DNA of 64,000 nt from SAR202 cluster bacterium. Its GTDB lineage: Bacteria; Chloroflexota; Dehalococcoidia; Lucifugimonadales; OSU-TB39. Positions 1 to 64,000 of this stretch are shown here, piece by piece; position 1 is the stretch's first letter, and every line of letters starts with the position of its first letter. Made by a program: the position numbers and the translations under genes. A model generated the notes under the pieces. It was not told the DNA's origin and made no database searches. It saw only the letters and a list, made by a program, of their open reading frames with translations. The DNA lies in contig VFGY01000023.1 of NCBI GenBank assembly GCA_009392195.1, forward strand, positions 1 through 64,000, written 5' to 3'.

Positions 1-73
1 CTATTCTTTGAGCAAGATCGTATAGCATCCCCATCCAACCTAATCCTATTACTCCACCTTTAAGTTTTTTCAC
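1..73 (-). CDS. Gfo/Idh/MocA-type oxidoreductase, N-terminus only
   Basis: Only the first 24 codons lie in the window; the gene runs off the left edge. The minus strand has an AAGGAG ribosome binding site and a GTG start at 71-73. The fragment contains GVIGLGWMG, a glycine-rich Rossmann dinucleotide-binding turn. A very short basic lead before this turn is typical of Gfo/Idh/MocA NAD(P)-dependent sugar oxidoreductases, though other Rossmann dehydrogenases are possible. It lies 37 bp downstream of the glycosidase-like gene ending at 111 on the same strand, so it probably shares its transcript and may act on a released or modified sugar. That role is inferred from position. Confidence 0.6.
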   Translation of the reverse strand, partial: MKKLKGGVIGLGWMGMLYDLAQRI

Positions 74-110
74 AAAATTCTCCTTTCTGATGAATGTTGA
101 GTGAACAATG

Positions 111-1637
111 TCATTTGTATTTTATGGATAATCTCACGTTACTAAGAATGAGAGAATCTGTTCTAGAAGTATTTGATTTAATCATTTTAATTTCAATCGT
201 GTTTATGCCGGATTTTACCAATTCAGGATTCAATATCCATTTTGCACAAAAACCTGCATCATTTTTTTTATCTAATTGTGAGGGGTAGTAATTCCAATTA
301 GTGTCAGCTTTGTAATGAATAAAGTCCCATCCATTTGGATTCGTTATAGAATCTTTCCACTTCAAGTTGTTACCGTTAATGACAACAGATATTTCATCGT
401 CATCAAATCCATCAAAAAGTAATTCTAATTCACAATCTCCTAGTATGTTTTTGGAAATTGAATCTTCTATATCGTCAGCGACGTTTATTTCAACCGATGC
501 AATTTCATCAGTAAGTGTATTTTCAATAGCCATAGGCAATTGAGTTTTAGGTATTCCGTTCCTAAATGACATATGTAGATGACTTGCGGTCCCAAATCTA
601 GAATATGACCGGTCTCGTTCGTATCTTTTATCGAGGTTCTTTAATGTGTCTGGAGAAGACAATTCCTTTAATTCATTTTGTTTCCAACTAGCGCTCATAC
701 TGTACAGGTTAAATAGATGAATCCCATCTATTCCTTGGTTCCAATAATTGGCAGCAATAGCTCTAAGTGTTAGTTGGTCAACTGCAGGTCTTAATCCTTC
801 TAAGCAGCCAAAAATGTGAATGTTTTTACCTGAAGCTTTTCGTACGAATTCGCCTATGGGTCCATCAAAAGGGATGAATCCTCCTCCCGCTACAACTATA
901 TCAACAAGGTCTTTTTCTATCCATGTTTCAACATCCAAACCAATACCGAGAGAAGCGTTGAAACTGGCTGGAACCCTTACTATCAGATCGTAGTTCTTAT
1001 TATTTATTTCCCCAAGCTTATCCATTCCTGTACGAATATATTTCACCATGTCAGTTATAAGATAGGCGTTAGAGATGGCTTGTTCGACTTTAAAATATCC
1101 AGGATGTCTCATGAAATCTAACTCAACACCATCCACGTCGAATCTTTCTACTGTTTCAAGGATCACATCTGCTTTGATCTTTCTTACTTCTTCGAATGAG
1201 AAATCGAGTCCTCTACCGATTCCCCATTCCATGCTGCCTTTCAAGGGTTCTTCACCTCGGTTAATGAGGTATTCAGGATGTTCGAGCCGAAGTCTATCTG
1301 TCATATCACTATCATAATGTTGGTTCATTCTGAAAGAAGGGAAAAAATCCATCCCTGCTTTTCGGCATAATTTAGGAATGACTGTTAACGGACCACCATG
1401 TTTTGCTATAAATTGTTCTAAGTTACCTGGTGCCCTGCTGTCACTGGGTTCACCGATCTCAGTTTCGAAATTATACGTATAAGCCCCTGAAGACCATATG
1501 AAACCATCTATTGCAGAATCCACATGTGGTTCAATCATTTCGTCCCACATAATTTCTGGCGTCACTGGATTTCTGAAATGTAAAATCCAGCTATCGTCAT
1601 TTGATAAAACTTTTCTGTTCTTACCGCTTCTTGGCAT
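111..1637 (-). CDS. Glycosidase-like TIM-barrel protein, paralogue 1
   Basis: A 508-residue protein without a signal peptide, so probably cytoplasmic. It shares a clear pattern with the genes at 1667 and 44840: an N-terminal SNDDSWIL segment (12-19), RMNQHYD (103-109), DGVELDFMRHP (169-179), a GGGFIPF turn, and a late GIHLFNLYSMSAS segment. Acidic residues at strand ends (DGVELD) and the repeated strand-helix rhythm suggest a (beta/alpha)8 barrel like glycosidase-like families. The last ~120 residues look like a beta-sandwich. Substrate is unknown. It is the middle gene of a minus-strand run, 29 bp after the paralogue at 1667 and 37 bp before an oxidoreductase. The family assignment is by pattern only. 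Confidence 0.6.
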   Translation of the reverse strand: MPRSGKNRKVLSNDDSWILHFRNPVTPEIMWDEMIEPHVDSAIDGFIWSSGAYTYNFETEIGEPSDSRAPGNLEQFIAKHGGPLTVIPKLCRKAGMDFFPSFRMNQHYDSDMTDRLRLEHPEYLINRGEEPLKGSMEWGIGRGLDFSFEEVRKIKADVILETVERFDVDGVELDFMRHPGYFKVEQAISNAYLITDMVKYIRTGMDKLGEINNKNYDLIVRVPASFNASLGIGLDVETWIEKDLVDIVVAGGGFIPFDGPIGEFVRKASGKNIHIFGCLEGLRPAVDQLTLRAIAANYWNQGIDGIHLFNLYSMSASWKQNELKELSSPDTLKNLDKRYERDRSYSRFGTASHLHMSFRNGIPKTQLPMAIENTLTDEIASVEINVADDIEDSISKNILGDCELELLFDGFDDDEISVVINGNNLKWKDSITNPNGWDFIHYKADTNWNYYPSQLDKKNDAGFCAKWILNPELVKSGINTIEIKMIKSNTSRTDSLILSNVRLSIKYK

Positions 1638-1666
1638 TGGTATGTCCTTTTAGATAAATTGATTTA

Positions 1667-3217
1667 CTAATTGTAAGTTATTAGCACCTGTATTTTATTG
1701 ATTTTAAGTGGGGTAGATTTTGGAGTGTTTGTTTCTTTACTTTTTATTCGGATAACGTTTTCACCAAATTTAAGAATTTCAGGAGTTATTCCAAAAGAAT
1801 AGACTTTACCCTCAGTTATTGTATTTATGGTTTTTGATGGGTATATATTCCATTTTTCGTCGTAATTTTCCATTTCTAGCCCGGTATCAATCTTTGCATC
1901 ATCAAGATTCAATTTATGGCAGTTTATAGATATCCCGTCAAGATGATTATTACCATTTTCATCAAATAAGAACTTGATTTCTAAATCAGTTTTAGTTTCT
2001 TCCATCTTGTCAAAATCCTCAGGTATATCCATGTATATTGGTACCCCGTCAGTGTGGTAAGTAGAGTCGATTACAACAGGTATTTGTGTTCGTTTAATCG
2101 CATTTAAAAATGAAAAATGTAATTTGGATTCAGGTTGAAATCTGTTTCTATCATCTGTTGCATATATTTTGTTCGATTTTTTCAATAAATCAATATCTGA
2201 GATTGGCTCTAGTACTTCTTTTTTCCACTCTTTCGACATGGAATAAAAATTAAAAAGGTATATTCCGTCAACTCCAGCTTGATAATATCTGGAAGAAATC
2301 GCATTTAATATATTTTTATCAGTTCCATGGGGATGCATGGCTTCTAAGCATCCATAAACAGAAGTTTCGGTTCCTTTAGTTAGATCACAGAATTCCTTTA
2401 TGGGCATTTCAAATGGAATCATTCCTCCACCAGCTATCACTACATCTACCAATTTATTTGTCACCCATGTGTTTATGTTTAACCCTATTCTTTTACAGTC
2501 GGAGAGGGTTGGTGGTACTCTAACAATCAGTTCGAGGTGCTTATTTCTTTCTTTTCCAATCTGATTCATCCTGTTTCTAATACCTGTAATCATGTCTGTC
2601 ATCAGATAGTGATTTGAATTAGATTCTGAAATTTTAAAAAATGCTGGATGCCGCATAAAATCTAACTCTATACCGTCAATATCCCACCTTTCTGCTAATT
2701 CTAGGATTATACTGCTCATGTAGTTTCTAACATGGTTTATCGCATAGTTTAATCCAGTGCTAACTCCCCATTCGATACTAGGTTTAGCATTGATTTCATT
2801 CCATCCAATCAGATATTCGGGGTTGTTTCTTCTAAATTTACTGAATGCTGGGTCGTTGATGTCTATATCATAATGTTCGTTCATTCTTACTGAAGGATAA
2901 AATTTAATTTCTGCTTTTTTGCACAAATCTGTGATAACTTCCATGGGGCCACCATGATTTTTTATAAGAAAGTTAAGGTTATCACCTCTTGTTTTCTGGC
3001 TTTTATCTTTTGAATTACCATAAGCTTGGTCGGAGCGTTCACCAATATTAGTTTCAAAGTCCCATATGTCATGCCCTCCAACTGACCACATAAATCCTTT
3101 TATAGGTGAGCCTATATGGGGCTTAATCATGTCTTTCCACATTTCCCCCGGGGTTACAGGAGGATCTGTAAAGGCTAATATCCATGAATCGTCATTTGAA
3201 AAAATCGTATGTTTCAT
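1667..3217 (-). CDS. Glycosidase-like TIM-barrel protein, paralogue 2
   Basis: A 516-residue paralogue of the gene at 111, with which it is clearly co-linear. Shared landmarks are FSNDDSWIL (6-14), WSVGGHD, RMNEHYDID (111-119), DGIELDFMRHP (181-191), GGGMIPF and GIYLFNFYSMSKEWK. The adjacent acidic residues in DGIELD and the Arg-His that follows are the best candidates for a sugar-processing active site. The C-terminal part (about 385-516) is strand-rich and more divergent. It has no signal peptide. The ribosome binding site before the ATG at 3217 is weak. Close same-strand spacing to its paralogue suggests tandem duplication within an operon. Confidence 0.6.
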   Translation of the reverse strand: MKHTIFSNDDSWILAFTDPPVTPGEMWKDMIKPHIGSPIKGFMWSVGGHDIWDFETNIGERSDQAYGNSKDKSQKTRGDNLNFLIKNHGGPMEVITDLCKKAEIKFYPSVRMNEHYDIDINDPAFSKFRRNNPEYLIGWNEINAKPSIEWGVSTGLNYAINHVRNYMSSIILELAERWDIDGIELDFMRHPAFFKISESNSNHYLMTDMITGIRNRMNQIGKERNKHLELIVRVPPTLSDCKRIGLNINTWVTNKLVDVVIAGGGMIPFEMPIKEFCDLTKGTETSVYGCLEAMHPHGTDKNILNAISSRYYQAGVDGIYLFNFYSMSKEWKKEVLEPISDIDLLKKSNKIYATDDRNRFQPESKLHFSFLNAIKRTQIPVVIDSTYHTDGVPIYMDIPEDFDKMEETKTDLEIKFLFDENGNNHLDGISINCHKLNLDDAKIDTGLEMENYDEKWNIYPSKTINTITEGKVYSFGITPEILKFGENVIRIKSKETNTPKSTPLKINKIQVLITYN

Positions 3218-3317
3218 TATATTTTGTCCATTTTTTTTGAATAATTATTGTGTTTGGATGATACATTTGATTAAGCTGCTATGCAACTTAATCAAAATCG
3301 TTTTATGCCAAAAACTA

Positions 3318-4049
3318 TTATATGTATGACTGTAATATCTGTATTAATTCTTCGAATGATTCTCCGATTTCAGATGCACTCGTATCTATGGTGAATTTGT
3401 TTTTCAACAAAGATGCTTGATATTCTTCATCAAATCTTTCCAGTACATATTCGATGTCTTTTTCTTTCAAACATCCGTTTTCGTGTGCCTGTTTATGCAT
3501 TCTTTCCTTTATCACTTCAGGTCGAGCTTTAATTAGTATCAAGACGGTGTCTGGGGCTATTTCTAATATTTGCTCCTCAAAGGAACGCATGGTTTTTCGT
3601 CTTTCTCCTTTTTGTCCTGTTCCTCCGTAACCAAAATACAATGGTCCATATATACCTTCTTCAATATGAGCCCCAATCATTATATGGTGATTTTGTTTAT
3701 AAAATGCTTTTTGGATGTGGTATTCAAGATGATATCTTTGGAACATCTCCTTTAATCTTGGAGTTAGCCCTAGTACCATTTCTTGCTCTTTTTGTGTCAA
3801 TCCAGTGCGGGACCAATCTCCATTTGAAGAATCAGGATATTCTGCTATAAGTTCATTTCTTTCTTTTAATGTTTTAGGTTCAGAAAAATTATTTACATGG
3901 GGAATTTTCCAATGGTCGTGAAAAGCATTGAGCTCCCAGCCTATTTGTTCTTTGCCACTTTCAATGAATTGTTTTTTGCCCCACCTTGCTAGTTCAAAAG
4001 ATAATGTAGTTGTTCCTGAGTATTCGCAGCCTGTGATTATTAGATTCAT
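3318..4049 (-). CDS. P-loop-like NTPase/transferase with SGTTT loop, paralogue A
   Basis: A 243-residue protein of a family with three members here (others at 14137 and 14820). After a first beta strand it has GCEYSGTTT (7-15), which fits a phosphate-binding loop except that the Walker-A lysine is threonine; SGTT also resembles the 5'-phosphosulfate loop of sulfotransferases. Other shared motifs are HDHWKIP (44-50), a GPLYFGYGG segment, and a kinase-like end (VLILIKARPEVIKERM, then a helix and FTIDTS). The fold is probably P-loop kinase or sulfotransferase-like; substrate unknown. It precedes the glycosidase-like pair on the same strand by about 100 bp. Confidence 0.5.
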   Translation of the reverse strand: MNLIITGCEYSGTTTLSFELARWGKKQFIESGKEQIGWELNAFHDHWKIPHVNNFSEPKTLKERNELIAEYPDSSNGDWSRTGLTQKEQEMVLGLTPRLKEMFQRYHLEYHIQKAFYKQNHHIMIGAHIEEGIYGPLYFGYGGTGQKGERRKTMRSFEEQILEIAPDTVLILIKARPEVIKERMHKQAHENGCLKEKDIEYVLERFDEEYQASLLKNKFTIDTSASEIGESFEELIQILQSYI

Positions 4050-4185
4050 TTATTCCACCTGTAGAAATATATTTTATGAGATTATAACGTAATTCAGTAA
4101 GATAAATGTTGATAAAACTTGTTAACATGATGTAATCACATTTGAATCGCATTTGCTAAGATGCTTGATTGTATAGGAGATTGTT

Positions 4186-4965
4186 TTGAGACTTGAAAAT
4201 AAAGTGGCGATCATTACTGGGGGTACATCAGGTATGGGTAAAGCGACTGCTAATTTGTTTGCGAAAGAAGGAGCAAAAGTAGTGATTTGTGGGAGAAGGT
4301 TGGATTTAGGACAGGAAATAGTGCAAGGAATAAAAAATGGAAATGGTGATGCTATTTTTATTGCAGCAGATGTTTCTAATGAAAGTGATGTTAAAGAACT
4401 TGTACATCATTCTATTTCTAAATATTCCAAAGTTGATGTGCTGTTTAATAATGCAGGGATAAATGAGAAACAAATGTCGAAAATTACGGATGAAACAAAG
4501 AGTAGTTGGGACAAGATATTTGATGTGAATTTGAATGGTATGTTTTTGATGATCAAGCATGTATTACCAGAGATGGTTAAGGCTGGTAGAGGATCTATAA
4601 TCAATAATTCGTCGGTATTATCTTTGCAAGCTAATAAAGTTCCCTCTACTTCTTATCATGCATCTAAAGGAGCGGTTACATCTATGACTCGAAAAATAGC
4701 GATAGATTATGCTCAAAGCAATATACGAATAAATGCAATTCATCCTGGATCTATCGCAACTGAGATGACGGGAGTTGAATGGAAAAATCTAAAACAATCT
4801 GAAGTGATTGGTGATTTTAAAAAGAAACAACCTCTTCCGCGTATGGGGCACCCTATTGATATCGCATACGCTGCATTATATCTAGCGTCCGATGAATCAG
4901 CTTTTGTTACAGGCACCACTCTTACAGTTGATGGTGGACAGAGTTCTTTTTATAGGGTGGAATAA
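4186..4965 (+). CDS. Short-chain dehydrogenase/reductase (SDR)
   Basis: A classical SDR of 259 residues. It has the cofactor motif TGGTSGMG (11-18), NNAG (88-91), catalytic Ser142 or Ser143, and YHASK with Tyr157 and Lys161. The sequence after the second strand (CGRR) suggests NADP(H). The TTG start at 4186 is supported by AGGAGA six bases upstream. It probably oxidises or reduces a hydroxyl or keto group on a small metabolite; the substrate cannot be read from sequence. It stands alone on the plus strand and converges on the gamma-glutamyltransferase gene with a 6-bp gap. Confidence 0.85.
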   Translation: MRLENKVAIITGGTSGMGKATANLFAKEGAKVVICGRRLDLGQEIVQGIKNGNGDAIFIAADVSNESDVKELVHHSISKYSKVDVLFNNAGINEKQMSKITDETKSSWDKIFDVNLNGMFLMIKHVLPEMVKAGRGSIINNSSVLSLQANKVPSTSYHASKGAVTSMTRKIAIDYAQSNIRINAIHPGSIATEMTGVEWKNLKQSEVIGDFKKKQPLPRMGHPIDIAYAALYLASDESAFVTGTTLTVDGGQSSFYRVE

Positions 4966-4971
4966 AGCGTT

Positions 4972-6690
4972 TCAATAGCCTTCTGCGTGTGCTGAATGAA
5001 ATGTATCAACACCTGCATTTAATCTGTTTTTATTTCGTGTTATTGCAATTGGACTAGCAAATCCTGACATACCTGTTGGGTCAAAAATTGCATCAATCAA
5101 TTTTATCGAATGTCCTTTATTTTCAATCCCTTGTATTACAGAATGGTCCAATCTCGAATCTAAATTTACGAACAAACCACTACAGTCAGATCGAGGGGCG
5201 TCTATTGCTTGTTGGGGCGACATAGAAAAATCTAACACGTTGTTTATGACTTGAGTAACACAGTTGGTGATTCTTCTACCGCCGGAAGCTCCTACCGATA
5301 GTTTGACTCCATCATTGTCCAATATAAGAGCGGGACTCATATTATTAAGGGGGTATTTCCCGGGAAGAATTGAATTTACCCTGTTTGGACGTGGGTCAAA
5401 CCACATCATACCGTTGTTTAAGATTATCCCGGTTCTTTTCGGGATGAACCCTGAACCGAATGCTGACATTATAGTGTTAGTTAAGGAAACAGCATTGCCT
5501 TCACTATCTATGACGCATAAATGAGTGGTTCCATGGTCTAGCGACGGTATACTGGGTTCTAATTTGGTTCTGTTTTGTTCTTTGGTGAATTCCCAGGGAT
5601 TACCTGCTTTTGCTAGAACTGCTTTATCCTGTATTTGAGATACTCTATGGTCTATATATTTATCTGAAATTAATCCACTCCAAGGAGCGTCAGTAAATTT
5701 TGGGTCTCCCAAAAAAGTGAATCTATCTGAATAAGCAAGGTTAGCGCATGATACAAATTTGTGAATCGATTCTGTTGTATTGTGCCCTAGACTAGATAAA
5801 TCGAAACGTTCCAACATTTTAAGTGTCATTAAAGTAGTGATACCTGCACTTCCAAAAGGAGGGACTCTGATTTTATGATTTCTATAATTGAACTCTAGTC
5901 CTTTATCCCAAACGAAAGGCTCATATTCTTCGAAATCTTTTCTGCATAATATGCCACCATTATCAGCGCTATCTGCAACGATTTGTTTAGCAATATCTCC
6001 TTTGTAGAAAGCATCTGAACCTTCTTTAGAAATCAATTCCAATGTATCTGCAAGATCTTGTTGCTTGAATAGGGTGTGAGTTGAATTAGCGGTTCCAAAT
6101 GCTGGATGTGGTACTTCACCGTTTGGTAAAAATATCCGGCTTAGTTCGGGATATCTTAAGATTTTAGACGTGAAAAGCCCATGTACCAGTAAAGTATACC
6201 AATCGAAGTTAAATCCTTCTTTAGCTAATTTTATCGCCGGTGTTATAACTTCTTTGAATGGAATCTTTCCAAACATTTTGTGGGTTTTATATAATCCTTT
6301 CACACATCCTGGGATAGCTGTAGATTTAACACCTTCGATGTTTTCATCATTTAAAACTTCGTCCCATCCAAATGAGCCAGTACCAGAATTACCTGTCAAT
6401 TGAAACGTGTTTTGATTGGCTTCAAATGGACCTTTCATTGGAAAGCCTACAACTCCTCCTTGGTCTCCCATTTGATAAACAAGGTATCCACCGCCACCAA
6501 TTCCGGAAGATGCAGGTTCCACTACTCCTATAGCAAGGCAGGCGGCAACCGCTGCATCAATTGCGTTGCCACCCTGTTGAAGCATATCTAAACCTGCTGA
6601 AGTAGCAAGTTGGTTTTTAGTTGCCACCATCACTTTATCTGAAATAGCTTCAGATTTTGTGATCGACATTTGGCTAAACTGTGAAGACAT
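4972..6690 (-). CDS. Gamma-glutamyltransferase family protein
   Basis: A 572-residue N-terminal-nucleophile hydrolase of the gamma-glutamyltranspeptidase family. Recognisable parts are the ATSAGLDMLQQGGNAIDAAVA segment near residue 30, SSGIGGGGYLV (61-71), and the processing site HGTTH, where Thr388 would become the N-terminal nucleophile of the small subunit, followed by VIDSEGNAVSLTNT. The SVGASGGRRI segment near 470 is the usual oxyanion region. Unlike many secreted GGTs it has no signal peptide, so it is probably cytoplasmic and may cleave gamma-glutamyl or other acyl amides rather than extracellular glutathione. Single gene, convergent with the SDR at 4186. Confidence 0.88.
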   Translation of the reverse strand: MSSQFSQMSITKSEAISDKVMVATKNQLATSAGLDMLQQGGNAIDAAVAACLAIGVVEPASSGIGGGGYLVYQMGDQGGVVGFPMKGPFEANQNTFQLTGNSGTGSFGWDEVLNDENIEGVKSTAIPGCVKGLYKTHKMFGKIPFKEVITPAIKLAKEGFNFDWYTLLVHGLFTSKILRYPELSRIFLPNGEVPHPAFGTANSTHTLFKQQDLADTLELISKEGSDAFYKGDIAKQIVADSADNGGILCRKDFEEYEPFVWDKGLEFNYRNHKIRVPPFGSAGITTLMTLKMLERFDLSSLGHNTTESIHKFVSCANLAYSDRFTFLGDPKFTDAPWSGLISDKYIDHRVSQIQDKAVLAKAGNPWEFTKEQNRTKLEPSIPSLDHGTTHLCVIDSEGNAVSLTNTIMSAFGSGFIPKRTGIILNNGMMWFDPRPNRVNSILPGKYPLNNMSPALILDNDGVKLSVGASGGRRITNCVTQVINNVLDFSMSPQQAIDAPRSDCSGLFVNLDSRLDHSVIQGIENKGHSIKLIDAIFDPTGMSGFASPIAITRNKNRLNAGVDTFHSAHAEGY

Positions 6691-6746
6691 GTTTTCCCTT
6701 AAAGTAGTATGAATTTATGATTGAGTTAGTTAAATAAATGCAAATA

Positions 6747-7679
6747 TCAGTCTAACCAACCAAGTTTTTTCATGCCTACTTCCAATTCATTAACTTCTTG
6801 GGAAGTCAAAGGTTCTGTAGGAAGTCTAGGTGGCCCTACTGGATGGCCTATAAGCTCCATCATACCCCGTGCTGCTCGATATCCTCCGCTATTAGAGCTT
6901 ATTTTTGCCAATGCTGGACCCATTGCTTCTGTAAATGAATTTTTGAGTGATTCAGCCTCTTCATATTTGCCGGACTCTAGTAAATCCCATACTTTTATGT
7001 CATGTTTTGGATATGCTGGTCCAAAAGCACTTACCATTCCTGCTCCACCGTTCTTTCTGCTCCTAACGCTATTTCCTGAATTATCTATAACGTTAAATTC
7101 ATCTGAAAATTCTTTCATTCTGTCAAATCCGTCTTCTGTTGGATAATTCCATTTAATTGCTGCAACATGCTCGGCATCTTTTAGCCTTGCCATAGTTTCT
7201 GGTTCTATAGGAGATACACCAAACCAGTACGTGTTGTAAATCATTATTCCTATATCAATAGCATCAGAAATCATAGTGAAATGTTTTACATATTGATCTT
7301 GATTTGGTGCGTGATTGTATGGAAGCTCAATTTGCAAACTGTTGGCCCCCATATCTTGCGCTATTTTTGCATCCTCAATAGTCCTCATCGTGTCTTTTGA
7401 TTTTAGGCCGCACATTACGTTCACGCCTGTACCACCTGCATTAACAACAGTTCTGACTAAATGAGGCCACTCGTCATCAGAGATATCAGGTCCTTGTCCC
7501 CATGCTGAGCATAATTTAATCATGCTTTTATCAGTGCCAAGTCCATTATCTACCCAAAATTGAGTTAAGTCGGCAGCTACCGCCAGATCCAATTTATATT
7601 GCGAGTCAAATGGAGTAGGAACTGCCATTGATACGCCTCTAATTATTTTTTTTAATTCTGTTCTGTTCATATTGTTCAC
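6747..7679 (-). CDS. Dihydrodipicolinate synthase/N-acetylneuraminate lyase-family aldolase
   Basis: One of four paralogues of the class I aldolase-type DHDPS/NAL superfamily in this window (310 residues). The Schiff-base lysine is Lys176 in AAIKW and the catalytic tyrosine is Tyr148 in IMIYNT. The carboxylate-binding GGTTGE turn of true DapA is not conserved; the equivalent region reads SAWGQGPD. It is therefore unlikely to be lysine-biosynthetic DapA and more likely acts on another 2-oxo acid. The ATG is preceded by AAGGTGAA. It lies downstream of the RraA-like gene at 7833, another pyruvate-chemistry enzyme, on the same strand. Confidence 0.83.
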   Translation of the reverse strand: MNNMNRTELKKIIRGVSMAVPTPFDSQYKLDLAVAADLTQFWVDNGLGTDKSMIKLCSAWGQGPDISDDEWPHLVRTVVNAGGTGVNVMCGLKSKDTMRTIEDAKIAQDMGANSLQIELPYNHAPNQDQYVKHFTMISDAIDIGIMIYNTYWFGVSPIEPETMARLKDAEHVAAIKWNYPTEDGFDRMKEFSDEFNVIDNSGNSVRSRKNGGAGMVSAFGPAYPKHDIKVWDLLESGKYEEAESLKNSFTEAMGPALAKISSNSGGYRAARGMMELIGHPVGPPRLPTEPLTSQEVNELEVGMKKLGWLD

Positions 7680-7832
7680 CTTAATATTGTAGATTCCTAG
7701 CTAGGTTAATTCATGTATAGTGTTGTGTCAAAGTGGTGGTAGATTTTAATTATTCAAAATATGATGCAACTAACGTTATTTTTAGATTTAGAATTAAAAT
7801 TACCTTCAAATGATTAAATCCAATTGATGTCG

Positions 7833-8501
7833 TTAATTGGGTGATTTACCAATAAGTTCAATAATCTGTTCGTAGTTCGCTCCTTGAGTCAGGAATGACT
7901 TTAATTCTCCTTCCCATGTGTTGATTTCAAATGCAAGATCAACGATGTTTGATAATTTAGACTCAGGTAAAATAATTACTCCGTCATTATCTCCGAAAAC
8001 GATGTTCCCTTGAGAAATTTTAACGTCACCAATTTCAATAGTCCCACCTGCGGATTTTGCTAGAGCGAGTCCGGTTATACGCCCAGGCGAAATACCCTGA
8101 CTGAAAATAGGAAAATTTGATTTCATTAATTCGTGAGTGTCTCGAACAGAGCCTCCAATTAATGCACCACTAAAACCGTTCATTTGAGCCCTTATCGACG
8201 CAACGCTACCGAAAATTGAACGTTTAGATAAAGAATCTGGAACCGATATTGTGATTATTGGATTAATTACATTATGAGTTGTTTCATACGCGTTTGTTAA
8301 AAAGTCGAGATTAGCTTTTTCTTGACTATCAGCATGTTCTATTTGTACTGTAATAGCCGTTCCAATGATTTTAGAATAAGGACCAATTGGTCTAATCTCT
8401 GAATCAAGAAGGTAGTCCTTTAGCCCTAATTCCTCCATTGAATCAACAACTAATGGTGTGGATAATAGCGACAGAGCTTGCTTGATTTTTTCTGTCAGCA
8501 T
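7833..8501 (-). CDS. RraA-like/HMG aldolase-family protein
   Basis: A 222-residue member of the RraA/4-hydroxy-4-methyl-2-oxoglutarate aldolase family (also annotated demethylmenaquinone methyltransferase-like). Diagnostic parts are GALIGGSVRDTHEL with the substrate-binding Arg-Asp pair, and the end of the fold, GNIVFGDNDGVIILPE. Family enzymes cleave 2-oxo-4-hydroxy acids to pyruvate or oxaloacetate with a divalent metal. RraA proper inhibits RNase E, but the catabolic neighbours favour the aldolase role. A strong AGGAGG ribosome binding site precedes the ATG. The next gene downstream (6747) is a DHDPS-like aldolase, possibly in the same pathway. Confidence 0.8.
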   Translation of the reverse strand: MLTEKIKQALSLLSTPLVVDSMEELGLKDYLLDSEIRPIGPYSKIIGTAITVQIEHADSQEKANLDFLTNAYETTHNVINPIITISVPDSLSKRSIFGSVASIRAQMNGFSGALIGGSVRDTHELMKSNFPIFSQGISPGRITGLALAKSAGGTIEIGDVKISQGNIVFGDNDGVIILPESKLSNIVDLAFEINTWEGELKSFLTQGANYEQIIELIGKSPN

Positions 8502-8556
8502 TTATATGCCTCCTACCGTTATTTATTTTTGAATGATGCTATAGAACAATATTAGT

Positions 8557-8565
8557 TGATATAAT
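8557..8565 (+). promoter_or_regulatory. Candidate extended -10 promoter element
   Basis: The sequence TGATATAAT matches an extended -10 box (TGnTATAAT) about 100 bp upstream of the DUF502 gene at 8665. TATAAT is also one arm of a 6-bp inverted repeat (8560-8575, loop CGAT). No convincing -35 box was found at normal spacing. The element sits in the divergent region between the RraA-like gene and the DUF502 gene. Confidence 0.35.
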
Positions 8566-8664
8566 CGATATTATAAAGACTTAGTTAATTGATATAGAAA
8601 TTGTAATAACGCATATAATTCTTTATATTTATAACATGTACTTTTTCGAATATGAGGCGCAGAT

Positions 8665-9396
8665 TTGAAAGAAACTACTTCGAAATTGTTATCAGCAATT
8701 GGACAGCATCTAAGACGTACCTTTGTTGGAGGGATGCTTACGTTAGTTCCTGTAGTATTAACCTATATGGTGTTGAAATTTGTGTTTAATACCATTGATG
8801 GCGTACTTAGGCCATTTTTCGCTCCAGTTAGTGCAAGTTTCCCAGGTGTTGGATTATTGGCGATGTTGATTTTGGTTTATTTGATTGGTCTTTTGGGTGT
8901 GAATTTTATAGGTCGTAAATTGATAGATGGCGCTCAATGGTTACTTTTAAAAACACCTGTTGTAAGAAGCGTTTATTCTTCAGCAAAACAGCTTATTGAA
9001 TCATTATCTTCGGGAAGAGCAGACAAAGGTTTTAAAAGAGTGGTTATGATTGAACATCCAAGAAAAGGAGCCTGGACTGTGGGTTTCTTAACTGGTACTG
9101 CCACTAATGAGAATAATGAACAAATGGCTATTGTATATATTCCTACTGCCCCAACACCGACATCTGGTTTAGTATCGATTGTACCGTTTAAAGACGTATA
9201 TGATACGGATATATCCATTGCAGATGCGATGTCATTGGTTTTTTCAGGTGGAATAACATCCCCTAGTTTGATAAGAAAAACAAAAGCGGTTAAAGAACCT
9301 GAAATTGCTCAGACTAAAACATGTAATAAATGTAAACATGAGAACAGACTCTCAGCTAATTTCTGCGAAAATTGCGGCGAATCCGTACAGTTGTAA
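8665..9396 (+). CDS. DUF502-family membrane protein with C-terminal zinc ribbon
   Basis: A 243-residue inner-membrane protein. Two hydrophobic segments lie near residues 20-45 and 55-80, followed by LLKTPVVRSVYSSAKQLIE and a soluble part with a conserved TPTSGLVSIVPFKDVYDTD region; this arrangement is that of DUF502 proteins, whose function is unknown. The C-terminus carries a zinc ribbon with CNKCKHE and CENCGES as the two Cys pairs, which is an addition to the usual domain. The TTG start at 8665 follows a GAGG sequence. It is a single gene transcribed away from the RraA-like gene and converging on the HpcH/HpaI aldolase gene. Confidence 0.8.
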   Translation: MKETTSKLLSAIGQHLRRTFVGGMLTLVPVVLTYMVLKFVFNTIDGVLRPFFAPVSASFPGVGLLAMLILVYLIGLLGVNFIGRKLIDGAQWLLLKTPVVRSVYSSAKQLIESLSSGRADKGFKRVVMIEHPRKGAWTVGFLTGTATNENNEQMAIVYIPTAPTPTSGLVSIVPFKDVYDTDISIADAMSLVFSGGITSPSLIRKTKAVKEPEIAQTKTCNKCKHENRLSANFCENCGESVQL

Positions 9397-9411
9397 TGAA
9401 TTAATTCTGCA

Positions 9412-10194
9412 TTATGAAATAATGCGCCTTAATTCATCTCCGTTTTGTTTCCAATAATCGTGAAGGATAGATATATCAGTTCCTATAGAGAAATGTTTAA
9501 CTCCCATATCTAGATATTTTTTTGCTTCGTCAACTGACTTTATTTCGGCTCTTGGAGGTATACCCATTTTTATTGATGTTTTGAATACTTTATCATGAGC
9601 TTCTATGACTTGAGGGTCAGATTTGGCTCCTGGTTTACCGATGCTCATCGAATAATCTGAACCTCCCCATTGAACCATATCCACGCCAGGTATTTCTAAA
9701 ATTTCTTCAAGATTTTCGACTGCTCCATTTTTCTCTATCATTATAGCTATAACGGTTTCATTTAGTGCTTTTACGTACTCAGGACTACCGCCATATCCCA
9801 TATATGTATGTCTTCGGGTAGCTACCCCATATAGTCCTTTACTTTCTGGGGTATCTGGTTTAGCGATTTTTATACACTCTTTAACATCATCAGCTGATCT
9901 GGCATCTGTGAATAAAACGCTAGTACAACCGGCTCCTATTCCTCTTTGTGCTAAAAACCCCTGGTGGCTTTGGTCTACTTTAATCATCGATCCCATATTA
10001 TAAAGTTCAGCTGCCCTACATAAATTATCTAAGTCATGTAGGTCAAAAGAGCCATACTCAGCCACAAATTCTACATAATCATATTTACCTGTATGACCAA
10101 GTGCTTCAACTACTGAAGGCCATGTTGTATGAATATGAGTGCTAAGTGTAGGTTCGTCATTATTAAGTTTTTCACGCAAGATATTTCTTTTCAT
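9412..10194 (-). CDS. HpcH/HpaI-family aldolase
   Basis: About 260 residues of the class II HpcH/HpaI aldolase (citrate lyase beta-like) superfamily, which cleaves or forms 2-oxo-4-hydroxy acids using pyruvate and a divalent metal. Supporting segments are the early FVAEYGSFDLHDL, the EKNGAVENLEEIL segment with the metal-ligand glutamate, and VDMVQWGGSDYSMSIG with the metal-ligand aspartate. The GTG at 10197 is immediately followed by ATG; the AAGGA box is better spaced for the ATG at 10194, so that start is used. It lies 46 bp downstream of the molybdenum hydroxylase gene and may share its transcript. Confidence 0.83.
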   Translation of the reverse strand: MKRNILREKLNNDEPTLSTHIHTTWPSVVEALGHTGKYDYVEFVAEYGSFDLHDLDNLCRAAELYNMGSMIKVDQSHQGFLAQRGIGAGCTSVLFTDARSADDVKECIKIAKPDTPESKGLYGVATRRHTYMGYGGSPEYVKALNETVIAIMIEKNGAVENLEEILEIPGVDMVQWGGSDYSMSIGKPGAKSDPQVIEAHDKVFKTSIKMGIPPRAEIKSVDEAKKYLDMGVKHFSIGTDISILHDYWKQNGDELRRIIS

Positions 10195-10240
10195 CACTGT
10201 TCCTTTTGGATATCTTTAAAATGCTGAATTAAAACGAATT

Positions 10241-12508
10241 TTATCCCGAATTGTTTTGAATAGCTTTGACTATAACTTCGGGTTTCATTGGCAATCGCTC
10301 AAATCTGACTCCAACAGCTTCTTTTAAAGCGTTAGCTATTGCTGCCATAGGAGGTACTATATTTGCCTCACCTACTCCTCTGACTCCATATGGGTGACTT
10401 TCGCTAGGTACTTCAACGATTACAGTTTCAATCATAGGTAAATCTAGTGCTGTAGGCATTCTGTAATCAAGCAAAGTTGAATTGTCCATGGAACCAGTAT
10501 CGTTCATGTAATATTCTTCGTTCAGTGCCCATCCAATTCCTTGTGCACTACCTCCCTGCATTTGTCCTTCTACATAACTTGGGTGTATTGCTTTACCTGC
10601 ATCTTGAAATACTGTAAACCGTGTGACAGCAGTTTTACCTGTTTCTGGATCTATTTCGACATCAACAATATTTCCGGCAAAAGAACCTCCACCATTACCG
10701 CCCATACCTAATTCCACCGTGCCTCTTCCGATAACTGTCCCACCAGTGTCAGGTAATTCTGATGCTAACTCTTTAAAAGACATAGATTTTTCAGTACCGT
10801 TTACTGATGTGAATATACCAGAATCAAAACCTACACTGGATTTATTCACATCCCATATCTTAGCTACTCTCGAAATTAACTGGTCTTTTACATCTTCAGC
10901 AGCTTTGTAAGCAGCCCATCCAGTAGCATAGGTAGTTCTGCTACCACCAGTCAGGAATGTGAAACCTATAGAATCAGTATCTACTATTGAAGGTTTAACA
11001 TCCTCTGCTTTAAGTCCAAGTACTTCAGCTGCCTGCATTGCAATAGATGAACGGCTGCCACCGATATCCGTAGAACCTTCAACTAAACTAATTGTTCCAT
11101 CTTTGTTAACCGATATGTTAACCGAAGACTCGCATCCAATATTAAACCAATACCCAACTGCAACTCCTCTTCCTTTATACTTCCCTTTTAACGGAGTTTT
11201 ATAATGAGGATGATTTTTCATTTGGGTTAAAACTTCTACTAAACCTATACGTGGGAACGTTGGTCCAGCAGCTCTTCTAGTACCTTTCTTTGAAGCATTT
11301 AAGAGTCGGAGGTCTATTGGGTCAATATCTATTTTTTCAGCTAGTTCATTTATAACTTGCTCCATAGCAAAAGCTGCATTTGGTGAGCCAGGTGCTCGAT
11401 AAGGTTCTGTTTTAGGCTTATTTACCACTACATCGTAACCATCAATCAAACTATTTGGTATTGAATAAGCAGCGAATACGCATTCACATGCCATATCGAC
11501 TGGTGATCCAGGGAAGGCACCGGCTTCGAAAGCTATATAAGCGTGTCCAGCAGTAATTTTTCCTTCTTTTGTCGCTCCTACTTTGACCTTTACCATGCAA
11601 CCAGAAGTTGGACCTGTACATTCAAATACTTCTTTGCGCGTCATTACGATTTTTACAGGTCGATTTGATTTTTTTGATAAAAGTGCTGTAACTGCGTCGA
11701 GGTATGAAGGAATTTTACCCCCGAAACCTCCTCCTATCTCTAGTGGTGTTACTTTAATTTCGGAAACCTCGATTCCCAAAACTTCGGCTACGCTTTCTCT
11801 TAAGTTAAAGGCTCCTTGTGTGCTGCACCAGATATTCAACTTACCGTCACTATTCCAAAATGCAGTACTATTATGGGGTTCTATGTAACCTTGATGCACA
11901 GTTTCTGTATTGAATTCACGCTCTACTATGTAATCCGCTTTATCAAATCCATCTGCTATATCGCCTAATTTATGTTGGTAGTGGTTAGCGATGTTACTTT
12001 TTGTTTTAGTTTTTTCACCTAATTCCTCAGTAACTAGTTCAGGATGTAACAATGGTGCTGAAGTTGGCATTGCTTGATGTACTGTCAAAACCGGCTCTAA
12101 TTCCTCATATTCAACATCTATTAGATTAACTGCTTCTTCTGCAATGTGGATATTTACTGCTGCTACTGCCGCTATGGCGTGACCTTTATATAGAGCCTTA
12201 TCTCCTGCCAATATGTTGTTCCTAGAGTATTTCAAGTCATGATCATCACCTGCATCGGCAAGATCTTTGCCTGTAACTATACTGAATACTCCAGTTAATT
12301 TTTCAGCTTTTGAAGTATCTATAGACTTTATATTGGCGTGTGCATAAGGGCTTCTTAGTACTTTGCCGTAAATAAGACCGGTTGGATAGTAATCAGCACC
12401 GTACACGGCTCTTCCTGTAACTTTATCTGTGCCATCATGGCGAATTGGCCGAGTTCCAATTACTTTATACTCAGTCTTCTTCTTATCTAGATCTTTTGAT
12501 ATTGTCAT
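10241..12508 (-). CDS. Xanthine dehydrogenase/aldehyde oxidase-family molybdopterin subunit
   Basis: A 755-residue large subunit of the xanthine oxidase family of molybdenum hydroxylases. It starts with the a/b-hammerhead domain (KVTGRAVYGADY) and then the Mo-binding domains, with GGGFGGK, YRAPGSPNAAFAMEQ and, near the end, GVGEANIVPP, in which Glu714 corresponds to the catalytic glutamate. These enzymes hydroxylate N-heterocycles or aldehydes. The partner FAD and 2Fe-2S subunits are not adjacent and do not appear in this window, so the subunit must pair with products encoded elsewhere. The ribosome binding site AGGGAG is good. An 18-bp palindrome lies just upstream. Confidence 0.88.
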   Translation of the reverse strand: MTISKDLDKKKTEYKVIGTRPIRHDGTDKVTGRAVYGADYYPTGLIYGKVLRSPYAHANIKSIDTSKAEKLTGVFSIVTGKDLADAGDDHDLKYSRNNILAGDKALYKGHAIAAVAAVNIHIAEEAVNLIDVEYEELEPVLTVHQAMPTSAPLLHPELVTEELGEKTKTKSNIANHYQHKLGDIADGFDKADYIVEREFNTETVHQGYIEPHNSTAFWNSDGKLNIWCSTQGAFNLRESVAEVLGIEVSEIKVTPLEIGGGFGGKIPSYLDAVTALLSKKSNRPVKIVMTRKEVFECTGPTSGCMVKVKVGATKEGKITAGHAYIAFEAGAFPGSPVDMACECVFAAYSIPNSLIDGYDVVVNKPKTEPYRAPGSPNAAFAMEQVINELAEKIDIDPIDLRLLNASKKGTRRAAGPTFPRIGLVEVLTQMKNHPHYKTPLKGKYKGRGVAVGYWFNIGCESSVNISVNKDGTISLVEGSTDIGGSRSSIAMQAAEVLGLKAEDVKPSIVDTDSIGFTFLTGGSRTTYATGWAAYKAAEDVKDQLISRVAKIWDVNKSSVGFDSGIFTSVNGTEKSMSFKELASELPDTGGTVIGRGTVELGMGGNGGGSFAGNIVDVEIDPETGKTAVTRFTVFQDAGKAIHPSYVEGQMQGGSAQGIGWALNEEYYMNDTGSMDNSTLLDYRMPTALDLPMIETVIVEVPSESHPYGVRGVGEANIVPPMAAIANALKEAVGVRFERLPMKPEVIVKAIQNNSG

Positions 12509-12537
12509 GTCATAACTCCCTATTAATTGCGATACAA

Positions 12538-12566
12538 ACTATATCAACATTAACTTATAAGTTAAT
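12538..12566 (-). promoter_or_regulatory. Promoter with 18-bp palindromic operator upstream of the molybdenum hydroxylase gene
   Basis: A perfect 18-bp palindrome, ATTAACTTATAAGTTAAT, occupies 12549-12566. On the minus strand it lies immediately upstream of TATAGT (12538-12543), which is preceded by TGA as in an extended -10 box. The palindrome would therefore cover the spacer and -35 region of the promoter for the gene starting at 12508. This geometry fits a repressor operator. No regulator gene is adjacent, so the binding protein is unknown. Confidence 0.5.
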
Positions 12567-12680
12567 TACTTAATCAATCTACCCTATTATGAACTCTGTT
12601 AGTTATCGAAGTCAAATAGGGTTTTATGACTTTTATGCGGGTAAATAACACTAATTATGTATATAAGCAATTTTTGTAAT

Positions 12681-13493
12681 TTAGATAAGATGTTCAAACA
12701 TAGTTAACGGTGAAGTTGTTAATAAACCGCCATCTACAGGCAATACAACTCCTGTTATCCATCGAGCCTCATCACTTGAAAGGAATAAGGAAGCCCATGC
12801 AACATCCCATGCAGTACCTTCACTGCCTAAAGGTGCTGCTTTTCTTCTCAATTCTCGTTGGTGTTGGTCTAGATTTCCGGCAACCATTGGTGTGTATATA
12901 TTACCTGGAGCTATAGCGTTGACTCTTACACCTTCTCTACCATGTTCAGCTGCCATTGTTGTTGTTAACGCGATAATGGCACCTTTTGATACAGAGTAAG
13001 GAACACTTTCAAAAACGCTCCCAGATCTTACTCCAAGAAAAGAAGACATATTTATAACAGATCCGCCACCAGCTTCAATGATTTTGGGAATCGAATGTTT
13101 ACTCATGAGTACCATTGATTTCAGATTAACGTTCATCACCTTATCATAGTCGGATTCCTTTAAATTGATAACATTCCCAGGTGCTAATACACCTACATTA
13201 TTTATAAGCGTATCTAATCTTCCATATGTGTCTAAAGCAGTGTCAACTATACGTTTGCAGTCTGAGTTATTTGTTACATCTGCAGTTATTGAGATCGCTT
13301 CGTGCCCTTCATCTAAAATAAGGTCTAAGGTTTCTTTTACTCTATCTTTGTTGTTGTCTACCAATACAACCTTGCATCCCTGTTTTGCAAATAGTATAGA
13401 AATCGCTTTACCAGTCCCTACTCCAGGTCCACTTGAGCCTGCCCCTGTAATTATTGCTACTTTTTGGTTTAAACGTAATAAATTTTCATTCAT
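12681..13493 (-). CDS. Short-chain dehydrogenase/reductase (SDR)
   Basis: A 270-residue classical SDR. The glycine motif is expanded (TGAGSSGPGVGTG, 16-28), as in SDRs that often carry an SGPGxGxG insertion. VDNN after the second strand suggests NAD(H). The catalytic residues are Ser150, Tyr166 and Lys170 (YSVSK). The substrate is unknown. The start is supported by GGAG upstream of the ATG. It lies upstream of the molybdenum hydroxylase gene on the same strand, but the 170-bp gap containing its own promoter-like palindrome argues for separate transcription. Confidence 0.85.
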   Translation of the reverse strand: MNENLLRLNQKVAIITGAGSSGPGVGTGKAISILFAKQGCKVVLVDNNKDRVKETLDLILDEGHEAISITADVTNNSDCKRIVDTALDTYGRLDTLINNVGVLAPGNVINLKESDYDKVMNVNLKSMVLMSKHSIPKIIEAGGGSVINMSSFLGVRSGSVFESVPYSVSKGAIIALTTTMAAEHGREGVRVNAIAPGNIYTPMVAGNLDQHQRELRRKAAPLGSEGTAWDVAWASLFLSSDEARWITGVVLPVDGGLLTTSPLTMFEHLI

Positions 13494-13516
13494 AGTAATT
13501 CTCCAGTACAGGGTTT

Positions 13517-13543
13517 TTAATTGTTAAACAAACAATTAATATA
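13517..13543 (-). promoter_or_regulatory. Inverted repeat upstream of SDR gene, candidate operator
   Basis: Two perfect 9-bp arms, TTAATTGTT and AACAATTAA, flank a 5-base loop at 13517-13539. They lie 24-46 bp upstream of the ATG at 13493. A TATATT hexamer on the minus strand (13538-13543) touches the distal arm and could be a -10 box. The -35 match is poor. The arrangement suggests an operator just downstream of the promoter, but a transcript hairpin is also possible. Confidence 0.35.
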
Positions 13544-13718
13544 CTAAATTATTGTATATATTTAAGAAACAGTAATGGACATGTTTAAGAGGGCGTGTAA
13601 ATACTCTCCCTACATGTACATTAAAGTTTCAAAAGGGGTTAAACCAAACAGCGTGAATTTTAAATACAGCTGTAGGTAGGTTATATCCGAAAATAAATAA
13701 GTTTAATACAGATAATAT

Positions 13719-13970
13719 TTATCGAGGAGTTCGAGGCCTGGATTCATTTACAACCAATTTCCGTCCCATGAACTCTTGGCCATTTAATGCATCAATAGCG
13801 TTCTGAGCTTCGTCATCAGATTCCATTTCTACAAATCCAAATCCGCGTGATCTGTCGGTTTCTCTATCTCTTATAACTTTTGCTGATGCTACATCACCAT
13901 ATTCTTGAAACAGAGTGTTAAGGTCCTCATCCGTACTTTGGTACGATAGGTTACCGCAATATATATTCAT
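13719..13970 (-). CDS. Small RRM RNA-binding protein
   Basis: An 83-residue single RNA-recognition-motif protein. The RNP2 motif is IYCGNL (residues 3-8) and the RNP1 motif is RGFGFVEM (about 42-49), with the aromatic residues that stack on RNA present. A short Arg/Pro tail follows. Bacterial proteins of this type are often induced by cold and act as RNA chaperones; binding targets are unknown here. The AGGAG box before the ATG is strong. Its upstream region (13971-14136) includes a 24-bp palindrome and is long enough for an untranslated leader. Confidence 0.9.
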   Translation of the reverse strand: MNIYCGNLSYQSTDEDLNTLFQEYGDVASAKVIRDRETDRSRGFGFVEMESDDEAQNAIDALNGQEFMGRKLVVNESRPRTPR

Positions 13971-14099
13971 TCTTTTCTCCTACTCATCTAAACCGCCGGC
14001 ATTCAAAAATAATTCTACCGGATTACTCTATTATTACACATTGTGTCAATATGGCAATCCCATTTGCTATATTGATATTTGTTTAGCACACTGATTATA

Positions 14100-14123
14100 C
14101 AAAAATATACATGTATATTTTTG
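14100..14123. repeat. Perfect 24-bp palindrome
   Basis: The left half is CAAAAATATACA and the right half is its exact reverse complement, with no loop; the centre is TACATGTA. It lies 14 bp beyond the stop of the P-loop gene at 14137 and about 130 bp upstream of the RRM gene start. It may be a binding site for a dimeric regulator, or on the minus strand an AU-rich hairpin ending in U residues that could help terminate the P-loop operon. The lack of G+C in the stem makes a strong terminator less likely. Confidence 0.55.
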
Positions 14124-14136
14124 ACTGACAAAAAAT

Positions 14137-14823
14137 CTATATCCCTGATAACAATCTCATCCGATCGTCTTTTGTGAAAAATGGCTGTAGCTTGTAGGTT
14201 AGTTCATAGACTGATTCATTTACATTGCTGTTACTGGTATCTAATGTGATTTTATTTGTTATCAAAGATGTTTCAAATTCTTCATTAAACCTATTTGCAA
14301 AGAATTTTATATCATTTTCATTTCCCAATTGATTTTTATGCGGGTTAGATTTAATTCTTTTTTCAATTTCTGATTCATTACATTTAACTAATGTAAGTAC
14401 CGTATTAGGGCAAAATTTCATTATGGTTTGTTCTATTTTTAATTTTTCTAATGCCCTGTCCCCTGGTTGGTTTGGCTTTCCGTAATCAAAATACCTAGGA
14501 CCATATATTAGGTCATCAAAATAATATCCAACGTATAACCCAAATTGATCGGTTTCTTCATAAGAATGGGGGCTATGGTAGTAAAGTGCATATCTCATCA
14601 ACAATTCTTTTACCGGTGAAGTAGCGTTAGAAACTTGTATTTGTTCTTCTGCTGTAAGGTTTATATGGGGTGGTTCGGTAGGAGGATGCCCTGAAATTTG
14701 AGGGATTTTCCAGTGGTCATGAAATATCACTGTTTTACCTAAATTAGATTTAATCCATTCAATAAACCCTTTGGCAAGTGTTGTGGTTCCTGAATATTCA
14801 GATCCCATCATAATGATTCTCAA
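14137..14823 (-). CDS. P-loop-like NTPase/transferase with SGTTT loop, paralogue B
   Basis: A 228-residue homologue of the genes at 3318 and 14820. Residues 7-15 read GSEYSGTTT (threonine in place of the Walker lysine), residues 35-41 HDHWKIP, then PVKELLMRYALYYH, GPRYFDYGKP and a C-terminal LTLVKCNESEIEKRI segment followed by ITLDTS. The TTG start at 14823 overlaps the TGA of the upstream paralogue by four bases, indicating translational coupling. Kinase-like or sulfotransferase-like folds are both possible. No catalytic function can be assigned. Confidence 0.5.
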   Translation of the reverse strand: MRIIMMGSEYSGTTTLAKGFIEWIKSNLGKTVIFHDHWKIPQISGHPPTEPPHINLTAEEQIQVSNATSPVKELLMRYALYYHSPHSYEETDQFGLYVGYYFDDLIYGPRYFDYGKPNQPGDRALEKLKIEQTIMKFCPNTVLTLVKCNESEIEKRIKSNPHKNQLGNENDIKFFANRFNEEFETSLITNKITLDTSNSNVNESVYELTYKLQPFFTKDDRMRLLSGI

Positions 14824-15527
14824 TTGTAATTCCTTTCAGTTATTAATCTATTAATTCTTAGTCTGGCTAAATCTTCTGAATTGCAATAATTCAATATTCC
14901 ATCCAGAACAATTGAAGTAGTTTGTGCAATAGATGAATTTGTAGTATCTATAGTAAGTTTGTTTTGTAATAAACATTTATCAAATTCTGAGTGAAATTGT
15001 TCAATTATCAAAGCAATATCAGTTGGATTAATAATTTGGTTCTCATGAGGCCCTATTTTCATTCTTTCTAAAATAGATTCTTTGCTTGCAGTGAGATGAA
15101 TCAATATCGTGTTAGGATAGGATTTCATTATCTCCTTTTCAATGTATCTAGCATATTTTGTTCTAGGGCCACCTTGTGGTTCTTTGGGTCCTCCATAACC
15201 AAAGTAAATCGGAGCATAAACTGTGTCATCAAAATGATACCCGACATATATTTTATCTATCGATTCTTTTGGTGCAGGTAAATGATATACGAGACTTTGT
15301 CTTTGTAGCATTTCTTTTAATTTGGGAGTGAACTGAGAAATATGAGATTTGTCAGTTTCATTTAATACATATTGTTTTGAATACTGAGGGTAGCATTCAA
15401 TATTTGGTAATTTCCAATGATCATGAATTTCAAACTCTGAACCTAAAACTTCTTCCATCTCCGATTTTAGTGATTTGGATATTGTACTTGTCCCGGAGTA
15501 TTCACAGCCAACTAATATGATAAACAT
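14820..15527 (-). CDS. P-loop-like NTPase/transferase with SGTST loop, paralogue C
   Basis: A 235-residue member of the same family. It has GCEYSGTST (7-15), HDHWKLP (35-41), FTPKLKEMLQRQSLVYH, APIYFGYGGP, and the end ILIHLTASKESILERMK, where an arginine in a lid-like helix recalls small-molecule kinases, followed by LTIDTTNS. It is the first gene of a two-gene operon with the paralogue at 14137 and overlaps it by four bases. No clear ribosome binding site was seen before the ATG. The pair could form a heterodimer; that is inference. Confidence 0.5.
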   Translation of the reverse strand: MFIILVGCEYSGTSTISKSLKSEMEEVLGSEFEIHDHWKLPNIECYPQYSKQYVLNETDKSHISQFTPKLKEMLQRQSLVYHLPAPKESIDKIYVGYHFDDTVYAPIYFGYGGPKEPQGGPRTKYARYIEKEIMKSYPNTILIHLTASKESILERMKIGPHENQIINPTDIALIIEQFHSEFDKCLLQNKLTIDTTNSSIAQTTSIVLDGILNYCNSEDLARLRINRLITERNYN

Positions 15528-15587
15528 CAGTTATTAAATCCCAATTTAATTTTCTCTATAAATATCATAAATATAAATTTGCACTCG

Positions 15588-16523
15588 TTATTTTGAATCG
15601 TTCCAATTCTGTATTTCTACTAAGCTTTTAGCTATTTTATATCTTAAAGCATCGATGGATTTATCTGTCCATTCATAAAATCCTTTTTTTGTCTTAATAC
15701 CAATTTCATTATCTTTCACTTTTTCTTTAAGGAGTGTCGGAGTATCTGATTTAGATAATTCAGGGAACAGATTGCCAGCAATTGCTGAGAGGAGATCCCA
15801 TCCAGCAATTTCTAGGATCTCAAATATCCCTGCCGTAGCCCACCTCCTACCTAAACCATGGGAAATGGCTTTGTCTACGTCACTGGCCGAAGCTATATTG
15901 TTTTCAACTAACCACAAAGCTTCGCGCAATAGAGCCGATTGCAACCTACTGGTTACGAAGCCTGGAGTTTCCTTACCAAGGATAATTGGTTGAGACCCGG
16001 TAGACTTCAATATATCTGTAATGTTTGATATTGTGTCTTGAGTTGTTTCGTCATGCTTAACTATTTCCACTAAAGGTACTAAAACTGCGGGATTGATATA
16101 GTGAGTAACAGCAACATTACTTTTGTTTGGGAGTTTGGAAAAAAGCAATTTTGGCATTAAAGATGAGGTGTTGCTCGTCAGAATTGATTCGGGTTTTAAT
16201 AAACCTGATATTTCATCAAATAAAATTTGCTTGGCTTGAAGGTGCTCATTAATTGATTCGATTATAAGGTCTGAATCACTTACGATTTTCTTTAGATTTG
16301 TTGTTAATTCAATGTTGTTTAAAATATCTGTGTTTCGGTTGGTATTAACTACGTTTAATTCATTAAGAAGTGCGAGTGTGGTGTTAATTCTATTATTAGC
16401 TTTATCTAGGCTATCTTGAGATCTGCCGTAGAGAAAAACAGTTACGCCATGCATTGCAAATCTAAGACAAATTCCGTGCCCCATCATTCCAGGGCCAATT
16501 ACAGTTATTTTTTTATTGGTCAA
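15588..16523 (-). CDS. 3-hydroxyacyl-CoA dehydrogenase family protein
   Basis: A 311-residue soluble NAD-dependent dehydrogenase. The N-terminal Rossmann motif is VIGPGMMGHG (8-17). SILTSNTSS carries the conserved Ser/Asn of the family, and ETPGFVTSRLQSALLREALWL starts the C-terminal helical domain. The protein lacks the full second domain duplication of FadB and is closest in layout to single-chain 3-hydroxybutyryl-CoA dehydrogenases, L-carnitine dehydrogenases or lambda-crystallin. The apparent start is TTG at 16523 with no clear ribosome binding site. It sits 21 bp after the NIPSNAP gene, probably co-transcribed. Confidence 0.83.
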   Translation of the reverse strand: MTNKKITVIGPGMMGHGICLRFAMHGVTVFLYGRSQDSLDKANNRINTTLALLNELNVVNTNRNTDILNNIELTTNLKKIVSDSDLIIESINEHLQAKQILFDEISGLLKPESILTSNTSSLMPKLLFSKLPNKSNVAVTHYINPAVLVPLVEIVKHDETTQDTISNITDILKSTGSQPIILGKETPGFVTSRLQSALLREALWLVENNIASASDVDKAISHGLGRRWATAGIFEILEIAGWDLLSAIAGNLFPELSKSDTPTLLKEKVKDNEIGIKTKKGFYEWTDKSIDALRYKIAKSLVEIQNWNDSK

Positions 16524-16544
16524 TGAATTTACGTTTAATTGAAA

Positions 16545-17165
16545 TTACTTTGGGTCAATTAAGCAAATGTTTTGTATGTTCCTATCTGCTAAATGCCCTC
16601 TGATTTGATTTACATTTGTCACCCAATAATCACTACCATAAAACGCTTCTTCTTTCGTTTTGAGATCATCTTCATCTTTATACGTTCTAACCCAGATAAA
16701 TTTTGTATCTTCATCATTAACTGATAGAACTGGCATACCCATTTTTGTTTGTTTAACTCTTCCGTACAATTCGGTCTGAAACAAATTAAGCCAATCTGAT
16801 AACATACCTTTATTGATGGTATATGTACGTAAATGGGCAACGGAATGTCCCGATATATTTGTACTTGGCATATCAGTTACAGCTTTTATAATTTGGATAT
16901 TACGGTGTGCAATATGACTTCGTACGTTTTCTACATTGTTTTTCCACCAATCGCTACCATATAAGATTTCTTCTTGGGATTTTAAGTCTTCTTCATCTTT
17001 GAACATACGTATCCAGATAAATTGAGTATCTTCATCATTTATTGAAACAACAGGGACATCTATACCGAGTTCAATGTTACGTGGATATAGTTCACTCTTG
17101 TATAGCTTGATCCAATCTTGCATCATGCCTTTATTAATTGTATATGTTCTAATTTGGCCAATCAT
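16545..17165 (-). CDS. Tandem NIPSNAP-like domain protein
   Basis: A 206-residue protein made of two clearly repeated halves (about 1-97 and 108-206). Both halves contain RTYTINKGM, then a SINDEDTQFIWIR / SVNDEDTKFIWVR strand, a KDEEDL / KDEDDL helix, YGSDWW / YGSDYW, and an end with HRNIQ / DRNIQ. The pattern matches NIPSNAP or dimeric alpha-beta barrel proteins, which normally form a barrel from two chains; here one chain would do it. Biochemical function is unknown. Upstream of the ATG is AAGGATAA. It leads a short operon with the dehydrogenase at 15588. Confidence 0.75.
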   Translation of the reverse strand: MIGQIRTYTINKGMMQDWIKLYKSELYPRNIELGIDVPVVSINDEDTQFIWIRMFKDEEDLKSQEEILYGSDWWKNNVENVRSHIAHRNIQIIKAVTDMPSTNISGHSVAHLRTYTINKGMLSDWLNLFQTELYGRVKQTKMGMPVLSVNDEDTKFIWVRTYKDEDDLKTKEEAFYGSDYWVTNVNQIRGHLADRNIQNICLIDPK

Positions 17166-17299
17166 ATCGTTATTATCCTTATAAATCTGAATTAATTGAT
17201 TTTTAAAATAATACTACTTTGCTATCACATATGCGAGTTTTCAAAGCACATTCTTGATTGAGATTAGGTTATAAGATTAGATCTATAATTCCAATTTTC

Positions 17300-18550
17300 T
17301 TATTTGATTTTCAAAAACATTATAGAAATTAAAGCGAATACCGAACACAAAGAAAGAAATATAACAGCGGTTTGTTGTCCGAAGCTAAGCGTTGTTACTA
17401 TAAACCCCCATGAAAATGATGCTAATATAGCGGACAGCCTGCCTAATAGCCCATGAAAACCAAAAAACTGCCCGATTTTGTTTGGTGGACTTACTATAAC
17501 TAATAAAGGTCTGTCTGAAACCCACAGGCCTGGGGTTACAATCCCGGCACCTAATCCTATGATTGCCCAATATATGTCTTTGTTTGTTAAAGCAAGTTCA
17601 GGTAGTAGCGCTCCAATAGCTAATAATATGACGATTATAATGAGATTGATTTTGGTTGTGATAACAACTCCTATGGAGTCAATCAATTTGCCCCAAATAA
17701 TTGCAAATGGTATAGCTACCAATAAAGCTAATGCATACACTGTTTCTACGTATTTAGCTTCGAATCCAGCTGTTTCTGTACCATATAGGACTATGAACAT
17801 TAGAGCTCCGTTAAGAGAGCAACTGTAAAAAAATTTGGTTATTAGAACAACTACAGCTGGTTTATGTTTTGAAACAGATTTTATAGTTTTGAAAATTTGT
17901 TTAAATGCTGAAACGGTTATATTAAAAATTCCAGGACTATAAATATCTTTTGGTTTTTCATTCAAGAATAGAAAAATTGGTATAGTGCTTATTAGCATAA
18001 ATGTAGCGGTACTTTTAAATCCAAATACATAACCCAGTTTATCTACAAAAAATATGCTGAACAATACAATTCCAATAGCTCCTATATATCCTATGCTTGA
18101 ACCTATACCAGCTATAAATCCAACATTTTCTTTTGTACTGACTTCAAGCAATAAAGCGTTATATACAATACCTGCAAGGTACATGGTAATAACCGATATT
18201 GATACAGTAGTTAAACTTACGGTTAAGCTAAAATTACCTAAAGTAAATAAAGCTATGACACATATCAAGGTCATTAAGCATAAATAATATTTACGCTTAA
18301 CTGAGTTGTCGGACATTGCACCAATTATTGGAGACATTAATAAACTAATCCCGATTGATATAGATAGAGTAAATGCTACAGTACCGTCATTACCTCCCAT
18401 ATCTTCAGTTATCCATAATGGGAAAAATATTCCTATTATTCCAACAAAATATACTGTGTCAGCTATATCGTATAGGGACCATGAGAGTACATTCTTGTTT
18501 TTGAGGAGATTTATATATGAATTGTTGGCTTTAGGATTTATATTATTCAT
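17300..18550 (-). CDS. MFS transporter, UMF1/Atg22-like
   Basis: A 416-residue integral membrane protein with about twelve hydrophobic helices. The N-terminal WSLYDIADTVYFVGIIGIFFPLW, with an aromatic-aspartate in helix 1, and the loop GAMSDNSVKRK after helix 3 are typical of the Atg22-like (UMF1) group of the major facilitator superfamily. Yeast Atg22 exports amino acids from the vacuole; bacterial substrates are generally unknown. It follows a small membrane-protein gene on the same strand. Confidence 0.83.
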   Translation of the reverse strand: MNNINPKANNSYINLLKNKNVLSWSLYDIADTVYFVGIIGIFFPLWITEDMGGNDGTVAFTLSISIGISLLMSPIIGAMSDNSVKRKYYLCLMTLICVIALFTLGNFSLTVSLTTVSISVITMYLAGIVYNALLLEVSTKENVGFIAGIGSSIGYIGAIGIVLFSIFFVDKLGYVFGFKSTATFMLISTIPIFLFLNEKPKDIYSPGIFNITVSAFKQIFKTIKSVSKHKPAVVVLITKFFYSCSLNGALMFIVLYGTETAGFEAKYVETVYALALLVAIPFAIIWGKLIDSIGVVITTKINLIIIVILLAIGALLPELALTNKDIYWAIIGLGAGIVTPGLWVSDRPLLVIVSPPNKIGQFFGFHGLLGRLSAILASFSWGFIVTTLSFGQQTAVIFLSLCSVFALISIMFLKIK

Positions 18551-18603
18551 TATTGGATTATATTGGCATTTGTTATGAATAAATCTAGTTTATCGTTATT
18601 GGA

Positions 18604-18786
18604 TTAATTTTTTCTCTTGGTAATCCAGTTGACGAAAATAGTTACAAAAAACCATATAATTGCAAATCTGAAAAACCCTGGCCATGATTGTATACTGGGT
18701 GATTCGGTAAAGAACAACAAAGATGTGGTTGAATATATTATTAATACAAGTAGTATTATGATTGGCCATTTGATAATACGTTTCAT
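18604..18786 (-). CDS. Small two-helix membrane protein, hypothetical
   Basis: A 60-residue reading frame with a basic start (MKRIIKW), a hydrophobic helix at about 7-24, a short polar loop (ESPSIQSWPG), a second helix at about 38-55 and a basic end (ITKRKN). This positive-hydrophobic-positive arrangement is unlikely in random sequence, and the competing frame across the same DNA is not membrane-like. The ribosome binding site is weak. It lies 53 bp upstream of the MFS gene, which it may accompany. No family recognised. Confidence 0.5.
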   Translation of the reverse strand: MKRIIKWPIIILLVLIIYSTTSLLFFTESPSIQSWPGFFRFAIIWFFVTIFVNWITKRKN

Positions 18787-18869
18787 TACCGTCTGAGTTT
18801 ATCATGGAATTGATATATTAATCTTGATATAGTAAAGCTTACCATCAGGAATTATTTGTAAATACGAAA

Positions 18870-20111
18870 ATGGCGAATACTGAAGATCATAAAGATTCAA
18901 AATTTGATTTTGTATATGATTTACAAAAAGAAATTCCTCGTTGGGTCACACACGGCTTAATAGATTCAGAACAGTCCAAAAACATTTTAGAATACTATAA
19001 GGTCACAGCAGATACTCTTAAGACAGGTCGTACATATGCTCGATTGGTAACAATACTAGCTACTTTTGGAGCTGTATTATTAGGTTTAGGAGTTATATTA
19101 TTTTTTGCTTCCAATTGGAATGAATTTTCTTTTTATGTCAAATTTGCTTTAGTGATAATCTTATTGGTTGGATCTAATTCTATAGCATATTTCTTAAAAT
19201 ACATTAAGAAATATGAAAGGATAGGTACAGGCCTATTCGCGTTAGCATCAATTTGGTTTTGTGCGAGTATAGTTTTGATAGCACAGCATTACCATTTTGA
19301 TTTTGATAATCCCGATTTTCTGATTTGGTGTTTTGCAGGTATATTACCAATGGCTTATTTGGTCAAGTCGAGATTGATTCTTACATTAGCTATTGGCACC
19401 GGCACGATTTGGTTGGGATGGAGGTGTTCTGGGATATTTAATGAAGATTTGATAGGTGCTTTACTTTTATCTGGAGCTATTTCTTTTGGAACTTTACTCT
19501 ATATGATTGGAAAGCTGCATAACGACTTACTCGGAAAGAGATTTTTTGGAAACACCTATATTTCATTTAGTTTAATTATTTCAATTAGCGCGTTGTATAT
19601 GTTGTCTTTTGCTGATATTCACGAGGAATTTGAAGGTGTTTTAATTATTGATGAATTGGCAATTATACCAGTAGCTGTCACTACAATTATTTTTTCAGCC
19701 ATGACAATTTTTAGTATAAGGTTTAAACAAAATCATTCTGCTATAAATACCAGCACTAAATATGAATTTGGGTCGGTAGTTTTAATTCATTTATTATCGT
19801 ATTTAGTTTTACTGCATCCAAATATCACAGAATATTTTTATTTCTTTTTGTTCAATGCAGTTATAATCGCTTGTTCAGCAAGTTTTATTTTTATAGGTGT
19901 ATCTGATAGACGTTCTTCTATGGTTAATATTGGTGTAAGTTTATTTGCTCTTATGGTGGTTACCCGATACATTGACTTGTTTATTGGAATGCTACCTACA
20001 TCTTTGTTTTTCATGTTTGGCGGGTTAGTGTTATTTGTAGGTGGGTTTATACTTGAAAAATCTAGGAGAAAATTGCTAAATAATTTTGATGGTCAGGAAC
20101 AAGTAATATGA
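18870..20111 (+). CDS. DUF2157-family membrane protein
   Basis: A 413-residue membrane protein. The first ~60 residues are soluble (WVTHGLIDSEQSKNILEYY), the helical lead of DUF2157 proteins, followed by about ten hydrophobic helices beginning with LVTILATFGAVLLGLGVILFF. Function is unknown, but this family is typically encoded directly before a GDYXXLXY-domain gene, as here: the stop overlaps the start of the next gene by four bases (ATGA). No good ribosome binding site precedes the ATG at 18870, and the divergent gene starts 83 bp away. Confidence 0.8.
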   Translation: MANTEDHKDSKFDFVYDLQKEIPRWVTHGLIDSEQSKNILEYYKVTADTLKTGRTYARLVTILATFGAVLLGLGVILFFASNWNEFSFYVKFALVIILLVGSNSIAYFLKYIKKYERIGTGLFALASIWFCASIVLIAQHYHFDFDNPDFLIWCFAGILPMAYLVKSRLILTLAIGTGTIWLGWRCSGIFNEDLIGALLLSGAISFGTLLYMIGKLHNDLLGKRFFGNTYISFSLIISISALYMLSFADIHEEFEGVLIIDELAIIPVAVTTIIFSAMTIFSIRFKQNHSAINTSTKYEFGSVVLIHLLSYLVLLHPNITEYFYFFLFNAVIIACSASFIFIGVSDRRSSMVNIGVSLFALMVVTRYIDLFIGMLPTSLFFMFGGLVLFVGGFILEKSRRKLLNNFDGQEQVI

Positions 20112-20776
20112 ATCATAGGATGAAAGTGGTTCTCGGATTCATAATTTTATTACAAGTATTATCGTTAGTAGGATTTGTGATATATCAAGAAAATTTAAAA
20201 GGTACAGGTAGGAAAATAATTCTTCAAACAATTCCTGTAGATCCTCGTGACCTTCTACGTGGGGAATACGTAGATTTGCGTTATGAGATATCTGACATAA
20301 CTCTTGAAAATATTAGATGTTATAGGCTTTGCCTTGATTATGACTTGGGAGATACAAGCAATCGTCCGTATTCAAGAAAAGAATTTTTGAACTCAGTTGA
20401 AGGTAAAAATATTTACCTTCTGTTAACTCGAAACCCTTATAAAGTTGAATCTCAGAATGATCAACTAGATCGTTTGTGGTATGTATATGACATTAACGAT
20501 TCTTATAGATTCGATAACAAACCTGAAGGTATGGAATCGGTTGTTATTAAGGGTAATATAGATGAAGTTGAAGAAATCTTTACAGAGGTAGATTCATTTA
20601 TAAGAATTGGCGTTGATTACGGAATAGAACAGTATTTTCTTCAAGAAGGTAAAGGTAAAGTAGTTGAAGATGCAACTGAAGTAAAAGTTGAAGTAAATAT
20701 CGCTAATAATGGAAAGGCATTTATTTCAGATATCATAGTTGATGGCAACTATTTTAAAGAATCAGTAACCGATTAA
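20108..20776 (+). CDS. GDYXXLXY-domain membrane-anchored protein
   Basis: A 222-residue protein with one N-terminal membrane helix (about 8-27) and an extracytoplasmic domain. The signature is PRDLLRGEYVDLRY (47-60), matching the GDYXXLXY family with Glu instead of Asp. It is translationally coupled to the DUF2157 gene, and the two families are known neighbours of unknown function. Its 3' end overlaps the convergent SelA-like gene by 15 bp. Confidence 0.83.
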   Translation: MNHRMKVVLGFIILLQVLSLVGFVIYQENLKGTGRKIILQTIPVDPRDLLRGEYVDLRYEISDITLENIRCYRLCLDYDLGDTSNRPYSRKEFLNSVEGKNIYLLLTRNPYKVESQNDQLDRLWYVYDINDSYRFDNKPEGMESVVIKGNIDEVEEIFTEVDSFIRIGVDYGIEQYFLQEGKGKVVEDATEVKVEVNIANNGKAFISDIIVDGNYFKESVTD

Positions 20777-21901
20777 TATATCACTAATTCTATTCGCTAC
20801 TATTTCATCTTCTTCTTCATTTAAAGTGTGAATGCTTATGCCAATCGTATTTGCATCTATATCACCTACCCATATCCTAGGATGTCCTGAGTCAAGTTTA
20901 GTTTTAATTTCTGTTGCTGTTATCCCCAATTTGTCTGAGTCAATGTTTATTTTTAGATAATATGGAACATAATGATGAACTTCTGTGCGTTCAGTTTGAA
21001 CATTTGGGATGTTGTTTAATATATTTTCAAACGTCTCGAACCGAGATTCATACCCTAAGATTCGTTCTTCATGGTTCATTGTGAACCAATCTTCAACTCC
21101 AGCGACTAATCCTGCTATTTCCTGGCGGTCAATTTTCATTGCTCTTCCTACCGCTTTACTACCATCATAGTGATAAGCAACAAAACTTTGATGAGATATT
21201 GCTTCGATTAAGTCCGCTTTTCCGCATACGAATCCAGAAGAATGAGGAGCCCCAACATATTTACCTCCAAATGTAACCAAGTCGGCACTCTGTGCATTCT
21301 CTCTAAAATATTCTAAGGGATATATTTGTGAACAAGCATCAGCTATAGCGGGAATTCCTTTTGACCTCGCAAATTTCACAGTTTCTTGTAAAGATGGTAT
21401 GTCAGGATTTGTTGGAGGTTGAACCCAATACGCAATAGCAGCAGTTTCTGCATCTATTGAATTTTCAAGGTCTTCGATTGTACTTTTTTCATCACTACCA
21501 ACTTCTACGAGTTGTGCACCCGTAAGTGTGTAACAGCGACTAAACATGTATTGGTTAGGTTTATGAAGTAAAACTTTATTTTTCATTCCTGTGGTATCAG
21601 GTAATTTTTTAATCAAATTTGGATCAGTTCCTGCCATGCAGGCTGCTACACTTAGAGCTTGGGCAGCTGCTCCTCCAGAGGTTATATATGCTGCTTCAAC
21701 ACCTAATAACTCTGCTAAGAACTCTCCTGACTTTTTTAAAAGATCTATCATCTCTACTTGTGATGAATTTGCCTCTTCCATTGCTTTCGAAACTTTGGGT
21801 GAAAGAGTCCATCCTCCAAGTTCGGTTGCCACGCCCCATGCGTTGATAACTGGTGCGACGCCAAGTTTTTCGTAAATTGTGGAATAGCTATTAGTGTTCA
21901 T
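20762..21901 (-). CDS. SelA/DgaE-like PLP-dependent enzyme
   Basis: A 379-residue fold-type I PLP enzyme resembling the SelA (seryl-tRNA selenium transferase)-like group. YITSGGAAAQAL (72-83) forms the phosphate cup, Asp188 in ADAC should contact the pyridine nitrogen, and Lys214 in FGGKYVGAPHS should bind PLP. True SelA is larger and has an N-terminal tRNA-binding domain missing here. Short relatives include D-glucosaminate-6-phosphate ammonia-lyase, so a beta-elimination on an amino acid or amino sugar is more likely than selenocysteine synthesis. A GGGGAC ribosome binding site precedes the ATG. Confidence 0.78.
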   Translation of the reverse strand: MNTNSYSTIYEKLGVAPVINAWGVATELGGWTLSPKVSKAMEEANSSQVEMIDLLKKSGEFLAELLGVEAAYITSGGAAAQALSVAACMAGTDPNLIKKLPDTTGMKNKVLLHKPNQYMFSRCYTLTGAQLVEVGSDEKSTIEDLENSIDAETAAIAYWVQPPTNPDIPSLQETVKFARSKGIPAIADACSQIYPLEYFRENAQSADLVTFGGKYVGAPHSSGFVCGKADLIEAISHQSFVAYHYDGSKAVGRAMKIDRQEIAGLVAGVEDWFTMNHEERILGYESRFETFENILNNIPNVQTERTEVHHYVPYYLKINIDSDKLGITATEIKTKLDSGHPRIWVGDIDANTIGISIHTLNEEEDEIVANRISDILIGY

Positions 21902-21945
21902 TCTTGTCCCCGTTTAATCTGTTTTATTTGATTATAAATTCAAAT

Positions 21946-23235
21946 TTAATCCATGTCACGTAGCCATTTTTGAGTAAGCATTATTATCGAACCTGATAAT
22001 AAAAGTCCTAAACCCAATATAGCTATAACTCTTGTAGGTCCCCATATGTCTACTGCAATTCCAGTAGGAAAAACCGCTAAAGGCATTAATCCCCATATCA
22101 TCATGATGAACCCCATAGCTCTACCTCGATACTCTTCATCCACTTTTTCCATCACTAATATCTGTAATATAGGATATTGTGATCCGCTTCCGAAGCCTTG
22201 AATTAGTAGGAGAATTAAACCTATTACAAAGATCTGTAAAAGTGAGATTCCTAAAAGTGCTGATCCAGATATAAATGCCAAAGATATCAACATTAGCCCT
22301 CGTTTTTTTCTTGGTAAAGAAGCGACAATAAAGTTTCCTATTAACGCACCCATACCAAGCATGCTGCTCAGCACACCAAGACTAGTAGAGTCTTTTTGGT
22401 AAACATCTACAACCAATACGGGAAGTAGTGATTGTATTGGAGACCAAAGTAAAGTAAATAGTGCGCCTAGGATAAACAATAAACGTACATTTTTTTCTCT
22501 CAACATATATTTGCATCCATCAATCATTTCACCAAGCATACTTGTGTTAGGATTAGTTGGTTTATATTTGGTTTTTCTGATTAATACAGTTGTTAACACG
22601 GCTATTGAAGCTGAACAAGTCACAATCATGTAAACTGCTCCAGGACCTTTGAAGCTATAGATGATACCTGCTATTGCTGGTGCTATAATACCTGCTGCAG
22701 ACATTCCTGCTGAAATTAAGGATATAGAATTGTGAAGCTTATCTCGGGATACTATTTGTGGTAGCCAAGCTTGTCGCGCAGGAGCGTTAAATGCCCAAAC
22801 TGCTCCTTGGCATATACCTGTAACAAGGAAATATTGCCATTTAATTAAGTCCGTTAAAATAAGTATAGTAATAATTGCGGCTAGTAATACTGAAGCACTT
22901 TGGCAAATAAGTACTATGTTTTTACGTTTGAATTTATCTGCTACAGTACCTGCAATTGGTGCTAAAATTAACATAGGAAAAGCTCCACCAGCCCCCACTA
23001 TCCCTAGTATGGTTGCAGATTCAGTTATTTTATATACCATATAGCCTTGAGCTACAAACATCATCTGGTGAGAAGCAATCATTAGTGTTGTACCCAGCCA
23101 AAGAAACACAAAGTTTGGTGAACTAAAAGAAGTAAAGGTAGAGATATGTATTCGCCTGCGGTTACTTAGCGGATGAACATGCTTACCATCTTGTGGGTCG
23201 TTTAAAGGAGTTTCATCGCCTGAAGCAGGATTCAT
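21946..23235 (-). CDS. MFS transporter (MFS_3/EntS-like)
   Basis: A 429-residue membrane protein with about twelve helices after a 30-residue polar N-terminus. Motifs include FVFLWLGTTLMIASHQMMFVAQGYMVY at the start, a signature loop AGTVADKFKRKN and NAPARQAWLPQIV, which occurs in MFS_3 exporters such as EntS. It is probably an efflux transporter for a small organic compound. It is separated from the ABC permease gene upstream by a 54-bp gap holding a hairpin. No clear ribosome binding site was found. Confidence 0.83.
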   Translation of the reverse strand: MNPASGDETPLNDPQDGKHVHPLSNRRRIHISTFTSFSSPNFVFLWLGTTLMIASHQMMFVAQGYMVYKITESATILGIVGAGGAFPMLILAPIAGTVADKFKRKNIVLICQSASVLLAAIITILILTDLIKWQYFLVTGICQGAVWAFNAPARQAWLPQIVSRDKLHNSISLISAGMSAAGIIAPAIAGIIYSFKGPGAVYMIVTCSASIAVLTTVLIRKTKYKPTNPNTSMLGEMIDGCKYMLREKNVRLLFILGALFTLLWSPIQSLLPVLVVDVYQKDSTSLGVLSSMLGMGALIGNFIVASLPRKKRGLMLISLAFISGSALLGISLLQIFVIGLILLLIQGFGSGSQYPILQILVMEKVDEEYRGRAMGFIMMIWGLMPLAVFPTGIAVDIWGPTRVIAILGLGLLLSGSIIMLTQKWLRDMD

Positions 23236-23248
23236 GAATTAATAATAC

Positions 23249-23268
23249 GCCTATTGTAATGAATAGGC
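23249..23268 (-). terminator. Hairpin between ABC permease and MFS genes
   Basis: Arms GCCTATT and AATAGGC (7 bp, perfect) enclose a 6-base loop. It lies 22 bp beyond the permease stop and 14 bp before the MFS start on the minus strand. The stem is moderately stable, but no run of T follows on the minus strand, so it could be a processing or attenuation hairpin rather than a terminator. Confidence 0.35.
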
Positions 23269-23289
23269 AAGGATAGTTTAGTTATAGAG

Positions 23290-24297
23290 TTAGTTGCCTT
23301 GAGTCATTCTGATTCTTGGGTCTAACAATCCTAAAAGAATATCTGACAATAATGTTCCAATAACTGTCATGACACCTAACACCATAACTATTGTTGCTGA
23401 TATGAACATGTCTTCAGCTAAAAGTGCTCTCAGCAGTAAAGGACCTTCTGTGGGAAGATTTAATACAACTGAAACTATAATCGCACCGGAAATCAAAAAC
23501 GGTAGTAAATAGCCCAAAGTACTAATTAGAGGGTTAAGTGCTACTCGAACTGGATATTTCATTATCATGTTCCATTCTTTCATACCTTTGGCGCGAGCGG
23601 TTATAACATAAGGTTTATTTAATTCATCCAATAAGTTTGCTCTCATTACTCGAATCAATGCTGCAGTACCAGCTGTTCCTACAACAAAGGCTGCTATCCA
23701 TAAATGTTCAATTAAATCTTGTAGCCTTGCCCATGACCAAGGTTCGTTTAGGAATTCAGGAGAAAATAGCCCACCAATACTTGTACCAAAATATGAAAAA
23801 GAGACCCACATTAGCCATAAGGCTAAAAGAAAATCTGGTACTGCCAATCCCAAGAAACCTATGAAAGTAAAAACATAGTCTTCTGGACTATGTTGACGAA
23901 CCGCAGAATATATTCCTATAGGCACAGCGAGTCCCCATGCGAAAACTGCTGTTGTTAATGCTAAAATAAATGTCATTAACAATCTTTCTCCCACAACTTC
24001 AGATACAGGCTTGCCATATTCCATAGATGTGCCTAAGTCTTGTTCAAAAACAATTCTTGCTATCCATTTCCAGTATCTAACAAAAGTATTAGAGTCAAGG
24101 CCATACTGTTCTCTAAGCGCTGTAGCTATTACACCGTCATCTGCTATCGAGAAATCGCCTCCTCCAGATGATAATTCTCTAACGTATATTGTCACATAGT
24201 CGCCGGGTGGAAGCTCAATTACTACCCATGATATGACTGACAATACCCATATCGTAAGAATCGCTAATAAACTACGTTGTAAGATATACCCAAACAT
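23290..24297 (-). CDS. ABC transporter permease, DppB/OppB family
   Basis: A full-length 335-residue permease of the oligopeptide/nickel type. It begins with YILQRSLLAILTIWVLSVISWVV (helix 1), has a periplasmic stretch with YGLDSNTFVRYWKWI and DLGTSMEYGKPV, then the binding-protein-dependent transport domain. The EAA-like loop is ITARAKGMKEWNMIMKYPVRVALNP. It would normally work with a second permease, two ATPases and a binding protein, none of which are downstream; the next gene (21946) is an MFS transporter. A GGGGAA ribosome binding site precedes the ATG. Confidence 0.88.
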   Translation of the reverse strand: MFGYILQRSLLAILTIWVLSVISWVVIELPPGDYVTIYVRELSSGGGDFSIADDGVIATALREQYGLDSNTFVRYWKWIARIVFEQDLGTSMEYGKPVSEVVGERLLMTFILALTTAVFAWGLAVPIGIYSAVRQHSPEDYVFTFIGFLGLAVPDFLLALWLMWVSFSYFGTSIGGLFSPEFLNEPWSWARLQDLIEHLWIAAFVVGTAGTAALIRVMRANLLDELNKPYVITARAKGMKEWNMIMKYPVRVALNPLISTLGYLLPFLISGAIIVSVVLNLPTEGPLLLRALLAEDMFISATIVMVLGVMTVIGTLLSDILLGLLDPRIRMTQGN

Positions 24298-24338
24298 TAG
24301 TTCCCCGAAATTTTTATTACCTAATCACCTGTAAACTG

Positions 24339-24369
24339 TTGATAATTAGATATCGGTTGTCGGTATAAT
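24339..24369 (+). promoter_or_regulatory. Candidate sigma-70 promoter for the amidohydrolase gene
   Basis: TTGATA (24339-24344) and a consensus TATAAT (24364-24369) are separated by 19 bp, slightly long. The -10 box lies 51 bp upstream of the ATG at 24421, which has an AGGAAG ribosome binding site. The region is the divergent gap between the ABC permease and the amidohydrolase. Confidence 0.4.
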
Positions 24370-24420
24370 AACACAAAGAGATATAAAGTCCACTTTTAAA
24401 GATATAAAGGAAGCATTTCC

Positions 24421-25806
24421 ATGGAGAATAAATTGGATACTAACACTTCTAGCGGTTTGCGAGAAGTAGACTTAATTATAAAGAATGCCTACATAGCAAC
24501 AGTAAATAGTAGTAATCAAATTTTTAAAAATGGCTCAATCGTAATCGACCAATCGAAAATCCTTCGAGTTGGATTAGATTCGTCTAATTACAGAGCCAAA
24601 AGGACGATAGACGCTCGAGGTGCACTTGTACATCCAGGATTTATTGACAATCATGTTCATCTTAATTATCACGGTTTGAGATGGTTAACAAGAGATGGAT
24701 CTGGCTGGAATGAAGCATTACCGCTGCACATGAAGTATATGGAAATTGTCAACCAAGAGTCCGAATACATGTCTAGTATGCTAGCAATGCTAGAAATGGT
24801 TAAAAACGGTACTACGGCATTTCTTGAATCTGGTGGAATAGTAAATACTGATGCAGCAGCTGAAGCCGCAACGAATATCGGTATCAGAACATTCTTGGGT
24901 GATGCTTTTATTAGAGACCAAGACGCAAATGGTGTTAGCGTGAGTACTAAAGATAAAGATAAGATTTACAATTTATTAGGTACAGAACTGGCTAGAAATA
25001 GAGATGGAAATGGTCTAGTGCAGGCGGTTATATCTTTAAGTGGTATGGGAAAAGCTTCAGATGATCTGTTATTAATGGCTAAAGAGATGGCTGATGCTAG
25101 TGGTGTGATACTAAACATGCACCAATCGTATCAAGAAAATGATTATATTGAAGACAATAATAGATTAGGGATACCTCCAATGGTTCATTACGATAACATA
25201 GGCTTGCTTGATTCGAACTGTATGTTTGCTCATGTGAATTGCATAAGTGATATGGAAGTTAGACCAATATTGGACAGTAAACTATCAATAGCATGGTGCC
25301 CAATGGCATCTATGTTATTTGGACTTGGAGGAACTATTAAAGGAAAACACCTCGAGTTATTCAAAAACGGTATAAATATTTCATTTGGCTGTGATTCAGC
25401 CAATTGGACTAGCGCGTTTGATATAGGAGAACAAGCTTTTATTGCTTTACTAACAGCGCGAGAAAAAACTGGTGATCCATCAGCGTTAATAGCTGAAGAA
25501 ATTTTGAGAATCGCTACAATAAATGGAAGTAAAGCTTTAAGGAAAGAAAGTGAATTTGGTTCAATAGAAATCGGTAAAAGGGCGGATTTAGTTATTCGCA
25601 AAAATACATTGCCAGAATCATTGCCTGGTTTTGACCCTCTTAGAGAAGTGATGGTGTCTAGTCGTAGCAAAAGCATTGATACTGTGATTATCAATGGAGA
25701 TATCGTAGTTGAAAATGGGTATTCAACAAAATTAGATGAAGACGAATTTGCAAATGAATTTAGAGTTTTTCATCAAAAACTTATAGCAAATTTGGAAAAG
25801 GCCTGA
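24421..25806 (+). CDS. Amidohydrolase (TRZ/ATZ, chlorohydrolase/deaminase type)
   Basis: A 461-residue metal-dependent amidohydrolase. The metal site includes HPGFIDNHVH with His78 and His80, a second His in NMHQS, a third in FAHVNC, and the catalytic Asp in FGCDSANW. The composite N- and C-terminal beta domain is present (DLIIKNAYIATVN at the start; SIEIGKRADLVI near the end). The family removes amino or chloro groups from nucleobases, triazines or S-adenosylhomocysteine-like compounds. The exact substrate is not identifiable. It is flanked by genes on the opposite strand and has its own promoter-like sequence. Confidence 0.87.
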   Translation: MENKLDTNTSSGLREVDLIIKNAYIATVNSSNQIFKNGSIVIDQSKILRVGLDSSNYRAKRTIDARGALVHPGFIDNHVHLNYHGLRWLTRDGSGWNEALPLHMKYMEIVNQESEYMSSMLAMLEMVKNGTTAFLESGGIVNTDAAAEAATNIGIRTFLGDAFIRDQDANGVSVSTKDKDKIYNLLGTELARNRDGNGLVQAVISLSGMGKASDDLLLMAKEMADASGVILNMHQSYQENDYIEDNNRLGIPPMVHYDNIGLLDSNCMFAHVNCISDMEVRPILDSKLSIAWCPMASMLFGLGGTIKGKHLELFKNGINISFGCDSANWTSAFDIGEQAFIALLTAREKTGDPSALIAEEILRIATINGSKALRKESEFGSIEIGKRADLVIRKNTLPESLPGFDPLREVMVSSRSKSIDTVIINGDIVVENGYSTKLDEDEFANEFRVFHQKLIANLEKA

Positions 25807-25814
25807 TGATTTTA

Positions 25815-26747
25815 TTATTTAGGTACAGGCCAGCCAAAATTTGTTAAGAGTTCTTTTAAGTCGTACATTTCCTTATCTGTAGCAGGTAACGTTGGTGGCC
25901 TTTGTTCACCCACTCCGTGCCCCATAGCATTCATTATCATTTTCTTGAATCTTGCTTGGCCGCCTGAAACCTCTCTTGTTTGCAAATCAAAATCCGTCAA
26001 AGGTTGGTCAACTGTGTCCCAAAGGTGTTGGGCTTCTTCATAAAGCCTAGATTCAAGAAGTTCCCACATTTTCAGTTCATGTTTTGGGTATGCAACACTT
26101 GATATATCCAAAAAACCATGACCACCTGCTTTATGAAAATTTACTCTCTCAATTCCATTTTCTATTAAATTAAAGTGGATGCCCAATCTTTCCATTTCAC
26201 TATCAGGACAATCTTCATAAGTTGCCCATTTTATTGCAACGATATTTTCGTATTCTCTTAATCGATATAATGTTTCCCCAGTTATAGCGCCATGCCGTTG
26301 CCATGGAGTGTTATAAATCATTATTCCTATATCAACCGCATCGGATACGTCTGCGTAAAATCTAAAAATATCATCCTGGTTTGGGTCGTTGAGTGCGGGA
26401 GGCGCAATTTGTATGCCAAAAGCACCGAGGTCAGCAGCTTTTTTGCAGTCTTCAATGGTTCTTTTTGTATCTTTGAATTGGCTACCTGCAATAATGTCAA
26501 TTTTACCTTTTGCCGCTTGTACTACACTTCTAATCAGCGGCGGCCATTCATCATCTCTTAATTGTTGGAATTCTCCCATAACCGAAGCTACTTTAAGCAT
26601 AGCTTTATCTCTTACCATCCCGTTTTCAATCCACCACTCGGTTAGGTTATACATTTTTCCGTAATCTACTTCATAATCGGAATCAAATGGTGTAACGGTA
26701 ACGCCGATTACCCCTTTAAATCTTCTTCTTCTTTCTTCTCTATTCAT
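25815..26747 (-). CDS. DHDPS/NAL-family aldolase (tandem copy 1)
   Basis: A 310-residue homologue, most similar to the neighbouring gene at 26840. Schiff-base Lys173 lies in VAIKWA and catalytic Tyr145 in IMIYNTPW. The usual GGTTGE turn is replaced by VASVMGEFQQLRDDEW (53-68). AGSQFKDTKRTIED and the C-terminal SGGQARFKKM are shared with the paralogues and distinguish this subgroup from DapA. It probably acts on a 2-oxo acid in catabolism. A GGAG ribosome binding site precedes the ATG. It is probably in an operon with its paralogue, although the 92-bp gap holds an inverted repeat. Confidence 0.83.
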   Translation of the reverse strand: MNREERRRRFKGVIGVTVTPFDSDYEVDYGKMYNLTEWWIENGMVRDKAMLKVASVMGEFQQLRDDEWPPLIRSVVQAAKGKIDIIAGSQFKDTKRTIEDCKKAADLGAFGIQIAPPALNDPNQDDIFRFYADVSDAVDIGIMIYNTPWQRHGAITGETLYRLREYENIVAIKWATYEDCPDSEMERLGIHFNLIENGIERVNFHKAGGHGFLDISSVAYPKHELKMWELLESRLYEEAQHLWDTVDQPLTDFDLQTREVSGGQARFKKMIMNAMGHGVGEQRPPTLPATDKEMYDLKELLTNFGWPVPK

Positions 26748-26778
26748 TTAAAAATTCTCCAAGCCAAAGTAAGTTATT

Positions 26779-26793
26779 TTATTGTTACAATAA
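26779..26793. repeat. Inverted repeat between tandem aldolase genes
   Basis: TTATTGT and ACAATAA flank a single central base 32-46 bp upstream of the ATG at 26747. The stem is all but two A/T pairs. Position suggests an operator or promoter-proximal site for the second aldolase gene rather than a terminator. Confidence 0.3.
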
Positions 26794-26839
26794 TTTTTTG
26801 TTTATTAGATGAATATTAACCATCTGAATTAAAACACGT

Positions 26840-27772
26840 CTACGAAGGAACAGGCCAACCAAGACTCGACAATAAACTTTTAAGCTCATTCATTTCAGAC
26901 TCACTTGCTGGTAAAGTAGGTAAGCGTTGTTCGCCTACTTCATGTCCCATAGCATTCATTAGCATTTTTTTAAATCTTGCTTGGCCTCCGGAGACTTTCC
27001 CCGCTTTTTGTGCTAAAGCTTGTATAGGAGCATCAATAGAGTCCCAGAGGCTTTGTGCAGTATCGTATTGTTTTGATTCTAATAGTTCCCACATCTTCAA
27101 TTCATGTGGAGGATATGCTATCGATGATTTATCCAAAAATCCATCCCCTCCTGCTTTATGAAATCCAACTCTGTCATTACCATTTTCAATCATATTAAAC
27201 TTTTTTGAAAGAGATGGGATTTCTTTTGGAGGACATTCATCATGGCTTGCCCATTTTATAGCTACAATATGTTCAAAATCAGCCATTTTATGTAGTGTGT
27301 CAGCGTTTATAGCTCCATATCTTTGCCAAGGAGTATTGTAAATCATAACTCCAATTTCAATTGCATCAGATAGGTCACTATAAAATCGTAAAATATCATC
27401 CTGATTCGGGTCGTTAAAGGCAGGTGGAGCGATTTGAAGTGCCACTGCCCCTAAATCTTGTGCTCTTAGTGAGTCTTCAATAGTTCTTTTTGTATCTTTG
27501 TAGTGACTACCTGCGATAACATCGATTTTACCCTTCGCTGCTTGTACTACTGTACGTATCAGGGGTGGCCATTCATCGTCTCTTAATTGAGGGAATTCTC
27601 CCATAACTGAAGCAACTTTAAGCATCGCTTTTCCCCTTACCATGCCGTTTTCAACCCACCATTGAGTCAAGTCATACATTTTTCCGTAGTCAACTTCATA
27701 ATCTTCGTCATAGGGAGTAATAGTGACTCCAACCACGCCTTTAAATACATTTCGAAGTTCATTTCTGTTCAT
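26840..27772 (-). CDS. DHDPS/NAL-family aldolase (tandem copy 2)
   Basis: A 310-residue protein of the same length as, and collinear with, the gene at 25815; most of the first 150 residues are identical. Lys173 (VAIKWA) and Tyr145 (VMIYNTPW) are in the same places. VASVMGEFPQLRDDEW again replaces the DapA GGTTGE loop. Differences are concentrated after residue 175, in the region lining the substrate pocket, suggesting divergence in specificity after duplication. A GGAG box precedes the ATG. It is the first gene of the pair, downstream of tRNA-Arg on the same strand. Confidence 0.83.
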   Translation of the reverse strand: MNRNELRNVFKGVVGVTITPYDEDYEVDYGKMYDLTQWWVENGMVRGKAMLKVASVMGEFPQLRDDEWPPLIRTVVQAAKGKIDVIAGSHYKDTKRTIEDSLRAQDLGAVALQIAPPAFNDPNQDDILRFYSDLSDAIEIGVMIYNTPWQRYGAINADTLHKMADFEHIVAIKWASHDECPPKEIPSLSKKFNMIENGNDRVGFHKAGGDGFLDKSSIAYPPHELKMWELLESKQYDTAQSLWDSIDAPIQALAQKAGKVSGGQARFKKMLMNAMGHEVGEQRLPTLPASESEMNELKSLLSSLGWPVPS

Positions 27773-27978
27773 TGAGAATCTCCAATTAAATTTGGTATGG
27801 GTTTATAAGTTAAAAAAACAAACCATAATAGGACAGGAGTTACGGTAGATTATTAACATGTAATGTGTCAATAGTAATAAAGAGTGTTTGAATTATTTGT
27901 GTAAGTTATCTGGTTTAAAGTGATTTTATTGTAAAACAACTATGGAAATTATTTTCAGATATTCAATTTTTAAAATGT

Positions 27979-28054
27979 TGGCACGCCCGGAGGGATTCGA
28001 ACCCACGACCCTTGGTTCCGAAGACCAATGCTCTATCCACTGAGCTACGGGCGC
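27979..28054 (-). tRNA. tRNA-Arg (anticodon TCG)
   Basis: A complete cloverleaf on the minus strand. The acceptor arm is GCGCCCG with CGGGCGT (one G-U pair), discriminator G, and an encoded CCA. The anticodon stem TTGGT/ACCAA encloses CTTCGGA, giving anticodon TCG for arginine CGA codons. The T arm contains GTTCGAATC. It lies 34 bp from the SDR gene at 28088. Confidence 0.95.
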
Positions 28055-28087
28055 AAATAAATTGGTAATGTTACAGGCAAAACCACG

Positions 28088-28885
28088 TCAAATGCCTAAC
28101 TCTGAATCAGGCACAGGAAATCCTGTTAATAGGCCGCCATCAATTGTAATAGTTTGACCATTTACATAATTTCCAACTGAAGTACAGAGTGCAACTGCCA
28201 TATTGGCTATATTGTCAGGTACTCCTCCAATTCTTATAGGAATATATTGTTTTGCATTATCAGCGTAGCCTTCACCTGCTCTCATATATTCCTGATCTTT
28301 TGGTAACTCTCGAGAATCAATGTATCCTGGTGCTATTGCATTACATATTATATTGTATTGACCTAATTCTTGGGCCATGTTCATAGTCATTCTATTTATA
28401 CCAGCTTTGCATATTCCGTATACGGTGTTATCTTTTGCTGCAGCGAAAGAATGGACACTTGAAATGCTCACAATTCTTCCTGGCCGATTAGATTTAATCA
28501 TTTCTTTAGCTGCCGTTTGGCTGCAAAACAAATAGCCTTTTAGTGCATTTCCGACTTCAAATTCCCAATCTTGCTCGGATATTTCCAAAAATGGCTTTTT
28601 GATTGACGATACTGCATTATTGATCAGAATATCTATTCCTGAGTGCTCGTTGACGAAATCTTCTATCATCTGGTCTGTTTGTTGTTTAACTGCTACGTCA
28701 GCTTTATGCCAAGAAACGTTTACATTATATTTTTCTAATGCTTTTATAGTGGCGATAGCAAATTCGTCTTTTACTATATCGTTTACTCCAACGTTACAAC
28801 CTTCTGATGCAAGTTTAATTGCTATTGCTTTGCCAATTCCTTGTTTTGAACCAGTAATTAAAGCGTTTTTCCCTTTTAGGTCCAT
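28088..28885 (-). CDS. Short-chain dehydrogenase/reductase (SDR)
   Basis: A 265-residue classical SDR. It has TGSKQGIG (11-18), NNAV (89-92) in place of NNAG, catalytic Ser142, and YGICK with Tyr156 and Lys160. The C-terminal TIDGGLLTGFP is typical. VND after the second strand suggests NAD(H). Substrate unknown. A strong AAGGAG site precedes the ATG. The gene sits alone between tRNA-Arg and tRNA-His, all on the minus strand. Confidence 0.85.
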   Translation of the reverse strand: MDLKGKNALITGSKQGIGKAIAIKLASEGCNVGVNDIVKDEFAIATIKALEKYNVNVSWHKADVAVKQQTDQMIEDFVNEHSGIDILINNAVSSIKKPFLEISEQDWEFEVGNALKGYLFCSQTAAKEMIKSNRPGRIVSISSVHSFAAAKDNTVYGICKAGINRMTMNMAQELGQYNIICNAIAPGYIDSRELPKDQEYMRAGEGYADNAKQYIPIRIGGVPDNIANMAVALCTSVGNYVNGQTITIDGGLLTGFPVPDSELGI

Positions 28886-28997
28886 GACTACTCCTTAATA
28901 AAAGAAAAGTAATGTGAATTTAAATCTAGATACAGTTGCCTTAAGTGAATTAATTCGGTGTTTTACGTTGAATTAGATATTTGGAATTTGGTTTACA

Positions 28998-29074
28998 TGG
29001 GGTGAGCGAGGGGATTCGAACCCCCGATCTCCAGGGCCACAACCTGGCGTCTTAACCGCTTGACCACGCCCACC
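28998..29074 (-). tRNA. tRNA-His (anticodon GTG)
   Basis: A minus-strand cloverleaf with acceptor arm GTGGGCG/CGCTCAC, an additional G at -1 opposite C73, which is the identity element of tRNA-His, and an encoded CCA. The anticodon stem CCAGG/CCTGG encloses TTGTGGC, giving GTG. The T loop reads TTCGAAT. Confidence 0.95.
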
Positions 29075-29097
29075 ATGATCTACTCACGCTAGTTGCG

Positions 29098-29415
29098 TCA
29101 ATAATTGATATGTTTTTTATAATCTGTCTCGTCTAAAGATAATGCATCTAGGAATTTCGATATAGAAACATGATCTTTACTTGGATGTCTGAGACGTAAG
29201 TCGGTCTCTATTGTGTAACTGTTGTTTCTTCCTTGTTTTTCTTTTTTAATGTACCCAGCTATCTCAAGGTCTTTTATTATTTTGTGAGTTGTTCTTTCAG
29301 TAATGTTGACTTCGTTAGATATCTCTCTTGCTGTATGGGAAGGATTATTGGCAATATAGCTCAACACGAGTCCATGATTGGTAATAAAGTGCCAGTTAGT
29401 TTCATTTGGATTCAT
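29098..29415 (-). CDS. Winged-helix (MarR-like) transcriptional regulator
   Basis: About 105 residues. The segment YIANNPSHTAREISNEVNIT followed by ERTTHKIIKDLEIAGYIKK is a helix-turn-helix, and KEKQGRNNSYTIE is the beta wing. The layout matches MarR/HTH-type winged-helix domains with little else, so no ligand domain is apparent. The TTG at 29418 is followed by ATG at 29415; GGAGAGG is better placed for the ATG. It lies 23 bp upstream of tRNA-His and could regulate neighbours, but no target is evident. Confidence 0.72.
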   Translation of the reverse strand: MNPNETNWHFITNHGLVLSYIANNPSHTAREISNEVNITERTTHKIIKDLEIAGYIKKEKQGRNNSYTIETDLRLRHPSKDHVSISKFLDALSLDETDYKKHINY

Positions 29416-29449
29416 CAAAACCTCTCCATTTAACTACATGGACATAATA

Positions 29450-30958
29450 TCACAAACTTTGAGATTTATTCAAAACTAGTTGAACCAAAGTTCTAACAGG
29501 GACGCCTGTTGCTCCATGGGTTTGATAAGATTTAGGATCTGTTGTTCTGGAGGTGCCCGCGATATCGATATGTACCCAAGGTGTTTCACCTACGAACTCA
29601 CCGATTATTTTTGCTCCTGTTATTGACCCTGCTCCTCTACCTCCAACATTTTTAATGTCAGCCGTTTTACTATTATATTGTTTGGAGTATTCTTCAAACA
29701 TAGGTAGTTCCCACATTTTTTCACCAGTTGCATTAGATGCAACAATTAATTCATTTGCTAACTCTTTATTATTGCTGAAAACACCTGCACATATATTTCC
29801 TAGTGCAATAACTATAGCTCCTGTTAGTGTTGCTACATCTATTATTTCATTTGCACCTAGAGATTTAACATATGTAATTGCATCAGCAAGGACTAATCTT
29901 CCTTCCGCGTCTGTGTTATCTATTTCGATTGTTTTACCTGACATTGTTGTTACTATATCTCCAGGCTTTTGTGCATTTCCTCCTGGCATGTTTTCGGTCG
30001 CAGGAACAACTGCAATCACATTTATGGCTGGTTGTAGCCTAGCAATTGCGTAGATAGCTGATATAACAGATGCTCCACCAGCCATGTCGCCTTTCATGTC
30101 GCCCATATTTGTTGCAGGTTTAATTGAAATCCCTCCAGAATCAAAAGTTATACCTTTTCCAACCAATGCTAATTTATCTGGGCTATTTGGATTTCCATTG
30201 TATTCCAAAACGATCAATTTAGGTTCTTCTTTGGATCCTTTTGCAACCCCGAGTAGTGCGCCCATACCTAAATCTTGCATTTGCTTTTGATTTAGTTCTT
30301 TATATTCTAGGTTAGAGTCTAAAGACAAGGATTTTGCTGTATTAGCTAATTGATTGGGTGTCATTGCATTAGAAGGTTCATTTGCTAAGTCTCTACATAA
30401 ATTAACAGCATTACTTATCACGGTGGTGTCGGAAATGGTTTTACTGATTTCTTTTATTTCATCTTGGTTAAAGTAGAGTAATATGTTGGATTCAGCATCT
30501 TTTATATCTGATTTGTGTTTTGTAAATTCATAACCACCCAGGATCAATCCTTCAATAGCTGCTTGAACGAATTGGTTGTTATTTTGGTGTCCATTTGGTG
30601 TAGAGATTGTTTCTGAATCTAAGCAAATCAACGATTTGTTATTTTCTTTCGATGAAAGTTTTGAAGAAAGTTTACCGAAAACTGTTCTTGTGATTTCCAA
30701 ATCCCAATTGTCTATAGACCCTAGACCAACAATCAATATTTTTTTGGGTTGGATTATTCCATAAGTATATATCGTTGTTATTTCAGATGCTTTACCTACA
30801 ATTTCTTCGTCCTTGATGAGTTTGGAAATTGATTGATTTAATAGAATGTCTATGTTTTTTGCAGGACCAGTGAGTTCTCCAGATTTTTCAAAATATGGGA
30901 TAACGACAAATTCTACCGATTGATGTTCCACCGGGTCGTTGATTACAGTAATGTTCAT
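29450..30958 (-). CDS. pepA: Leucyl aminopeptidase (M17 family)
   Basis: A 502-residue cytosolic M17 aminopeptidase that removes N-terminal residues from peptides using two metal ions. The catalytic C-terminal domain contains LVGKGITFDSGGISIKP (Lys and Asp metal ligands), MKGDMAGGA and the signature NTDAEGRLVLADA with metal-binding Asp and Glu. The N-terminal domain (about 1-160) is the less conserved hexamer domain. Length is normal. The ATG has an upstream GGAG. It is probably in one transcript with the aldo/keto reductase gene upstream (36-bp gap). Confidence 0.93.
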   Translation of the reverse strand: MNITVINDPVEHQSVEFVVIPYFEKSGELTGPAKNIDILLNQSISKLIKDEEIVGKASEITTIYTYGIIQPKKILIVGLGSIDNWDLEITRTVFGKLSSKLSSKENNKSLICLDSETISTPNGHQNNNQFVQAAIEGLILGGYEFTKHKSDIKDAESNILLYFNQDEIKEISKTISDTTVISNAVNLCRDLANEPSNAMTPNQLANTAKSLSLDSNLEYKELNQKQMQDLGMGALLGVAKGSKEEPKLIVLEYNGNPNSPDKLALVGKGITFDSGGISIKPATNMGDMKGDMAGGASVISAIYAIARLQPAINVIAVVPATENMPGGNAQKPGDIVTTMSGKTIEIDNTDAEGRLVLADAITYVKSLGANEIIDVATLTGAIVIALGNICAGVFSNNKELANELIVASNATGEKMWELPMFEEYSKQYNSKTADIKNVGGRGAGSITGAKIIGEFVGETPWVHIDIAGTSRTTDPKSYQTHGATGVPVRTLVQLVLNKSQSL

Positions 30959-30994
30959 TTAATATAGTCTCCGTTGGTTTCAGGCTGTATTTTG

Positions 30995-31906
30995 TTATGA
31001 TAAAAATTCACTTAATTGTTCGGTCTTTTTCCCACCGATAACGACGCTGCAAATACCCTGTTTGTCTAACAACCACTGTATAGCGTATTGTGCAGGAGAT
31101 AATCCTGCATTTGATGCTTCTAGTTCAAACTGTTCTAATTGGTTGTAATAGTCGTTAGATAAATCATCTATGTTTAAAGCTGATGGATTTTCAGATCCAC
31201 GTGTGTTAGGGGGAGGAGTTTTACCTTTTTTATATTTACCTGTTAAAAGGCCTCCCTCAAGCGGTCTATATGGTGTATTGGATATATTGTATTTGATACA
31301 AGTTGGTAACTGTGATTCTTCAATATCTCGTGTCACCCAATTATAAAGAGGTTGATTTATTACCGGAAAATCCCATCCATTTTCCTTACATATTGTAATC
31401 ATTTCATCAATTTGGTTTGTGTCAAAATTAGAAAAACCCCATACCCTTACTTTACCGGATTGTATTAATTTATCGATTACAGATAACGTCTCAATTAAGG
31501 GGGTTTCTGGGTCTGGTTTGTGTAGTTCGTAAATATCAACATAATCAGTTTGCATTCTTTTTAAACTTGCCTCAATCTGGTGTGTAATATGTTCCTCTCC
31601 AAGACCTGTTCCTTTATATGATGAATCACCTACAGGGTTTCCAACTTTAGTTGTGATAATCGCTTGTTCCCGTTTTCCTACTAACCCTGCACCAATGATT
31701 GATTCTGCTTTTCCGCCAGGAGAGCCCAAAAATCTGTCATATCCTTCATAAATATCGGCTGTGTCAATGAAATTGATACCATGGTCAAGCGCCCAGTGAA
31801 GCATTTTTATTGAGTCTTGGTCACTAACTGGATTACTGAAATTCATAGTTCCTAGGCAAATCGATGAAACTTTTATTCCGCTATTTCCTATTTCTCTGTA
31901 ATCCAT
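30995..31906 (-). CDS. Aldo/keto reductase
   Basis: A 303-residue NADPH-dependent TIM-barrel oxidoreductase. The catalytic tetrad is visible: Asp48 and Tyr53 in FIDTADIYEGY, Lys in TTKVG, and His in YELHKPD. WGFSNFD and the late VVIGGKK segment complete the family pattern. The KcsA/YhdN-like layout suggests a broad-specificity aldehyde or sugar reductase. GAGGTG lies before the ATG. It precedes pepA by 36 bp. Confidence 0.87.
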   Translation of the reverse strand: MDYREIGNSGIKVSSICLGTMNFSNPVSDQDSIKMLHWALDHGINFIDTADIYEGYDRFLGSPGGKAESIIGAGLVGKREQAIITTKVGNPVGDSSYKGTGLGEEHITHQIEASLKRMQTDYVDIYELHKPDPETPLIETLSVIDKLIQSGKVRVWGFSNFDTNQIDEMITICKENGWDFPVINQPLYNWVTRDIEESQLPTCIKYNISNTPYRPLEGGLLTGKYKKGKTPPPNTRGSENPSALNIDDLSNDYYNQLEQFELEASNAGLSPAQYAIQWLLDKQGICSVVIGGKKTEQLSEFLS

Positions 31907-32004
31907 TTAGCACCTCTATCAGTTTTTGTTTGAGCCAATTATATAAGCATTATTATTCTTTGAGACTGCAATTTTACATGAAATTTTATTCTATTCAATA
32001 ACGT

Positions 32005-32013
32005 TGGTATAAT
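32005..32013 (+). promoter_or_regulatory. Candidate extended -10 promoter element
   Basis: TGGTATAAT is a perfect extended -10 box (TGnTATAAT) 57 bp upstream of the GTG start at 32070. The -35 region is A/T-rich without a good match, as is common for extended -10 promoters. Confidence 0.45.
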
Positions 32014-32069
32014 GTAAGACAATTATCTGTTTAAATATAAACTAAATTTAGTTAAAGGAAGGTAACTTA

Positions 32070-33350
32070 GTGGAAAAATCAGATCAAATAACTAACCTAG
32101 CAAAAGATATTTTCCCTGGTTCTAACAACGGTAATCCTACTTCTGACTTAATAATGTCTAAGGCAGTTGGTTCTAAAATATGGGACATAGATGGAAATGA
32201 ATACATAGATTATTTGCTTGGTTCAGGTCCAATGGTAATTGGGCATTCACATCCTAAAGTTGTTGAGGCAGTAAGTAAGCAGCTTAGCTCTGGGTCTACA
32301 TTTTTTGCCCTGAATGAATTATCAATTAGGTTAGGTCAGGAAATAATTGATGCTGTACCATGTGCTGAACAGATAAGGTATGTGACTAGTGGTACCGAAG
32401 CAACATTATATGCTATGCGCGCTGTTCGTGCTTTTACCGGAAAGGAAAAGATTTTGAAATTTGAAGGTGGGTATCATGGGATGCATGACTATTCTTTGAT
32501 GAGTTTAATGCCTAGATCAGAAGTTGAGTACCCAATTGCAAGTATAGATTCATCGGGAATTCCTGAAGCTATTAAAAATGAAATGCTAATAGCTCCTTTC
32601 AACGATTTTGAAACTACAGAAGACATTATAAAGAAAAATAAAGAGGAAATAGCTGGTGTAATAATTGAACCTTTCCAAAGAGTTATTAAACCTAAACCTG
32701 GGTTTTTAGAGTCAGTTAGAAAAATAACAAATAAATATAACATCCCTTTGATATTTGATGAGATCGTTACCGGATTTAGGTTTGGATATGGCGGAGCTCA
32801 AGAATACTATAATGTTGTGCCCGATCTATGTACTTTAGGCAAAATCGTTGCTGGCGGTTATCCATTAGCTGCGATTGTAGGTAAAAAAAATCTAATGGAA
32901 GTATTTAACCAAAAATCGGACACGATTTCTCCACCTTTGGTTCAGATAGGAACATTGAGTGGTAATCCTATATCAAGCGCTGCAGGTCTAGCTACACTTG
33001 ATGTCCTAAAGGCAGAAAATCCATATGAAAAATTGTTTGAAACAGGGAATTTTCTGCAAAGCACTTTGAGGGAAATATTCAATCGTCATGAAATACCAGC
33101 TCAAGTCGTTGGAGAAGGACCAGTATTCGATGTATATTTTTGTTCAAATGAAATATCAAATTATAGAGATACTATGGGAGCAGATAAATCTATATTGAAT
33201 TCACTAAATTCCAATCTGATAGAAGCGGGTATTTTTAAAGGTGATACTAAATATTATGTGTCTACTGTTCATGATTCATTCGATGTTGAAAAAACCGTTT
33301 CTGCCTTTGAAGTTGCAGTTGCGAAATTGAAAGAGCAGCATGATATTTGA
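32070..33350 (+). CDS. Class III aminotransferase, glutamate-1-semialdehyde aminomutase-like
   Basis: A 426-residue fold-type I PLP enzyme of the class III aminotransferase family, closest in pattern to glutamate-1-semialdehyde 2,1-aminomutase. VTSGTEATLYAMR (105-117) binds the phosphate, Asp230 in IFDEIVTGFR contacts the ring nitrogen, and Lys258 in TLGKIVAGGYPL binds PLP. GSGPMVIGHSHP is the usual N-terminal signature. No other tetrapyrrole genes are near, so an aminotransferase or mutase on another substrate is equally possible and hemL is not assigned. The start is GTG with AAGGAAGG upstream. Confidence 0.83.
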   Translation: MEKSDQITNLAKDIFPGSNNGNPTSDLIMSKAVGSKIWDIDGNEYIDYLLGSGPMVIGHSHPKVVEAVSKQLSSGSTFFALNELSIRLGQEIIDAVPCAEQIRYVTSGTEATLYAMRAVRAFTGKEKILKFEGGYHGMHDYSLMSLMPRSEVEYPIASIDSSGIPEAIKNEMLIAPFNDFETTEDIIKKNKEEIAGVIIEPFQRVIKPKPGFLESVRKITNKYNIPLIFDEIVTGFRFGYGGAQEYYNVVPDLCTLGKIVAGGYPLAAIVGKKNLMEVFNQKSDTISPPLVQIGTLSGNPISSAAGLATLDVLKAENPYEKLFETGNFLQSTLREIFNRHEIPAQVVGEGPVFDVYFCSNEISNYRDTMGADKSILNSLNSNLIEAGIFKGDTKYYVSTVHDSFDVEKTVSAFEVAVAKLKEQHDI

Positions 33351-33385
33351 CTTTCAAAACGATTTTAGGGATTTATACACCAAAC

Positions 33386-33414
33386 TTGACAAAATATTGA
33401 TGTGGTCATAAGGT
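33386..33414 (+). promoter_or_regulatory. Candidate sigma-70 promoter
   Basis: A consensus TTGACA (33386-33391), a 17-bp spacer and a weak TAAGGT -10 (33409-33414) lie about 95 bp upstream of the gene at 33510. The -35 and spacing are ideal; the -10 is poor. Confidence 0.35.
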
Positions 33415-33509
33415 TTTTCATTGTGGGTAGTTTAGTTTGGGTGAAAATAATTCGATTACATCAAATAAAATTAAAATTGCGGAAATAAATCTAGTAGGAG
33501 AGCTTTTAA

Positions 33510-34346
33510 GTGAAAATAGGTAGCGTTTCAATAAATGTTTTGAGTGATGGCACATTAATGACTGATGGAGGAGCGCTATTTGGACCTGTACCAAAACAGC
33601 AATGGGAACAATTTTTAAAACCCGATCGCCGTAATAGAGTTAAAATAGCTGTTAATAGTTTATTGATTCAAAGTGGAAATCAGAACATTTTGGTTGATAG
33701 TGGAATCGGTGTTAAAAATACCGCCAAGTATAAAGATTTGTATTCTTTGAATGGGAATAAACTTATAAAATCACTAAAATCGCATGGATTAACCGCCCGC
33801 GATATAGATATCGTAATATTGACATCACTTCAATATATGCAAGCTGGAGGGTGTACAAAATTAGATAGGTCAGGGAGTGTAGTTCCAACTTTTCAGAAAG
33901 CTAAACATATTGTCCAGGCATCTAATTGGGAAATCGCTAATAATCCTGATGAACGAGGTGTAGGTTTATTTAATCAAGATGATTTTGTACCTTTGATGGA
34001 AAATGGCCAAATAGAATTAGTTGAAGGTGATCAAGAAGTAATAAGTGGAATAAATGTTAAAGTAACTGACGGTCCTGTAGTAGGTCACCAAATAGTAATG
34101 ATTGATGCTGGAAGTGAACGGATTAGTTATTTGGGTAATTTGATTCCAACACCTCATCATCTACCGTTAGCTGCTATAAGTGCTATAGATCAACATCCTC
34201 AAAACTCTTTAGATTTTAAGCGTCAAACTATACAAAATGCGATAGAATCCGGATGGTTATTGGTTTTTGGAAACGCCTTGGAAGCTCAAGCTGGATATAT
34301 AGGTGAAAGAAACGGAAGGAATAGTTTTACTCCAAGGGAACTTTAA
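33510..34346 (+). CDS. Metallo-beta-lactamase-fold protein lacking the metal motif
   Basis: A 278-residue protein with the MBL fold pattern: SLLIQSGNQNILVDSGIG (50-67), then DIDIVILT followed by SLQYMQAGG (106-114), where active enzymes have HxHxDHxGG. All four ligand positions of that motif are lost. A later His193 (VGHQ) is kept, but the next aspartate is replaced in YLGN (207-210). It is therefore probably not a metal hydrolase and may bind a ligand or have another role. Its closest normal relatives are quorum-lactonase/AttM-like MBLs, by layout. The GTG start has AGGAG upstream. It is monocistronic, converging on the gene at 34361. Confidence 0.7.
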   Translation: MKIGSVSINVLSDGTLMTDGGALFGPVPKQQWEQFLKPDRRNRVKIAVNSLLIQSGNQNILVDSGIGVKNTAKYKDLYSLNGNKLIKSLKSHGLTARDIDIVILTSLQYMQAGGCTKLDRSGSVVPTFQKAKHIVQASNWEIANNPDERGVGLFNQDDFVPLMENGQIELVEGDQEVISGINVKVTDGPVVGHQIVMIDAGSERISYLGNLIPTPHHLPLAAISAIDQHPQNSLDFKRQTIQNAIESGWLLVFGNALEAQAGYIGERNGRNSFTPREL

Positions 34347-34360
34347 ATTTGCCGAAACAT

Positions 34361-35635
34361 CTAGTTAGCTAATAAGTAGGTTAAAAGAGTAGATTTTGGT
34401 TTTATGTGGGTAATAGTATTGGAGATGTCTAAAGGTGTTGAAACTAGGCATTTTATGTAATTCTCGGACAACCCTGTATAGTACAAATTGTTGTCAATAG
34501 TTATAGTTTTTTCCCATAGAACAGAAGTAGGTTTATTAATATTGGTTTTTAAATGTACTCCTTCTAACTTTAGCGAAAGGGATATAAGAGATTTTACAAA
34601 CTCAGATTTTAATTCTGGATTCAATAGGTTTTTGAAATAAAAGGCGCTTGTTCCAGGTCTAGACGAATAGGGAAATACATGTATTGAGGAAAACCCCATG
34701 GATTCACAGAATTTATAAGTGTCATTAAACGTATCCTCAGTTTCTCCTGGGAAACCTACTATAACGTCCGTAGTTATTGAAGCATTAGGTATTCTTCTCC
34801 TAATTAGGTCTATAGTTTGTGAATATTTATCTAAGGTATATTTTCGCCTCATAGATTTGAGGATTCTCTCATTCCCACTTTGAAGCGATATGTGAAAATG
34901 AGGACATAAACGAGAGTTATTCCAATTACTTAGCAAATCATCGGTTATTTCTTGGGGTTGGAGGGAAGATACTCTCAATCGAGGGATATCGGTTTTATCC
35001 AATATGGATTTTAGCAGTGTAGACAAAGATTGATTTTCAAATTCAAACCCATAAGAACCTAGTTCAGTACCAGTTAATACAACTTCCTTATTTTGTATTG
35101 AACGTGATTCGTTAATAATATCTATAATCTTATGGCTATCAACGCTTTTTTCTCTGCCACGTACCTTCGGTATTATGCAATATGCGCATATTTGATCGCA
35201 TCCCTCTTGAATTTTTACCATTAAACGAGACTTGTTATTCATATAATTCAGCGGAGTATTTTTATGATTTTTAACATTTATATTTAATAGGTCGTTAAAT
35301 AGAATTGTTTTATTTGTGTTTCCTATTACGTGATCTACCTCTGGCATACTATTTAGAATTGCGGAAGCATTTTCTGCATAACATCCTGTTACTATAACTT
35401 TTATGTCAGGGTTGGTTCTTTTTGCATTTCTTATTGATTTTCGTGCCTTGCGATCAGCTATATGGGTTACGGTACAAGTATTTAGGACAAAATATTCGCT
35501 GGATGTGATATCGGCTGATATAACGTATCCTGCGTTCGTAAATTGATTGGATATTGTAGTTGAATCAGCTTGGTTTAATTTACACCCATGTGTTTCAATT
35601 GTTACTTGTGGTGGTGTTGTCGATGTTGTTGGCAT
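34361..35635 (-). CDS. mtaB: MiaB-family tRNA methylthiotransferase (MtaB-like)
   Basis: A radical-SAM methylthiotransferase. The N-terminal UPF0004 domain has Cys at 20 (HGCKLNQADS), 56 (NTCTVTH) and 87 (TGCYAE) for one 4Fe-4S cluster; CDQICAYCIIP (C148, C152, C155) binds the SAM cluster. THGCKLNQADS is the MtaB rather than MiaB form, indicating modification of t6A37 to ms2t6A37 in tRNA. Residue numbers count from a TTG at 35641; the ATG two codons later (35635) is used as start, though neither has a clear ribosome binding site. The C-terminal TRAM-like part is short. It is divergent from fabF. Confidence 0.85.
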   Translation of the reverse strand: MPTTSTTPPQVTIETHGCKLNQADSTTISNQFTNAGYVISADITSSEYFVLNTCTVTHIADRKARKSIRNAKRTNPDIKVIVTGCYAENASAILNSMPEVDHVIGNTNKTILFNDLLNINVKNHKNTPLNYMNNKSRLMVKIQEGCDQICAYCIIPKVRGREKSVDSHKIIDIINESRSIQNKEVVLTGTELGSYGFEFENQSLSTLLKSILDKTDIPRLRVSSLQPQEITDDLLSNWNNSRLCPHFHISLQSGNERILKSMRRKYTLDKYSQTIDLIRRRIPNASITTDVIVGFPGETEDTFNDTYKFCESMGFSSIHVFPYSSRPGTSAFYFKNLLNPELKSEFVKSLISLSLKLEGVHLKTNINKPTSVLWEKTITIDNNLYYTGLSENYIKCLVSTPLDISNTITHIKPKSTLLTYLLAN

Positions 35636-35787
35636 GTTCAAAGACTAATCAATGATAATAATGGTAATTTACTTTGCAATTGAGTATTGAAATATTTAAT
35701 ACAAATAATTATTGTATTACATATTAATCTGTTTTGGCATAAATAATATGTTTCGCAACAAATTATATGTTGTAAATTGGAGAATAG

Positions 35788-37029
35788 ATGTCCCATAGAG
35801 TAGTTATAACGGGAGTAGGAATTGTAAGTCCATTAGGGTTGGATGCCAATTCTACTTGGAAACAATTGGTTAATGGAAAGTCCGGGATTGATAAGATTAC
35901 ATCCTTTGATCCTGATGGATTTGAGACCCAAATAGCAGCGGAAGTTAAAAATTATGATCCAGTGTCTTCTGTTGGAATGAAGCAAAGTAAACGGATGGAT
36001 AGGTTTGTTCAAATGGCATGTACTGTTTCTTTGCAGGCTATAGAATCTTCGGAATTAAATTTAGATAAGATTGATCGCAATAGATTTGGAGTCAACATTG
36101 CAAGTGGAATAGGGGGGATAATCACACTATCTGATCAAGTAGGTACTTTGAACGCGAAAGGAGCTAGGAGAGTAAGTCCTTTCTTAGTACCGATGATGTT
36201 GCCAGATATGGCATCAGGACAGGTTTCAATGTTACTCAATTTAAAAGGACCCAATTTTTCGACTGTTTCTGCATGTTCAAGTGGGGCTGATTCTATAGGT
36301 GTTGCGTTCAATATGATTAGAAATGGTGAAATTGATTTCAGTATAGCTGGAGGAAGTGAAGCGGCGATCTGTCCCATAGGAGTCGCTGGTTTTAATTCTT
36401 GCCAAGCTTTATCTAGACAAAACTCTAACCCACAAGAAGCATCAAGACCATTTGATGCAAAAAGAGATGGGTTTGTATTAGGAGAAGGTGCTTGCGTTTT
36501 GGTTTTAGAAAAAATGGAGAATGCTATAGGAAGAGGGGTAGAACCAATAGCTGAGATACTTGGATATGCGGCAACGGCAGATGCACATCATATAACTCAA
36601 CCCGCTCCTGAAGGAGAAGGTGGAGCTAGAGCAATGACCTTATCTTTGAAGCAAGCGGGTTTGCCTTATAAAGCGATTGATTATATTAATGCCCATGGTA
36701 CAAGTACCAAATTAAACGATAAATATGAGACTATGGCAATGAAATCTGTGTTCAAAGATGAAGCATACAATATTCCTATAAGCTCGACTAAGTCAATGAC
36801 TGGACATTTGTTAGGAGCTAGTGGTTCATTAGAAGCTGGAATTACTGCTCTATCAATTAAAAATGGAGCAATTCCTCCTACTATAAACTTAGTCGAACCT
36901 GACCCTGAATGTGATTTAGATTATACCCCTAATCTTGCACGTAGAGGTGAAATAAAATATGCGATGAGCAACTCGTTTGGATTTGGTGGACACAATGCTT
37001 CTTTAGTGTTTGGTAATTTTACAGAATAA
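35788..37029 (+). CDS. fabF: Beta-ketoacyl-ACP synthase II
   Basis: A 413-residue condensing enzyme of type II fatty-acid synthesis that extends acyl-ACP with malonyl-ACP. The Cys-His-His triad is present: Cys163 in VSACSSGADS, His in INAHGTSTKLND and His in SMTGHLLGASGS. The C-terminal FGFGGHNAS is typical. Length is normal. The start is supported by GGAG seven bases before the ATG. It stands alone between oppositely oriented genes; no acpP or fabD is adjacent. Confidence 0.93.
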   Translation: MSHRVVITGVGIVSPLGLDANSTWKQLVNGKSGIDKITSFDPDGFETQIAAEVKNYDPVSSVGMKQSKRMDRFVQMACTVSLQAIESSELNLDKIDRNRFGVNIASGIGGIITLSDQVGTLNAKGARRVSPFLVPMMLPDMASGQVSMLLNLKGPNFSTVSACSSGADSIGVAFNMIRNGEIDFSIAGGSEAAICPIGVAGFNSCQALSRQNSNPQEASRPFDAKRDGFVLGEGACVLVLEKMENAIGRGVEPIAEILGYAATADAHHITQPAPEGEGGARAMTLSLKQAGLPYKAIDYINAHGTSTKLNDKYETMAMKSVFKDEAYNIPISSTKSMTGHLLGASGSLEAGITALSIKNGAIPPTINLVEPDPECDLDYTPNLARRGEIKYAMSNSFGFGGHNASLVFGNFTE

Positions 37030-37039
37030 TAAATGAAGC

Positions 37040-37915
37040 TTATTTTCGTCTTCGCTCTGCTCTAGTTCCCCCACCTTTTTGCAATTCTTGTGTTATGGGT
37101 TTTGTACGTTCAATTAACCTTGCTTTAATTACAAGCAACGGAATTGTTATAGCCAAAACTAGTAACGATATAAAATGAGCCTCTTGCATACCATATGCCC
37201 ATTCTAAGTCGATTCTTTGGAAGCTTATAATAAACCTCCCCACAGCGTACAAAGCTAAATATAAAGCAAAAAGCATACCTGCAGGTTTTAACCTGCCCCT
37301 TAGGGTCCATATTATTGATAATGCGACCATATTCCAAACTATTTCGTATAAGATAACGGGTTGAACTGATGTATAGTACCCATCCGCACAGTATCGTGCC
37401 ATTGTTTCAGGGTGTATCCATGTAAATCCAAGGAACATATCTGTTGCTCTAGCACAATGTTCACCATTGATTATATCGCCTATTCTTCCTATAGTTTGTA
37501 CTAAAATCATTGCTGGAGCTGCTATGTCTGCTAAAGGACCTACTGGGTGTTTATTGATTAAAGCATAAACTGCTCCACCAATAAAACCACCCAATATACC
37601 TCCCCATAAACCAATTCCTCCATTCCAAATATAAAGAACGTGTATAGGTTGAGAAGCATATATAAGTGACCAATTATCTATAACGTGTACTAACCTAGCC
37701 CCAATTATTCCACCTAATATTCCCCATGTAGCGGTTGAATAAACTATCTCGGGGTCAATTGTTGTTTTGGATTTTGAGTTGGCAATAGTGATAGGTGCCC
37801 AACGTCCTGAAAGTATTACAGCCATAATCACACCTACAAAGGTAAAGAATCCATGCCACGATAATATAAATGAACCTATGACAAAAGCATTAGGATTGAT
37901 GTCTATTGTAATCAT
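37040..37915 (-). CDS. lgt: Prolipoprotein diacylglyceryl transferase
   Basis: A 291-residue inner-membrane enzyme that transfers diacylglycerol from phosphatidylglycerol to the cysteine of lipoprotein precursors. It has about seven hydrophobic helices and the signature GRIGDIINGEHC, a variant of GRxGNFxNxE. LVHVIDNW and SWHGFFTFVG at the start fit the family. The C-terminus is basic (GGGTRAERRRK) and cytoplasmic. The AAGGAA box is 12-13 bases from the ATG, somewhat far. It converges on fabF with a 10-bp gap. Confidence 0.9.
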   Translation of the reverse strand: MITIDINPNAFVIGSFILSWHGFFTFVGVIMAVILSGRWAPITIANSKSKTTIDPEIVYSTATWGILGGIIGARLVHVIDNWSLIYASQPIHVLYIWNGGIGLWGGILGGFIGGAVYALINKHPVGPLADIAAPAMILVQTIGRIGDIINGEHCARATDMFLGFTWIHPETMARYCADGYYTSVQPVILYEIVWNMVALSIIWTLRGRLKPAGMLFALYLALYAVGRFIISFQRIDLEWAYGMQEAHFISLLVLAITIPLLVIKARLIERTKPITQELQKGGGTRAERRRK

Positions 37916-38049
37916 ATTAATTCGTTATTCCTTTGATGGCGCTAACCTAATAAATAAAAACTTTTCAATTTGGAGATTCAATAAATCATATATTGGTCAA
38001 TTTTTTAATGTTACAATATCTGTATCTACAAGCCAATAATATTGATGAT

Positions 38050-38961
38050 ATGAATAAAACTGTAATTGAAGAATTTCTTGAATACCTATTGATAGAGAGA
38101 CGTTTTCCTAAAAATACTGTGGTCGCTTATAAAAATGATCTTATGCAAATGCAAGAATTTCACGATATAAGAAAAAATACATTTTCAAATGACTGGTGGA
38201 GAACACTAAATCCCAAAAAAATTGAAACTTATAAATTGCATCTAAGGAACAAGGAATATATGACTTCTACGATAAACCGTAAGATTTCATCTATGAGAAC
38301 ATTTTTTAATTTTTTAAATGACCGCGATTTGATTAAGATAAACCCATCTGAAAACATCCAGTTGGATAGCTTTATAACTAAAAGAGCTCCTGAATATTTG
38401 ACCTTAGATGAATTCAGACAAATCTTGGATGTATGTTCAGGAGATGACCCTATACATATAAGGGATAAAGCAATGGTAGGATTACTTTACAGTAGTGGGT
38501 TGCGAGTATCAGAGCTTGTTTTATTGAACATTATTAACATTAGTGATAAAGAAGGATGGATTAGAGTTGATGGTAAAGGTTCTAAACAAAGGTTTGTACC
38601 GGTACATAAGGAAGCTTGGGGAAATTTAAAATTGTATTTGATTGAGTCTAGGCCATACTTAAAAAATAAATTTACAGGTGATAGTCTATTTGTTAATTCT
38701 AGAGGTAAAAGGATGACACGACAGGGTTTCTGGGATGTGCTAAAAAAAATGGTAAGGAAATCTGGATTACAAAAGTCAGTTAGTCCTCATATGTTGCGTC
38801 ACACATTTGCTACACACCTTTTACAAGGTGGAGCTAATTTAATTACTGTAAAAGAACTCCTAGGGCATAGTAATATAAACACAACTCAAATTTATACACA
38901 TTTGGTTGATGAAACTGTTCGTGATAGTTTTTATAAGACTGTAAAAGGTCCTGGCAGGTGA
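38050..38961 (+). CDS. Tyrosine recombinase XerC/XerD-like
   Basis: A 303-residue site-specific recombinase. The N-terminal SAM-like domain (IEEFLEYLLIERRFPKNTV) precedes the catalytic domain with Arg152 (GLRVSE), Lys176, His247 and Arg250 (HMLRHTFATH), His273 (LGHSN) and Tyr282 (IYTHL). Family proteins usually start with this IEEFLEYL helix, so the ATG at 38050 is preferred over the TTG at 37993, which would add 19 unusual residues; neither start has a good ribosome binding site. With no integrase context around it, the likely job is resolving chromosome dimers. It is followed by a small membrane protein and uvrC. Confidence 0.85.
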   Translation: MNKTVIEEFLEYLLIERRFPKNTVVAYKNDLMQMQEFHDIRKNTFSNDWWRTLNPKKIETYKLHLRNKEYMTSTINRKISSMRTFFNFLNDRDLIKINPSENIQLDSFITKRAPEYLTLDEFRQILDVCSGDDPIHIRDKAMVGLLYSSGLRVSELVLLNIINISDKEGWIRVDGKGSKQRFVPVHKEAWGNLKLYLIESRPYLKNKFTGDSLFVNSRGKRMTRQGFWDVLKKMVRKSGLQKSVSPHMLRHTFATHLLQGGANLITVKELLGHSNINTTQIYTHLVDETVRDSFYKTVKGPGR

Positions 38962-38985
38962 AAATTTTAAAAAGGAGAATATACA

Positions 38986-39303
38986 ATGCCAAATAAAGGG
39001 AAAAAGTCTGGATCTAGACCTACTAAACAAAGTAAAAAGGGAAAATCAAATTCTGCAGTTGAAATATCTAGGTCATTTGCAAAAAAAGATGCCAATATAT
39101 CAAATCAAACTTCATCTGTAAACCAAAATCTGGTTGGAGATGACTCTTCTATTAAACCAGCTAAAACACCGAGTACAAATGTTTTATCATCGAATACTGC
39201 TGCTACTCAATTACACCCTAATTTAAATAATGAACTTATACGCATATTTGCTACAACAGGGGTAATCACTGCGATTCTTGTTGGTTTGAGTTTCATCATA
39301 TAA
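38986..39303 (+). CDS. Small basic protein with C-terminal membrane helix
   Basis: A 105-residue protein. The first ~25 residues are Lys/Ser/Gly-rich (KKSGSRPTKQSKKGKS), the middle is polar and Ser/Asn-rich, and the last ~22 residues (IFATTGVITAILVGLSFII) form one membrane helix reaching the C-terminus, as in tail-anchored proteins. An AAGGAG box supports the ATG. It is 24 bp after the recombinase gene. No known family is recognised. A similar basic-linker-helix architecture is seen in short hypothetical proteins of unknown function. Confidence 0.65.
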   Translation: MPNKGKKSGSRPTKQSKKGKSNSAVEISRSFAKKDANISNQTSSVNQNLVGDDSSIKPAKTPSTNVLSSNTAATQLHPNLNNELIRIFATTGVITAILVGLSFII

Positions 39304-39394
39304 TACTTGGTATAACATAGATAGAATTCTGTTAGATAGATATATCCGCGTGTCTGTAAGTTTCTGGAGTATTAATATTTTGTTCAATAAATAA

Positions 39395-41221
39395 ATGAAG
39401 AACTATTTGAAAAGAATTGCCGTAAATGCCCCAAAAAAGCCGGGTGTTTACATAATGAAAGATCAAAGCTCCAAAATTCTTTATGTAGGTAAGTCGATAA
39501 ATCTAAATGCTAGATTGGCTTCTTATTTTGGTGGAGAAAGAAAAAATGACCCTAAAACTCTGGCGCTTTTACAGAAGGTAGAACAATTAGAATATATTAT
39601 AACTGATACGGAGCAAGAAGCTTTCCTATTAGAATGTCAGCTAATTAAGAAGAATAAGCCATGGTATAACGTTAGGTTAAAAGATGATAAAAACTATCCA
39701 TATATAAAGATTGATATTCGCGAGAAATATCCACTGGTTTATATAACTAGAAAAATAATTAATGATGGAGCAGCTTATTACGGCCCATATGCTAATGCAG
39801 CAAGTGTTAGAAAAACCCTCAATTTACTTAAGCGCTTGTTTCCTTATAGATCCTGTACGAAGAAAATTACTGGAAAAGACGAAAGAGCCTGTTTAGATTT
39901 TCATATTAATAGATGTATTGCTCCATGCATAGGATATTCAACTGAAGTCGAATATGCGGAAGTAATTGAGCAAGTAAAGATGTTTCTTGATGGTAAGAGA
40001 GAAAAAGTGTTACTTTCCTTGGCTAGAAACATGTCTGTAGCTGCCTCATCGTTAGAATTTGAAAAAGCTGCTAAGCTCCGTGACCAAATAAATGCAATAA
40101 ATCAACTAAATGAAGAACAAAAGATATTACATTCTTCCAATAACGATATAGATTTTATATCTATAGCTAGTTCAGAACGCGAGTCTTGGGCCGAAATGTT
40201 TTTTGTTCGAAGTGGAAATATAACAGGAAGAAATGGCTATAAGGTAGATGGCACTTTTTTGACTCCTAAATCTAAAATTATTGAAGCTTTTATAGAACAA
40301 TATTATCTAGACGCGACAAAAGCTCCTAAAATAATAATGGTTGAAGATTATCCTGAATCAAAAGAGTATTTAGAAAAATGGTTGTCTCAAAAGTTTAATA
40401 AGACAATCAAAATAATTGTGCCGCAACGAGGAACCAGAAAAAAAATAATGGATTTGGTAGCTAAAAATTCATTAAAGGGAATCAATGATTTAAGTATAAA
40501 TTCAGTTAATCCTAATCGAGAATATAATATTTTAAAAGATTTGCAAGAGCGTTTGGAATTACCTAGGATTCCATATCGTATTGAATGTTATGACATTTCT
40601 AACATAAGTGGCGCAAACCCAGTTGGAAGTATGGTTGTATTTAATCGAGGTAAAGCAATTAAGTCTGAATACCGAAAATTTTCAATTAAATCTGTAGACC
40701 AAATTGACGATTATATGATGATGAAAGAAGTTTTAATAAGACGGTTTTCTCAATATAAAAATTCAATGGAAAAAGATGAAAAATCAAAGTGGGCTGAACG
40801 TCCTGATTTGGTATTAATAGATGGAGGTAAAGGTCATCTTGCTGTCGCTGTTCAAGTAATGCTTGAGTTAGGTATAAATGAAATCCCATTATCTTCAATA
40901 GCAAAGCAGAACGAAGAGATATACACCCCTCTAATAAAAGGCCCAATTATGTTACCTAGGTCTTCTCAGGCTCTTTATCTTGTTCAAAGAATTAGAGATG
41001 AAGCTCATAGATTTGCAATAACGTATCATAGAAATAAACGTTCTAAATCAATGGTTTCTTCTAGTCTTGATTCAATAGTTGGAGTAGGTCCTAAGAAAAA
41101 ACAACAACTAATTAGTAAATTTGGTTCTTTAAAAGGCATTGCACAAGCGGATATTATCGACTTGACTTCTGTACCTGGTATAACTAAAGAACTAGCTATA
41201 ATAATTAAGCAATCAATTTAA
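39395..41221 (+). CDS. uvrC: Excinuclease ABC subunit C
   Basis: A 608-residue nucleotide-excision-repair nuclease that makes both incisions around a lesion in the UvrB-DNA complex. The N-terminal GIY-YIG domain has GVYIM (17-21), LYVGKS (29-34), Arg40 and a glutamate near 80. Cysteines 154, 166, 174 and 178 match the Fe-S ligands known in E. coli UvrC. The UVR segment LEFEKAAKLRDQI is at 220-232, the RNase-H-like nuclease follows (CYDISNISG, LVLIDGGKGHL), and two helix-hairpin-helix motifs end the protein (SIVGVGPKKKQQLI, SVPGITKELA). No clear ribosome binding site precedes the ATG. Confidence 0.95.
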   Translation: MKNYLKRIAVNAPKKPGVYIMKDQSSKILYVGKSINLNARLASYFGGERKNDPKTLALLQKVEQLEYIITDTEQEAFLLECQLIKKNKPWYNVRLKDDKNYPYIKIDIREKYPLVYITRKIINDGAAYYGPYANAASVRKTLNLLKRLFPYRSCTKKITGKDERACLDFHINRCIAPCIGYSTEVEYAEVIEQVKMFLDGKREKVLLSLARNMSVAASSLEFEKAAKLRDQINAINQLNEEQKILHSSNNDIDFISIASSERESWAEMFFVRSGNITGRNGYKVDGTFLTPKSKIIEAFIEQYYLDATKAPKIIMVEDYPESKEYLEKWLSQKFNKTIKIIVPQRGTRKKIMDLVAKNSLKGINDLSINSVNPNREYNILKDLQERLELPRIPYRIECYDISNISGANPVGSMVVFNRGKAIKSEYRKFSIKSVDQIDDYMMMKEVLIRRFSQYKNSMEKDEKSKWAERPDLVLIDGGKGHLAVAVQVMLELGINEIPLSSIAKQNEEIYTPLIKGPIMLPRSSQALYLVQRIRDEAHRFAITYHRNKRSKSMVSSSLDSIVGVGPKKKQQLISKFGSLKGIAQADIIDLTSVPGITKELAIIIKQSI

Positions 41222-41236
41222 TCGATTAATTACAAC

Positions 41237-42079
41237 CTATTTCTTTTCATCTTTATTGGTATCTATGAACGGTTTCAATAAGTTAGTAAATTCCATGGGG
41301 AATATATACTTCGTTGATTCGCCCTGCCCGATTGATTTTAATGTTTCGAAATATTGCAAACTCATTGTATTTGCACTTACATCTTTAGCTATGCTTTGAA
41401 TTTTTTCGAGAGCGAGTCTAAAACCGTCGGCTCTAAGCACAGCTGCCTGTTGGTCACCTTCAGCTGTTAATATTTCTGACTCACGATGGCCTTGTGCTTT
41501 CAGTATAGCTGCTTGCTTTTCACCTTCCGCAACCGTAATTGCTGATTGTCTTGCACCTTCGGCTTCTATTATTACTGCTCTTCTTATACGCTCTGCAGAC
41601 ATTTGTTTGTTCATTGCTTCTTGAATATCTCTATCAGGTTCAAGAGTTTTGATTTCTACGTTTGTTACTTTTATTCCCCATCTAGATGTTTCATCATCTA
41701 GTTTTATTCGTAGTGTGTTATTTATTTTTTCTCTCTGAGATAGAACCTCATCGACTGTCATTTCGCCAACAACTGCTCTAAGTGTTGTTATTGCTAATCC
41801 TATTACCGCCTGCCTGTAGTTTTCTACTTCCAAAACAGCTTTTGATGCTTCTTCTGCCATAACTCGCAGGTATATCAAAAAATCTATGTCTATAGGAGCA
41901 TTATCTTTTGTAATATTGTTTTGCCTTGGTATATCGATTACTTCTGTTCTTAGATCAAGTTTTACTCCACTGTGCATTATAGGTATGATGAATGTTGGAC
42001 CTGGTCCCTTCATACCTTCAAAATTACCCCATCTGAATCTGGCTATTCTTTGGTAATCTTTCAAGAAATTGATAATCAT
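41237..42079 (-). CDS. SPFH/band 7 protein (stomatin-like)
   Basis: A 280-residue SPFH-domain protein. The domain begins almost at the start (GPTFIIPIMHSGVKLDLRTEVIDIP) and continues with the coiled, Ala/Glu-rich segment AERIRRAVIIEAEGARQSAI and repeated AEGxxQAA units (about 155-220). The usual N-terminal membrane helix is missing, so it may associate with membrane through partners or be a shortened form. Stomatin-like genes are commonly paired with nfeD, which precedes it here by 33 bp. The ATG at 42079 has a strong AAAGGAG box, so the short N-terminus appears genuine. Confidence 0.85.
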   Translation of the reverse strand: MIINFLKDYQRIARFRWGNFEGMKGPGPTFIIPIMHSGVKLDLRTEVIDIPRQNNITKDNAPIDIDFLIYLRVMAEEASKAVLEVENYRQAVIGLAITTLRAVVGEMTVDEVLSQREKINNTLRIKLDDETSRWGIKVTNVEIKTLEPDRDIQEAMNKQMSAERIRRAVIIEAEGARQSAITVAEGEKQAAILKAQGHRESEILTAEGDQQAAVLRADGFRLALEKIQSIAKDVSANTMSLQYFETLKSIGQGESTKYIFPMEFTNLLKPFIDTNKDEKK

Positions 42080-42112
42080 TTAAGACTCCTTTGGCAAAGA
42101 TTAACTATTTAA

Positions 42113-43507
42113 TTAGATGATATCATCATTGTCAGATTTAAACACTTTTAATGTCAATCCATCTACATCGGAAACTATTATATTAGAATCTTTCTCAATT
42201 GTTTGATTGTTGTCTGTTTCTGCTGACCATAATTCGCTTTGAACAAGCACCGTACCGCGAGGATCTAAGATTGTTTTTGCCACTCCGGTTTCTCCTGATA
42301 AATCAATATTACGTACTAGGTGTTTTTTAGATTTTTGTGCGCGTTTGATATCCCATATTGTCCATGTTGTTGGTATGACTAGTAATATTCCTGAACTAAT
42401 TAGAATCCATATATTGATATGGGAATTCAAAAATGGAGAGGGTTCAACAGCGCCAGGTAAGAAAGGAATATTATGGTTGCCAAATAACAAAATCCCTCCG
42501 ATTAAAAATGATGAAATAGAACCGAATGCCGCTATTCCAATACCAGGAGCTGAAAATTCCACATACATCAGTACGGCTGCCAATATTAAGAATCCGAGTC
42601 CGATAAAATTAACAGGTAAGTTTGTAGACCCTAAAAATGCTAGTACCAAAAATATAGCTCCTGCTATTCCAGGTACTATTAGACCTGTGAAAATGAATTC
42701 AACAAATATCAATAAAGCACCAAGAATCAAAAGTACAAATAATATATTAGGGTCGGCCAAAAAATTAAGGAAATTTTCTTGTAAAGTCATTTTGGAGGTT
42801 TCTATTTTGGGATTAATGCTTTTTAATTTAGTTGATTGCGAATCGATAGTTATTTCCATGCCATTGATTGATTTGATTAATTCTGGAACATCATCAGCTA
42901 TGAAATCGATCAGATTATTTTCTATAGATTCTGTTGACGAGTACGCTTTAGAATCAAATATTGTAGCCTCAAGTGCCTCTATATTTCTTTTTCTCGCTTT
43001 TCCTAATTCTCTTAGCAACGCAGCAGCATCTTGCGAGGCTTTAGATTTTAATGTGTCAGGTAAATCTTCGCCTTGTAATGTAACGGGTGTAGCTGCACCC
43101 ATGTTAGTGGTCGGAGCCATAGCAGCTATATGTGAAGCTGATAAGATAAATGTGCCAGCTGAAGCTGCTTGAGCACCCGAAGGGTACACATATGAAACAA
43201 TCGGTACTTTTGAAGCAAGAATATCTTCTACGATTTTTCTAGTAGAATCATATGCTCCACCAGGCGTATCTAAAGTTATGATTATCAACTGCTTTTTTTC
43301 TGCACTGCTTTCGTGAATACTTCTGTTAATATATCTGGCAGTGACATTATTTATTACTCCTTTAACTTCAATTATTTTGATGTTTGATACATCGTAATCG
43401 GCATAGACATTTTCTTGTTGGAAATTGCCAATTAAAAGTAAGTTGAATATCAGGAATATAAATAATGTCTTAGCGGATAAATATTTATTTATGTTTCTAA
43501 AAATAAT
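42113..43507 (-). CDS. NfeD-family membrane serine protease, non-canonical start
   Basis: The ClpP-like protease domain contains ITLDTPGGAYDST, PSGAQAASAGTFI with the probable catalytic serine, and NMGAATPV, followed by about four membrane helices and a C-terminal OB-like domain (GETGVAKTILDPRGTVLV). The first ordinary start, TTG at 43288, falls inside the protease domain. The open frame continues upstream to a stop at 43517-43519 and encodes a good signal peptide (NKYLSAKTLFIFLIFNLLL, then YA) and the missing strand IKIIEVKGVIN. That extension has no ATG, GTG or TTG. An ATT at 43507 has AGG eight bases upstream; an ATA at 43492 directly precedes the signal peptide. Non-standard initiation or a sequence error is likely. 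Confidence 0.75.
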   Translation of the reverse strand: MIFRNINKYLSAKTLFIFLIFNLLLIGNFQQENVYADYDVSNIKIIEVKGVINNVTARYINRSIHESSAEKKQLIIITLDTPGGAYDSTRKIVEDILASKVPIVSYVYPSGAQAASAGTFILSASHIAAMAPTTNMGAATPVTLQGEDLPDTLKSKASQDAAALLRELGKARKRNIEALEATIFDSKAYSSTESIENNLIDFIADDVPELIKSINGMEITIDSQSTKLKSINPKIETSKMTLQENFLNFLADPNILFVLLILGALLIFVEFIFTGLIVPGIAGAIFLVLAFLGSTNLPVNFIGLGFLILAAVLMYVEFSAPGIGIAAFGSISSFLIGGILLFGNHNIPFLPGAVEPSPFLNSHINIWILISSGILLVIPTTWTIWDIKRAQKSKKHLVRNIDLSGETGVAKTILDPRGTVLVQSELWSAETDNNQTIEKDSNIIVSDVDGLTLKVFKSDNDDII

Positions 43508-43511
43508 TCTA

Positions 43512-44252
43512 TTAACCTAAAAGGGCTGATTTTATTGAATCGACATCAGTTCTTGGTACTCCAATCGAATCTATGTAATTCGATATAGTTCCATATTCTT
43601 GGTTAAGATGTTTATGTACTTTTAGCATAGCTTCTGCAGGACAATAGTCTTTCTGATAGTCCACCCAAGTATAAGTTTCTGGAGTCACATCTGGTGGTGC
43701 TTGTTCGTCAAAAAAACGTTTCATAAGGAATTTACCGCTTATAGTGTAGTCTTCAGCAATTGTCCTAGTCGGAACGTCACAAATCGCTAACAGAAGACTT
43801 GATATTGTTCCAACTCTGTCTTTCCCTCCGTTGCAATGGAAAAGAGTTGTATCAGATGTCGATGCAGCTAATGCTATAAGAACCTCTTTGATATACTGTT
43901 TACGAGTTTCAAGCCAAGATATATACATTCGAGATACTGTATCGACGGTATCTTTACCTTGATCATAAAACGCTTCAACTTCCCCGTCTCCAATCATGTT
44001 TATATGAATATAGGTTACAGTAGATGAGTTTTGGAAAACATCAGGTTTTGCTTCAACTTCATAATTTTGTCTCAAATCTATTACGGTTTTTACCCCATAT
44101 TGTTCTAATGTTTCCATCGATTTTTTTGAAAGTAAATGCAATGTACCTGAACGTAAATATTTTTGGTACTTGGTGATTTTCCCTGTGTTAGTAAAATACC
44201 CACCTAAATCTCGTACATTGTATGCGTCTGGAAGGTTTAAATGTGTTGGCAT
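43512..44252 (-). CDS. Tyrosine-protein phosphatase (Y_phosphatase3 family)
   Basis: A 246-residue phosphatase with the CX5R loop HCNGGKDRVG (Cys140 nucleophile, Arg146). NVRDLGGY (12-19) and IDLRQNYE (58-65) are the other signatures of this bacterial dual-specificity/tyrosine phosphatase group. The Lys-Asp in the loop is typical of members that also act on phosphoinositides or phosphoserine. The target is unknown. An AAGGGAC box precedes the ATG. It is immediately upstream of the NfeD gene, whose extended frame begins within a few bases of its stop. Confidence 0.87.
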   Translation of the reverse strand: MPTHLNLPDAYNVRDLGGYFTNTGKITKYQKYLRSGTLHLLSKKSMETLEQYGVKTVIDLRQNYEVEAKPDVFQNSSTVTYIHINMIGDGEVEAFYDQGKDTVDTVSRMYISWLETRKQYIKEVLIALAASTSDTTLFHCNGGKDRVGTISSLLLAICDVPTRTIAEDYTISGKFLMKRFFDEQAPPDVTPETYTWVDYQKDYCPAEAMLKVHKHLNQEYGTISNYIDSIGVPRTDVDSIKSALLG

Positions 44253-44290
44253 TGTTTAGTGTCCCTTTAAAGAAAAAGTATTTACGGAAT

Positions 44291-44716
44291 TTATGATCTT
44301 TTCGAGTTATTTGTATCTAAATCATTTAATGATTCTTCTTCGGATAGTAGATTGTGAAGTTCTTCTTTAGCTTTACGTATATTGTCTACTTTTTGTGCTA
44401 TGCGGTCAAATAACCCATTTCGCCTTTGTATCCCTTCACCAATTAGAAAGGCTGCTGCTTCAGATCTGCTTTTCACTAATTGAGACTCAACTAGCTCATC
44501 GATTCGCATTAGGCTTTCTTTATTTAATCGGACCATAACAACTTTTTCTCGGGCTGCAAGAACACTTTCAACACTTTCTTTCAAGTTTTCTCCTATTGAA
44601 TCAGCTCCAGTTTTACGTATTGCTGATTTTGCAGCAGACTTAGCTTCATCAACAAGGATTTCTAACCCTTCAATGATTCTTTTTTTGCTCTCATTTTCTT
44701 TATTATTGTTAGCCAT
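44291..44716 (-). CDS. Ribbon-helix-helix-like DNA-binding protein
   Basis: A 141-residue protein. Residues 58-64 (KVVMVRL) look like a beta ribbon, followed by helices at about 67-79 (ESLMRIDELVESQ) and 83-97 (SRSEAAAFLIGEGI), the CopG/MetJ ribbon-helix-helix layout. Amphipathic helices flank it on both sides, the last one Lys/Glu-rich. A GGAG box precedes the ATG, and a perfect palindrome overlapping the -10 box lies just upstream, which fits autoregulation. It may be co-transcribed with the phosphatase gene (38-bp gap). Confidence 0.65.
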   Translation of the reverse strand: MANNNKENESKKRIIEGLEILVDEAKSAAKSAIRKTGADSIGENLKESVESVLAAREKVVMVRLNKESLMRIDELVESQLVKSRSEAAAFLIGEGIQRRNGLFDRIAQKVDNIRKAKEELHNLLSEEESLNDLDTNNSKRS

Positions 44717-44731
44717 TGTATACTCCGTAAG

Positions 44732-44755
44732 ATAATTACATGTAATTATATTACA
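44732..44755 (-). promoter_or_regulatory. Palindromic operator overlapping the promoter of the RHH gene
   Basis: ATAATTACATGTAATTAT (44732-44749) is a perfect 18-bp palindrome, 16 bp upstream of the ATG. A second inverted repeat, TGTAAT/ATTACA (44741-44755), overlaps it, giving three half-sites. On the minus strand a consensus TATAAT occupies 44745-44750, so a bound protein would block the promoter. Ribbon-helix-helix proteins typically bind such repeated half-sites and repress their own genes. Confidence 0.55.
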
Positions 44756-44781
44756 AATGTATTTACTTTGTAAAATAACAC

Positions 44782-44812
44782 TTGGACCGTCTCAAACATT
44801 TACAGGTATAAT
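44782..44812 (+). promoter_or_regulatory. Candidate sigma-70 promoter for glycosidase-like gene
   Basis: TTGGAC (44782-44787) and consensus TATAAT (44807-44812) are 19 bp apart, 28 bp upstream of the ATG at 44840, which has AGGAAGG. The short leader is consistent with direct expression of that gene. Confidence 0.4.
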
Positions 44813-44839
44813 ATCCATAATATTGTTTGAGGAAGGAAA

Positions 44840-46369
44840 ATGAATAAAATTAATGGTTTTGAAATATTTTCTAATGATGACGGTTGGATACTGCATGAAT
44901 CAAATCCTCCTCTTTCTCTCGATCATCTATATTCAAAGATGGTAGCAACCTATAAAGATACTGGATTAACCACTTTTTTATGGAGCGTTGGTGGGCACGA
45001 AGTATACGATTACGAAACAAAAATAGGTGAACGTATTGGAGAAGGGCATGTAAATCTAGACGAAAGTACAAAAAAACGAGTCGCAAACCTTCAATCGCTT
45101 ATCGATAGCTGTGGAGGACCTATTACAGGATTATCTAAATTGTGCCATGAAGTGGGGATAAAATTTTACCCTTCGCTTAGGATGAACGAACATTATGATA
45201 TTGATATAAATTCTCCTACTTATGGGAGATTCAGGAGAGAACGACCAGATTTACTTATTGGAAAACCGGGAGAAAAATTTGAAATAGGTACTGTTGAACA
45301 CGGAATACGGACGGGTCTTAACTTTGCATTTGATGAAGCTAGAGATCATATGTTGTCAATTATAAGTGAACTTGTCGAAGATTTTGACGTGGATGGAATT
45401 GAACTTGATTGGTTTAGACATCCAGCTTTTTTTCGCGTGGATGAAGCATATGAAAATAGGCATCTAGTTACAGATTTGGTCAAAAATGTGAAACAGAAAA
45501 TAAACGATGTGATTGAATCTTCTGGTAGAAATATTAAATTAGCTGTAAGAGTACCTGATACTATTCAAGATTCTATTAGGATTGGTCTTGATGTTGAGCA
45601 ATGGATAAAAAATGAATATGTTGACATAGTTATAGTTGGGGGAGGAATGGTTCCTTATGCAACTCCAATTAATGACTTTGTAGATGCCGCTAAAAACACC
45701 GGTATTAAAGTACTAGGTTCGTTGGAACATTTGAGACCAGCCACTACTCCTGAAACTGTTACTGCTATCATTGATAGGCACATTTCAAAGGGTGCACATG
45801 GTATATACTTTTTTAACTATTTCCATAAAAGTAATTCATGGAAAAAAAGTATATATCGTACAATATACGATGGTGAATATAGATTAAATAAACGCAAAAC
45901 CATTGAATTTGATTCTAATGTAAGATTCACTTTGTCTGAGCAACACGAAGCACCGTTCAGATACGCAATTCCAGATGTACAGATTCCTATAACTCTTGAG
46001 CCAGATAAAGAAAATACTCTCTCTATGCTAAATTTCCCAATTGATATTGATTCCAATTTACCAGAATATGAATGGGAGTTAAAACTTGGATTTATTAATT
46101 ACCAAGGAGAAGATGAACTAGAAATTTTTATAAATCAGATTGCGGTAGATATTTCTGATATGAATATAAATTTTGATGGCTGGGGACGTTTGGAATGGAC
46201 TGATTTCAAAAATAGGCTGCAATGGATAAAATATCCTTTCGCCCAAATAATTATTAAAAATAATGGATATTTGTCAAAAGGCAATAATATATTAGAACTA
46301 CGTTTAATTAAAGAAACGGTGTTTAAAACTGATAAAGTAGTGCTTAAGGAAGTCAAATTAGAATTGTAA
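44840..46369 (+). CDS. Glycosidase-like TIM-barrel protein, paralogue 3
   Basis: A 509-residue member of the family at 111 and 1667. Shared motifs are FSNDDGWIL (10-18), WSVGGHE, RMNEHYDID (114-122), DGIELDWFRHP (185-195), GGGMVPY and GIYFFNYFHKSNSW. The ELDF of the other two is ELDW here. The C-terminal ~120 residues are strand-rich and unrelated at the level of short motifs. No signal peptide. It is separated from the other two by 41 kb and has its own promoter-like sequence, next to an FAD oxidase and hydantoinase genes rather than sugar genes. Confidence 0.6.
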   Translation: MNKINGFEIFSNDDGWILHESNPPLSLDHLYSKMVATYKDTGLTTFLWSVGGHEVYDYETKIGERIGEGHVNLDESTKKRVANLQSLIDSCGGPITGLSKLCHEVGIKFYPSLRMNEHYDIDINSPTYGRFRRERPDLLIGKPGEKFEIGTVEHGIRTGLNFAFDEARDHMLSIISELVEDFDVDGIELDWFRHPAFFRVDEAYENRHLVTDLVKNVKQKINDVIESSGRNIKLAVRVPDTIQDSIRIGLDVEQWIKNEYVDIVIVGGGMVPYATPINDFVDAAKNTGIKVLGSLEHLRPATTPETVTAIIDRHISKGAHGIYFFNYFHKSNSWKKSIYRTIYDGEYRLNKRKTIEFDSNVRFTLSEQHEAPFRYAIPDVQIPITLEPDKENTLSMLNFPIDIDSNLPEYEWELKLGFINYQGEDELEIFINQIAVDISDMNINFDGWGRLEWTDFKNRLQWIKYPFAQIIIKNNGYLSKGNNILELRLIKETVFKTDKVVLKEVKLEL

Positions 46370-46388
46370 ACTACCGGTAAACTTCGGA

Positions 46389-47558
46389 TTATCCTCTGTT
46401 GCCACCGTAAGTTGATTTAAATTCTTTATTAGATTTGAATCGACTTAAACCTAAACTAGAGATGTTGATTGAACTACTTTGAGAACTAACGATTTCTTGG
46501 GCTAATTGTTTACCTATAGATGGACCAAGTTTAAATGAATGACCACTTCCTCCAACAGCTATACCATATCCATTTAACGACAAGTCATTGTCTATTATCA
46601 TATGCCAATCAGGCGTGATGGTGTATAGCCCACTCCAGCTAGATGATAGCTGGAAATTACTTAGGTTAGGGAATCTGTTAATTACTCTTGATTGCGTCTC
46701 AGAAATAAACTGATTGTCAGCCTTACGATTAAATTTATCTGGATGAACAATCTCATTTGTTTTAGGATGTCCTTGTCCAATTAAAACAGAATGTTTGCCT
46801 TTAGGCCTTAAATATATTTTGTCAACCATGTTTGAGACTGATAGGTTTAAGCCACTCTCTTGTTCAGGATTAGTTAGCATTATTTCCTGTTCTCTAGAAA
46901 CGGTGAGAGGTAAGTTTATTCCTGCCAACATTGATATATCGTATGCCCAAGGACCGGCTGCATTAATAACTTTATTTGTTTTAATATTGCCTTTATCGGT
47001 TTCAACAGAATTAATTTGGTTATTTGATTTAGAAATTCCAATCACTTTGGTATTTGTATAGATATTGGTTCCATTGGTTTTAGCTATTTTTGCAAAACTC
47101 TCTACTACTGATTTGGGATCAGCATAGCCTGAATCAGGCTCATATGCTACTTTTGAAATTCCAGTAGGATTAATGTTGGGGAGTAAAGAAATAGTATTTT
47201 TAATATCAATTTCTTTTGTTTCTATCCCCAAATCAATTAATTGTTTCATATTTAAATCAAACATAGAGTCAGCATTTTCTGGACACAGAAATACCCATCC
47301 ATTTTGATGAAGGAAATGATTGCCTGTTTCATGTTGAAGTTCAGATAAAATATTAATGCTGTCTTTTACCAACCTTATACTAATTTCATTAGTGTAATGG
47401 TGTCTTATTATTGCGGCTGAATCCCCTGTCGAACCAGAGGCAAGTTCGCCTTTTTCAAGTAGACAAATATCTCTTATACCTAACTTAGAAAGGTGGTATG
47501 CTAGACTACTTCCGATTATTCCGCCACCTATAATTATTATTTCTGCAGATTTGATCAA
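46389..47558 (-). CDS. FAD-dependent amine/amino-acid oxidase (DAO family)
   Basis: A 389-residue flavoprotein of the D-amino-acid oxidase/sarcosine oxidase superfamily. The FAD motif IIIGGGIIGSSLAYHLS is at 7-23, followed by LLEKGELASGSTGDSAAIIRHHY, which resembles the sarcosine/dimethylglycine dehydrogenase group. VINAAGPWA and the late GYGIAVGGSGHSFKLGPSIG complete the flavin site. It probably oxidises a secondary amine or amino acid. It is downstream of the hydantoinase A/B genes on the same strand (36-bp gap) and may oxidise N-methyl amino acids released by them; this link is inferred. Confidence 0.82.
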   Translation of the reverse strand: MIKSAEIIIIGGGIIGSSLAYHLSKLGIRDICLLEKGELASGSTGDSAAIIRHHYTNEISIRLVKDSINILSELQHETGNHFLHQNGWVFLCPENADSMFDLNMKQLIDLGIETKEIDIKNTISLLPNINPTGISKVAYEPDSGYADPKSVVESFAKIAKTNGTNIYTNTKVIGISKSNNQINSVETDKGNIKTNKVINAAGPWAYDISMLAGINLPLTVSREQEIMLTNPEQESGLNLSVSNMVDKIYLRPKGKHSVLIGQGHPKTNEIVHPDKFNRKADNQFISETQSRVINRFPNLSNFQLSSSWSGLYTITPDWHMIIDNDLSLNGYGIAVGGSGHSFKLGPSIGKQLAQEIVSSQSSSINISSLGLSRFKSNKEFKSTYGGNRG

Positions 47559-47594
47559 TTCAAAACTCCAACAATTTGTTCTATCTTTAAATGA

Positions 47595-49325
47595 TTAGGT
47601 GCCAGAACGATTGATAATTGTCATGGTCTTATCGTCTATATCTACGCCATATACAGATTTGGCTCTATCGATTGAAACCAAACCCATAATCACATCATTT
47701 AATACTGCCTCAGGGCTTCTTTCTTTTGGGTTACCCCATCCTCCTCCACCAGGCGTTACTGTCGAAATGATTTTTTCACTTTCAACTTGAGTTGTCACTT
47801 TCGTTGGAAGATAACGTGTTTCTTGACTATCATCTTCTATAACACAACTAGAAGGAGCAGAGGAATGACCTCCGAAAAGTCCCCAAGGGGTAACATCAGC
47901 CCTATCAGAGCTTAGTGTCAATGATACACCTGGACCCAATACTCTAACTTTTCTCTGTAAACCCATACCACCTCGGAATTTTCCCGCTCCTTCAGAGTCA
48001 GGTACTAACCCATAGCCTTCAACCAATAATGGGTAAGCAACTTCGATCGATTCTACCGGTGCATTTCTTGTGTTTGTCATATGATTTTGCACTGCATCCA
48101 TTCCATCACTATCATGCATAGCTCCCTGTCCACCACCGTATGTTTCAACATAGTTGTAATAAATTCCACTTCGATGGTCTACTCCACCTATATTTAAAAG
48201 ATTCATGGTACCAGACGATGCTGCAGCTACTTTATCTGGTATCGCTGATGATAACGCGCCAAGCAAACAGTCAACGATTCTTTGGGTAGTTATAATATTA
48301 GCATTGCAAACAGCATTAGGATATTGAGCTGAAAGCAAACTTCCATCTCTAACCTTAACTTGTATTGGTCTGTAGGCTCCTGCATTAGGAGGCAGTTCAG
48401 GGTCTAAAACTGCTTTTAAAACGTAATACACGCAAGCAGCTACTGAAGGCCATCTACAATTCAAGGGGCCTTTTGAGGCATCATCCGAAGCACTAAAGTC
48501 AGCTATTATTGAGTCACCTTTAACGTTTAAATCAAGTTCGATTTTGAATAATTTATCGTCAATGCCATCACCTTCAATAAAATCCGAGTATGAATAATTT
48601 CCTAGTGGTATTTGTTTTAAAGCTTGCTTCATCCTACGTTCTGAGTAATTAAGCATTTCTTGAAGGTACATGTCGATTACTTTTACGCTGTATTTGTTAG
48701 CCAATTCATTCAGTCTTTTAGACCCTACCGTATTTGCTGCAAATTGTGCTAGCAGATCACCTTTTACTTCAACAGGTGTCCTGACATTATTAGAAATCAA
48801 ATTCCAAAATTCGTCGTATAACTCTCCTTTTCTAAATAATTTGATTGGTGGTATCTGAAAGCCTTCTTGGAATATTTCATGAACCCCAAAAGGCATTGAA
48901 CCGGGTGCAAATCCTCCCATATCAACATGATGAGCTTGATTAGCTGTTATAGCTATTAATTTACCTTTGTGAAAAATCGGGGAAATTAAGCACAGGTCAT
49001 TCAGGTGTCCTGGGCCTGCTGGATATGGGGTATTTGTAGCAATAGCATCGCCTTCTACTAATTGGTCAAAAGGATAAAATTTCATGGCGGACTGTACTGC
49101 GGAATGCATTGTCCCTAAATGAAGTGGAGTACCTATTTCACTTTGAGCTACAACAACAACATCTCCAGTTGCCGTATAAATCGCACAAGAAGTGTCTCTT
49201 CTATCTTTAATGTTTGTTGAGTAACTGGCTCGTATCAGCGCTACTATCATTTCATCTGCTATCGAATAAAATGCGTTTCGCATAACTTCCAGGGTGATAG
49301 GATCAAATGATTTTGCGTTAGCCAT
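47595..49325 (-). CDS. Hydantoinase B/oxoprolinase family subunit
   Basis: A 576-residue B subunit of the ATP-dependent hydantoinase/oxoprolinase family (also acetophenone carboxylase-like). FDPITLEVMRNAFYSIADEM at the start, DRRDTSCAIY, GHLNDLCLISPIFHKGKLIA, GAMHDSDG and the C-terminal GGGGWGNPKER are characteristic. The subunit provides the hydrolysis or carboxylation half of the reaction after ATP activation by subunit A. Its ATG lies 8 bp inside the end of the A gene, so the two are translationally coupled. Confidence 0.9.
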   Translation of the reverse strand: MANAKSFDPITLEVMRNAFYSIADEMIVALIRASYSTNIKDRRDTSCAIYTATGDVVVVAQSEIGTPLHLGTMHSAVQSAMKFYPFDQLVEGDAIATNTPYPAGPGHLNDLCLISPIFHKGKLIAITANQAHHVDMGGFAPGSMPFGVHEIFQEGFQIPPIKLFRKGELYDEFWNLISNNVRTPVEVKGDLLAQFAANTVGSKRLNELANKYSVKVIDMYLQEMLNYSERRMKQALKQIPLGNYSYSDFIEGDGIDDKLFKIELDLNVKGDSIIADFSASDDASKGPLNCRWPSVAACVYYVLKAVLDPELPPNAGAYRPIQVKVRDGSLLSAQYPNAVCNANIITTQRIVDCLLGALSSAIPDKVAAASSGTMNLLNIGGVDHRSGIYYNYVETYGGGQGAMHDSDGMDAVQNHMTNTRNAPVESIEVAYPLLVEGYGLVPDSEGAGKFRGGMGLQRKVRVLGPGVSLTLSSDRADVTPWGLFGGHSSAPSSCVIEDDSQETRYLPTKVTTQVESEKIISTVTPGGGGWGNPKERSPEAVLNDVIMGLVSIDRAKSVYGVDIDDKTMTIINRSGT

Positions 49326-51369
49326 TTGTGACTCCTTCTATTATTATGTTTTGTGATTTATCGATATAAGCTTTTTGCTTCGGAAGAATAAGGGTTGTTG
49401 AATCTATTTGGTCTATAACTGCGGGACCTATAATTTCATCCCCTTGAGATAAATTGTCTCTAAAGAAAATATCTGCTGACAACTTTTCTTCTCCAAATAT
49501 CACATCACGTTGCGATGGGGCTTGGTGTGATATTTTATTTTGGTTGCTATTACCTAGAGATGGTTTAGTAAAGCCAGCAACGCTAGTTAATCTTACGTTT
49601 ACTATTTCAGTTGGATTTTCATCTATAGAAAATCCATAAAGAGATTTATGTGCATCGTTGAACCTTTCTCTAGCTAATTGTAAGTCAGCATCTTTAAGTA
49701 CACCGCCGGTAATAGGTACTTGTAGGTCATATGCTTGTCCAAGATATCTTATGTCCAATAATCTTATAAGTTGAATGTCTTTCTTATCTATGCCTTCACG
49801 AGACATTTGTTTAACTGCATCGGATTCCATGTTATTAAATAGTGTATTCAATTCAGGGACTTTTACCTCATCCATGTTACGTAGGACTGTTTGGACATAA
49901 TCATGTCTCAGGTCTGACATCAATAATCCCAGAGCTGATGTTACACCAGGGGCTACGGGTACAACTACTTTTGGGATTTCCAATTCTCCTGCTAATTCAG
50001 CAGCATGTAATGGTCCAGCACCTCCGAATGCAATAAGTGCAAAATCTCTGGGGTCATACCCTTTAGCTACAGATACAACTCGGATTCCTTTTATCATACT
50101 GGCATTAATGACTTTGATTATTCCAGAAGCAACTTGTTCTACCGTAAGTCCTAAAGGCTTAGCAAGTTTCGTTTCAATTACACTTATAGATCTATCTATA
50201 TCTAAACCAACTTCGCCTGCCAACATAGATGAACTTGATAATCTTCCCAATACTAGATTTGCGTCGGTGACGGTAGGTTCTTCTCCCCCTTTGCCATAAC
50301 AAGCTGGCCCTGGGTCAGCTCCTGCACTGGATGGCCCAACTCGCAATGCTCCGCCCGGATCTATCCAAGCAATACTACCACCGCCGGCTCCTAATGTGTG
50401 GATATCTATCATAGGAACTTTTATTGGTAATCGAGAAATATCACTTTCCTGTGAACGTTTAATTTCGCCTTTATAGCACAGTGATATATCAAAGCTTGTC
50501 CCACCCATATCCACTGATATGGAGTTTTCTTCACCAGCATCATTTGCGATAGAGATACCTCCTACTACACCAGCTGCAGGTCCAGATAGAATTGTATGGA
50601 CAGGTTTGGCAATTGCTTCTGAGGCAGTCGTCGTTCCTCCGTTTGATTGCATAATATGCAAATCTGATTTTATTCCTATTTCATTAACCGCATGATTTAA
50701 GTCTTTTAGATATCTTTCCATCCTAGGAGCAACATACGAGTTAATTGTTGTAGTACTCATTCGTTCATATTCTTTAAATTCAGCTAGGATGTTATTGGAT
50801 AAAGCAATAGTTAAATTTGGTAAACACTTTTTAAAATAATCACCTATTATTTCTTCATGTTTGGGATTTGCGTATGAATGCAACAAACATATGGAAAGTG
50901 ATTCTATATTATTTTTTTGGATTAAAGACGCAATTTTTTCGAGTTCATTTACGTTTATAGGCGTTAATACCTCTCCTTGATAAGACATTCTTTCAGTTAT
51001 TTCAAATCTCAAATTTCTGGGAACTATGGGTGCTGCACGTTTAATTTTCCAATTGTATAAATCTGGTCTTTCCTGTCTTCCAATTTCGAGCACATCTCTA
51101 AATCCTCTCGTAACTATAAGTGCGGTTTTAGCCCCGTCTCTCTCGAGCAGGGTGTTTGTTGCTACTGTGGTACCGTGTATAAAAAAAGCAATTGATGCAG
51201 GGTCTATTTTTAAGTTGTTGATAAGACTCAATACGCCTTGCTTTACAGCTTTTGATTGATTTTCTGGAGTCGAAGGGGTTTTGTAAATGTTTAAAATACC
51301 TGTAGTATCATCGTATATAGATAAATCAGTAAAAGTTCCTCCCACATCGACTCCTAATCTATAACTCAT
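49318..51369 (-). CDS. Hydantoinase A/oxoprolinase family subunit
   Basis: A 683-residue A subunit with the actin-like ATPase fold. The phosphate-binding loop is GVDVGGTFTDLSIYD (7-21), HGTTVATN follows near residue 66, then ISVDMGGTSFDISL (second phosphate loop) and LGAGGGSIAW. It should activate a cyclic amide such as hydantoin, 5-oxoproline or N-methylhydantoin with ATP. The overlap with the B gene and the oxidase gene downstream make an operon (51369 to 46389). It is divergent from the CoA-transferase gene, with 146 bp between the starts. Confidence 0.9.
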   Translation of the reverse strand: MSYRLGVDVGGTFTDLSIYDDTTGILNIYKTPSTPENQSKAVKQGVLSLINNLKIDPASIAFFIHGTTVATNTLLERDGAKTALIVTRGFRDVLEIGRQERPDLYNWKIKRAAPIVPRNLRFEITERMSYQGEVLTPINVNELEKIASLIQKNNIESLSICLLHSYANPKHEEIIGDYFKKCLPNLTIALSNNILAEFKEYERMSTTTINSYVAPRMERYLKDLNHAVNEIGIKSDLHIMQSNGGTTTASEAIAKPVHTILSGPAAGVVGGISIANDAGEENSISVDMGGTSFDISLCYKGEIKRSQESDISRLPIKVPMIDIHTLGAGGGSIAWIDPGGALRVGPSSAGADPGPACYGKGGEEPTVTDANLVLGRLSSSSMLAGEVGLDIDRSISVIETKLAKPLGLTVEQVASGIIKVINASMIKGIRVVSVAKGYDPRDFALIAFGGAGPLHAAELAGELEIPKVVVPVAPGVTSALGLLMSDLRHDYVQTVLRNMDEVKVPELNTLFNNMESDAVKQMSREGIDKKDIQLIRLLDIRYLGQAYDLQVPITGGVLKDADLQLARERFNDAHKSLYGFSIDENPTEIVNVRLTSVAGFTKPSLGNSNQNKISHQAPSQRDVIFGEEKLSADIFFRDNLSQGDEIIGPAVIDQIDSTTLILPKQKAYIDKSQNIIIEGVTNG

Positions 51370-51515
51370 ATATATATCTCCCGAAACATCTGTTTTTTAT
51401 GAATAAATTGCCAATTAGTTGAGTTTAACATTTCAGTTTCTTTACACCAATCTATTTTTTAGCTTATTAATATTTTAGTATTATAAATAACGATTTTTTG
51501 TTTAAGGGTGAAATA

Positions 51516-52658
51516 TTGAAGCCAATTGAAAATATTACTGTGCTGGATTTCTCATCTAATTTACCAGGACCATATTGTTCATCAATTTTGATTTCTCTTG
51601 GAGCTAGGGTAATAAAAGTGGAATCTCCGGAAGGTGATCCATTTAGGAAATCTGGTCATATGTGGACTAGTTTGAATATCGGGAAAGAAAGTATAAGTAT
51701 CAATTTAAAAACCCAGGCTGGAAAGAATTTAATCTATGACTTAGTTCGAACCGCTGACGTGATAATAGAAGGATGGAGGCCAGGTGTAGCGAAAAAATTG
51801 GGTGTTGATTATTCAATATTGAAAGGAATCAACAATAAATTGATTTACTGCTCTATATCAGGTTACGGTCAAGAAGGGCCATGGGCTGGAAGGACTGGTC
51901 ATGATATAAACTACTTAGCATCTTCTGGCTACTATTCGATTGACGACAGAAATAAAGATTTAGCCCCTCCTAGTATATTGATTGCTGATATAAGTTCTGC
52001 TTTCTACGCTTGTATTTTAATACTATCTTTTATAGCGGGTCGTAATACAACTGGGGAAGGTTGTTATATTGACTTAGCGATGGCAGAGTCAGTTTTATCA
52101 ATTTTAAACCTCGAATTTGCAAAACATTTTTCTAAATCCTCTATAAAAGGCGCCCCTAATGTAACATACTTACCTCATTACAATATTTACAAGTGTTCTG
52201 ATGATTCTTGGATTACCTTAGGAATTGTCGATGAAAATCATTTTTGGAGTGGGTTTTGTGTAGCAACTGGATTGGATGACATTAAAGATTGGGATTTAAA
52301 TAAACGAACTGAAAACTATCAGTTTATTGCAGGTCGATTGAATAAATTATTTTTGACTAAAACATCAAAGGAATGGGAAAAACTGTTAGTGGGAATAAAT
52401 GTTCCAGCTTCTACTGTGAATACAATAGAAGAAGTTATACAAAATGCTCAATTTCAGTATCGAGATGTTTGGTCGCAATATGCTGGTTTCCAATTTGCTG
52501 GTATGCCTGCGCTAATCAATAATAAGAATATAAAAATATCTGGTAATGCTCCGTCACTAGGAGAGCATACAAACCAAATTGTTAAAGAACTTAATTACAC
52601 TAAAGAACAAATTGGTAAATTAAACAGTGAAAAAACTACTCCAATACCGCTAGAATAG
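51516..52658 (+). CDS. CaiB/BaiF family III CoA-transferase
   Basis: About 380 residues. Family III CoA-transferases move CoA between carboxylic acids through an aspartyl-CoA intermediate; the Asp lies in TGHDINYLA. The N-terminal VLDFSSNLPGPYCSSILISLGARVIKVE and GREDPFR-like EGDPFRKSG segments are typical. The TTG at 51516 is chosen over the TTG at 51498 because AAGGGTG lies seven bases before it. It is the first gene of a plus-strand operon with a CoA ligase (6-bp gap) and an acyl-CoA dehydrogenase, indicating catabolism of an organic acid. Confidence 0.87.
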   Translation: MKPIENITVLDFSSNLPGPYCSSILISLGARVIKVESPEGDPFRKSGHMWTSLNIGKESISINLKTQAGKNLIYDLVRTADVIIEGWRPGVAKKLGVDYSILKGINNKLIYCSISGYGQEGPWAGRTGHDINYLASSGYYSIDDRNKDLAPPSILIADISSAFYACILILSFIAGRNTTGEGCYIDLAMAESVLSILNLEFAKHFSKSSIKGAPNVTYLPHYNIYKCSDDSWITLGIVDENHFWSGFCVATGLDDIKDWDLNKRTENYQFIAGRLNKLFLTKTSKEWEKLLVGINVPASTVNTIEEVIQNAQFQYRDVWSQYAGFQFAGMPALINNKNIKISGNAPSLGEHTNQIVKELNYTKEQIGKLNSEKTTPIPLE

Positions 52659-52664
52659 TAGATT

Positions 52665-54293
52665 ATGAAACAGACGTACAATATAGGTAATTATTCTGAT
52701 ACATATAATGATTTTGAACTTGATGTCCCAGACAGATTCAATTGGGCTTTTGATGTATTTGATAAATGGGGGGAAGATCCATCTAAAACCGCTATGATTT
52801 GGGTAGGTCCAGATGGGAGTGATAGGGAAATTACATTTTCTGAATTTACCGATAGAACTAATCGATTATCTAATGGACTAAAGAAAATAGGAACTAATCC
52901 AGGGGATAGAATATTTGTAATGCTTCCGCGTTTGGTTGAATGGTGGGAGATTATGATTGCATCTGTAAGAGGATTGTTTGTACCTGTTCCAGGTACTCCC
53001 CTACTGACTAAATCAGATATAACGTATAGGATCAACGCAAGTGAATGTTCAGTGGCAATTACTGATTCGGAAAATTTAGATAAAATAGTAGAAATCAAAA
53101 ATGATTGCCCATCGCTCAAAACGATTATTGTTGTTGGGGACACTACTGAACATGTCAAATTCGAGGATTTGATAACTGAATCTAGTGATGTTCATCCACA
53201 TCCTAATAACCTATCAACCGAACCGTTAATTATATATTTTACTTCAGGTACTACCGGGTATCCGAAAATGGTTTTAAATACTCACGCATCTTACCCTATA
53301 GGACATATAATCACTGGACGCTACTGGCTCGATAACCGACCTACTGATTTACATTGGACTCTTTCAGACACTGGATGGGCTCAAGCAGCATGGACTCATT
53401 TTTATGCTCCTTGGAATATGGGGGCAGCGATATTTGTTTGGGATATGCGAGGTCGATTCGATGCATCGGATACATTGAAAATGTTAGAAAAATTTCCTAT
53501 AACGACTTTTTTTGCTCCTCCTACAGCTTATCGAATGATGGTATTGGAAAATTTAGATGAATTTGACCTAACATCTTTAAGACATTGTATCGGTGCAGGA
53601 GAAGCTCTTAACCCAGAAGTAATCGATGTTTGGAAGAAAGGTACAGGTCACCATATTTGGGAAGGATATGGCCAGACCGAAACCGTATTATGTGTGGCTA
53701 CTTTTCCTGGAATGAAAGCCAAACCTGGATCTATGGGCGTGGCTGCTCCTGGTTTCAAAATGGGAATCGTCAATGAAAACGGTGAACATTTACCTGTAGG
53801 TGAAGAAGGAGAAATTGCAATATCAATAAAGCCTGACTTTCCTGTAGGTTTATTTGGTGGTTATTGGAAAAATGAAGAAGCAAACAATAAGTGTTTTCGG
53901 GGAAATTGGTATTTTACCGGGGATAGAGGCTATGTGGACGAAGATGGATATTATTGGTTTGTAGGGAGAGCAGACGATGTTATCAATAGTTCTTCATATA
54001 GAATAGGACCTTTCGAAGTTGAATCAGCTCTTGTTGAACATGACTCGGTAGCCGAAGCGGCTGTAATAGGGAAACCTGATCCAATACGAGGTGAAATCGT
54101 TAAAGCGTATATCGTGTTAACTGGTAAAGATTTACCAAGTGAGAAACTCAAAGAAGAATTACAGAATCATGTCAAAACTGTAACCGCTCCATACAAATAT
54201 CCAAGAGAGATTGATTTTGTGGAAGAATTGCCGAAAACAATTAGCGGGAAAATTAGAAGGTCAGAATTGAGAGATATCGAAAAGTCAAAATAA
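52665..54293 (+). CDS. AMP-forming acyl-CoA synthetase
   Basis: A 542-residue adenylate-forming ligase, with layout closest to medium-chain acyl-CoA synthetases (ACSM). The P-loop-like motif YFTSGTTGYPK is at 191-201, GYGQTE near 335, GDRGYVDEDGYYWFVGRADD near 430 and the catalytic lysine in PKTISGKIRR at about 529. It activates a carboxylic acid to its CoA ester. Its close spacing to the CoA-transferase upstream and the acyl-CoA dehydrogenase downstream suggests they act on the same acid. Confidence 0.9.
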   Translation: MKQTYNIGNYSDTYNDFELDVPDRFNWAFDVFDKWGEDPSKTAMIWVGPDGSDREITFSEFTDRTNRLSNGLKKIGTNPGDRIFVMLPRLVEWWEIMIASVRGLFVPVPGTPLLTKSDITYRINASECSVAITDSENLDKIVEIKNDCPSLKTIIVVGDTTEHVKFEDLITESSDVHPHPNNLSTEPLIIYFTSGTTGYPKMVLNTHASYPIGHIITGRYWLDNRPTDLHWTLSDTGWAQAAWTHFYAPWNMGAAIFVWDMRGRFDASDTLKMLEKFPITTFFAPPTAYRMMVLENLDEFDLTSLRHCIGAGEALNPEVIDVWKKGTGHHIWEGYGQTETVLCVATFPGMKAKPGSMGVAAPGFKMGIVNENGEHLPVGEEGEIAISIKPDFPVGLFGGYWKNEEANNKCFRGNWYFTGDRGYVDEDGYYWFVGRADDVINSSSYRIGPFEVESALVEHDSVAEAAVIGKPDPIRGEIVKAYIVLTGKDLPSEKLKEELQNHVKTVTAPYKYPREIDFVEELPKTISGKIRRSELRDIEKSK

Positions 54294-54366
54294 TCTACAT
54301 TTGATTACGATTTCAAAATAGTGATTAAACAACTTTCAACAATATAATTGGCACCAAAATCTATTG

Positions 54367-55530
54367 ATGAGTAACAATAATTTCCAACAACAACACAGGT
54401 TATTTAGGCAAACAGTAAGAGACTTTGTTAAAACCGAACTATTGCCTAATGTTGATGTTTGGGAAAATCAGGGATATGTCCCGAAGTCAGTTTTTAAAAA
54501 AATGGGAGGACTAGGCTTTCTAGGACTTGAATTCGACAATAAATTTGGAGGAGCGCAAACCGATTTTTGGATGACCCTTGTATTTGCTGAAGAATTAGCT
54601 AAATGTAAGTCTGGTGGTGTAGGATTCAGCATCATTGTCCATACGGATATGTCTTCACCTTGGTTACAAAAATATGGAACTGATCATCAAAAATCAACAT
54701 ATATGCCTGAAATTGTTAATGGTAAACAGGTTTGTGCTCTGGCAATCACAGAACCTGATGCTGGCTCTGACATGGCTAGAATAGCGACAACTGCTACAAA
54801 AAAAAATGGATATTGGATTATAAACGGAACTAAAACTTTTATTACCAACGGGGTGTATGGTGATTTATTTTTCTTGGCGGCTAAAACCAACGATTCAGAG
54901 AAATATCATCAAAATCTTTCCCAATTCATAATTCCATCTTCAACGCAAGGCATAACAGTAACAAAAAAATTGGATAAAACCGGGATGCGTTCATCCGATA
55001 CTGCTGAACTTGTTTTTGATAATGTAAAAATATCAGAATCTAATTTGCTCGGTGTTGAAAACGAGGGGTTTTACCAACTTGCTAGTGGATTACAAAGGGA
55101 GAGATTACTTGCTTCGGTTATGAGTATAAGTGCGGCTGAGGATGCACTATCTGATACCATAGAGTACCTTTCAAATCGTAAAACTTTTGGTAAATTTTTG
55201 AAATCTCATCAAGTTATTCGTCATAAAGTATCTGAACTTGCTACTGAAATCGAATCCGCAAAAGCATTAAATTATATGGCAGCTGAGCTATATTCAAAAG
55301 GGCTTGATTGTATTAAAGAAGTATCTATGGCCAAATTGCATACTATGCAAATTGTAAGAAAAGTTGCCTATGAAACCGTGCAAATGCATGGAGGTTACGG
55401 GTATATCAGAGAATTAAGTGTTGAGAGATTTGCTAGGGATTACAGGCTTTGGGCTATAGCTGGTGGTACCAACGAGATGATGAAAGAAATTATCAGTAAA
55501 AATATTCTTGGTAAGATAGAATCCGACTAA
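54367..55530 (+). CDS. Acyl-CoA dehydrogenase, long-chain-type active site
   Basis: A 387-residue FAD-dependent acyl-CoA dehydrogenase. ALAITEPDAGSDMARI is the FAD/substrate signature, and GGYGYIRELSVERFARDYR precedes AIAGGTNEMMKE. In this last segment the medium-chain-type catalytic Glu is Gly, as in long-chain acyl-CoA dehydrogenase, and the Glu in QRERLLAS (about residue 240) sits where LCAD-type enzymes have their base. The TTG at 54364 is followed by ATG at 54367, used as start; no strong ribosome binding site was seen. The 3' end overlaps the convergent aldo/keto reductase by four bases. Confidence 0.9.
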   Translation: MSNNNFQQQHRLFRQTVRDFVKTELLPNVDVWENQGYVPKSVFKKMGGLGFLGLEFDNKFGGAQTDFWMTLVFAEELAKCKSGGVGFSIIVHTDMSSPWLQKYGTDHQKSTYMPEIVNGKQVCALAITEPDAGSDMARIATTATKKNGYWIINGTKTFITNGVYGDLFFLAAKTNDSEKYHQNLSQFIIPSSTQGITVTKKLDKTGMRSSDTAELVFDNVKISESNLLGVENEGFYQLASGLQRERLLASVMSISAAEDALSDTIEYLSNRKTFGKFLKSHQVIRHKVSELATEIESAKALNYMAAELYSKGLDCIKEVSMAKLHTMQIVRKVAYETVQMHGGYGYIRELSVERFARDYRLWAIAGGTNEMMKEIISKNILGKIESD

Positions 55531-56429
55531 GTCTCTCCTAGCCATCCATCATCGAACTTGTTGAATCTTTGTATGAGGTCTTCCATCGTGCTACTGTTCA
55601 ACTGTTGGTTGGAATTTGCAATATTGATGTTTTCTATAAGGTGATGCGTATTACCTGTACCTACTATAGCTGTATCGACATTGGGGTTTGTTAAGACAAA
55701 CCCCAATGCTAATTCCTGATAATTTTCAGGAGCATCAATAATTGGTCCTAATGTTTTCATTAGTTTTGCCCTGTTTGCGTAGCTATTTGGTGCAGCACTC
55801 TTAGCTATATTAGCATCCCAAATCCCATTTGCTATCGGCCGCTTAATGATGACGCCCATCTGTTTTTTTTGTGCGTCTCCTATATAACTTAATGAATGCT
55901 GGTCAACTAGGTTAAGACTTGTTTGCAAAGTGTCAAACAAGTCAGATTCAACCGCCCATTGCGCTGCTTCTTCGTCACCACTGTACCCTATGAATCTGGC
56001 TTTACCTGATTTTTTAAGCCCTTGTAATGCTTTTATTACTTCCCCTTTTACAAGAGTTTCAACGCTGCAAGTATGCAATTGAATCAGATCTAAATATTCT
56101 GTTTTCATTCTTTTAAGACTTCTTTCAACACTACTGATGATAGTTTCGGCAGTCCATGCTTCACTATTTTGATCCCCAACCGAATGACCTGCTTTACTTG
56201 CTAAAATATATTCATCTCTTCTGTGAGCAACTGTTTTACCTATGACTTCTTCAGAATTTCCATAACATGCTGCAGTATCTAAAAAGTTAATTCCATTATC
56301 TAGCGCAGTATCAAGTAATAATTGAGATTTCTCTAGTTGGGATAGCATTTGCTCTTCCCCGATTTTGACTAGCCCTATACCAAGCCTACTGACCTTTAAG
56401 TTTGTCTTTCCTAAAGTTTTATATTCCAT
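55527..56429 (-). CDS. Aldo/keto reductase
   Basis: A 300-residue TIM-barrel oxidoreductase. The tetrad is Asp51 and Tyr56 in FLDTAACYGNSE, Lys in LASKAGH and His in IQLHTC. VIGKTVAHRRDEYILASK and the late TAIVGTGNTHHL are typical of the AKR11/12-like bacterial group. It is distinct from the reductase at 30995. It lies 36 bp downstream of the leucine dehydrogenase gene on the same strand. Confidence 0.87.
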   Translation of the reverse strand: MEYKTLGKTNLKVSRLGIGLVKIGEEQMLSQLEKSQLLLDTALDNGINFLDTAACYGNSEEVIGKTVAHRRDEYILASKAGHSVGDQNSEAWTAETIISSVERSLKRMKTEYLDLIQLHTCSVETLVKGEVIKALQGLKKSGKARFIGYSGDEEAAQWAVESDLFDTLQTSLNLVDQHSLSYIGDAQKKQMGVIIKRPIANGIWDANIAKSAAPNSYANRAKLMKTLGPIIDAPENYQELALGFVLTNPNVDTAIVGTGNTHHLIENINIANSNQQLNSSTMEDLIQRFNKFDDGWLGET

Positions 56430-56464
56430 GGTTATACTCCATATTATTTGACGTGGTTAAGCTG

Positions 56465-57523
56465 TTATAGATTTTTGATTGACCGTACCGAGTGGATTCT
56501 TTTTTCTGCAAGTTTGTCTGCGGCTACGCTAGTAGGAATAGACTGTTTATTTGATATTGAAATGACTTCTAAAGTTGAGTAATAAATTTTTTCAGTTATT
56601 GCTTTTGACCGTTCTGCATTGTATTTAATTCCGACTTCACATGAAGCATTAATTATTCCACCTGCATTTATAATATAATCAGGGGCATAAATTATGCCTT
56701 TTTTTTGGATATCATATCCATGTCTTTCTTCAAGTAGTTGATTATTTGCTCCGCCTGCAATTATTGAACATTTTAATCTAGGTATAGTTTCGTCATTTAG
56801 GATTCCTCCAAGTGCACAGGGAGAAAATATATCCATATCGGTTTCAAATATATCATTTGGTTCAATGGTTTTTATCCCCAAAGATTTAGCTTTTTCAACC
56901 GCAATTGGATTGATATCAGATGCGATTAATCTTGCCTGCTCCTTTATTAAATGCAATGAAGTATTGTATGCAACGTTTCCGAATCCCTGGAAAACTATAG
57001 TTTTCCCATCTAAGTTATCATTTCCCCATTTGCTCTTAGCTGCAGCTTTCATTCCAAGATATACCCCTAACCCAGTCATTTCAGATGTATCACCGCTACC
57101 TCCGGAAGATTGAGGTAACCCAACAACATGATTAGTTTCCTCAGCAATAAATTCGAGGTCTGCTGGAGTCATTCCTACATCTTCAGTTGTGATATATCTT
57201 CCTCCCAACGTATCAACATGCTTCCCGAAAGCCCGTAGAAGAGCTTCATTTTTATCTTTATGTGAATCTGCTATTATTACTGCCTTGCCTCCTCCTAATG
57301 GTATCCCTGCTACTGCTGATTTATATGTCATAGCTCTAGACAATCTTAAGACGTCCATAGCAGCGTCATTTTCACTTTTATAGGGCCAGATTCTCACACC
57401 GCCACAAGAAGGTCCTAAGGTTGTGTCATGTATTGCAATTAGGGATTTTAGTCCTGTTGATTGTTCGTTGCAAAAAACAAGTTGTTCGTGATCAAATTCT
57501 CTCATATATTCTAAATGTTTCAT
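56465..57523 (-). CDS. Leucine/branched-chain amino acid dehydrogenase
   Basis: About 352 residues of the Glu/Leu/Phe/Val dehydrogenase family, closest to leucine dehydrogenase, which deaminates Leu, Ile and Val to 2-oxo acids with NAD. EYMREFDHEQLVFC at the start, GPSCGGVRIWPY, MTYKSAVAGIPLGGGKAV with the catalytic lysine, and QGFGNVAYNTSLHL in the NAD domain are visible. The open frame runs 37 codons further upstream to 57634, but those residues match nothing in the family, so the ATG at 57523 is preferred; its GGAG box is about 15 bases away. It could feed the acyl-CoA genes at 51516-55530. Confidence 0.87.
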   Translation of the reverse strand: MKHLEYMREFDHEQLVFCNEQSTGLKSLIAIHDTTLGPSCGGVRIWPYKSENDAAMDVLRLSRAMTYKSAVAGIPLGGGKAVIIADSHKDKNEALLRAFGKHVDTLGGRYITTEDVGMTPADLEFIAEETNHVVGLPQSSGGSGDTSEMTGLGVYLGMKAAAKSKWGNDNLDGKTIVFQGFGNVAYNTSLHLIKEQARLIASDINPIAVEKAKSLGIKTIEPNDIFETDMDIFSPCALGGILNDETIPRLKCSIIAGGANNQLLEERHGYDIQKKGIIYAPDYIINAGGIINASCEVGIKYNAERSKAITEKIYYSTLEVISISNKQSIPTSVAADKLAEKRIHSVRSIKNL

Positions 57524-57617
57524 GTCAGTAATAATTTTCTCCAAAAGTTCTGTGTTTATTGTAGTCCATAAGTGAAAAAAAGAATATGACGGTAGTCGAT
57601 AGGAATTTAAATCTAAA

Positions 57618-57629
57618 TACATGTATAAT
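57618..57629 (+). promoter_or_regulatory. TACATGTA element overlapping a -10 box
   Basis: TACATGTA (57618-57625) overlaps a consensus TATAAT (57624-57629), 61 bp upstream of the plus-strand aldolase gene at 57690. The same 8-mer lies in three other intergenic regions (13611, 14108, 44737). A dimeric regulator bound here would compete with RNA polymerase. Confidence 0.4.
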
Positions 57630-57689
57630 CTCATGGCAATAGAACATAAATAAGCAGGTTCTTAAACTTAAACTTTTGGTGGATTAAAA

Positions 57690-58637
57690 ATGAAAAGAAG
57701 TGAATTAAGAAAAATAATTGTCGGTCCGATGGCAACTGTAGCTACACCGTTGGATGCTGAATACAAAGTTGATTATGGGAAAATGCATGATTTAACTAAT
57801 TGGTGGATTGATAATGGTTTGAAGACTGGAAATAGTGTTATAAAAATTGCGGCTGCTATGGGCGAAGGACCTCAACTAAGAGATACAGAATGGCCTCATT
57901 TATTACGAACCGCAGTACAAGCTGCTAACGGAAGAGTTCCAATTATGTGTGGGATTCATTATAAAGATACAATAAGAGCAATTGAAGATATCAAAATAGC
58001 GTCAGATTTGGGAGCTGTAGCGGTACAATTGTCAGCACCGATACATAATGGTCCTACAGAAGATGACAATTTAAGGTTTTATGAAGATGTTTCAAAAGCA
58101 ATTGATATAGGTATATTGATTTATAACACTCATGCAATGGCAGGCGGAGCTATCAGCGTAGATGGATTCAAAAAAATGGTTGATTTTGAAAATGTTGTGG
58201 CTATTAAATGGAGCCCACCTCCTGCAGATAGGCCGATACCAGGTAAATATGAAGAGATTTTTGAATTAAAAGACACGTTTAACATCATTGATAATTGTTT
58301 TGGTCCTGTTAGATGCTTCAAATTAGGTGGCCATGGTTATATTAACCATACTGTAGATATATACCCCCAACATGATATAAAACTTTTGGATTTGTTACGA
58401 AAAGAAAAATACGAAGAGGCTGAACACTTATGGGATTCAATTGAAGGTCCAATTGGTGTTTTTTCGGCTAAAGTTGGAGGAAGGTCCGGAGGTCAAGCTA
58501 GAGTAAAGAAAGGAATGATGGAAGTAATGGGCAACTCATGTGGTGTTTCAAGGCCTCCTTCAGAACCTTTGTTGGAAAGCGAGATAGACGAACTTAGAGA
58601 AATTCTAAGAGGTTTTGGTTGGCCGGTTGTAAACTAG
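57690..58637 (+). CDS. DHDPS/NAL-family aldolase, fourth paralogue
   Basis: A 315-residue DHDPS-superfamily member. Lys173 in VAIKWS and Tyr145 in LIYNTHAM are the catalytic residues. IAAAMGEGPQLRDTEW replaces the DapA GGTTGE loop, as in the paralogues at 25815 and 26840, and GGQARVKKGMMEVMG is the shared C-terminal helix. It converges with the PhyH gene (9-bp gap) and lies near rhamnose-type sugar genes; an aldolase acting on a 2-oxo-3-deoxy acid is one possibility. GGTGG lies upstream of the ATG. Confidence 0.83.
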   Translation: MKRSELRKIIVGPMATVATPLDAEYKVDYGKMHDLTNWWIDNGLKTGNSVIKIAAAMGEGPQLRDTEWPHLLRTAVQAANGRVPIMCGIHYKDTIRAIEDIKIASDLGAVAVQLSAPIHNGPTEDDNLRFYEDVSKAIDIGILIYNTHAMAGGAISVDGFKKMVDFENVVAIKWSPPPADRPIPGKYEEIFELKDTFNIIDNCFGPVRCFKLGGHGYINHTVDIYPQHDIKLLDLLRKEKYEEAEHLWDSIEGPIGVFSAKVGGRSGGQARVKKGMMEVMGNSCGVSRPPSEPLLESEIDELREILRGFGWPVVN

Positions 58638-58646
58638 GTTGTTTAT

Positions 58647-59489
58647 TTAACCTCTAGCAGGTTCGGACATGGTTTTTTTTAACTCCTTGGTAAGGTCTGC
58701 TAAATGCGTGTCGTTTTCCATGACCTGCTTTAGATGAACCATTCTTTCTTCGGATGCTGTTTCAACCATTATTTCACCATGAATTCTGTCTATCCAAAAC
58801 CTAGCTTCTTGTCCTAAGATGTTTTTTAATTCGTCTAATTGATTATCTGCAAACTTCTCTGTGAAATTCATAGTGAACATCCGACGCGCATTTGAACCAC
58901 CCCAAGAAGAATGTTTTATATTGTGGTTGAATACTGCGACATCTCCAGGATTAGTTTCGAGGACGACAGCTGGTATTTTGTCTCCCTCGATACCGAACAT
59001 ACCGATTTGGTTAGTACCGGTTCCAACAAGGTGAGTTTGAAGCGAGTCTGCATAATATGAGCCTTTTTTGTGACTTCCCGGTATTACACGCAATGCTCCT
59101 GTCGACGCTGTAACTTTATCTAAGTAAAATGCTATTTTGATTGTTAAGACAGGTCTGGCACCGTAACCATCAGAATGCCACTTTGTGTCTCCGACATAAT
59201 AGTTGCCGTCTCCTGAAGTATAGTTGAATTCTTCACCGCAGATACTTGATGCGATATCATGTATACGTGGATCATCAAGTAAAGATGATAAATATTCGCT
59301 TTGATCGGCAAATGGGAGTATAACGGATCTTTTAGTACCGTCATGATTTTGATTTGATTTTTCCCATATAAGTTCGAATTCTTCAATTATTTTGTCTATT
59401 TTGTCATCTAACAAACCTGGGAAATGTAAATAACCTAAAGCATCAAAAAATTGCATTTGTTGATGGCTCAAAAACTGTTTGGTTTCCAT
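58647..59489 (-). CDS. Phytanoyl-CoA dioxygenase (PhyH) family protein
   Basis: A 280-residue Fe(II)/2-oxoglutarate-dependent oxygenase. The iron ligands are His105 and Asp107 in KWHSDGYG and His193 in NIKHSSWGG; Arg202 or Arg203 should hold 2-oxoglutarate. QMQFFDALGYLHFPGLL at the start is typical of the family. Bacterial members hydroxylate diverse small molecules, so the substrate is open. It follows the rhamnulokinase gene on the same strand, 66 bp away. Confidence 0.87.
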   Translation of the reverse strand: METKQFLSHQQMQFFDALGYLHFPGLLDDKIDKIIEEFELIWEKSNQNHDGTKRSVILPFADQSEYLSSLLDDPRIHDIASSICGEEFNYTSGDGNYYVGDTKWHSDGYGARPVLTIKIAFYLDKVTASTGALRVIPGSHKKGSYYADSLQTHLVGTGTNQIGMFGIEGDKIPAVVLETNPGDVAVFNHNIKHSSWGGSNARRMFTMNFTEKFADNQLDELKNILGQEARFWIDRIHGEIMVETASEERMVHLKQVMENDTHLADLTKELKKTMSEPARG

Positions 59490-59555
59490 AAATCCTCCAA
59501 TAAATTTGTTAGGGTTAATAGGTGGTGATTAGTTTATATTTTGCTTGAATATGAG

Positions 59556-61055
59556 TCAATCCCAGATTGGTTTTGATAATATTTTGATGAATTGGGAGTA
59601 ATCGTACTCGGAGTTATCTACTTCCATTGGGTAATAGATTTTACTTTGGAATGATTTTTCAATCATTTCGTGCCCTACCTCTAAAGATGGCAATGTAGCT
59701 GTTGCGATTAACTGACCTAAAATATTTCCGGTAGCAGTAGCTTCAATGGGACCAGCCCTGACTTCTAATCCAGTAATATTCGCACACATTTGATTTAACA
59801 AGTAATTGTTAGCTCCTCCGCCAACTACCCGTATTTTTTCAATAGGATCACCAAGTATATGTGATAAGTTATCTATCGTATGTTTATATTTGAAAGCGAT
59901 GCTTTTAAATATAATCCTGATTAATTCAGCATGCGTGTTTGGCAGTTCTTGGTTTGTGCGATTTAGGTATCGGAACAATTTTTCTGGCATGTGGCCATGT
60001 GTTTGAAATGTATCGTGGTCGGGATCTAAAAATGATTGCAACTTATTTGCATTTTGTGCTGAATCTACAAGGTTTTCGATTGAATAATTAAATCCTTGAG
60101 ACTTCCATCCTTCTATGCATTCTTGAATCAGCCACATACCAGTTACATTTTTCAAAAACCTTATATTCCCGTTAAAGCCTATTTCATTTGTGAAACCAAA
60201 TTTTAAACTTTCATTATTGATAATAGGCTTGTCGGATTGTATACCTACTAAAGACCATGTACCTGAACTTATAAAAACTGAATTAATTTCCTTTGAGTTT
60301 TGGATTGCAGCTACAGCTGAAGCTGTGTCATGAGTTGCAGTTAATGCTACTTTAGTTTTAGTTAAATTAAGATTTGTGCCTACTCCCCGTTTTAAACTTC
60401 CAAGAATAGTGCCGGGTGGAGATATTTTGGGTAATAAGGAGATAGGGATTTCTAATTTATTTAAGATTTCTGAACTCCATTGTTTTCTTGTAGGATCATA
60501 TAGTTGGCTTGTACTAGCATTTGTTAATTCAGCAGTTTTTATTCCTGTTAACCAAAAATTTATAAGGTCCGGTATAAATAATAGGGTTTTGGCTTTATGG
60601 ATTTGTGAGCGTGGAGATGATTTTTCTGCATATAATTGGTAGAGAGTGTTTATTGGCATGAATTGGATGCCTGTTTGATTATAAATATAATCTCTACCTA
60701 GTAATTTGGTTACATATTCCATTGCTTTTGTATTTCTTTCATTCCTGTAATGCCTTGGGTAAAACAAATAATTATCATTTTTATCCAAAAGGACAAAATC
60801 CACCGCCCATGAGTCAATTCCTATAGAAAATATATTGTCGCCGTATATGTTGGTAGCTTTATTGATACCAAAGATTATATTGTTATATATGGATTTGATA
60901 TCCCAACAAATAAGTCCATCACTGGTTATTGGAGTGTTTTTGAACCGGTGCACCTCGTCGAGTTTTAAGTTGTTCCCCATGTATATGCCGCATATGATTC
61001 TTCCACTTGATGCCCCGAGGTCTATAGCAATATGTACTGACTTTGAAGTTTGCAT
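59556..61055 (-). CDS. rhaB: Rhamnulokinase-like FGGY carbohydrate kinase
   Basis: A 499-residue FGGY kinase. The N-terminal phosphate loop is AIDLGASSGRIICG (10-23), INTLYQLYAEK is a rhamnulokinase-type segment, ISSGTWSLVG is the second phosphate loop, and RVVGGGANNYLLNQMCANITG binds adenosine. DLGASSGR rather than DxGTTS is typical of rhamnulokinase. It should phosphorylate L-rhamnulose at C1. It is divergent from the fused rhamnulose-phosphate aldolase at 61151, its expected next step. Confidence 0.85.
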   Translation of the reverse strand: MQTSKSVHIAIDLGASSGRIICGIYMGNNLKLDEVHRFKNTPITSDGLICWDIKSIYNNIIFGINKATNIYGDNIFSIGIDSWAVDFVLLDKNDNYLFYPRHYRNERNTKAMEYVTKLLGRDYIYNQTGIQFMPINTLYQLYAEKSSPRSQIHKAKTLLFIPDLINFWLTGIKTAELTNASTSQLYDPTRKQWSSEILNKLEIPISLLPKISPPGTILGSLKRGVGTNLNLTKTKVALTATHDTASAVAAIQNSKEINSVFISSGTWSLVGIQSDKPIINNESLKFGFTNEIGFNGNIRFLKNVTGMWLIQECIEGWKSQGFNYSIENLVDSAQNANKLQSFLDPDHDTFQTHGHMPEKLFRYLNRTNQELPNTHAELIRIIFKSIAFKYKHTIDNLSHILGDPIEKIRVVGGGANNYLLNQMCANITGLEVRAGPIEATATGNILGQLIATATLPSLEVGHEMIEKSFQSKIYYPMEVDNSEYDYSQFIKILSKPIWD

Positions 61056-61150
61056 AATTAATAGTAAATTTAGACTAATTTAATTAGATTAATAGGTGCT
61101 AATATAATACTTACTTTATTATTAAATGATTTTGTTTCTGGAGATTAGTG

Positions 61151-63343
61151 ATGAGTTTACGAAATCGGCGAAAATATGTCCATGTAAAGTATCTATGGGA
61201 AGATGTCGTAGCGAATGAACTGTCAGATTTAGAAAAATTGGTTTATCGGTCGAATTGTTTGGGAAGAGATTTGACTATAACAAACACTGGTGGTGGAAAT
61301 ACATCTTCTAAGTTAGTTGAAATTGATCCTCTTACTAATGAAGAAGAGCATATATTATGGGTTAAAGGCTCTGGAGGGGATTTACGTACTGTAGATGTCT
61401 CTGGGTTTTCTTCATTGTATTTGAATAAATTCCAACAATTGGAAGAAATATATTTACGAAGTGAGGATAAAGGTCCTAAAACACCAATTGAAGATTATTT
61501 AGTAAGTTTATATGGACAAACCACGTTTAATTTGAATCCAAGGGCTACTTCTATAGACACTCCTTTTCATGCTTTAATCCCATATAAGCATGTTGACCAT
61601 ATGCATCCAATATCGGCTATTACAATAGCTGCTTGCAAAAACGGTCCAGCAGTAACTGAAAGAATATACGGTAAACGTGTTTTGTGGACAGATTGGCAAA
61701 GACCGGGCTTTGATTTATCTATGATTATGAAAGTAGCTTGTGAAAATAATTCTGAGCTACAGGGAATTATCATGGGTAAACATGGAATAGTTAATTGGGC
61801 AGATGATTCCAAACAATGTTATGAACTAACGCTAGAACTTATAGATATCGCTGCAAATTATATAAAGAAACACGATAAAGGGATTGATTCATTCGGCGGT
61901 TTAAAATATCAAGATCTATCTAAGGCTCGCAAATTGAAAGTTCTATATGAAATCCTACCATGGGTAAGAGGGTTGATTTCAGAAAATAAACCTTTTGTTG
62001 CAACCATAGAAACCAATGAAAATATAATTAATTTTGTAAATAGTTATAAAGGAAAGACATTATCAGAGATGGGGACTTCTTGTCCTGACCATTTTATAAG
62101 GACCAAGGTAAAGCCCCTTTTTGTTGATTGGAATCCTAACACTGAAACACTAGAAGTGTTAAAAAATAATATTTTGAAAGAAATTGGAGAATATAGACGT
62201 TATTACAAAGAATATTATGACAATAATAAAGAAGTTGATTCACCTCCAATGCGAGATCCCAATCCTACTGTTGTTTTAATTCCTGGTGTGGGAATGTTAT
62301 CTTTCGGGAAAAACAAAAGCGAATCTAGGGTAACTGCGGAATTTTATAATGGAGCGGTTGAAGTAATAAAAGGATGCGAATCAATAGATGAATACAGTTC
62401 ATTACCCCAAAAAGAGGCTTTTGATATTGAATATTGGTCTTTAGAAGATGCGAAGCTCAAAAGATTGCCTGCTGAGAAATCTCTAGCAGGTAAAATCATA
62501 TTGGTTGTAGGAGCAGGAAGTGGTATCGGTAGGAGTACAGCTTTATTAGCTGCCCAAAATGATGCTCATGTAATATGTGCTGATATAGATGTTAATGCGG
62601 CTAAAGCAACATCTGAAGAAATAAATGGTATTCATGGTGAAGGGATAGGCGTCGGTGGGACTGGTATTTCAAGTTGTAATAAATCAATATATTGTGAAGT
62701 TGATGTTCAAAATTTAAAAAGTATCAAAGAAATGTTTAATAGTGCAATATTTGCTTATGGTGGGATCGATGATGTAATTGTCACTGCCGGTTATTATCCT
62801 ACAATTAGTGAAAAAGAGGACAATATTAATTCATGGTCGAAAACCTTCGGAGTAAATGTAGAAGGTTCATACAATATTGCTGTTCATGCAAAAACAATTT
62901 GGGATCTTCAAAACACTAAAGGAAACCTAGTTCTGTTTTCAAGCGCCAACGCAGTAGTTGCTAAAAACGGTACTCTAGCCTATGACACAAGTAAAACTGC
63001 AGTTAATCATTTAATCAGAGAACTTGCAATTGAATTAGCACCAAACGTAAGAGTTAATGGAGTAGCACCTGCAACAGTAGTAACCAATAGTTCAATGTTT
63101 CCAAGAGCTAGGGTCATTTCTTCATTGAAAAAATATTCAATTAAATTTAAAGAGTCGGATAGCACGACTAAGTTAAGAGGTAAATTATCAGATTTTTATT
63201 CTTCAAGAACCCTTTTGAAGCAATCAATACAGCCTGAGTACCCAGCTACTGTTGCTATAGAGTTGTTAACAAATAAATTTGCCTCTACTACTGGACAAAT
63301 TATTTCTGTAGATGGAGGATTAACTGAAGCGTTTCTTCGTTAG
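61151..63343 (+). CDS. Bifunctional rhamnulose-1-phosphate aldolase/short-chain dehydrogenase
   Basis: A 730-residue fusion. Residues 1 to about 440 are a class II aldolase (NTGGGNTSSK phosphate region, zinc-ligand HVDHMHP, IIMGKHGIVNW). Residues about 455-730 are an SDR (VVGAGSGIG, and AYDTSKTAV with the catalytic Tyr and Lys). Such fusions cleave L-rhamnulose-1-phosphate to dihydroxyacetone phosphate and L-lactaldehyde, and then oxidise lactaldehyde to lactate. The ATG at 61151 has GGAG seven bases upstream; the preceding GTG at 61148 is too close to the box. A TATAAT lies at 61103-61108. The gene is divergent from rhaB. Confidence 0.88.
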   Translation: MSLRNRRKYVHVKYLWEDVVANELSDLEKLVYRSNCLGRDLTITNTGGGNTSSKLVEIDPLTNEEEHILWVKGSGGDLRTVDVSGFSSLYLNKFQQLEEIYLRSEDKGPKTPIEDYLVSLYGQTTFNLNPRATSIDTPFHALIPYKHVDHMHPISAITIAACKNGPAVTERIYGKRVLWTDWQRPGFDLSMIMKVACENNSELQGIIMGKHGIVNWADDSKQCYELTLELIDIAANYIKKHDKGIDSFGGLKYQDLSKARKLKVLYEILPWVRGLISENKPFVATIETNENIINFVNSYKGKTLSEMGTSCPDHFIRTKVKPLFVDWNPNTETLEVLKNNILKEIGEYRRYYKEYYDNNKEVDSPPMRDPNPTVVLIPGVGMLSFGKNKSESRVTAEFYNGAVEVIKGCESIDEYSSLPQKEAFDIEYWSLEDAKLKRLPAEKSLAGKIILVVGAGSGIGRSTALLAAQNDAHVICADIDVNAAKATSEEINGIHGEGIGVGGTGISSCNKSIYCEVDVQNLKSIKEMFNSAIFAYGGIDDVIVTAGYYPTISEKEDNINSWSKTFGVNVEGSYNIAVHAKTIWDLQNTKGNLVLFSSANAVVAKNGTLAYDTSKTAVNHLIRELAIELAPNVRVNGVAPATVVTNSSMFPRARVISSLKKYSIKFKESDSTTKLRGKLSDFYSSRTLLKQSIQPEYPATVAIELLTNKFASTTGQIISVDGGLTEAFLR

Positions 63344-63350
63344 TATCTTT

Positions 63351-64000
63351 TTAGTTAACGGGTACTTTTTGATGTTTTCTTGTTGGCCACCAATTCCATT
63401 CTCCAAGTAGTTTAACTAAAGAAGGTACAATCAATGTTCTAGTAATGAATGTATCCATCAGAACACCTATAGCGACTGCAAAACCTAGTTGGAATAAATC
63501 TTGAAGTGGAAGGGACATCAAAGCTGAAAATGTTCCCGCCAAAATTAACCCTGCTGAAGTAATGACTCCACCAGTAAGGGCAAGTGTTCTCAATACTGCA
63601 ATATCAAGAGGAGCTTTTGATGATTCTTCTTTCAATCTTGACATGAGATATATGTTGTAATCTACACCCAATGCATTGAGGAAAATAAATAAGAAAAATG
63701 CAAGGCCTGGTGTAACAGTATCTTGATTAAATATATTTTTGAAAATGAAAATTGAGAGTCCTAATGTAGAGAAATATGTGAAAATTATTGTCATAAGTAA
63801 ATAAAGCGGTGCAACTAATGATTTCAATAAAATAACGAGTACTATACCGATAGAAATTAATATGAGTGGTAGTACCAAATAAGTGTCTCTGTCAGCTGCG
63901 GTCCTTGTATCATATGCTTCTGCGGTTTCCCCTCCTACGTAGCTGTTCGATACAATCAAAGAAGAAGTCGTTAGAGATTCGGATAAAGTATTCCTAAGCT
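63351..64000 (-). CDS. MMPL/RND-family transporter, C-terminal part
   Basis: The gene enters from the right edge; the reading frame is open to base 64000, and a TTG at 63959 is only an internal codon. The visible ~216 residues are the C-terminus of an MMPL-type protein: a periplasmic tail with SYVGGETAEAYDTRTAADRD, then five membrane helices containing LALTGGVITSAGLILAGTFSAL and GVLMDTFITRTLIVPSLVKLLG, which is the family's usual end. MMPL proteins export lipids or small molecules. The neighbour is rhamnose catabolism, with no clear link. Confidence 0.85.
   Translation of the reverse strand, partial: LRNTLSESLTTSSLIVSNSYVGGETAEAYDTRTAADRDTYLVLPLILISIGIVLVILLKSLVAPLYLLMTIIFTYFSTLGLSIFIFKNIFNQDTVTPGLAFFLFIFLNALGVDYNIYLMSRLKEESSKAPLDIAVLRTLALTGGVITSAGLILAGTFSALMSLPLQDLFQLGFAVAIGVLMDTFITRTLIVPSLVKLLGEWNWWPTRKHQKVPVN

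Follow-up and report, generated by a model that had tools for sequence, protein, structure and literature searches.

Repeated loss of metal ligands in a largely syntenic metallo-beta-lactamase-fold protein across an order of Chloroflexota

A YtnP-like gene that has lost its metal ligands

The window analyzed here, a 64,000-nucleotide stretch of a SAR202 cluster bacterium contig (order Lucifugimonadales), contains at 33510-34346 (plus strand) a YtnP/methyl-parathion-hydrolase-like gene of the metallo-beta-lactamase (MBL) fold. The gene starts with GTG, encodes 278 amino acids in an unbroken frame and carries an AGGAG ribosome binding site (33496-33500, plus strand) 9 nt before the start codon, recognized in the sequence. 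An earlier sequence-only reading of this DNA had described both the frame and the ribosome binding site, correctly in each case. A promoter scan of 33300-34450 gave one site where 5.4 would be expected by chance alone or otherwise, and revealed no terminator-like site in that interval. The upstream neighbor encodes a HemL-like class-III aminotransferase (32070-33350, plus strand), and the tRNA methylthiotransferase gene MtaB (34361-35641, minus strand) lies downstream in convergent orientation. Further conserved neighbors are FabF (35788-37029, plus strand) and the leucyl aminopeptidase PepA (29450-30958, minus strand). The window also holds two adjacent DHDPS-family genes (25815-26747 and 26840-27772, minus strand), each encoding 310 amino acids, which are apparently tandem paralogs.

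Membership in the MBL superfamily, likewise proposed from the sequence, is supported by homology. The query protein matches the Pfam profile PF00753 (Lactamase_B; E 2.3e-10, 41.2 bits, above the cut-off of 22.7), the NCBIfam YtnP lactonase model NF047919 (E 7.4e-45) and, in a sequence search, the PDB entry 3esh (E 7.6e-32), after which methyl parathion hydrolases rank. It shares with YtnP, as represented by NF047919 and by the sequence of 3esh, full-length homology, the same fold as judged from sequence and an N-terminal DGGxxFGxVPKxxW segment. However, its score of 153.3 bits does not reach the curated YtnP cut-off of 425, and it has SLQYMQ in place of the HxHxDH motif that the available part of PMC9201388 gives for a characterized YtnP. 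A pocket and a dimeric state would be expected by homology; the structure model, computed from a two-row alignment of the query and one relative (L031), has a pLDDT of 41 and a pTM of 0.34. That relative was the only one returned by a search of genome contigs, and is the same protein as L049 of genome G048; among viral contigs there were 11 pattern matches and no relative. In its own genome (G000, 97.9% complete) the query is single copy: a second relative is absent at E 1e-3, and the genome's four further Lactamase_B matches show no relationship to it at that threshold.

In the lactonases AaL and GcL, two metals are held by five His and two Asp, according to the portions available of PMC6062542 and PMC11423328. 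Alignments to solved structures agree on the seven corresponding positions in the query, which in the ortholog alignment are 106, 108, 110, 111, 189, 210 and 255 (query numbering). Against the canonical H, H, D, H, H, D and H, the query has S106, Q108, M110, Q111, P189, N210 and N255, so that none of the seven ligands of the dinuclear site is left. Four of them fall in SLQYMQ (residues 106-111; 33825-33842, plus strand), which replaces HxHxDH. The fifth ligand His is Pro189 (34074-34076, plus strand), turning GHxxGH into GPVVGH; the bridging Asp is Asn210 (34137-34139, plus strand); and the seventh ligand His is Asn255 (34272-34274, plus strand), turning FGH into FGN. The protein thus reads DIDIVILT-SLQYMQ-AGG and later LGN-LIP. 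The sequence-only reading had noted the intact DIDIVILT and AGG, the change of HxHxDH to SLQYMQ and a later change of GD to GN, all of which stand; its claim of ligand loss was right but understated the extent, as P189 and N255 had been missed. Methyl parathion hydrolase, AiiA, AaL and GcL have the same fold, and their seven ligand positions are shared by the intact orthologs described below, whereas the query has lost them all. It therefore lacks the five His and two Asp of a dinuclear MBL-fold metallohydrolase and, as an enzyme homolog devoid of the catalytic residues, would fall among pseudoenzymes. Judged from these residues, it would bind no metal and carry out no hydrolysis, and it is the extreme end point of ligand loss in its family.

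Orthologs, synteny and the pattern of loss

Orthologs of the gene are widespread in the order. Matches were found in 56 of 59 sampled genomes at E 1e-3 and in 213 of 250 at E 1e-40; in the subset with a completeness of 90% or more and a contamination of 5% or less, 84 of 95 have an ortholog. The 37 genomes without a match at E 1e-40 include some incomplete ones. In one genus (g169), the seven genomes listed (G231-G237) all lack an ortholog at this threshold, although several are more than 90% complete, which looks like a lineage loss. Sequences were taken from 128 of the 213 matching genomes, chosen among the matches listed by score, and distant members are accordingly under-sampled. Rows below 100 bits in the relative search were left out, as were those below 140 bits in the ortholog alignment except L061 and L062. 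The resulting set comprises 135 distinct sequences, 129 from the order and six class-level outgroups, and all 37 members scanned match NF047919. Outside this set we placed a clade of a second, longer YtnP-like paralog of 298-309 amino acids (L058, L059 and L060, from G017, G052 and G007). These proteins carry the ligands HHEHP[S/T]G, so that the paralogous branch appears to be eroding too.

The full seven-ligand site is present in 38 of the 129 order sequences, and is eroded in the other 91. Two or fewer ligands are left in 17, which belong to several separate clades. In contrast, the site is intact in all six class-level outgroups and in all nine phylum-level relatives read. A search for homologs with the same substitutions had been proposed as a check on the sequence-only reading, and most orthologs of the order do have losses at the same positions. 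Chance or sequencing error as the cause of ligand loss can be rejected, since the same positions are lost in most order orthologs and in many genomes.

The genomic neighborhood was compared over 105 distinct order orthologs, with flanks of unequal length, so that all counts are lower bounds. MtaB is the most frequent neighbor, present near 80 of the orthologs, followed by FabF (41), leucyl aminopeptidase (39) and the HemL-like aminotransferase (24); one or more of the first three occurs near 88. MtaB accompanies 59 of the 73 eroded orthologs and 21 of the 32 intact ones, FabF and leucyl aminopeptidase only five and one of the intact ones, respectively. Judged by these shared neighbors, and by MtaB above all, the intact and the eroded forms are for the most part positional orthologs. 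Genome G003 has an eroded copy (ligands RDDHPDH) adjoining MtaB and a second, full-site copy elsewhere (loci L045 and L054).

We built a tree from which the ligand columns were excluded and 11 far sequences had been removed; it is a "quick" build in which 50 of 141 inner branches are open forks. Its deep branches are intact, with eroded sequences scattered among them. Counting maximal eroded clades, with L058-L060 removed and polytomies resolved for the fewest losses, gives at least 20 independent erosions when all branches are kept, and at least 15 or at least 8 when branches with SH-aLRT below 80 or below 95 are collapsed. Accepting Glu at both Asp positions changes these counts to 22, 17 and 9. 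The nearest row to the query (L002, 58% identity) has the full site, and other near rows are eroded differently. The sequence-only reading held that close relatives retaining HxHxDH would imply a recent loss. Such a relative exists, but because the family has lost ligands many times, it points to repeated loss and not to a one-off recent decay.

The losses are structured. Across the 47 distinct ligand strings, loss of one ligand goes with loss of others in its group: phi is 0.40-0.54 within site 1 (106/108/189) and 0.48-0.71 within site 2 plus the bridge (111/210/255), with little coupling between the two groups; in the same matrix, loss of D110 varies alone, uncoupled from the other site-2 ligands. 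Site 2 is complete and site 1 broken in 29 of the 129 order sequences, the reverse holds in 14, and both are broken in 48. Among the eroded strings are NHDHPDH, from a partly eroded ortholog, and NLDQPKN. His189 is gone in 61 of 63 sequences without His106 or His108, and also in 14 that still hold both; this nesting of loss states suggests that His189 is usually the first to go. Replacements are convergent and non-random. His108 became Gln in 13 of 20 replacement events (binomial p 1.8e-4), and His189 became Pro in 10 of 16 (p 3.6e-6) and Tyr in 4 of 16, the p-values assuming equal single-base changes and independent events. Other refills are His106 to Asn, Asp or Ser and His255 to Asn. By entropy, the ligand columns of eroded orthologs rank 111-230 of 278, in the more variable part of the alignment.

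Selection and conserved residues

To ask how eroded proteins evolve, dN/dS was estimated (NG86) on 36 selected pairs of relatives, and pairs with dS above 1 were set aside as saturated. All 11 eroded pairs with dS below 1 have dN/dS between 0.011 and 0.157, the highest value belonging to L122/L132, and three intact pairs have 0.036-0.057. Compared within one lineage, the protein is better conserved than MtaB wherever both were found and than PepA in the pairs compared, and in all eight eroded same-lineage pairs it is better conserved than FabF. For instance, in a pair with ligands DRHRPDN (L179/L180) identity is 93% for the protein, 85% for FabF, 76% for the peptidase and 65% for MtaB. At long distance the order reverses, as between the query and G002 (58% for the protein, 63% for FabF). 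Retention by selection after ligand loss, the second hallmark of a pseudoenzyme, is hence seen in the eroded relatives, the query's own branch lying outside these pairs. Neither a broken frame nor relaxed selection, the marks of a pseudogene, is found, the frame being intact and dN/dS in the eroded relatives low.

The remainder of the protein is conserved whether or not the ligands are present. Over all orthologs, 34 columns reach 96% conservation or more. Averaged over these columns, the majority residue has a frequency of 0.993 in 44 intact sequences and still 0.983 in the 36 most eroded, in which the corresponding value for the ligand columns drops to 0.425. The query keeps nearly all family-invariant residues. 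These include His193-Gln194 (34086-34091, plus strand), nearly invariant in intact and eroded orthologs, and PTPHH (residues 213-217; 34146-34160, plus strand), of which P213, T214 and H217 form a nearly invariant family signature. H217 and D39 occur in every one of the 135 orthologs, R43 in 134 and H193 in 129, eroded ones included; in six sequences H193 is Asn. D13, D19 and W32 likewise count as invariant. The class also has second-tier YtnP-like proteins, from which the family is set apart by G192/Q194, P213-T214-x-x-H217 and F253, all of them kept in eroded members. Pro213 (34146-34148) stands where lactonases have a Tyr three residues after the Asp (Y223 in AaL); 134 of the 135 orthologs have Pro here, whether intact or eroded. 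As Pro replaces the lactonase Tyr throughout the family, even the ancestor was not necessarily an AHL lactonase. The entry 3esh also has Pro at this position. The suggestion of the sequence-only reading that selection keeps the fold without canonical chemistry is thus in line with the purifying selection on eroded orthologs and with the invariant residues that they keep; where it fell short was in treating this as a matter of a single protein.

Origin and meaning of the eroded forms

In this context, we put forward that the gene is an order-wide, largely syntenic MBL-fold hydrolase with an early metal-independent role, in which the metal site has repeatedly been lost, a reading that we consider probable. 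The ancestor would have been a YtnP/MPH-like hydrolase with a canonical dinuclear metal site. A second, metal-independent role would have been acquired early in this Chloroflexota order, or might already have been present, after which hydrolysis became dispensable. The metal sites would then have been dismantled many times, one at a time, a change of His189 to Pro or Tyr usually beginning the loss of site 1; convergent replacements would have filled the emptied positions, with the query as the extreme case. Most likely, what was kept would be a (homo)dimer that binds either a small ligand, in the pocket left in place, or another protein; a ligand- or partner-binding homodimer is our simplest guess. 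We infer a bifunctional ancestor, a binding function and dimerization. The kept role would not be universal in the order, given the genomes without a match at E 1e-40, some of them incomplete.

Counting against full metal loss, one of the two sites is still complete in 43 of the 91 eroded sequences, which may bind one metal and be active. In an alternative scenario, many orthologs would be mono-metal enzymes and a minority, including the query, true pseudoenzymes with lineage-specific roles. The 29 sequences with only site 2 complete, the 14 with only site 1 and the coupling of losses within sites all speak for this, and the mono-zinc subclass B2 beta-lactamases, with NxHxDH, offer a parallel. 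Nevertheless, 48 sequences have both sites broken and 17 keep two ligands at most, in several separate clades, and the tested pairs among them are still constrained; we regard this scenario as possible but clearly the weaker one. Less probable still is a rebuilt active site, in which catalysis would continue in the same pocket, either metal-free through H193, H217, D39, R43 and their neighbors or with another metal site. The conservation of these four residues, in eroded orthologs too, and the polar, convergent residues that refill several ligand positions, as in a tuned pocket, are what it would predict. However, the same residues are equally conserved in intact members, so that the eroded ones have no new residue to set them apart, and six sequences have Asn for H193. 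Its boldest form, a metallohydrolase family converted many times, in one order and at one locus, to a metal-free enzyme with H193, H217, D39 and R43 as catalysts and Gln, Asn and Pro tuning the site, appears rather improbable.

That the eroded protein is the inactive partner of an active paralog, as in INTS9/INTS11 or Flv1/Flv3, would follow a fate known for metal-less MBL-fold proteins (available sections of PMC7980224 and PMC4390876), and G003 does hold both an eroded and an intact copy. Yet G000 has no second relative at the E 1e-3 threshold, and thus not the active paralog that accompanies proteins of the INTS9/CPSF100 type, and 16 of 37 sampled genomes with an eroded copy have no second match. 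An obligate paralog partner is thereby rejected, and we hold the general idea to be very unlikely. Least probable of all is decay, by which the enzyme would be unneeded and the gene on its way out. The variability of the ligand columns in eroded orthologs is what decay would produce, but the frames are open among the matches listed, dN/dS after loss is low, the invariant residues are kept and the protein is more conserved than neighboring housekeeping genes. For the lineages tested, dN/dS rejects it.

MBL-fold pseudoenzymes are already known, from what is available of PMC7980224 and PMC4390876. The eukaryotic MBL/beta-CASP pseudonucleases INTS9 and CPSF100 (PMC7980224, seen in part) have likewise lost ligands from an MBL fold while the protein was kept, but they partner active paralogs in RNA processing, whereas here there is often no paralog and the same gene was eroded many times. 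The flavodiiron proteins Flv1/Flv2 (PMC4390876, seen in part) also have a bacterial MBL-like domain without canonical ligands; unlike the query, they are multidomain and share their cell with the ligand-bearing relatives Flv3/Flv4. Closest in evolutionary pattern are the fungal Ssd1/Dis3L2 pseudonucleases, for which the part available of PMC8097288 argues a two-role protein with dispensable catalysis, the second function being kept and catalysis lost at least four times. In that case the fold and the domain of life differ, the losses are fewer and the kept function is RNA binding. In the literature searched, which covered few subscription papers, we found no report of order-wide recurrent dismantling in MBL-fold proteins. 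Titles and abstract openings on SAR202 metallo-beta-lactamases or Chloroflexi pseudoenzymes contained nothing on this family, and the part available of PMC10340364 held nothing useful on inactive MBL-fold members.

The present family is probably a recurrent pseudoenzyme, unusual in extent and repetition. How a pseudoenzyme arises can often be seen only as a single old event in a family, while here there are many natural replicates, which make the order of loss events testable. A single positional ortholog covers the whole range from all seven ligands to zero, and each lineage tested is under purifying selection. This points to a further function of a gene found in most genomes of the order, and names assigned by homology, such as "quorum-quenching lactonase" or "metallo-hydrolase", would mislead for many of these genomes.
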